28,011 nucleotides of DNA from positions 1 to 28,011 of IMG/VR virus record IMGVR_UViG_3300030202_003564; one strand, 5' to 3'. Below are positions 1 through 28,011 of this stretch, piece after piece. Every line of letters starts with the position of its first letter. Positions within the stretch are counted from its first letter, which is position 1. The DNA is from a virus. The notes beneath the pieces are model-generated. The model was not told the DNA's origin. It did no database searches and saw only the letters and a list, made by a program, of their open reading frames with translations. The position numbers were made by a program, and so were the translations under genes.

Positions 1-800
1 CTATTTTTTATAAAATTTTCTAAATCATATTGGGAACAACCTTCTAAATCTCCTAACTCATAACATTTTTTAATAAAATCTAATTCAAGTTGGAGTGATA
101 GTAAAGCAGCTTCATTAATAGCAGCTTCTAATTCTGGGGTTTTTAGTTCTGGGTTTTCAGCTATTAAGGTTCTAAATAACCAACAGCCAGCTTCTGAATG
201 AAGTGATTCATCTCTAATGCTCCATTCTACAATTTGACCTACTCCTTTTAGTTTGTTTCTCATTTTAAATGATAAAAGAATAGCAAACGAACTAAATAAA
301 TTAACTCCTTCAGTAAATGCTGAGAATACTGCTAATGATTTAGCAATTTCATGAAGATCTTTTTTACCATTAAAGCTATCTCTAACAGAAGTAAGAGCTT
401 CTATTTTAGCCATTGTAGCTTCATCTTCCATAAACTCATCGAAATTTTCTAGACCAAGAGTTTCATTCAATAACGAATAAGCTTCAGCATGGATCGTTTC
501 AAATGCTCCAAAAGTTGTAGCCATCATTATAACTTCTGGTTTTCTAAACCATTTAGTTACTAATCCTGACCAGTAATCATTTACTACTGTTTCGGTTTGA
601 GCAAATCCTTTTAAAATAGAACCAATAATATTTTTTTCAGTTTCATTTAAATTTTGATTCCAGTCTGTTAAATCAGACATCATGGGAACTTCTGTATGTA
701 GCCAGTGGGCTTGTTGTTGTTTTAACCAATAATCAGCTGCTTCTTGATATTCGAACGGTTTATAAACAACACGTTCCTGCATTAAATCTGTTTTTGCCAT
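1..800 (-). CDS. nrdB: Ribonucleoside-diphosphate reductase beta subunit, class I (partial, C-terminus outside window)
   Basis: The small subunit of class I ribonucleotide reductase holds the di-iron/tyrosyl-radical cofactor used to turn ribonucleotides into deoxyribonucleotides; in phages it feeds DNA synthesis in the cytoplasm. I translated about 266 residues from an ATG at 800; the frame is still open at base 1, so the 3' end is missing. Visible metal-site signatures are an early Glu in the segment KGFAQTETVVNDYW, the block FETIHAEAYS (ExxH plus the tyrosine at the radical position), and RDESLHSEAG (the second ExxH). The radical tyrosine is therefore present, as in class Ia enzymes, rather than replaced by Phe. 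It is last in the gp32-uvsX-RNase H-helicase run, 21 bases after the helicase stop. The large subunit is not in the window. No Shine-Dalgarno sequence precedes the start. Confidence 0.93.
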   Translation of the reverse strand, partial: MAKTDLMQERVVYKPFEYQEAADYWLKQQQAHWLHTEVPMMSDLTDWNQNLNETEKNIIGSILKGFAQTETVVNDYWSGLVTKWFRKPEVIMMATTFGAFETIHAEAYSLLNETLGLENFDEFMEDEATMAKIEALTSVRDSFNGKKDLHEIAKSLAVFSAFTEGVNLFSSFAILLSFKMRNKLKGVGQIVEWSIRDESLHSEAGCWLFRTLIAENPELKTPELEAAINEAALLSLQLELDFIKKCYELGDLEGCSQYDLENFIKN

Positions 801-821
801 TAGTTTTTTTAGTAAATTAAA

Positions 822-2195
822 TTAAAGTCCTTGTAAAAGTGATTTATTCATTTGCAACTGATTCTTCTCAGCTAAACTAAAGTTATCACTAGGAAGATTA
901 CTTTCTGGGGTTTCTTCTTGTTTGGATAAAGTTTGGAATTCTTCATCACTAACCATTTTAAACTCACCTATAGCAATATCAATAAAAGTCCCAAAAGTAA
1001 GTCCATCCATACCGTATCTATTTTTCATAATATGGAATCTTCCAACCCCTGTTTGTTTATCTTTAGCTTTGCGACTAATAGAAGCACAAAAATCTGTAAT
1101 CATCATTTTGTCATAAGAACCCGCTGCTTTATGTCCTTCAATGATATCATCTTGAGCTCCCTGTCGGTTAACTTGAGATGCGGACCAAATCGGAATGTCT
1201 AGCTCGCGGGCTAATCCTTTAGTGCTTGTATAAATATCATCAATCTCATCTTTTCGTTCCCTAGTTGTTTTATTTGAACGAAGAAGGTCAACATAATCAA
1301 TAACAATCATATCTGGTTTGGTTCCTAAATCAGTACATTTTTGAATATGTGATTCTACTGTTGAAACTCCCGCTTTACCTGGTGAAAATTCTTTAATAAT
1401 AAGATTCCCAGGTATGTTATCCATAGCTTCTGAAATTTTATCTTTATGATACATTACTTCGTTTGCTGGGGTTTTAGTAAAATAAGCATCAAAACGTCTT
1501 CCAACATAATCTTCTCCTAATTCTAAAGTATAATAAACTACATTATACCCTAATTTAGCAGCGTGTCCAGCTAAAGCTACTAAACTCCAAGATTTACCAC
1601 CTCCTGGACCACCAAATATAAGACCAAAATCTCCATTTCCGAGACCTCCCTGGAGGATTTTATTAAATTCAACCCAAGGTGTTGGGATAGTAGTACGTTG
1701 TTCTTCACGATAACGTGTTTCAATGTCTTTAAGATATTCATGTCCAATATTTTTATCATTACCTGCTTTAAGTGCATTATCAATTAAACCCCTTATAGAA
1801 TCGTAATCTTCTGCTTTTAATAAATCTACACTATTTAGTAAAGCTTTTTTTAACTGTTGATTTTTACAAAATGCTGCAAATTCAGATTCAATATACTCAG
1901 CATCTGTAGCTACAATTTTATAAGCATCTCTAAGTTGTTCTCTAATAGATACTTTTAAAACATCATTAGTTACTTTCTCATATTCAGATTTTAATACCTC
2001 TTGAGTTGGTGTTGTATGGTATTCATGATAGTATTTAAGAATATTATCAATAATCCATTTATGTGCTTGATTATCAAAATAAGATGAATCTAAAATATCA
2101 TAAATATTAGTTAAAAATTCTTTACGTTCTAGTAATGAATGAATAACTTTTACCTGAAACGCAGGACCATATTTATTTAATTCACTTAGAGTCAT
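822..2195 (-). CDS. Replicative DNA helicase, DnaB/T4 gp41-like
   Basis: This is a hexameric RecA-fold helicase that would unwind the replication fork, the role of T4 gp41. The 457 residues are close to T4 gp41 in length. The N-terminal 150 residues form a helical domain of the DnaB type. The RecA core follows, with Walker A GGPGGGKS at residues 195-202, a TLELGED segment with the likely catalytic Glu near 225, Walker B DMIVIDYVDLL around 295-305, and a SASQVNRQG segment typical of DnaB motif H3/H4. The start ATG at 2195 lies inside the end of the RNase H gene (14-base overlap), which suggests translational coupling. No primase zinc domain is fused, so the primase is expected to be a separate gene outside the window. 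Confidence 0.93.
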   Translation of the reverse strand: MTLSELNKYGPAFQVKVIHSLLERKEFLTNIYDILDSSYFDNQAHKWIIDNILKYYHEYHTTPTQEVLKSEYEKVTNDVLKVSIREQLRDAYKIVATDAEYIESEFAAFCKNQQLKKALLNSVDLLKAEDYDSIRGLIDNALKAGNDKNIGHEYLKDIETRYREEQRTTIPTPWVEFNKILQGGLGNGDFGLIFGGPGGGKSWSLVALAGHAAKLGYNVVYYTLELGEDYVGRRFDAYFTKTPANEVMYHKDKISEAMDNIPGNLIIKEFSPGKAGVSTVESHIQKCTDLGTKPDMIVIDYVDLLRSNKTTRERKDEIDDIYTSTKGLARELDIPIWSASQVNRQGAQDDIIEGHKAAGSYDKMMITDFCASISRKAKDKQTGVGRFHIMKNRYGMDGLTFGTFIDIAIGEFKMVSDEEFQTLSKQEETPESNLPSDNFSLAEKNQLQMNKSLLQGL

Positions 2196-3231
2196 CTATA
2201 AAACTATTTAATATTCGAAACTGATTATTAATCCAAAATTCTACGTTTTTAATTAAATGGCGTAACCCATCTTCTTGATAGAATTTAAGAAAAGGAACTA
2301 CATTAAGCACGGGTGGTTCTTCTTCTATTTGATCTTCTATATATTTTTTTTCTAAATTATCCATCATAGGATTATGTAAATCCATAATTTTATAATTTTT
2401 TCTTAAATTAGCTTCATCAAATACTACTCGAGAATATATAACATGCTCTTTATGTTTTTCAGCTGAAAGATTAATTATATCATCTAATGTAAGTACTCGT
2501 TCATTTAATTCTGGGAATAATTTGTGTAATTTTTTAGTACCTAAACCTTTAATTCCAGGAACCTTATCAGAAGCATCTCCCATTAAAACTTTATATAAAA
2601 TAAAATTTTCAGGTAATACTCCAAACTTTTCAACAATAGTATTTCTATTATAATAATCTTTTTCAATGGGACGATATACACAAATTTTATCACTTACTAG
2701 TTGAATAAAATCTTTATCACTTGACACAATAAATGCACGAGAGTTATCATTATTATTGGTAATAGTTTGTGCTAAATGCGCGATAATATCGTCGGCCTCT
2801 ACTTTGTCAAGCGCTATGGTTTTTACAGGGAGACACTTAAGATAATCAATTAATCTTACTATTTGATCTACTTTAGCATCATGTTCATCTCCAACATCTT
2901 CAAAAATTTCCCAATTAGTAATTCGAGAAACATGCCTACCTGATTTATATTCTGAAAGAATATTTTTACGATTCATTGAAGAATTTTCTCCATCAAAAAC
3001 TACATACATTGATGTAGGATCAATGGCATTTATTAGAGTCCCCAATGAGCGAAGAAACCCACCTAATCCACCTATATGAACTCCATGCTCATTTACTATA
3101 TTAAGCATAGCGAAATTCCTGAAAAATAGATTTAGACCGTCGATAATCAGTATTCGGTCATGTTTGGAGGATGGTGTGTCATTAACCTCATCCATATTGT
3201 TGAGGAGCTCTAATAAATTATTATCTGCCAT
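2182..3231 (-). CDS. FEN-family 5'-3' exonuclease / RNase H
   Basis: The protein belongs to the flap endonuclease/5'-3' exonuclease family, which removes RNA primers and flaps from lagging-strand fragments (T4 RNase H role). Acidic metal-binding residues are in the expected order: D31 in ILIIDGLNLFF, D80 in YVVFDGE, the E-A-D-D cluster at 145-148 (VEADDII), D172 and D174 in SSDKDF, and D219/D222 in GDASDKVPGIKGLGTKK. The last of these also marks the helix-3-turn-helix DNA-binding region. At 349 residues it is somewhat longer than T4 RNase H (about 305), mainly through a C-terminal extension after residue 270. It begins two bases after the uvsX stop and overlaps the helicase start by 14 bases, inside a replication operon. 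It could equally be called a T5-type flap exonuclease homologue. Confidence 0.9.
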   Translation of the reverse strand: MADNNLLELLNNMDEVNDTPSSKHDRILIIDGLNLFFRNFAMLNIVNEHGVHIGGLGGFLRSLGTLINAIDPTSMYVVFDGENSSMNRKNILSEYKSGRHVSRITNWEIFEDVGDEHDAKVDQIVRLIDYLKCLPVKTIALDKVEADDIIAHLAQTITNNNDNSRAFIVSSDKDFIQLVSDKICVYRPIEKDYYNRNTIVEKFGVLPENFILYKVLMGDASDKVPGIKGLGTKKLHKLFPELNERVLTLDDIINLSAEKHKEHVIYSRVVFDEANLRKNYKIMDLHNPMMDNLEKKYIEDQIEEEPPVLNVVPFLKFYQEDGLRHLIKNVEFWINNQFRILNSFIDDSK

Positions 3232-3232
3232 T

Positions 3233-4312
3233 TTATTCTGGTTCTTGTTCGTATGTTGAAGTAGCTTCTACAGAATCTTGTTCTTCGATGACTTTAAAAT
3301 CACCACCACCTAAGATTTTACTCCATTCTTTAGTATGATCGTCTTTGTATTTTTTCAGATCCTTATCAGTATCTTCAATAAAACCATGAGGTGTCATTAT
3401 AATTTTTCCTCGTGTAGTAATACCATTAATATGGTTTTTATCGATCTGAAGGTTAGTACGTTTAGCAAATTCAACCTGTTTACCATCTTTAATTGCTTTA
3501 ATTTTAGATGTTCCAGCATTAGCAATATTACCAAATGTAATTACAAATGTAGAATCAAACCACATTGCAAAACCACCTTTATTCATTAACTTGGGTTTAC
3601 CCATAGGTGATTCTGGTTTAGCTGTCCAAACTTTATTAACACATACTAAAGTATTAGTAAATTTAGAAGATTCTTTACGAGATAATGTAATTAATTGATT
3701 TACACTATTACCAAATTGAGTTGACATAGCACCGGCATTCCACTCGTTATTGTTCTTGTTAGATTTAACAGACATTTCACAAGGTACAGAACCAATTGAA
3801 TCCCAAAAGAAACATAAATCATAAGGTAGATTACCTTTCTTTTGCTCATCAAGTAAGTCAAGAATAAATCCTGCTACATCTTCAATTGTATGAATAGTTT
3901 CACGGTCAGCATAAATAAAATTACCTTCGTAATCTATTAATTCACCAGTATCTTCATCCCAAACTTCTTTTATATCAAGACCCATTTGCATGGCATGTTC
4001 CCAATTCCATTTCATCTCAGTAACAATAAACACTGGAAGTACTCCTGATTTTTGACAAGCTACTGCAGCTTCAATAAGTGCAGTAGTCTTGCCTGTATCA
4101 GAATGACCTCTAAGTAAACAAATATGACCCATTGGAAGACCAGGTACAGATGTTACTGATTGGAAGGCTGATGATAAGGGAATCCATTGTTGTTCTTTAA
4201 ACTTAATAGAACCGGTTAGTCCTTTCTTGTTTTTAAAACTCCCTAGATCAAATTTTGACTTAATCTCAGCTGATACAGCTGCGGTTAAGGATTTACTTGC
4301 TTTTCTTGCCAT
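3233..4312 (-). CDS. uvsX: RecA-like recombinase, UvsX family
   Basis: This is the T4-type strand-exchange protein. It forms filaments on single-stranded DNA and drives recombination-dependent replication together with gp32. It has 359 residues. Walker A is GHSDTGKT at residues 69-76, preceded by GLPMGHICLLR, the usual RecA-core entry. The Glu in FIVTEMKWNWEHA (about 99) is at the position of the catalytic glutamate, and LCFFWDSIGSVPCEM around 167-180 contains the Walker B aspartate (D171). The polypeptide ends with an acidic, Glu-rich tail, as is common in recombinases. It lies two bases after gp32 and two bases before RNase H, an order in keeping with T4-like replication clusters. The P-loop is a canonical GxxxxGKT. 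Confidence 0.92.
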   Translation of the reverse strand: MARKASKSLTAAVSAEIKSKFDLGSFKNKKGLTGSIKFKEQQWIPLSSAFQSVTSVPGLPMGHICLLRGHSDTGKTTALIEAAVACQKSGVLPVFIVTEMKWNWEHAMQMGLDIKEVWDEDTGELIDYEGNFIYADRETIHTIEDVAGFILDLLDEQKKGNLPYDLCFFWDSIGSVPCEMSVKSNKNNNEWNAGAMSTQFGNSVNQLITLSRKESSKFTNTLVCVNKVWTAKPESPMGKPKLMNKGGFAMWFDSTFVITFGNIANAGTSKIKAIKDGKQVEFAKRTNLQIDKNHINGITTRGKIIMTPHGFIEDTDKDLKKYKDDHTKEWSKILGGGDFKVIEEQDSVEATSTYEQEPE

Positions 4313-4314
4313 AA

Positions 4315-5142
4315 TTAAAAGGGCAGATCATCAACTTTATCACTACCTTCGTCAAATAAACTATCAAATTTATCAAGTTTATTTTGCTTTACAGTCTGAG
4401 ATGAAGTATTGACTGAATAGTTAGTTTTTGGTGTATCACTTTCCTTTTCGTCATCAATAATATCTCCTTCTTGAGCTACATCTTCAGGCGTTAACCATGA
4501 TTCAAGTGCTTCTTTCATTTCCTCATAAGGAACTTTTTTAAATACACCTTGAGGGTCAACTTGATTCTCTAACCACAATTCAATTTGATTAGCTTCTCCA
4601 GCAGGAGCACTCTTCATTGAAGGTGATGCTGTAGTACGATTGTACTTAGTTCCTGTCATTTCAGGTCCTTCTGTATTTAATTTAATATCACGACCTTGAT
4701 TAATGTCAGTATAATCACCAACTTCTTCATCCATAGCTAGTTGAAGGAAAGTTGAATATAATTCTTTACCAAACTGCCAAATTTTAACACCTTCATCTTC
4801 CATACCTCGGACAATTACAGGAGCAAAATAACGAACTTTTGGTTCAAGTTTCTTAGCCAACTTCCAGTTTTCAGGCTGATCAGTTTGACGAAGTTTTTTA
4901 GCGAATTCAACCAATGGATCTTTTTCACCAAAATTTGTAGGTGAAATCATTACTGGTTTACCAATTCCATAGTGGAAATAAAGCTCACTAAATGGTGTTG
5001 TTTTGTTAAACTTTGACGGCATAATACGAACCGTTTGTTTACCAATTGAGGGTTTCCAAAACAATGATTTTCCATTGTTTGAATTGTTAGAGGTGGGTTT
5101 TTGCAGAGCCTCTAAACGCTGCTTGATTACGTCTAAATCCAT
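4315..5142 (-). CDS. 32: Single-stranded DNA-binding protein, T4 gp32-like
   Basis: The product would coat single-stranded DNA during replication and recombination and contact UvsX, the helicase and the polymerase. It has 275 residues (T4 gp32 has 301). The core contains the family block SLFWKPSIGKQTVRIMPSK followed by FSELYFHYGIGKPVMISP, as in gp32 OB-folds. The C-terminal third is low-complexity and acidic. Two points are unusual. There is no cysteine anywhere in the protein, so the zinc site of T4 gp32 (one His, three Cys) cannot be formed. The extreme C-terminus, KVDDLPF, resembles the DDDIPF tip of bacterial SSB. It begins the five-gene replication run, behind a good promoter-like sequence. 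Confidence 0.88.
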   Translation of the reverse strand: MDLDVIKQRLEALQKPTSNNSNNGKSLFWKPSIGKQTVRIMPSKFNKTTPFSELYFHYGIGKPVMISPTNFGEKDPLVEFAKKLRQTDQPENWKLAKKLEPKVRYFAPVIVRGMEDEGVKIWQFGKELYSTFLQLAMDEEVGDYTDINQGRDIKLNTEGPEMTGTKYNRTTASPSMKSAPAGEANQIELWLENQVDPQGVFKKVPYEEMKEALESWLTPEDVAQEGDIIDDEKESDTPKTNYSVNTSSQTVKQNKLDKFDSLFDEGSDKVDDLPF

Positions 5143-5171
5143 AATATATAACTAATTTTTAATTGGGTGGG

Positions 5172-5200
5172 AATATACGAAATATTTCGGCGATTGCCAA
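5172..5200 (-). promoter_or_regulatory. Sigma70-like promoter upstream of gp32
   Basis: In gene orientation the sequence reads TTGGCA (5200-5195), a 17-base spacer, then TATATT (5177-5172). Each hexamer differs from the sigma70 consensus at one position and the spacing is optimal. The expected start point near 5165 leaves a leader of about 20 bases before the gp32 ATG at 5142. The spacer holds a perfect 12-base palindrome, CGAAATATTTCG (5178-5189), which could be an operator or chance. It lies directly after the stop of the preceding 156-residue gene, so it would serve the gp32-uvsX-RNase H-helicase-nrdB run. It is a sequence match only. Confidence 0.5.
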
Positions 5201-5201
5201 G

Positions 5202-5672
5202 TTAAAGTTCAATGATTGTGTGAATCTTTGTCTTTAATTCTTTTAATTCGTTTTGTTGTGTCAATAGAATTGTGTTTTTATAGTGCTGCCAGTCAATTCT
5301 AAAGCGAGGGTCTACTACACCACCATTTAAACGCTTAATTAACTCATTAAGGGCATTGATAGTGTATAGAGTGTTTGAATCTTTTTTACGATGTACTAAG
5401 ATTGTATTATCTGGAATAGAAGATACATTACCTTGGTCTACATTATAAGTAACAACATATTCGTCATTACTTTTAACATGTAATACAAACATCTTATTAT
5501 ACATGATAGTATACTTAGATTGCAAGTTCTCTACTAAACTATCTAATTCGTCTAATGTAGTAAAAGTACAAAATAACTTGTTATTCAAATCTAAGGTGTT
5601 TATAGGGTTTTCGTAGTCATATTCTACCCCATAAATATTAGTAGGATTATTTAAAATTGTAGTTGAGTCCAT
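5202..5672 (-). CDS. Unknown 156-residue protein between polymerase-like gene and gp32
   Basis: I do not recognise this protein. It has 156 residues and is cytoplasmic by composition, with no signal peptide or membrane segment. The N-terminal half alternates short strands and helices; the middle has a block ILVHRKKDSNTLYTINALN, followed by DPRFRIDWQHYKN and a Leu/Lys-rich C-terminal helix. This looks like a small folded alpha/beta protein rather than a spurious ORF. Its start ATG at 5672 lies 26 bases inside the 3' end of the PolA-like gene in another frame, so the two are probably translationally coupled. It is followed by the gp32 promoter. Its position among replication genes suggests a role in DNA metabolism, but that is inference from location alone. 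Confidence 0.75.
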   Translation of the reverse strand: MDSTTILNNPTNIYGVEYDYENPINTLDLNNKLFCTFTTLDELDSLVENLQSKYTIMYNKMFVLHVKSNDEYVVTYNVDQGNVSSIPDNTILVHRKKDSNTLYTINALNELIKRLNGGVVDPRFRIDWQHYKNTILLTQQNELKELKTKIHTIIEL

Positions 5673-6906
5673 GTTTACTTTTTATTTGTAACTTTAATTT
5701 ATTAAAAACCTCTTTTATTTGTTCTAAAACTTCTATTTCGTTGTTATCAACATCAAATAGGAATGAATCATAAGTGTAGAGGACCAACTTAGTATTTTTT
5801 CCTTTTAATATATCTAATATACGGTATAATATTTCAACATTCACGCTTGTTTCCATATTTTGCAAAACGTAATTAAATAATTTTTGTGGGTTCATATTTT
5901 CTAACTCATCATTAACAAATTCATAATTAGAGATAGGACATATGAGTTTTCCTTCGGCTTGATATTTTTCCCAGTTCGTACGTATATACTCAGATGTTGC
6001 TTTAAAAAACGGTAAGTCTTTATAATTATCAAAAACTCCTCCGTATAATTGTTTAAATGTTAATTCTTTTGCTTTTGCATAATCCACATTATACATCTTA
6101 GCAAAATTCTCGTGTATATCTCCTTTACCAAAATCATAACCAACAAGCCTAGCACTAAGGGTAGGGTGATAAGCAGAAATATCAAATTCAAAAAAGACAT
6201 CATTACGCGGTATAAAACTTTCCCTACACCCATTTTCTTTATTGAGAGCAGCGTAGTTAACGCCGTTAAATTTATTTGAAGGTCTGGTTGTAAGTGTTTT
6301 AAAGTTGTATTGTGTGTAGATAAATTCGTCTTCTGTTTCGTGGAAGTGTTTTTCAAATTCATTCTTATTAATTTTTATTCCGTTACGTTCTATTGCATTA
6401 AATACTAACGTAGCTCGGTCATTATAAAACGGGTTTACCACGGTATTAATGCGGTGCTCTAAATCATCATATATTTGCTCACAAACTTCATAATGCTTGG
6501 TAATTGGCACGATTTGATTAATCGTTAATAAATCGGGAAATCTATTATATAAAATTGTATGCGCCGTTGTTTGAGGAGGTATATACGGAGGAAGATGCAA
6601 TGTTACATCTATAAGCTGTTTAAATATTGTATAATGTAGAAATTCTTTCTTATCTCTTACATAAATCTTATTTAAACTTTTTAACCATAAATAAACATCA
6701 TCTTCAAATAATGTATTACATTCGGTATGAGATATAGGTAAAATGTATCCTTTGTGCCCCTTAATAGGACGCACATAAAAGGAACAAATAGAATTGTTTG
6801 TTGGATGTTGGTAGGGATTATTTGGAATAATCTCTACAAACGCTTCTTTAAAACCACTATTTTTTAAAACCTCGAATTGCTTATTATTTTCTATTAACCA
6901 AAACAT
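5647..6906 (-). CDS. Short, atypical family-A DNA polymerase-like protein
   Basis: The C-terminal 250 residues of this 419-residue protein carry the ordered signatures of a family-A (Pol I) palm and fingers. There is an entry segment AIERNGIKINKNEF (171-184), then TTRPSNKFNGVNYAALN (206-222) at the place of the TGRLSS..P.LQN block. Motif A is FEFDISAYHPTLSARL, with D242. Motif B is KAKELTFKQLYGG, keeping K280, F284, Y288 and G289 (the K-x3-F-x3-YG pattern). Motif C is LYTYDSFLFDV, with D380. Departures from the family are His for the motif-A glutamate and YDS instead of HDE in motif C. The N-terminal 160 residues resemble a reduced 3'-5' exonuclease fold without its usual acidic residues. It is far shorter than Klenow (about 605). 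It may be a repair or accessory polymerase, or a non-catalytic derivative; the main replicase is not in view. Confidence 0.7.
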   Translation of the reverse strand: MFWLIENNKQFEVLKNSGFKEAFVEIIPNNPYQHPTNNSICSFYVRPIKGHKGYILPISHTECNTLFEDDVYLWLKSLNKIYVRDKKEFLHYTIFKQLIDVTLHLPPYIPPQTTAHTILYNRFPDLLTINQIVPITKHYEVCEQIYDDLEHRINTVVNPFYNDRATLVFNAIERNGIKINKNEFEKHFHETEDEFIYTQYNFKTLTTRPSNKFNGVNYAALNKENGCRESFIPRNDVFFEFDISAYHPTLSARLVGYDFGKGDIHENFAKMYNVDYAKAKELTFKQLYGGVFDNYKDLPFFKATSEYIRTNWEKYQAEGKLICPISNYEFVNDELENMNPQKLFNYVLQNMETSVNVEILYRILDILKGKNTKLVLYTYDSFLFDVDNNEIEVLEQIKEVFNKLKLQIKSKHGLNYNFK

Positions 6907-6951
6907 TAACGTAAATGTACAAAACGCAATTTACTAAACCAAGTTGAGACT

Positions 6952-7821
6952 TTAATAACCCCCTCTATTTGTATTATTAGAAATTGATGGTGATGGTGTT
7001 AGAGTTGGTGATGATATTGATGATGATGTTTGGGTAGTAATAGATGGGGCTATAGTTTTGAGATATTCTTCATGAGTTTTACCTGGCATTATAGTACCAT
7101 CTGGCATTATATGAAAATCATCAGTTGGAGGATTATAGGGGGTTGGAATAGTAGATTCTCCTTCTATATTCTGGTATGTGATTGAGTAGGTAAAGATATC
7201 TTTTGTAGGTTTAACTTTAGAATACTCACATAAGTCAACTAAATAAGAAGATAAATTACTATTCTTACCTATTACTTCAATCATTCTAGTATTAGTTTTG
7301 GTAATTTGTTTTTTAGTACCACTAATTCTCCAAGGTATAATAAATGCTTGATAATTAAAATAATCCCATTCAGGGTTTTTCTTTTTTATACTATCATAAG
7401 TATCTTGATCTACCTCTAAATAGTTTTTAGTAACAGTATTATATAAGAAATATCTTATAAAAGTACCATTAGTATAATCTTTATCAGTTGGAATAGGGGA
7501 AAATGATTGTGGAATTTTATAAACTAATTCTTTATTTACTTTAAATAATTTAAAATATTCTTCTGTAATGTTTTTATTTGGATACCCTCTACCTCCTAAA
7601 GTTAATACAGGTTGATTATTAAGAAATGATGAAGGTGAAGTATCAGCTAATGGAACTAATTCTTGAGAAACATTACTATAAGGTGTAGCACCCGAAAAAA
7701 ACTTACCTGAGGATAATTTATGGTAAAAGCCCTGATAAGGAACATTTGTTTCAAGGATAACAAATTCACCTAAATTTGAGTAAAGGTCACCTTGAAATCT
7801 ATGTTCTGGTATATATGGCAT
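6952..7821 (-). CDS. Unknown tail-module protein with Ser/Thr-rich C-terminus
   Basis: I do not recognise this 289-residue protein. It has no signal peptide or membrane segment. Residues 1-230 are rich in aromatic residues and Gly/Pro, with strand-like segments such as GTFIRYFLYNTVTKNYLEV, as in virion proteins. Residues 255-289 are a low-complexity Ser/Thr/Pro/Asn tail ending in NRGGY, preceded by DGTIMPGKTHEEYL. It lies seven bases after the hub/peptidase gene and is the last gene of the tail module, so a minor baseplate or virion component is likely. The Ser/Thr tail would be a plausible O-glycosylation substrate for the glycosyltransferases encoded at the other end of the window; that is speculation. 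A weak promoter-like stretch separates it from the polymerase-like gene. Confidence 0.7.
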   Translation of the reverse strand: MPYIPEHRFQGDLYSNLGEFVILETNVPYQGFYHKLSSGKFFSGATPYSNVSQELVPLADTSPSSFLNNQPVLTLGGRGYPNKNITEEYFKLFKVNKELVYKIPQSFSPIPTDKDYTNGTFIRYFLYNTVTKNYLEVDQDTYDSIKKKNPEWDYFNYQAFIIPWRISGTKKQITKTNTRMIEVIGKNSNLSSYLVDLCEYSKVKPTKDIFTYSITYQNIEGESTIPTPYNPPTDDFHIMPDGTIMPGKTHEEYLKTIAPSITTQTSSSISSPTLTPSPSISNNTNRGGY

Positions 7822-7828
7822 AATTTAA

Positions 7829-10800
7829 TTAAATTCTTCCTCGTTTTGATTTAGGTATAAATGAAGTGGCTTGTTCAGTTGCTTTTTTACTTTGGAAATC
7901 TTGCTCTCGTTTTTTGATAAAAGCATTATATTCCTTTTGAATATCTTTAAATGGAATTATAACAGGTGTTGGTTTTAAAGCATCAGTTCCAATAGCAGCC
8001 TCAAGAATTTTTCCCTCTTTAATAGCTTCATCTCTTTCTAATCCTGCAAAGGTTCCTGCTTTTGCTTTTAAACCATATGTAATATGAAAATGATCTCCTG
8101 TACCATTTTCAGTTCGTCGTACATACTCATTTATATAATTAAATAAATCATTACCCCTTACATACCTATTTAGCACTGTAACTACTAATTTTAGTTTAGT
8201 TGAGGTAAAATCAATAGCAAATCCACTTCTATGAAGACTATTTTTAGGGTTTTCAACTAAGGTAGGATCACCTTTAGTTTGGTGGTATAAATCATTACCT
8301 GCTGTAACTACTATATCCTTAACTGCAGGGGTAAGAGTTCTAAAAAGATCTACTGAGGCAAATGCTAATTCTTTAGTTATATCTCCACCGTTGGATATTT
8401 GCTCTCCAGCTTGAATTGTTCCTAAACCATTATCCCCTTGTAATTTTTCAACTATACCTAATTCTTCCATTACTTTTCTTAAGAAATCTGCATTTGGTGT
8501 ATCTCCAGCAAAATTAGGGAGTAAATCTCCAGTTGTAACATCAGCTTCTCCTCGTGTAGTAACTGCCTCAGTAGGATATTCATTTGCATTACCTGTAGCT
8601 TCGAATTGAGTATAAGTTTGAGATGAAAGTGAAGTAGTCCAACCAGCATCTGTAATAGAATGGTTTATGCCATTAATTATAAATTGTAAAGCATCTGTAT
8701 AAAGGGATGGAAGAACTTCATTTGTAATACTAAAAGCATCAAATAATCTCATACCTGAAAGACCATCCATTTTTAAACCTAAATTAAATGGAATAAAGAA
8801 ATTACCTGGGAGTCCCATTTTTGTATTTCCTATAGTGCTTTTAGTAGCTTCTCCTAAATAATATTGGGAAAAATTTCTATTAATAGCCGAACAAGCTCTT
8901 AAATCTTCATTACTAGAAACTTTGCTATTAATATTACGTAATATATTATAAATTTTATCTTTATTATTTAAAAATTGTTGTTGTAAGGATGATGCTACTT
9001 CTTCATTTTTAGAATTATCAAAAGTTTGTTTATCTAAATTAGTTTTTCTTACCCGGTCTATTAAACCCTGATTCCATAATGAAAAAGCAGTAGCATTTTC
9101 TCCTATTTGATTACCATTAGTTTGGGCTCCTGCTGCTAACATATTTGCTATGTCTGAAGAAAGAGAACTTTCAATATTTAAATCTAATAAAAAACTTGCA
9201 GCTTGACCTTTTTGAACTCCATAAGATTGAAATTTAGTAACTTCTGGTTTTGTTTCACCAACAAGTTGAGAACAAACCAAAGGACTATTATCATATATTT
9301 TTAGTGAATTAGTAGTATAGTCATACCCAATTTGAAAATCATTAATTCCTCCTATTGAATTTTGTACTTCTTCTAATAATGTTCCAAGAAAATCTTTTAT
9401 CGATATATCTCCACTACCATTTGTATTAGAAACTAAAAGAGAATTTACAAAATTAGCGTTTATTAAAATACACATTAATCTTCCTGTGTAATTTTTAGCA
9501 TCATATCTTTTATTTTGGGTTCCTAATAATTCATCAATTATTGGGTTATCAGTATATTTACTTCTTTTAGCATTAAATACTTTATATGGAATGTAACATT
9601 TATCCCAATGTGTAGAGACTTGTTCTGGGAAACGGGCACAAAAATTAGTTGTATAATTAGAATCTATATTAATTATTGGGGATTTTGCTGAAGAATCATA
9701 AAGAAGATTATTAGATTCAATAAGACTTAATAGAGCACCTAAACTAATATAAAAATATTCACTATTATTTCCATCAGCAAACTTTAAAAAATCAGTAAAA
9801 CCACCAGATTTAATAGTATTATCATTATCTTGTTGATTTGCTGTTAATTTAACATAATTGTTATATATAATATTACTTATAATATTAGAATCTTTTCCTT
9901 TAATAAAAGCAGGAATAATAGGTTCTGGGGTTTCTTCAGTTTCTTCTTCTGATTTTTCTTCTGCTTTTGCAGCTACCTCATCTTTTAAATCCTCAGTTAT
10001 TTCAAATTCAGTACCAGCTACTACAGTAGCATCACGAGCAGCTTCTGCTTGTGCTGCTAATACTGCTTCAGTTATATCTACACCCCCAAAAGGTGAATAA
10101 TACCTTTTTTCTACAGCAGGATCTTCAACTTCAGTGGATGTTGTAATATTAAAAGATGTATTTACTTTTAAACTTTCTATTACATCACCCTGTGTGAGAA
10201 CTGTTACACTACATTCATAAACTCCTTTAGTAAATTTCCAATTAAAATTAGTAATTCTACCCATAAAAGCATCATAGTTACCATCAGTATTTTCTACTTC
10301 TTGTCTAATGTTTTCTAGAAGTGTAGATGTACTTTTTCCTTCAAAAAATGAGGTAAAAGCAGGAGTATTAAAATCAATACGTGGACGGATTATATTTTCG
10401 TTATCTAAGTAAACACTATGGCCCCACTCTATTAATACATTATAACCTACTCTCATATAAAGAGTATTAATAATTTCAAATTGTTGTAAATTAGTACAAG
10501 TAAAATCAACTTTAGCTTTTCTAATAGCTCCTCTATTATAATCTTCTACAGTAACACTAGTTAAACCCGGCATTGGAGTTTTTCCAAAATCACTGCCTCC
10601 AAATCCATATGAATTTTGGTTTATAATAGAGTTATCAGTAGCTACTCCAAATTTAGCACCTAATGAAGTATAGGATATTTTATCTTCTAATCCTACTCTA
10701 TTTGTTGCTAAAGTACCTCCTTGTAAAACAAATTGCTTAGCGGCTTCACTACCCCCATAAGCATCTATGTTTAAAGAAGATAATTTATCTCGATCATTAA

Positions 10801-10963
10801 TATCAACAGCAGAAGCCATCCTTAACCAAGGAGTTTTAGATACATACTTTAAGAATCTTTCATCTCTTCCTCCTAAGGACCCAGAACCTGATAGAATTTC
10901 TTGTCTAGTATTTATTTGTTCTGTTACAAACGATCTAAAAGGGTTTCCTACTATATTAGACAT
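7829..10963 (-). CDS. Large baseplate hub-like protein with C-terminal M15-type peptidase domain
   Basis: This 1044-residue protein is probably a central baseplate/hub component that also cuts peptidoglycan during infection. The C-terminal part contains a Hedgehog/DD-peptidase (M15) signature: SLHRSGFAID matches SxHxxGxAxD, giving H911 and D918, and GDHFHITYG supplies H958/H960 about 42 residues later. These would be the zinc ligands and catalytic neighbourhood. The N-terminal 270 residues are a structural region (for example FEIINTLYMRVGYNVLIEWGHS). Residues about 278-355 form an acidic Ala/Glu-rich linker, and the middle of the protein is unassigned. It sits directly after the LysM gene, where contractile tails encode hub and spike proteins, so it may combine gp27-like and lytic gp5-like functions. 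Peptidase assignment is good; hub assignment rests on position and size. Confidence 0.75.
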   Translation of the reverse strand: MSNIVGNPFRSFVTEQINTRQEILSGSGSLGGRDERFLKYVSKTPWLRMASAVDINDRDKLSSLNIDAYGGSEAAKQFVLQGGTLATNRVGLEDKISYTSLGAKFGVATDNSIINQNSYGFGGSDFGKTPMPGLTSVTVEDYNRGAIRKAKVDFTCTNLQQFEIINTLYMRVGYNVLIEWGHSVYLDNENIIRPRIDFNTPAFTSFFEGKSTSTLLENIRQEVENTDGNYDAFMGRITNFNWKFTKGVYECSVTVLTQGDVIESLKVNTSFNITTSTEVEDPAVEKRYYSPFGGVDITEAVLAAQAEAARDATVVAGTEFEITEDLKDEVAAKAEEKSEEETEETPEPIIPAFIKGKDSNIISNIIYNNYVKLTANQQDNDNTIKSGGFTDFLKFADGNNSEYFYISLGALLSLIESNNLLYDSSAKSPIINIDSNYTTNFCARFPEQVSTHWDKCYIPYKVFNAKRSKYTDNPIIDELLGTQNKRYDAKNYTGRLMCILINANFVNSLLVSNTNGSGDISIKDFLGTLLEEVQNSIGGINDFQIGYDYTTNSLKIYDNSPLVCSQLVGETKPEVTKFQSYGVQKGQAASFLLDLNIESSLSSDIANMLAAGAQTNGNQIGENATAFSLWNQGLIDRVRKTNLDKQTFDNSKNEEVASSLQQQFLNNKDKIYNILRNINSKVSSNEDLRACSAINRNFSQYYLGEATKSTIGNTKMGLPGNFFIPFNLGLKMDGLSGMRLFDAFSITNEVLPSLYTDALQFIINGINHSITDAGWTTSLSSQTYTQFEATGNANEYPTEAVTTRGEADVTTGDLLPNFAGDTPNADFLRKVMEELGIVEKLQGDNGLGTIQAGEQISNGGDITKELAFASVDLFRTLTPAVKDIVVTAGNDLYHQTKGDPTLVENPKNSLHRSGFAIDFTSTKLKLVVTVLNRYVRGNDLFNYINEYVRRTENGTGDHFHITYGLKAKAGTFAGLERDEAIKEGKILEAAIGTDALKPTPVIIPFKDIQKEYNAFIKKREQDFQSKKATEQATSFIPKSKRGRI

Positions 10964-10966
10964 AAC

Positions 10967-11266
10967 TTAAGAATTTAACGCATTGTAGGCTGCTAATACA
11001 TTACTTAAATTATTTGGTATTCTTAATTGTGATCCTTCTGTAAGATACATAGAACTAAAAGATTGAGATGGGTTAGCTGCTGATATTATCCAATATAAAG
11101 TAGAATCACCATAATATCTATTAGCTAATATATCTAATCTATCACCAGTAACTGTTATAACATAGATATCATTTTCAGATAAAGGTATTTCAGGGTATTT
11201 TGTACCTCGATAATACTTTATACCTTGAGTATTTTTTAATGTTTTTATGTTTCTATATCTATCCAT
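10967..11266 (-). CDS. LysM-domain baseplate protein (gp53 / gpX-like)
   Basis: This short protein of 99 residues is almost entirely one LysM-like domain. The segment VTGDRLDILANRYYGDSTLYWIISAANP is typical of phage LysM adaptors (T4 gp53 type, P2 gpX, and the LysM protein of contractile injection systems), which link the tail tube end to the hub or wedge inside the baseplate. In that family the domain is structural and need not bind glycan. The C-terminus has the usual strand QLRIPN. The start ATG shares one base with the stop of the 565-residue gene (TAATG), and the hub/peptidase gene follows three bases later. The order junction protein, LysM, hub matches compact contractile tails. It is shorter than T4 gp53 (about 196), so gp53 identity is at the domain level only. 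Confidence 0.8.
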   Translation of the reverse strand: MDRYRNIKTLKNTQGIKYYRGTKYPEIPLSENDIYVITVTGDRLDILANRYYGDSTLYWIISAANPSQSFSSMYLTEGSQLRIPNNLSNVLAAYNALNS

Positions 11267-12963
11267 TATTGAAATATTCCTACTCTTTCTGCTTCTTGTA
11301 ATTGTTGAAAGTTATTAGTAGCATCATCAGTATCTGTATCTGTAAGGGGTGAGGGAACTGTTCTACCACCTTGACCTATAAATCTTGCTCCTACCTCTGG
11401 TAGTATAGAGTGTATTGGTTTAAAGTTTATTTGCATTTCAGCATATTTAGGTAATTGTTGAGTTCTAACTTGTGTTCCATCTACTGTAGTTTCTTCAGGT
11501 TCTCCATCTGCTCCTCTAGCTATTTCAAATGAAGTATCATCAGGGATAGTTATATTAACACTTTCTATAAATCCAGGTACATTATTTAAATAATCACCTA
11601 GAGTTAAATATACAATATTAGATCGCATAAATCCACCTGAAGAATAATCAGGTGCAGTAAGTGAAGCAATATAGTTTAATTTTGTAATTATAGGAGCAAG
11701 TTCTACTTTAGATAAAGCAGCTACTTTTAAAGTAAAATTAAAACTTCTATCAAAACTATTATATGTTTTAAAGGTTTCAGCTCTACCTACATATTTAAAA
11801 CTATTAAAACCAGCTTGGAAACTATCTGATATACCTGAAAGGTAGGCTCTTAAGTGGATATATTCTTTAGTTCCAGTTATAGAATCATTATCTAAACGAG
11901 CAATCCAAAATTTAATAAAATCACTATTTCTTACTTCTTTATCTACCTCATCTGAAGAATAAATAGATTTCATAGTAACAGGATCTGATACTGGGTTTTT
12001 ATCTATTTCTGATAGAGCCCCTTTATATTGGTCAGTTCTAATAAAACTTCTATTACCAGAATCTGTAATACTATATGTAGATTGTCTATTAAAATCTCTA
12101 TAGTTAGATGAAACTAATTTTGTTGCAGCAACTGGGTTATCTTCTTTAATTTGTTCTCTAAAATCTGTTAAGATTGTAGTTGCTTCTGATTGATATACTC
12201 TAGTACCTGATATGGGTGAAGTACTTGATAAATCACTTATTGTTCTATTAGTAAATGATAGATTAGGTGTAGTTGTATTATCTCGTGTACCGCTTATTCC
12301 ATTACCTAATTGAATATATGAACTATTTTGGTCTGTAACAGATACTCTATTTATCTTAGTAGTACCAAAACCACCAACAGAACCCGCTCCACCATTATAA
12401 GTTAATATATTTCCAGGAATATTAGTAACTCCATATATTAAAGAAATACTCGAAGTCTTTCCTGCAATTTTATTATTAGTTAATTTTACTAACCTATTTC
12501 TATTAGGAAAATCTGCATTTTGGTTAAATGTTTCTCTCTCGTAAGTATTATTATAAGGAGTAGTAAGGTTAAAACCATCTTTGTTAAAATGAATTGTACC
12601 TGTAGGATCAGCAGTTTGGAGAATTGTATTTTTTGCTGTGGGGTCATAAACCCTATTAGGTTGCCCTATTGATGGTGGATTTAATCTAGCTAAAAGATTT
12701 TGTTTAGCTATAAATGCAACCCCATCCCCAGTTTGAAAATCTGTAAGAAATTTAACTAACCTACTTGTATTTCGTGCAACAATTGTTGGACGTAATGCTC
12801 CTCCTCTTAAAAGAAAATCCCCATACAGCTCACTTGCCCCAGTAGTATCACCTTCTGGTATAGGGGTAACTATATAGGGTTGGTTACTGCTTCCACCACC
12901 TTGTTTATCTCTACCAAAGCGTAAAGATTTTAGGTCTGTTGTAAGATCTACAAGAGAAGGCAT
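11266..12963 (-). CDS. Probable tail tube-baseplate junction protein (gp48/gp54-like)
   Basis: This 565-residue virion protein is probably the piece that joins tube to baseplate. Residues about 355-500 contain a block with the look of the T4 gp48/gp54 and tube-like fold: YIHLRAYLSGISDSFQAG, then KYVGRAETFKTYNSFDRSF, FTLKVAALSKVELAPIITKL, a LTLGDYL segment and VNITIPDDTSFEI. The first 330 residues are Gly/Asn/Thr-rich, strand-forming and unassigned, much longer than in T4, and could be an extra surface domain. The gene lies between the small 98-residue gene and the LysM gene, and overlaps the latter by one base. There is no membrane or signal segment. The family link is from remembered pattern, so moderate confidence; the structural nature is more secure. 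Confidence 0.6.
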   Translation of the reverse strand: MPSLVDLTTDLKSLRFGRDKQGGGSSNQPYIVTPIPEGDTTGASELYGDFLLRGGALRPTIVARNTSRLVKFLTDFQTGDGVAFIAKQNLLARLNPPSIGQPNRVYDPTAKNTILQTADPTGTIHFNKDGFNLTTPYNNTYERETFNQNADFPNRNRLVKLTNNKIAGKTSSISLIYGVTNIPGNILTYNGGAGSVGGFGTTKINRVSVTDQNSSYIQLGNGISGTRDNTTTPNLSFTNRTISDLSSTSPISGTRVYQSEATTILTDFREQIKEDNPVAATKLVSSNYRDFNRQSTYSITDSGNRSFIRTDQYKGALSEIDKNPVSDPVTMKSIYSSDEVDKEVRNSDFIKFWIARLDNDSITGTKEYIHLRAYLSGISDSFQAGFNSFKYVGRAETFKTYNSFDRSFNFTLKVAALSKVELAPIITKLNYIASLTAPDYSSGGFMRSNIVYLTLGDYLNNVPGFIESVNITIPDDTSFEIARGADGEPEETTVDGTQVRTQQLPKYAEMQINFKPIHSILPEVGARFIGQGGRTVPSPLTDTDTDDATNNFQQLQEAERVGIFQ

Positions 12964-12972
12964 ATATAGATA

Positions 12973-13269
12973 TTAAAATGATGCTCCGGGAGGAAGATTA
13001 TTTTCGTATCTATTTACTGGTTTTTGATGTTGTTCGCTAGCTAAACCTTGTTGAGAAATAGGTGGGGTAGAATATCCCGTAGCACCTGCTCCAAAATTAT
13101 TATAAGCAGGAGCATTACTATTAGGGTTACCAATATTAGAATACTCATTGTGAAGTGTTGAATTACCTACAATACTTACACTATCCGGAGTAACGCCATT
13201 TGCTGGAGAAACTGGAACTGCTAAAGGTGAGCCATTTTGATCGAACATTTGTTCAAGTGAATTAGCCAT
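12973..13269 (-). CDS. Small disordered protein, tail module, unknown
   Basis: I do not recognise this protein of 98 residues. It is rich in Asn, Gly, Pro, Ser and Ala, with no cysteine and no predicted membrane segment, and would be largely disordered (for example NSNAPAYNNFGAGATGYSTPP). The reading frame is supported by tight spacing: nine bases before the 565-residue gene, 48 after the tape measure, with the late motif AATATTTATA in its leader 27 bases before the ATG. It may be a minor virion or assembly factor. It is short and of low complexity, so function cannot be inferred beyond its place in the late tail operon. Confidence 0.65.
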   Translation of the reverse strand: MANSLEQMFDQNGSPLAVPVSPANGVTPDSVSIVGNSTLHNEYSNIGNPNSNAPAYNNFGAGATGYSTPPISQQGLASEQHQKPVNRYENNLPPGASF

Positions 13270-13296
13270 AATTATTAGTTTTTTATTGTTGTTTAT

Positions 13297-13306
13297 TATA
13301 AATATT
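13297..13306 (-). promoter_or_regulatory. Late-module motif AATATTTATA (copy 1)
   Basis: In gene orientation the sequence is AATATTTATAAT, 27 bases before the ATG of the 98-residue gene. It is one of six near-identical copies at junctions of the tail module, and its right half TATAAT looks like a -10 box. On the plus strand the same bases read TATAAATA, the T4 late promoter core, but pointing away from the genes. Confidence 0.45.
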
Positions 13307-13317
13307 GAAAATAAAAG

Positions 13318-15369
13318 TTAATTCGACATTGTACGATAAGTAGATGATAATACATTTCCTACTTTTTGTCCATCTAACATAACATCACCTGTTCTGTTAA
13401 CTAATTGTTCAAGTAAAGATATCATTTTTCCATTACCACTACCACCACTATCTCCTTGATTAATATTAGGAGATACTGCTAAACTATCACCTTGTGCTGT
13501 CATAGCCATTTTACCATATGAATCGGTAATAGTAAAGGGACCACGAGATGAATCGGCAATACCATCATCTACTGAGGTAATTGAGCTTGCTGCGGAATGA
13601 GCTAAAGCGACTGTAGCTCCTGCTGCTAAAAGACCTGAAGGAACACCGAACCCTCCAGGTATAGCTGCAAAAGAAGCTACAATTCGGGCAACTGAACTTA
13701 CTAAACTAAGAGCAGCTAATGATGCTGCAACTGTAACCAATCCTCCTATGACAGATTTCATTTTTTCTAATGCTTTTCCTGATGCTACAAATGCTGTTAA
13801 GGATTCTATCCCAGCCTTAATAAATGGAGCATATTCTATTCCAATTGCTACAACCTGGTCTTTTATTTTTTGAAATAATCCTTGCAATGTCTCCATCTGT
13901 GTTAATGACTTCATTTGCTCATATGTTCCATCTCCAAATGCTGCATTATATTCTTCTTGCCCTAATGTTAAAAATTGTTGCTTCTGAACCATTTCAGCCA
14001 TTTGTTCTCGGCTCATGCCTAAAGCTTTAGCAGCTGCTTCTTGTTGGATTCTGTTACCTGTAGTAAAAACTTCTGTAAGTGCAGCGTTGTTTTTAATTTC
14101 ATTAGATAAACCTTCCAGATTATTATTTAAAGCTAAGGTTCTTGCTTTTTCAAAATTAATTTGTTTACCTGAAAGAAGTTCAAATTGCATTTGGGCTCCT
14201 ATACTTTCTTCAAAATTAAGAATTGAACCTGCTATTTGGTCAACATCTTCTAAAGATAAACCTAATGCCTTAGCTGCTGTTGCTGCTTTCATTAATGCTT
14301 CTGGGTTACTATCTAAGGATACTTGTATAGCTTTAGATGTGTTTGCTACATCAGATAAAATACCTTTTGAATTAATAGCAAGACCATTTTGTTTATTAAA
14401 AACACCTACAGTTTTTGAAGCATTATTTAGTATATCTTCTGTATTCTTACCTTGGGTTCTTGATAAAAGAGATAAGTTAGCTGCTTCACTAGTACTAAAA
14501 CCTAATACTTTATTAAGTTGAGTAAATGATTCTAATGTTTCACCCCCAAAACCTGAAACAATACCTGTTTCTTCTGATAAAGCTATAAATGATTTATTTA
14601 AATCTGCGGCTGATATAGCTGCTTCTCCTGTAGCGTCAGCTGTTGTTGCTAAGGATTTTTGTAATTCTTGAGCAGAGGTAAAAGTAAGACCAAATGATTT
14701 TTGAAATGCAACTGATCTATCAGTAGCTTCAAGTATGGCTTTTGCAAAACCTATTAAAATTCCTTGTACACCTAATGCAGCACCTTCAGCTGTAAATAGT
14801 TGGCCTGAAAAAGCAGATGTGAGTGTTCCGGATTTATCTAAGTTACCTAAATAACCCTTAATATTTTCTCCAACTAATCCTGTAAGTCCTTTACCTAGAG
14901 CTCTTTTATTATTGGTTTTTTCAATTGTGTTTATAACCTTTTCTTGAAGGTTAATTTCACTTTGTATATCATTTATGAGTCGACCTTGTTCTTGTCTTTC
15001 TTTTTTACTAAGGTCTCCTTTTCGCTTTTGAATATTCTCGATTTTAATCTCAAGTAATTTTCTATTTTCTAAAACTTTTTGGCGTTGTTTAGCTATATCT
15101 GTAGATTTAGCGTCTCCTTTTTCAGCTTTAATTTGAAGTTTTATTAAATCTTCTTGGTTTTTGACTGTGTTTTTAAGTTCAGCTACTAAACCACGTTTCA
15201 TAGTTTGACCTATGACATCTACTTTATCTCCAGATGCATCAAGTCTATCATTAAATTCTTCTACCCCTTCAACTAATCTATCTGCAATAGAACTTACAGT
15301 TTCTAGCATTCGACCAAATTCTGCTTGAGTTTCTTTTGCTGCTTTTTTTAAATCTTCGGGTGTAGCCAT
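13318..15369 (-). CDS. Tail tape measure protein
   Basis: The tape measure sets tail length and occupies the tube lumen before being released on infection. The 683 residues show the usual layout. Residues 65-155 are a Lys/Glu-rich coiled coil. A short hydrophobic segment lies around 196-213. Next is a long Ala/Ser/Leu-rich helical region (GEAAISAADLNKSFIALSEE, repeated AATAAKALGLSLEDV-like helices). Then comes a strongly hydrophobic, Ala/Gly-rich stretch around 539-600 that could insert into the membrane, and finally a Gly/Ser-rich C-terminus. It comes directly after the overlapping gp26-like/97-residue pair, the standard position downstream of tail assembly chaperones. A copy of the late motif lies 15 bases before the ATG and no Shine-Dalgarno sequence is present. 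It is probably the counterpart of T4 gp29, on position rather than clear sequence likeness. Confidence 0.82.
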   Translation of the reverse strand: MATPEDLKKAAKETQAEFGRMLETVSSIADRLVEGVEEFNDRLDASGDKVDVIGQTMKRGLVAELKNTVKNQEDLIKLQIKAEKGDAKSTDIAKQRQKVLENRKLLEIKIENIQKRKGDLSKKERQEQGRLINDIQSEINLQEKVINTIEKTNNKRALGKGLTGLVGENIKGYLGNLDKSGTLTSAFSGQLFTAEGAALGVQGILIGFAKAILEATDRSVAFQKSFGLTFTSAQELQKSLATTADATGEAAISAADLNKSFIALSEETGIVSGFGGETLESFTQLNKVLGFSTSEAANLSLLSRTQGKNTEDILNNASKTVGVFNKQNGLAINSKGILSDVANTSKAIQVSLDSNPEALMKAATAAKALGLSLEDVDQIAGSILNFEESIGAQMQFELLSGKQINFEKARTLALNNNLEGLSNEIKNNAALTEVFTTGNRIQQEAAAKALGMSREQMAEMVQKQQFLTLGQEEYNAAFGDGTYEQMKSLTQMETLQGLFQKIKDQVVAIGIEYAPFIKAGIESLTAFVASGKALEKMKSVIGGLVTVAASLAALSLVSSVARIVASFAAIPGGFGVPSGLLAAGATVALAHSAASSITSVDDGIADSSRGPFTITDSYGKMAMTAQGDSLAVSPNINQGDSGGSGNGKMISLLEQLVNRTGDVMLDGQKVGNVLSSTYRTMSN

Positions 15370-15384
15370 AGTATGATTATATGG

Positions 15385-15394
15385 TATAAATATT
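15385..15394 (-). promoter_or_regulatory. Late-module motif AATATTTATA (copy 2)
   Basis: In gene orientation it reads AATATTTATACC and starts inside the stop codon of the 97-residue ORF, 15 bases before the tape measure ATG. Same 10-base core as the other copies. Confidence 0.45.
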
Positions 15395-15686
15395 ACTTCT
15401 TATTAGCCTTTTGCATTGAAGTTGGAATATTTATTTTTCCATCTTTTCCTATAATATCTGTTTTATTAGGATTAGATGTTTGCTTATTTATTATTTCAGA
15501 TTGCTTATCATAATGCTCTTTTATTTTAGCATATGTAAATTTCCTTAACCAAAGGGGCATATCATAAACTATGGGCCAAGAATAACCTCCTTGACCATAA
15601 AAACAAATTTCGTGAATTTGAGTTAAAAAACTAACTCTATATTCTTTAGCTGAAGTCGGCGTCAGGCCAAAAAAAGTTAATCCCAA
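15393..15686 (-). CDS. Second tail-chaperone ORF, overlapping and probably expressed by frameshift (gp51-like position)
   Basis: The only in-frame start near the left end of the overlap is a TTG at 15686 with no Shine-Dalgarno sequence, and the next ATG (YDMPLW, residue 43) would remove conserved-looking sequence. The frame is open upstream as far as 15728, where it begins at a stop within the gp26-like gene. The protein has a compact block YRVSFLTQIHEICFYG, then GYSWPIVYDMPLWLRKFTY, followed by a Lys/Asn-rich tail. The position, between a gp26-like gene and the tape measure and overlapping the former by 41 bases in the +1 (equally -2) frame, is that of the second half of a tail assembly chaperone made by frameshifting. 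I infer it is made mainly as an extension of the 244-residue protein (about 328 residues). Independent initiation at TTG remains possible. Confidence 0.65.
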   Translation of the reverse strand: MGLTFFGLTPTSAKEYRVSFLTQIHEICFYGQGGYSWPIVYDMPLWLRKFTYAKIKEHYDKQSEIINKQTSNPNKTDIIGKDGKINIPTSMQKANKK

Positions 15687-16380
15687 TTGGGATAGAGACT
15701 GGTGTGGTTGAAGTAGAGGGAAAAAAAGTTAAATCAACGTCGGGTTGAATTTTCTGGATAAATTCTCTAAATGCTCTGGCGTCTCTTGCCAGAAAGGCTT
15801 GGTCGACAAACTCTCGAATACTTTTGTTTTCAGGATCACCATTAATAGAAGTAACCATGTGTTTTAAACGAGTAGTTAATTCAGGAGAACTATTTCTTTT
15901 TATTTTTTTAATACCTTCTAATTCTTGATTAATTTTTATTTCGTCACCATGAGTTAATAATTTAAAGGTAATTGAATTATCAGAATTTGGCAAATCAAAC
16001 GTAAATTCATTTTGACCTTTAGTATATAAAGACTCGTCTAAAGGTTTATTTTCGATCTGAGATAGATCAATTGTTTCTTCTGTACCATTATATATAAATT
16101 TATATTCAGCTCCATACCCTAAAATACGAGATGCAATCATAATGGCATTTTTATCACCAATAACTAAATCATTATAATTGAATTTAGTTATAATTAATGA
16201 TTCTAATAATTTATCTAATACAGTTCCTTCTTTAATATAATTTTGGTTAGTAAGGATATCTTCCTCTTTAGCAGTCATATATTTGATTTCAATAGTACCA
16301 CTTGATAAAGCATGGTTTTCAGGGTAAACTAAACCTTTTGAAGGTAAGTCAATTGTTTCTGTTGGTAAGTTAAAACTCAT
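15646..16380 (-). CDS. 26: gp26-like baseplate / tail assembly chaperone protein
   Basis: The protein matches the T4 baseplate protein family that includes gp26. The N-terminus has the hallmark LPSKGLVYPENHALSSG, then IEIKYMTAKEEDILTNQNYI, a helical region with SLIITKFNYNDLVIGDKN, and the domain closes with REFVDQAFLARDARAFREFI. The C-terminus IPIGINFFWPDADFS is typical of proteins that feed baseplate or tail-tube assembly. It has 244 residues (T4 gp26 has 208). Its last 41 bases overlap a second ORF in a different frame, and a tape measure follows, the layout of a tail assembly chaperone pair. The late motif lies 35 bases before the ATG. gp26 family membership is fairly sure; chaperone function is inferred from gene order. 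Confidence 0.8.
   Translation of the reverse strand: MSFNLPTETIDLPSKGLVYPENHALSSGTIEIKYMTAKEEDILTNQNYIKEGTVLDKLLESLIITKFNYNDLVIGDKNAIMIASRILGYGAEYKFIYNGTEETIDLSQIENKPLDESLYTKGQNEFTFDLPNSDNSITFKLLTHGDEIKINQELEGIKKIKRNSSPELTTRLKHMVTSINGDPENKSIREFVDQAFLARDARAFREFIQKIQPDVDLTFFPSTSTTPVSIPIGINFFWPDADFS
15669..15732 (-). other. Candidate recoding region: paired 12-base repeats TTAACTTTTTTT
   Basis: Within the overlap of the gp26-like and 97-residue frames, TTAACTTTTTTT occurs twice in gene orientation, at 15732-15721 and 15680-15669, with 52 bases between equivalent positions. Each ends in seven T. In the gp26-like frame the first copy reads LTFF; the second reads LTFF only in the 97-residue frame. 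Moving from one copy to the other, or slipping +1/-2 on a T7 run, joins the two ORFs. A -1 slip at the first copy would instead hit a stop after 14 codons or so. Confidence 0.5.
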
Positions 16381-16415
16381 AAATTTTTATTTATTTAAAA
16401 CTGTTTTTTTTCATG

Positions 16416-16425
16416 TATAAATATT
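16416..16425 (-). promoter_or_regulatory. Late-module motif AATATTTATA (copy 3)
   Basis: In gene orientation it reads AATATTTATACA, 35 bases before the ATG of the gp26-like gene, in a 74-base gap that otherwise holds only A/T-rich leader. Confidence 0.45.
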
Positions 16426-16454
16426 GCAAGAATAAATTCTTCAATAAGTAATTA

Positions 16455-16763
16455 TTAATATTGGCGGCCTTGTTGACGATACATATCAAAATCTTTATAA
16501 ATTTTTGATTCTAATTGGTTAACTCGTAAATTAGTTTGAGAAATAATATTTTTTTCTTTTTCAGAGATTTGTTTTTCGTTTTCAGCAATTTTATTTAACA
16601 TTGTTGTAAATGAATGTAAATGGTCTTTTTTAAAATCTTTTAATTCACGTTTTAAAATTTCATTTTGATTTTTAGTATCCCTAGCCATTTTAAGAAAAAC
16701 AGCAAATAAAATAACAATCAACATATCGATTGCAGCAATTATTTCTATAGTATAAGACATCAT
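16455..16763 (-). CDS. Small membrane-anchored coiled-coil protein, unknown
   Basis: I cannot name this protein. It has 102 residues. Residues about 5-25 (IEIIAAIDMLIVILFAVFL) form one transmembrane helix close to the N-terminus. The rest, from residue 30 on, is a charged coiled coil (KNQNEILKRELKDFKKD and onwards) ending in MYRQQGRQY. Two adjacent ATG codons (16763, 16760) could both serve as start. It lies between the tube gene and the gp26-like gene, downstream of a strong terminator, so it needs its own promoter; a degenerate late-like sequence AATATATTATACT is present at 16783-16771. Single-helix plus coiled coil is compatible with an inner-membrane spanin-like or holin accessory role, but no lysis neighbour supports this. 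Confidence 0.7.
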   Translation of the reverse strand: MMSYTIEIIAAIDMLIVILFAVFLKMARDTKNQNEILKRELKDFKKDHLHSFTTMLNKIAENEKQISEKEKNIISQTNLRVNQLESKIYKDFDMYRQQGRQY

Positions 16764-16788
16764 CTATATTAGTATAATATATTAATGT

Positions 16789-16817
16789 AAAAAAAAAGCT
16801 CGGCATAGCCAAGCTTT
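16789..16817 (-). terminator. Rho-independent terminator after the tail tube gene
   Basis: In gene orientation AAAGCTTGGC, loop TAT, GCCGAGCTTT forms a ten-pair stem (one G-T pair), at 16817-16808 and 16804-16795, followed by a run of T that continues to 16789. It starts 24 bases after the tube stop codon and would end the sheath-tube transcript, so the abundant sheath and tube genes are separated from the low-level assembly genes. Confidence 0.85.
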
Positions 16818-16840
16818 CTTTAAGAATATTTGAATTTTTT

Positions 16841-17329
16841 TTAGAAGTTCAATACACAATAATCCATACCAATGGTCATTTGTATTTCTTGTACTGTTTC
16901 ACCTTCATCCCAGTTTAAATCTGCAAAGTTAGCATTTTTAATAAATGCTCCTTTAAGAATCCATTCTGATACAATATCACCTACAGGTCCTAAGATATCT
17001 ACAGTTAAGTCTTTCTTATAGAAATCACTGTAACCATCTCTACCTGTTACTGATTCGTGGTGTAAGCGTAACCACTCCATAGTTGCTTGAGCACCTGAAG
17101 GAGTAATTGGGTCAAATAAAGTCATGGTAACATCGTTCCAAACTAATCTACCTTTAATCTTACGGTAAACATTAATATGGTTCATTGTGATTTCGTTCTG
17201 CTCGAACCCAAGACCTGATAGACCTTTAATCATAAAGCTTGGGATACCATCAACATATAGGATAAACCTATTAGCCTGTTTCGGTTCGAAGGCTGTGAAG
17301 AAAATTTCGTTTGGATCAATTACTGGCAT
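16841..17329 (-). CDS. 19: Tail tube protein, T4 gp19-like
   Basis: This is the inner tube subunit of the contractile tail. It has 162 residues, the same size as T4 gp19 (about 163). The family features are present: an N-terminal RFILYVDGIPSFMIKGLSGL segment, the strand EITMNHINVYRKIKGRLVWN, a TLFDPITPSGAQATMEWLRLH loop and helix, and the closing QEIQMTIGMDYCVLNF strands. It follows the sheath gene after 44 bases, with a late motif in between, and is followed by a strong terminator. Sheath followed by tube is the standard T4-like order. No Shine-Dalgarno sequence is seen; the leader is ATAAACAACACAGCA. Confidence 0.92.
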   Translation of the reverse strand: MPVIDPNEIFFTAFEPKQANRFILYVDGIPSFMIKGLSGLGFEQNEITMNHINVYRKIKGRLVWNDVTMTLFDPITPSGAQATMEWLRLHHESVTGRDGYSDFYKKDLTVDILGPVGDIVSEWILKGAFIKNANFADLNWDEGETVQEIQMTIGMDYCVLNF

Positions 17330-17348
17330 TGCTGTGTTGTTTATTTAT

Positions 17349-17358
17349 TATAAATATT
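17349..17358 (-). promoter_or_regulatory. Late-module motif AATATTTATA (copy 4)
   Basis: In gene orientation it reads AATATTTATAAT, 19 bases before the tail tube ATG. The right half is a perfect TATAAT. Confidence 0.45.
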
Positions 17359-17373
17359 CAAATAATTAGTTTT

Positions 17374-19116
17374 TTAACTTGGGAACGTAGCTCCTGTAGG
17401 CAAGATGTTGAAATCTAAGTAAATGAATTCAGCTGTCTTAGTTGGTTGTAAGTAGATTTGACCAATTAATTGGTTTCTATCAATTACATCTGGAGTGTTG
17501 TTACTAGAATCCATTACAACTTTAAACGCGAATAAACCTTGTCTTTGTTGTACTGATTCCAAATATGGGTTAACTGCTGCTAAGAAATTATTTCTTGTAG
17601 CAGTAGTATTTTGATCAAATACTAAACCTAATGCTATTTGAGAAATGAATGATTTAAGTGCTATTAACAATCTACGAACATTTACGCGATCAAGAGCAGA
17701 TGCTCTTCTTTGTAGCGTTTTCTGACCGTATACTACAACTCCTGTTCCAGGGAATGTAGCAATTGGGTTAATATTTCCTTCATATAAAGTATCTCTATTA
17801 GTTGAAGATACTTTTCTTTCCGCGGTAATTACCGTAGATAATCCTCCTCTGTTGATACCTGCTGGAGCAAACCATGGCTCGCTTACACTGTCGTTATATG
17901 CGAAAACTCCCGGTATCATAGTTGATGCTGGTACCCATACATTTTTATTGGCAAAAGCATCTCTAATTCTAACCCATGGCCAATAAGTGGCAGCATATGA
18001 ACTATTTAAATTAGATGCTTGGTTTACTGCGTTAGTAATAGTTGAACCCCAAGCTACTAGATCCAATACAAAAATACTGTCTCCTCTTACTTGAGTATTA
18101 TTAATAATAGTAGTTACTTGAGATGAATAATCATCATAATAAATACCTGGAGTTGCTATAACATTAAAGCTGAAGTCATCTTGATTAGCTAGTAAACTAA
18201 TCATATTAGTATAATCCGCTCCTACTAAACCTTGAGAATTTGTAGAAGTAATATCATTATAATACTTATTAGCTCCTATTTTTGATTGTGCTTGGAAATT
18301 ACTACCTGCAGCACCACCAAATGCACCTCCTTCAGAACCTGATCCTACTGCTGGGATAGATGCTGTGTAAATTGAACGAGCATTACCTGCATTATCAAAG
18401 AAATTATAGGTAGGCTTAAGAACTTCTTTTACTCTAATATATCTTGAATTATTAGGATGTGAACCTGAAATTTCAATGTAATTTTCTGTTGCGTTATAGT
18501 TTCTTGTTTGATCACCTATTACTGCAGAAATGTAATTAGGTTGAGTTTCATCCAAAGAAAGATTAGGGAAAGTTTCTAAAACTACTTTATTAACTTGAGT
18601 ATCATCACCTCGTCTAATTACTAGAGAGAATAAACCGGATGATGTATTATTAGTAGCTATTTCGTATCTAATATTTTCTACTGAACCTGATGTTAAAGCG
18701 TCATTAGCTAATAGAGATCCAGAATTATTAAATTCTACACCTTTATCTAATGCTTCTAGAGTAAATGAATTAATTTGGCCATCAGACCCTGAAGATGCTA
18801 ATATACTAGCTGTAGCAAAAGTCCAAACTGAAGCACTTGGTACTGTTCTTGCTACTGTAAGTGAAGTACCTCCGTTAGCAAAATAATTTTGAGCTGCTAG
18901 AGTAGTTAAGGGAGTATAAGTTCCACTACCACTTTGTAGTGTAGTACCGAAACGATTAGAGTAGTCACTAAAGGTAGTTACAAGTACAGGATCTTCAACT
19001 GGACCTTTAACTGTTGGACCTATAAGTGCCGCACCTAATGTTACGGGTTGTTGGGTTACGAAAGACTGGTCGTTTTCATTTGCTAATACGCCAGGGGATA
19101 CTAAAATTTCTGCCAT
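17374..19116 (-). CDS. 18: Contractile tail sheath protein, T4 gp18-like
   Basis: This is the outer sheath subunit that contracts to drive the tube through the envelope. The 580 residues are close to T4 gp18 (659). The N-terminus LVSPGVLANENDQSFV and the following AALIGPTVKGPVEDPVLVTT are the standard sheath opening. The middle is a variable Ser/Thr/Asn-rich surface domain. The C-terminal third has the conserved sheath core: ALDRVNVRRLLIALKSFISQ, YLESVQQRQGLFAFKVVMD, DVIDRNQLIGQIYLQP and AEFIYLDFNILPTG, which form the interlocking strands. It is followed by the tube gene and preceded by a late motif 24 bases before its ATG. The surface domain is the part most likely to carry glycans if the adjacent transferases act on the virion. 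Confidence 0.94.
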   Translation of the reverse strand: MAEILVSPGVLANENDQSFVTQQPVTLGAALIGPTVKGPVEDPVLVTTFSDYSNRFGTTLQSGSGTYTPLTTLAAQNYFANGGTSLTVARTVPSASVWTFATASILASSGSDGQINSFTLEALDKGVEFNNSGSLLANDALTSGSVENIRYEIATNNTSSGLFSLVIRRGDDTQVNKVVLETFPNLSLDETQPNYISAVIGDQTRNYNATENYIEISGSHPNNSRYIRVKEVLKPTYNFFDNAGNARSIYTASIPAVGSGSEGGAFGGAAGSNFQAQSKIGANKYYNDITSTNSQGLVGADYTNMISLLANQDDFSFNVIATPGIYYDDYSSQVTTIINNTQVRGDSIFVLDLVAWGSTITNAVNQASNLNSSYAATYWPWVRIRDAFANKNVWVPASTMIPGVFAYNDSVSEPWFAPAGINRGGLSTVITAERKVSSTNRDTLYEGNINPIATFPGTGVVVYGQKTLQRRASALDRVNVRRLLIALKSFISQIALGLVFDQNTTATRNNFLAAVNPYLESVQQRQGLFAFKVVMDSSNNTPDVIDRNQLIGQIYLQPTKTAEFIYLDFNILPTGATFPS

Positions 19117-19140
19117 TTCCTAGGAGATTAATATTTTGAT

Positions 19141-19150
19141 TATAAATATT
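19141..19150 (-). promoter_or_regulatory. Late-module motif AATATTTATA (copy 5)
   Basis: In gene orientation it reads AATATTTATAAT, 24 bases before the sheath ATG. It also forms a small A/T inverted repeat with the AAATATT just downstream. Confidence 0.45.
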
Positions 19151-19167
19151 AGAAAAAGTATTAAAAA

Positions 19168-19419
19168 TTAATTCTGTTTTATAAACTCTCCTGTACTAGT
19201 ATCAATAGAACCTTCACCATATTTATCTTGTAAAGATTTAGCTAATTTTTCTTTTTCTACTTGAAGAGGATCAATTGAATCCTTTAATTCCTTCTTTTGT
19301 TTAAGCAAAATTTGTAATTGATATTCTAAAGTACCGAGTTGAGATATAAACTTTTCTTCTTTTGTTTGTAAATCAGTTATTGTTTTTATCTCTTCTTTTG
19401 TTAAAAACACTTTTTCCAT
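19168..19419 (-). CDS. Small coiled-coil protein upstream of the sheath gene, unknown
   Basis: I do not recognise a named family. The 83 residues are a nearly continuous Lys/Glu/Leu-rich helix from residue 5 to 68, with heptad-like spacing (EEKFISQLGTLEYQLQILLK), ending in a short Gly/Ser/Thr tail. It resembles a prefoldin-like or chaperone-type coiled coil. It lies between the glycan module (20 bases away) and the sheath gene (51 bases away). The late-like motif GATAAATATT lies three bases before its ATG, too close for a normal leader, so it may be read through from upstream genes. Its position before the sheath hints at an assembly or regulatory helper, but nothing else supports that. Confidence 0.7.
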   Translation of the reverse strand: MEKVFLTKEEIKTITDLQTKEEKFISQLGTLEYQLQILLKQKKELKDSIDPLQVEKEKLAKSLQDKYGEGSIDTSTGEFIKQN

Positions 19420-19422
19420 GAT

Positions 19423-19432
19423 GATAAATATT
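19423..19432 (-). promoter_or_regulatory. Late-module motif, variant AATATTTATC (copy 6)
   Basis: In gene orientation it reads AATATTTATCAT, with one base changed from the other five copies, only three bases before the ATG of the 83-residue gene and 4 bases from the glycan-module boundary. Confidence 0.35.
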
Positions 19433-19439
19433 ATAGAGG

Positions 19440-21749
19440 TTATTTAAAATTTATTTGTTGTTTTATTTTATTGAATACTTGGGTCGGAGTTATTGATTTT
19501 TGACAAATATGTTGTTTATCGGTCCCCTTCCAAATAGGGCACCAATCCCAATCTCCTGCGTCAAATACAAAATTAGGATTAACCCAACAAGAATTACATA
19601 CAGATTCATTACGAACCCTAGTTACTCTAGTTTGAAATTCATGTTCTTTAGAAGTAAAATTGTTTAACATTAAAGTTTTTTTACCTAAAGACCAATTAAA
19701 CCAAGCTAGTCCTGAGCTTAAACCTATAAATAAAGTTGAGTGGTGTAAAATATTAGCTATTATATCAAAAGATTGATTCCAATATCTAATTGCTTGGGGA
19801 TAATGAAGTTCATTTTTACTTAAAACTACTACTTGATATCCTATTTGATTTAATAATTTAATTAAAATTTCCCAATTTTCTCGAGGCCATTCTTTACAAC
19901 CAGCTGTTGATTCAGGTCCTATAACTACATATTTACCTTTAATTAATTTTTCTTTTTTTGGAAAATCCAACCCATAATTTAATTCTTTAAATTCTAAACC
20001 TAAAATATCAGTAGCTGTTTGTTGTAATGGGTTTAAATTAACTTGATTTGGATGACCATCTTTATTATTAAAAAATTCTTTTTCATCTCTAAACCAACCT
20101 ATTTTATAAATAGTTTTACAAGGTAATTGTGTTCCTGGTTCTATAAATTCAATATCTTTATAAGCTGGGAGATTTTTGAACCATGAATTATAGAAAGTAG
20201 CTAGACTAATTTTACATTTATGTTTTTTAGCAAATTCTACTGCATATGGGGTCCATGCTATATTATCACCTATGGATTTTGATTCTAATCCAATAATAAC
20301 ATGCTCATTTGTTAAGTCTAATTTATCTACTATTTCTCCATTAATTTTTATAATCCAAGGGATGTAATATTTTCTACTACATGAAGTCCACATATTATTA
20401 GTCATATTAGCACTATGAACTACTTCATTAGTATCCCCATTTATAAATTCTATAAAATAATCTTTTACATTATCTCCATTAATTTCAACTTTAGGACCAT
20501 CAGTATATGTTATAATAATATCATTTGGTTGAGAGATTACAGGTGTATAATTGTTTAAAAAATCTTGTAAAGTATTATTACCAATATCAGCTACACGATC
20601 CCAATTAAAATCTTTATGAATTATTTTTGATTCTTCTAAAGCTCGTTTTTTGTGATTATTATAATTTTCAAAAGCGTCACGCATTACAAGTGATAAATCT
20701 TCAAAATCAGGTTCTGGGTAACTACCTGGAAGATCGCTCATTGTGTAACGACCATAGTTATTACTATTTGCTAATTTCTCTCCTATTATTTTTACAGGTA
20801 AACCTTTATCTTCAGCAAATTCCATTTGTCCTGATCCCGCTGAATAAATAGATGGTGTTCCACAAGCCATAGCTTCAATTAAAGGTAAGTTCCACCCTTC
20901 ACTACGAGCACATGATAAAAATATATGACCATTTTTCATGTATGTTATATAATCTTCTCTTGATGGGAAATGTTTAATTTTAATTCTATCATCTACTAAA
21001 TTATAATAAGCTAATCTTTCTTCTGTAGTTTTAAAACCATCCATTTTTTCACCCCACATATTATCAATAGATAAAATAAGATCAATAGGTTCTTCAGGTG
21101 AAAATGTTTTTAAAAAAGTTTGAATTATTTCTTTAGTAGATTTACGATAATCCCAACGACCAAATAAAATAAATTTGAATCGACCATCTACATAATCTAA
21201 TTCAGTTGTAGGGGATTCTGGATAGAAAGTTTCAATATCTACACCTTCAGGTACTACTTTTACTTTATTAGGATCTGCTCCTTGAGCTATAGTACATTTA
21301 GCTTGCCATTTAGAAGGAACCCAAATTTGATCATATTTTAATAACCGTTGAAAAAAACTTTCCGGTTGTAATGTAGTTTCCCAAACATTATAGGCAATTT
21401 TAGGACCTTTATAAGACTCATAAAAGTAATAGTGATTAGTTTCACTTAACACTAAATTCACATTATGATTAAAATTATTTGGGTGGTGTGAATATATAAG
21501 ATGGTTATGTAATATGTTATTATCTTCTTGTAAAGTCTGTTCACATAATAATTTTTTATCTAAATCAGTTAAATATGGTTCTTCATTATGAGGTTCATCA
21601 CTTAATCCTTTCCATTGTCCTCCTATAGTAAAGTTTCTAACTTTAAGATCAATGTGTTTTGAAAGATGTCTAAAAAAATCTCTAGTATGGTTATTATACC
21701 CTGTAGTTCCCACATAAGAAGCATGGGCATATACTTTTGGATTTTTCAT
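19440..21749 (-). CDS. Fused glycosyltransferase: GT4 domain plus TibC-like O-heptosyltransferase domain
   Basis: Two transferases are joined in one 769-residue chain. Residues 1-400 form a GT4 (GT-B) enzyme: YDQIWVPSKWQAKC (139-152), VVPEGVDIETFYPE (165-178), FKFILFGRWDYRK, and the donor-site SEGWNLPLIEAMACGTPSI with the E-x7-E pair at E284 and E292. Residues about 405-769 match the bacterial autotransporter O-heptosyltransferase (TibC) type: a strand-rich lead-in, then VIIGLESKSIGDNIAWTPYAVEF (484-506), VVIGPESTAGCKEWP (608-622), LFIGLSSGLAWF (673-684), and a cysteine cluster C718, C721, C737, C749, with WCPIWKGT and ITPTQVF. TibC-type enzymes attach heptose to serines of surface proteins and use four cysteines to bind a metal. 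It is one base from the mutase gene. The acceptor is unknown; protein O-glycosylation is the family precedent. Confidence 0.85.
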   Translation of the reverse strand: MKNPKVYAHASYVGTTGYNNHTRDFFRHLSKHIDLKVRNFTIGGQWKGLSDEPHNEEPYLTDLDKKLLCEQTLQEDNNILHNHLIYSHHPNNFNHNVNLVLSETNHYYFYESYKGPKIAYNVWETTLQPESFFQRLLKYDQIWVPSKWQAKCTIAQGADPNKVKVVPEGVDIETFYPESPTTELDYVDGRFKFILFGRWDYRKSTKEIIQTFLKTFSPEEPIDLILSIDNMWGEKMDGFKTTEERLAYYNLVDDRIKIKHFPSREDYITYMKNGHIFLSCARSEGWNLPLIEAMACGTPSIYSAGSGQMEFAEDKGLPVKIIGEKLANSNNYGRYTMSDLPGSYPEPDFEDLSLVMRDAFENYNNHKKRALEESKIIHKDFNWDRVADIGNNTLQDFLNNYTPVISQPNDIIITYTDGPKVEINGDNVKDYFIEFINGDTNEVVHSANMTNNMWTSCSRKYYIPWIIKINGEIVDKLDLTNEHVIIGLESKSIGDNIAWTPYAVEFAKKHKCKISLATFYNSWFKNLPAYKDIEFIEPGTQLPCKTIYKIGWFRDEKEFFNNKDGHPNQVNLNPLQQTATDILGLEFKELNYGLDFPKKEKLIKGKYVVIGPESTAGCKEWPRENWEILIKLLNQIGYQVVVLSKNELHYPQAIRYWNQSFDIIANILHHSTLFIGLSSGLAWFNWSLGKKTLMLNNFTSKEHEFQTRVTRVRNESVCNSCWVNPNFVFDAGDWDWCPIWKGTDKQHICQKSITPTQVFNKIKQQINFK

Positions 21750-21750
21750 A

Positions 21751-22854
21751 TTACTTATTAAATTCTTTTATTTTAGCTAAAGCTTGAGCTATTACTTGAT
21801 GCATATCATAATATACGTAAGTTGCAAGTCTCCCCCCAAAAATATAATTATTAAGACTTAAAGTTAAATTATAATACTTATTATATATTTCCATATTATC
21901 TTGATCTCTAATAGGATAATAGGGTTCATTATTCCCATTATAATCTACAGAATATTCTTTACTTATTATAGTTCCTTTTTGATTTTGAGGATCAAACCAC
22001 TTATGTTCTAAAATTCTAGTATAAGGTACTTCAGAATCTGTATAATTTATTACTGGGTTACCCTGGAAGTTGTCTTGTTTAAGATGGTCTGTTTCCCATC
22101 TAAGACTTTTATATTGTAATTTTCCAAATTTATAATTAAAAAATTTATCAATAGGTCCAGTATAAATTATTTTTGATGCTAAGGAATCATAATATTCTTT
22201 TTTATCAAAGTAATCAACATTAAGTTTAATATCAATCCCTTCTAACATTTTTTTAAATATTTGAGTATAACCTCCAATAGGCATTCCTGTATATTTATCA
22301 TTAAAATAATTACTATCCCAAGTAAATCTAACTGGTAGTCGTTTTATAATTGAAGGTGGTAAGTCTATACAAGATCTATTCCATTGCTTTTCAGTATAAC
22401 CTTTAATTAATTTTTCATAGATATCTTTCCCAACCATTGAAGTTGCTTGTTCTTCAAGATTTGTAACATTTCCTTTAAATTTTTGAGATTCAATTTTTTC
22501 TTTTGCTTGTTCAGGTTCAGTTACTCCCCACATTTGATTAAATGTCCACATATTAAAAGGAAGTGTATACATATCCCCTTTATAATTTGCAATAACATTA
22601 TGAGTATATTGTCTAAATGGAGCAAATTGATTTACATAATCCCAAAGTTTTTTATCATTAGTATGAAATATATGAGCCCCATATTTGTGAACATGAATAC
22701 CATTTATATCTTCAGTATAACAATTCCCACCAATAGTTTCTCGTTTGTCTATAACTAAACATTTTTTACCTTGTTTATTCAATTCATGGGCACATACAGA
22801 ACCAAAGGGACCAGCCCCTACTATTAAATAATCGTATTTAGGAGTAATATCCAT
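21751..22854 (-). CDS. glf: UDP-galactopyranose mutase
   Basis: This flavoenzyme converts UDP-galactopyranose to UDP-galactofuranose, the donor for Galf-containing glycans. The 367 residues are the normal length. The N-terminus is the FAD dinucleotide fold, YDYLIVGAGPFGSVCAHEL (GxGxxG) and LVIDKRETIGGNCYTED, then the family block VHKYGAHIFHTNDKKLWDYV. Later parts also match: the FNMWTFNQMWG segment, the KGYTEKQWN region, RLPVRFTWDSNYFNDKYTGMP and the C-terminal GGRLATYVYYDMHQVIAQAL. It overlaps the upstream glycosyltransferase gene by 17 bases and is followed after one base by the fused GT gene. It provides the clearest chemical clue for the module: the glycan probably contains galactofuranose, unless the enzyme only alters host sugar pools. 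Confidence 0.95.
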   Translation of the reverse strand: MDITPKYDYLIVGAGPFGSVCAHELNKQGKKCLVIDKRETIGGNCYTEDINGIHVHKYGAHIFHTNDKKLWDYVNQFAPFRQYTHNVIANYKGDMYTLPFNMWTFNQMWGVTEPEQAKEKIESQKFKGNVTNLEEQATSMVGKDIYEKLIKGYTEKQWNRSCIDLPPSIIKRLPVRFTWDSNYFNDKYTGMPIGGYTQIFKKMLEGIDIKLNVDYFDKKEYYDSLASKIIYTGPIDKFFNYKFGKLQYKSLRWETDHLKQDNFQGNPVINYTDSEVPYTRILEHKWFDPQNQKGTIISKEYSVDYNGNNEPYYPIRDQDNMEIYNKYYNLTLSLNNYIFGGRLATYVYYDMHQVIAQALAKIKEFNK

Positions 22855-23971
22855 TTTGAGAAAAAGAAGTTGCTATGTTGTGTAATTCTTGACAAAAGGT
22901 TCCAGTATTATAATATGCACTATTTTCAATTAAAAAAGAAGATTCTGGGAATGGATTAGGTCTATTAACGTCTACTAATTTAGTTGTAATTGACATCATA
23001 TTGTTATATTGTTCTTTAGATTGATAATGTAAAGCTAATTTAACATAATGTTCATTTCTACTAGGATTAAATAAAGTTGCTTTTTCTAAAAAGTAAACAT
23101 GTTTTTCATGGTCTCCAATCCAACTATAAGCATCTGCTATTAATATACAAGCATAATAACCCATATCATCTAATCGATTTGGATGTTGGGTTTGTTCAAA
23201 ATTATGTAATTTATTTAAATATTGGGTATAATAGAAAATTACTCTGCGAGCATATTCTTCTGAGTGAGCTTGTCCAAAGGGTAAATTATCAGGATCTCTA
23301 TAGGCATCATTATATGACTTAGCTATATACCATAAATGATAATCATCTTCTAGTACTTTATTTGATGGTATTTTATCTAATTCAAGTTCTAAAGCATCAG
23401 TTAAAAATTTCATAGGAGCAAACCAAGTTTCTCCATCATTAGTAATTATTTGTTTAAAACTAGAAGGTAAACTTACTCGTTGAAAATTTTCCCCTACATC
23501 TGGTAAGTGAATGGTTTCATGTCTTTTATCTTTTTGGAAAAACCATGGAAGTTTAGCATTCCATAACCAAGTACGAAAATATAATGAATTTCCAGGATCT
23601 GCTGTGATATTAAAACTATTAATTGATGTATCAGTAAAAATTTCCCAATCAAAAGTTTCATCAACAGATAATTGCTCATCAGCATCCATACGTAAAATCC
23701 AATCACAACCATGGTTTGATTTTAAGCATGTTTGTAATGTATGGTCTCTATTAAATCCTGGATATTCCCATTTAGTTTCATAAGTAAATCCTGGGATGTT
23801 TCTTTCGTTGAAGAAATTATCAATTATATTTCGAGTATTATCTGAACCATTACATTGGACAACATAATAATCAATATAATCTACAACAGATGTTAACATT
23901 CTAGTAATAGTAGCTTCTTCACTACCAACCATAGCGTTCATTACGATTTTAATATGGGGTGGTTTTTTCAT
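22838..23971 (-). CDS. Glycosyltransferase family 2-like protein with C-terminal helical repeats
   Basis: The first 210 residues resemble a GT2 (GT-A) transferase: HIKIVMNAMVGSEEATITRM opens the fold and WILRMDADEQL (91-101) carries the DxD metal/nucleotide-sugar site at D96 and D98. The HxxxHL-like DKRHETIHLPD follows. The C-terminal half (about 240-350) is helical, with pairs such as ACILIADAYSWIGDHEKHVY and HYVKLALHYQSKEQYNNM, typical of TPR repeats that hold acceptors or partners. It has 377 residues and no membrane segment. It overlaps the carbamoyltransferase stop by 4 bases and the mutase start by 17, so it is co-translated with them. The sugar and acceptor cannot be read from sequence. 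A related organisation, GT2 plus TPR, occurs in peptide and protein glycosyltransferases. Confidence 0.8.
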   Translation of the reverse strand: MKKPPHIKIVMNAMVGSEEATITRMLTSVVDYIDYYVVQCNGSDNTRNIIDNFFNERNIPGFTYETKWEYPGFNRDHTLQTCLKSNHGCDWILRMDADEQLSVDETFDWEIFTDTSINSFNITADPGNSLYFRTWLWNAKLPWFFQKDKRHETIHLPDVGENFQRVSLPSSFKQIITNDGETWFAPMKFLTDALELELDKIPSNKVLEDDYHLWYIAKSYNDAYRDPDNLPFGQAHSEEYARRVIFYYTQYLNKLHNFEQTQHPNRLDDMGYYACILIADAYSWIGDHEKHVYFLEKATLFNPSRNEHYVKLALHYQSKEQYNNMMSITTKLVDVNRPNPFPESSFLIENSAYYNTGTFCQELHNIATSFSQNGYYS

Positions 23972-25635
23972 TTTTTAGTAATTATATAATTATCAATAAA
24001 TACAGCATAAAGACCATGGGTTAACATAGTTTTTATAGCATCATAAGGGGTTTCTACAATGGGTTCTTCGGGCCCATTAAATGAAGTATTTAAAATTACA
24101 GGAAGACCTGTTAAATTATTAAATTCAGATATTAATTTATAATATTTAAAATTAGATTCTTTTGTAACTGATTGATACCGAGAAGTATAATCAAAATGAG
24201 TAACTCCCGGGATTTTATCTTTCCATTCAGGTTTAACATTAGTTGTTACTAACATATATGGTGAATAGACATCTAATTCAAATATTTTACTTTGTTCTTC
24301 AAATAATACTGAAGGAGCAAATGGACGATACCATTCTCGTTTTTTAATTTCACTGTTAATATATTCAACCATCCATTTAGAACTTGGATTAGCAAGAATA
24401 GAACGATTACCTAAAGCTCTAGGTCCACTTTCAGAACCTTTATTAAACCAACCAATGACTTTATTTTCTGAAAGATATTGGGCTGCTAATTGGATTGTTT
24501 TTTCTTCAGTAAATCTAGAAACTTTAATATTATCAAATTTAGTTATATCTAAATTTATTTCTGCATCTGAATATGTTTTACCTAAATAAGGAGTCATCCA
24601 CTTAGTATTTTGATGAGTTCTTCCTGTAAGTAAAGTGCTTCCATAAAAAGCACACCCTAAAGAAATTCCACTATCATCTGACGGGGGTAAAAAATAATTA
24701 TTTTTAAATAATTTTGATTGTAAGATTAGTTCATTTGTATTACAATTTAAAAATGAACCTCCAACAACACAAAGATTATCCATATTTGTTAAGTTTTTAG
24801 CTATTTTAACTAAATGTAATGAGTTTAATTCTTGTTCCCTTTGATATAGACCTGCAACATTAGCTTTTGATTGAAAATCTGAATTATAATTTACTGTGTC
24901 CTCCATAATGGGAAATGTGGATACTTGTAAATCGGTTTCAGTTCTAATAGAGTATTCAGATTGTTGAGATACCCAATCTTTATTAGCATAAGAAGCTAAA
25001 CCCATTAATTTACCAGAAGACCATGTATTATGCTTTTCATTATAAACTAACTGAAGTGCCCCCATACCATAAAGATAACCAATTGAACCTTCATCATGTA
25101 TTGAGAATGGGAATTTAACCCATTTTTTGAAAATTGGTTCAGGTAATAATTTATTTTTAGTAAATTTATAAATTGAAAAACCTTCGCTCCATTGTTGACC
25201 TTTATTTAAATCAGATTCATCTAATTGATACCAATCTTTTATAGGAGTATCATCATTATATAATGAACCCATAGCATCAGCTACAACTACTACAGCTTCT
25301 TCAAAATTTGAAGCATAAAAAGTAGAATAGGCATGAGCCATATGGTGAGGAATAAACTTTAATTTATCTAAGGATTGTCCTGTAAGTTCTTGAAATTGAG
25401 TAGGGATATTAGAATTTTCTTGTGTAGTATTATATACATACAGATCAATATCATTATAAGTAAATCCTAAAGCATTTAAACAATAATCAATAGATTCTAT
25501 TGGGATTATTTTTGATTCATCTGTTTTAATACGGCTAATTCTTTCATTAGCAATAGAAATTTTAACTTCACCATCTACTGTAATGGTAGCTCCTCTTGAA
25601 TGACCTGTTAAAAAACCTAAACATATGTTTTTCAT
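23968..25635 (-). CDS. O-carbamoyltransferase, NodU/TobZ family
   Basis: Members of this family transfer carbamoyl from carbamoyl phosphate, through a carbamoyl-adenylate, to a hydroxyl of a sugar or other acceptor. The 555 residues match the usual two-domain length. N-terminal Kae1-like domain: LTGHSRGATITVDG with H12, NERISRIK, the metal site HHMAHAYSTF (97-106) and VVADAMGS with D120. C-terminal YrdC-like part: FLPPSDDSGISLGCAFYG, GSESGPRALGNRSILANP (400-417), REWYRPFAPSVLFEE and VILNTSFNGPEEPIVETP. All signature blocks are intact, so it should be active. Overlaps of one base with the upstream GT2 and four with the downstream gene tie it to the glycan operon. The acceptor may be a sugar on a virion or host glycan; phage homologues acting on hydroxymethylcytosine are also known. 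Confidence 0.93.
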   Translation of the reverse strand: MKNICLGFLTGHSRGATITVDGEVKISIANERISRIKTDESKIIPIESIDYCLNALGFTYNDIDLYVYNTTQENSNIPTQFQELTGQSLDKLKFIPHHMAHAYSTFYASNFEEAVVVVADAMGSLYNDDTPIKDWYQLDESDLNKGQQWSEGFSIYKFTKNKLLPEPIFKKWVKFPFSIHDEGSIGYLYGMGALQLVYNEKHNTWSSGKLMGLASYANKDWVSQQSEYSIRTETDLQVSTFPIMEDTVNYNSDFQSKANVAGLYQREQELNSLHLVKIAKNLTNMDNLCVVGGSFLNCNTNELILQSKLFKNNYFLPPSDDSGISLGCAFYGSTLLTGRTHQNTKWMTPYLGKTYSDAEINLDITKFDNIKVSRFTEEKTIQLAAQYLSENKVIGWFNKGSESGPRALGNRSILANPSSKWMVEYINSEIKKREWYRPFAPSVLFEEQSKIFELDVYSPYMLVTTNVKPEWKDKIPGVTHFDYTSRYQSVTKESNFKYYKLISEFNNLTGLPVILNTSFNGPEEPIVETPYDAIKTMLTHGLYAVFIDNYIITKK

Positions 25636-26888
25636 TACTTAAATATATAATTTAAAACTTGTTCTTCTTGATAATATTTTCTTATAAAAGTTTGATTTTG
25701 AAGATGTTGAGAACGACCTAATTTTTCATCCCAATTCCAATCTACTTTACCTAACTCTAAGATACGATCATGTATTTGAGAATCATAATGATCTCGTATT
25801 AATCTTGCGCGTCTATTTATGTCTATACTGTTATTATCTACAGTACTATTACCATTATTATATTGTAAGTATAACATTTTTTGCACATGAATAATCCGCG
25901 TATTTAAAAATGTACGTACTATTAGTTCATAATCATCAGCTACTGGGAGATTTTTATTGTGACCCTTAATTGCTTGGTAAACTTTAGTTTTCCATATTCT
26001 AGCATGATTAGGCATAGAAATATTGAATCTAATAGTCAAAGGATTTATTGATGGATAATGATGATTTAAGTATGATTTATCATCTATTTCTATCCAAGTA
26101 TGACCAGAATATCCAAAATTAAAGGGATTCTCTGGGTGAGCATACCAGTCTTCACCTATATAGCCATAAGGTCTCATTTCACCATTTTCATATAACTCAC
26201 ATACATCAGTGTACATAAAACCAGCATCTGGGTATTTTAAAGAAGCTTTATAACAATCTTCTAAACAAGTACTTATTAAAGCATCATCATGATCTAATTC
26301 AACTAGCCAAGTACCTTCACATAAAGAAGCTGCTCTATTTTTTGCTAATCCTACGTTACCTCCTGTTATAGGATTTAGTTTAAAAGGTTTTATTCTATAA
26401 TCTTGTTTAGCTAATTCAGTTATAATATCCCAAGTTTCATTATCTGGGGAATCATCTAAAATGATCCATTCCCAGTTTCCATAAGTTTGATTTTTTACAC
26501 TTTCATAAGTTCTTTTAATTTTTTCTCCTGTTTTATAAGTAGGGGTAAATATTGAAAAGAAAGGTGAAATATTTCTACAAATAGTAAATGTAGATTGACA
26601 TACAATATCGTTTGCTAAAATATTGTTAGGAGGGAAATCTGTAGGATATGTGTAAGTTTTAGAAAGTAAATATTTATCTTTTAATATAATATTACTATTA
26701 TCTAAATAAATAATTAAATTAGGAGTATATTGAGCAAAATCCTGTTCTATATTATGATTATAAGGTAAAGAATGAATTATAACTTCTTCATGTAAATTTT
26801 CTTCAAAATAAATATCAGATGTTAATGAAAATGTACCTTTTTGTTCTAACCCATAAATTATAGCACTTGGTTTTTTTGTTTTAAGCAT
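25635..26888 (-). CDS. Glycosyltransferase family 2
   Basis: The GT-A fold occupies residues about 108-330 of 417. FFSIFTPTYKTGEKIKRTYES opens it, WEWIILDDSPDNETWDII holds the uracil-binding Asp, GGNVGLAKNRAASLCEGTWL is the standard linker, and VELDHDDALI (196-205) is the metal site, here D-H-D-D. A later WKTKVYQAIKGHN, then LPVADDYELIVR (the ED-like catalytic region) complete the family pattern. The first 105 residues are a separate, unassigned alpha/beta domain lacking a clear motif. No transmembrane helix is present, so it should act on soluble acceptors. It overlaps its neighbours by one base on each side and is therefore translated with the oxygenase before and the carbamoyltransferase after it. 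Confidence 0.9.
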   Translation of the reverse strand: MLKTKKPSAIIYGLEQKGTFSLTSDIYFEENLHEEVIIHSLPYNHNIEQDFAQYTPNLIIYLDNSNIILKDKYLLSKTYTYPTDFPPNNILANDIVCQSTFTICRNISPFFSIFTPTYKTGEKIKRTYESVKNQTYGNWEWIILDDSPDNETWDIITELAKQDYRIKPFKLNPITGGNVGLAKNRAASLCEGTWLVELDHDDALISTCLEDCYKASLKYPDAGFMYTDVCELYENGEMRPYGYIGEDWYAHPENPFNFGYSGHTWIEIDDKSYLNHHYPSINPLTIRFNISMPNHARIWKTKVYQAIKGHNKNLPVADDYELIVRTFLNTRIIHVQKMLYLQYNNGNSTVDNNSIDINRRARLIRDHYDSQIHDRILELGKVDWNWDEKLGRSQHLQNQTFIRKYYQEEQVLNYIFK

Positions 26889-27469
26889 TAAAATTCAGTA
26901 TTAAAAAAGAAGGTTTGAAATAATCTACCATTAGAAATATTATCACCAAAATATTCTAAAGATTGATGGAACATATCAGCTCTATATAATATTAATCTAT
27001 TGTATTTATTTGAAACTTCATCTATCATTTCCCATTTGCTATAATCTTGAGAATCTTTACCTAATTTACTTAATATTTCCACATCATATGTACCATCTTC
27101 TTTTATAGGAGCTTCAGTAATACCTGTTTCTTTATGTTTAAAGAACCCAGTCCCTCCTGATGGTGGAGCATTAGGGGTTAAATAACAAATACCTGCCCAA
27201 TTTGATGTTTGATCAGCATGAATCCAACTTTTATCATGTTTAGTAGTATATTGGTAAGCTCCTGAATATTCACCACCCCACCAAGTAATTTCTCCTGCAT
27301 GAGATAAAAGAAGATTTTGTATTACTTCTTGAACTGATTCATTTAAAAATGATATTGTTCTATTACCTGGGTAATTACCTGTTACATTAAAAGATTGTTG
27401 TAGGGCATATTCTCTAACGTCATCTACATTAGTATAAAAATCATCTACAGTTATTAGGGATACTCTCAT
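26888..27469 (-). CDS. 2OG-Fe(II)-oxygenase-like protein (DUF6445 type)
   Basis: The protein resembles the small iron/2-oxoglutarate oxygenase-like family often annotated DUF6445. The iron triad is visible: H84 and D86 in SWIHADQTSNWAGI, and H168 in ADMFHQS, with R182 in GRLFQTFFF as the likely 2-oxoglutarate ligand. GGTGFFKHKETG forms the expected strand-loop. It has 193 residues, no signal and no membrane segment. It lies six bases after the other oxygenase and overlaps the GT2 gene by one base. It is likely to hydroxylate a small molecule, a protein side chain or a sugar. Substrate is unknown; a hydroxyl made here could be the acceptor for the downstream glycosyl- or carbamoyltransferases, which is inference. 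A TATAAATA sequence in gene orientation (27484-27477) ends 7 bases before the ATG, probably by chance. Confidence 0.78.
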   Translation of the reverse strand: MRVSLITVDDFYTNVDDVREYALQQSFNVTGNYPGNRTISFLNESVQEVIQNLLLSHAGEITWWGGEYSGAYQYTTKHDKSWIHADQTSNWAGICYLTPNAPPSGGTGFFKHKETGITEAPIKEDGTYDVEILSKLGKDSQDYSKWEMIDEVSNKYNRLILYRADMFHQSLEYFGDNISNGRLFQTFFFNTEF

Positions 27470-27475
27470 TTTTAT

Positions 27476-28011
27476 TTATTTATAATGTTCTCCACCTATC
27501 CATAAAACTAGGCTTTTTCTTGTTCCTTTAGTTACAGGGGTTACTCTATGCATTGTAAAACTTGGGAAAAATGTTGACACTCCTTTACCTCTAGGCATAG
27601 TATGATATCCATTACCTGTCCATAATTCTAATTCTCCACCTTCATATTCATCAGAATCTGAAAGTTGTATTGTTATTGAGATTTTTCTATGGGATATATG
27701 TTTAGGTCCTATATCAACGTGCCAATCATATTGACCTCCACCTTCATAATACTCTGTATATTGAATTGAATCTATAATTGAATGAAGATTAAATTTCCAT
27801 ATAGTATTAGCTTCTATAGCCATATTTACAATTTTATCATAAACCCAATCAGTTTTAGAATTTAGATGTAACCATTTAATTTGACTTTTTCGAACTTCAT
27901 TATCAGAATTAGATGATACTGTAGTTGCTTTTTCAAAAGAATAATCTAATGATATATTTTTAATAGATTCAATTTCATTTAAACTAAATCCTTCTTTAAA
28001 CCAATAATAAT
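27476..28011 (-). CDS. PKHD-type 2OG-Fe(II) hydroxylase (partial, N-terminus outside window)
   Basis: The frame stays open to base 28011 and encodes sensible protein (YYWFKEGFSLNEIESI at the edge, then VRKSQIKWL), so the gene starts outside the window and the ATG at 27823 is internal. The visible 178 residues are most of a prolyl-4-hydroxylase-like (PKHD/PiuC type) domain: YDWHVDIG gives the HxD iron ligands (codons at 27721 and 27715), SFTMHRVTPV gives the distal His (27550), and KGTRKSLVLWIGG the 2-oxoglutarate-binding Arg (27520). Phage members of this family are common in marine T4-like genomes, and their substrates are mostly unknown. It is the first gene of the glycan-hydroxylation run that we can see. 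Confidence 0.88.
   Translation of the reverse strand, partial: YYWFKEGFSLNEIESIKNISLDYSFEKATTVSSNSDNEVRKSQIKWLHLNSKTDWVYDKIVNMAIEANTIWKFNLHSIIDSIQYTEYYEGGGQYDWHVDIGPKHISHRKISITIQLSDSDEYEGGELELWTGNGYHTMPRGKGVSTFFPSFTMHRVTPVTKGTRKSLVLWIGGEHYK

Follow-up and report, generated by a model that had tools for sequence, protein, structure and literature searches.

A probable +1 ribosomal frameshift site between overlapping tail-chaperone reading frames of the T4 gp26/gp51 type

Two open reading frames, ORF1 and ORF2, overlap in different frames immediately 5′ of a tape-measure-like gene in a 28-kb virus record, which raises the question of whether the second frame is translated as an extension of the first and by which mechanism the two would be joined. 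The window, as the term is used here, is the whole stretch of DNA that was analyzed (28,011 nt), and all of the features described below are located on its minus strand. We consider the junction to be most probably a site of programmed +1 ribosomal frameshifting comparable to that of lambda G/GT, situated in a T4-type chaperone family, with a probability of about 0.92. This reading is based on the frame relation, the conserved element at the junction, the loss of synonymous freedom within it and the part of the family in which ORF2 has no start codon, all of which are evident from the sequences, and further on the homology to relatives shifted by −1 and to T4 gp26/gp51.

Organization of the overlapping reading frames

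The arrangement of two overlapping ORFs in different frames directly upstream of a tape-measure gene is that of G/GT-type loci. The 683-aa protein encoded directly 3′ of ORF2 showed only a weak match to TMP_3 (E 0.002, under the Pfam cut-off), and an annotated tape measure is located at the equivalent position in immuto, LIS04 and SP-15; tail tube (gp19-like) and sheath genes are present 5′ of ORF1. The preliminary description had noted tail-chaperone ORFs that overlap in front of a tape measure and considered their +1 relation unusual, and we agree on both points. The ORF ends and the frame of ORF2 relative to ORF1 (+1, equivalent to −2) that it gave were reproduced (Table 1). Its two identical T7-containing repeats were also recovered: TTAACTTTTTTT occurs twice in the window, 52 bases apart, and none of 100 shuffled windows contained two copies. 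As described, LTFF is read from the first copy in the ORF1 frame and from the second in the ORF2 frame. In the ORF1 frame, the second copy reads I-N-F-F-W-P, which is the true conserved end of the ORF1 protein. By eye, a UDP-galactopyranose-mutase-like gene (21751-22854, minus strand) and a carbamoyltransferase-like gene (23968-25635, minus strand) were also seen in the window; both genes adjoin glycosyltransferase-like ORFs and would form a sugar-modification block (21751-25635, minus strand) beside the tail genes.

Table 1. Positions of the features at the ORF1-ORF2 junction, in window coordinates
Feature	Position	Strand	Description
ORF1	15646-16380	−	gp26/gp51-type (PF12322 / phrog_150) tail or hub assembly chaperone, short form, 244 aa
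ORF2	15393-15668	−	+1-frame C-terminal extension, 91 codons and stop
Frameshift element C UUU UUU UGG CCU GAC	15661-15676	−	proposed +1 slip site; conserved, no synonymous variation at F, F and P
Predicted long form, 328 aa	15396-16380	−	inferred; 16380-15670 joined to 15668-15396, base 15669 skipped
First copy of TTAACTTTTTTT	15721-15732	−	LTFF in ORF1 frame; outside the conserved mechanism
Second copy of TTAACTTTTTTT	15669-15680	−	LTFF in ORF2 frame; conserved element among relatives
TTG	15684-15686	−	sole conventional ORF2 start codon; probably unused
Tape-measure-like protein, 683 aa	13318-15369	−	directly 3′ of ORF2; weak TMP_3 match

In profile searches, ORF1 matched phrog_150, annotated as "baseplate hub", with an E value of 1.4e-8. 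PF12322 (T4_baseplate), of which T4 gp26 and gp51 are both members, was not matched by the window ORF1 alone, was matched by 10 of the 15 aligned long forms (best E value, 1.6e-5) and was matched by distant family members with E values of 2e-9 to 4e-25. ORF1 and ORF2 were folded separately for structure models. The AlphaFold (AF2) model of ORF1, with a pLDDT of 90, matched T4-like "baseplate hub assembly" proteins in BFVD, and the model of ORF2 alone gave no fold match. The natural end of ORF1 is IPIG-x-N-F-F-W-P-D, and ORF2, which is conserved in all relatives, carries the motif FxGxGGYxWxxVYxMPxWLRxF.

Conservation of the junction among relatives

Relatives were collected in two scans. The first fetched 80 viral-contig relatives with ORF1, and one of its six search patterns (GINFFWPD) covered the motif; the second used L107 as the query with search patterns that did not touch the motif and yielded 80 more loci. 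ORF2 was in the +1 frame in 79 of the 79 first-scan loci with a readable ORF2, with overlaps of 26 to 104 nt, and TTT YTT T(GG/AC) C CCT GA was invariant in the 80 tabulated loci, the window included. In the second scan, 76 of 80 loci were +1 and carried this element or a closely similar form of it; the remaining loci were L107, in which ORF2 starts with an ATG of its own, L141, in which ORF1 contains a stop, and L154 and L155, in which an insert separates the two ORFs. Both scans together gave 145 distinct +1 loci, which are related sequences and not independent events, and their junctions conform to TTT YTT T(GG/AC) C CCT GA with few variants. Cultured phages with the +1 arrangement are immuto, Mel-JY01, SP-15, LIS04, GXN1, BRock, LuckySocke and RM378. 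The preliminary description had named loss of the T runs, or an ATG belonging to ORF2, in relatives as grounds against its reading; the outcome was in its favour, with the second run and the frame relation kept in nearly all of them. Near position 2565 of L141, we observed an in-frame stop (AAT TAA) in ORF1 that is absent from its near relative L140 and that is probably a sequencing error or a sign of a broken copy.

As in G/GT-type systems, a slippery sequence is conserved within the overlap and synonymous change in it is suppressed. Among 73 non-redundant loci, the ratio of observed to expected synonymous differences in frame 0 was 0.8-1.3 up to codon −3, dropped over the next two codons, which precede the FF pair (0.43 and then 0.08), was 0.00 at F, F and P, and rose to 0.18 at D and 0.67 one codon further on. 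In the same loci, the third positions of the +1 frame were frozen across GGC CUG and free from the following codon onwards. Because frame-0 synonymous freedom stops and the +1-frame third positions then become free, the change of frame is placed within this block; the position of the 0-frame stop drifts 1-5 codons 3′ of it. The proline at the junction is encoded by CCT in 80 of 80 loci, compared with 33% of the proline codons in these genes, and the aspartate by GAC in 76 of 80, compared with a codon usage of 21%. Dual coding (WPD in frame 0 and GLT in +1) could explain part or much of the conservation of CCTGA.

We found that ORF2 has become detached in two lineages. In L102 and L107, which are sisters nested in the +1 clade of the tree, ORF2 starts with a separate ATG, and the junctions are TTC TTG TAT CCT GAC and TTC CTT TGG CCA GAT, respectively. 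We also noticed an additional N-terminal stretch (MNIDRFLQELQESPEGRQFL...) on ORF2 in this lineage of two separated proteins. In L154 and L155, the upstream junction reads TTC TTC TGG CCT GAT, and ORF2 again has its own ATG. A 227-aa ORF starting with MVGIYKIISPSNKIYIGQ lies exactly between ORF1 and ORF2 there (2703-3386), and by eye its start resembles a GIY-YIG homing endonuclease. In both losses the element has decayed, and F-[FL]-[WY]-P-D is retained as protein, a coincidence that counts in favour of the frameshift reading. Judging from the detached ORF2 of L102, L107 and L154, fusion of ORF1 and ORF2 is not universally required.

Slip codon, mechanism and alternative explanations

The bases flanking the run point to the direction of the shift. 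The base before TTT YTT T was T in 1 of 80 loci, compared with approximately 40 expected from codon usage, and the asparagine codon before the run was AAC rather than AAT in 34:0 cases, although AAT makes up 73% of asparagine codons. T preceded an uninterrupted T7 only twice among the 145 loci, but it preceded the run in 7 of the 23 loci with a C-interrupted run, where the C blocks a −1 slip. With a T at this position, the sequence would become the canonical −1 heptamer U UUU UUN. TTTCTTT was found in 13 distinct loci, including immuto and L016, and TTCTTTT in 10; good +1 re-pairing (CUU or UUU to UUU) is kept in these loci, whereas −2 re-pairing is poor. For the clade of the window, the slip is therefore more likely to take place on the second Phe codon of the FF pair. 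LR756508 has CUA in place of YUU, and therefore its slip codon would differ. In immuto, a +1 slip at CUU predicts the junction sequence ...GVSFLGLTPEYR. A slip at CCU was also considered and is less likely; CCA replaces CCT in L157, RM378 and SP-15 have no proline at the junction, and the frame is still +1 in all three.

That the shift occurs, at which codon and how efficiently, and that its products act as chaperones, we infer from these comparisons of sequence; the mechanism would be as follows. The majority of ribosomes would end at the ORF1 stop and release the short form (...IPIGINFFWPDADFS). A fraction would stall when UUU occupies the P site and UGG the A site, and the P-site tRNA-Phe would move one base forward, from UUU (15672-15670) to UUU (15671-15669). 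Reading would then resume at GGC CUG ACG and give a long form of 237 + 91 = 328 residues with a helical C-terminal extension. During tail assembly, the short and long forms would work on the tape-measure protein in a balanced stoichiometry. RNAalifold predicted zero pairs downstream of the junction in 20 loci; therefore, the only stimulator known is the element itself. Searches for Rfam families and tRNAs in the window returned none. GGAGG-like stretches are present 5′ of the junction in some loci and absent from the clade of the window, and a Shine-Dalgarno stimulator was thus rejected as a candidate.

The preliminary description had left open whether the slip on the second T run, giving a protein of about 328 residues, was +1 or −2. 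The second run, the +1 direction and the length are retained here. A −2 slip, as in phage Mu, would lead to the identical frame, and the U7 of the window permits perfect −2 re-pairing; nevertheless, in the TTTCTTT, TTCTTTT and CTGTTTC variants only +1 gives good re-pairing, and we regard −2 as unlikely. The same interrupted runs, together with the BRock run (CTGTTTCGC), argue against transcriptional slippage, in which the RNA would lose one U or gain two on the T7 run. T7 is indeed present in most loci, as this explanation would have it, but a conserved uninterrupted homopolymer was not found, the frame relation is independent of run length and T8 is avoided, which makes polymerase slippage very unlikely. 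An assembly or sequencing indel, or a pseudogene, might be suspected at a homopolymer lying at the joint of a metagenomic contig; its probability is virtually negligible, as the same frame relation was seen in approximately 150 further contigs and in the genomes of cultured phages, and some of these loci have no long homopolymer.

The 52-base hop that the preliminary description had also offered, as a translational bypass similar to that of T4 gene 60 or a polymerase jump between the 12-base repeats, did not hold up and is highly improbable. The likeness to gene 60, with its duplicated sites approximately 50 nt apart, is superficial. The window does have identical 12-base sites at the required spacing, and T7 is also found 52 nt 5′ in 43 of 97 relatives, always at that distance; however, the upstream T7 is missing in the other 54, which retain the +1 relation. 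Conserved take-off and landing sites, as expected for a bypass of the gene 60 type, were therefore not found: codon conservation is seen at the second site, and the stretch that would be skipped encodes the conserved IPIG-x-N end of ORF1. The cleanness of the fit is uninformative, since any jump between repeats in different frames looks clean, and a long form containing STSTTPVSIPIGIN would be incompatible with a jump. As a separate observation, Thr-Phe-Phe 52 nt 5′ of the slip site is encoded by ACT TTT TTT in 37 of the 42 non-redundant loci in which ORF1 has these residues, with approximately 31% expected from codon usage. This is an in-phase −1 heptamer, no conserved downstream frame was seen, and the excess may reflect shared ancestry.

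Independent initiation of ORF2, either at the TTG or at the near-invariant CUG in GGC CUG AC, would likewise supply the second protein. ORF2 has an ATG in L102, L107 and L154, the CUG is present in nearly all loci, and flavobacterial hosts do not require a Shine-Dalgarno sequence. In the window, as had been reported, the TTG at 15686 is the only conventional start and has no Shine-Dalgarno sequence. This TTG exists because the Ile-Gly codons ATT GGN of ORF1 create it, and it is not conserved among relatives. When the +1 frame was read from the preceding stop to the conserved domain of ORF2, no ATG, GTG or TTG was encountered in 15 of 97 loci, and most members of the L092 clade have a +1 frame that becomes open only 20 nt before the ORF1 stop. 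Initiation at CUG would leave the conservation of UUU YUU U, the avoidance of T and the −1 heptamers of relatives unexplained, and the CUG is lost in L157 (CCA GAC), where the frame is kept. A conserved start codon was thus not found, and separate initiation is quite unlikely for the frameshifting clade.

Relatives with a −1 shift, T4 gp26/gp51 and other known systems

In RAS14, XacN1, Atu_ph07, Vibrio 2.275.O, Munch, GAP32, LR756511 and contig L091, the extension is in the −1 frame, and in all eight the corresponding FF codons lie within U UUU UUY in phase, with T before FF. The +1-frame ORF2 and the −1-frame extensions are homologous (hhalign probability 92, E 5e-7, with 0.26 for the reversed control). 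The −1 phages fall into more than one group of the tree, in which some deep branches are long and uncertain, and therefore the shift has probably switched direction on more than one occasion. Scanning viral sequences with RAS14 as the query yielded nothing.

We compared the two forms with T4 gp26 and gp51. The phrog_150 profile has 282 positions; T4 gp26, like the short forms, stops at approximately 233-244, and gp51 reaches 280. When ORF2 was added to the short form of LR756508, the match extended to 273 with a small gain in score, from 65.8 to 68.6 bits. Deeper alignments were needed for the comparison with gp51, as direct comparison of few sequences was uninformative. Long forms matched the gp51 family through the C-terminal region (probability 95-97, E 6e-8 to 6e-11, with 0.31 for the reversed control). 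The match of ORF2 by itself to the last 30-70 residues of gp51 was moderate (probability 22-52, E about 1e-4; against the gp51 C-terminus, 52 and 1.4e-4, with 0.65 for the reversed control). T4 gp26 thus shares its end point with the short form, and gp51 has an ORF2-like C-terminal extension, but the two are separate genes on opposite strands without a frameshift. The T4 proteins are hub assembly chaperones, and gp51 is essential, of unknown function and missing from the final particle (2010 review, PMC3004832); G-T frameshifting is described as widely conserved in long-tailed phages except T4 (2016 review, PMC5009743). The comparison suggests that in T4 the short and long forms have been split between genes 26 and 51, which offers a testable role for each protein, gp26 as the short form and gp51 as the long form. 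More broadly, we lean towards the view that PF12322 myoviruses as a whole make short/long pairs by frameshifting at one Phe-Phe pair, with the direction set by the flanking bases (U before for −1; non-U before and a re-pairable base after for +1) and T4 26/51 as the split, duplicated equivalents. If true, this would explain both the apparent exception of T4 and the identity of gp51.

In lambda G/GT, two overlapping ORFs likewise lie 5′ of the tape measure, and a low-probability shift adds a second chaperone domain. That shift is −1 on its own slippery site and in gpG, whereas here it would be +1 on UUU YUU U in the T4-type family PF12322. The site would share with prfB (RF2; CUU UGA C) a +1 slip of a P-site YUU onto UUU in front of a slow A-site codon, but prfB has a stop in the A site and the present family has UGG or UAC, without a consistent Shine-Dalgarno stimulator. 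Structural or tail genes also reach the +1 frame in Listeria phage PSA and SPP1 (+1), probably in the haloarchaeal HSTV-2 tail chaperone (+1) and in phage Mu (−2); these are likened by description and not by sequence, and the genes, hosts and shift sites (e.g., CCC UGA) differ. We found no description of a frameshift in this PF12322 family in the open-access literature. Tail-chaperone frameshifting would extend to the family homologous to T4 gp26/gp51, in which a single site would serve both directions and some lineages have lost the shift. The family would also supply a large natural data set, of a kind that is rare, on a +1 shift site that contains no stop codon. The reading would also correct many phage genomes that annotate ORF2 as a small truncated gene. 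We observed that ORF2 is a truncated small gene or unannotated in NC_055915, SP-15, LIS04 and LR756508, because the frameshift was not recognized.
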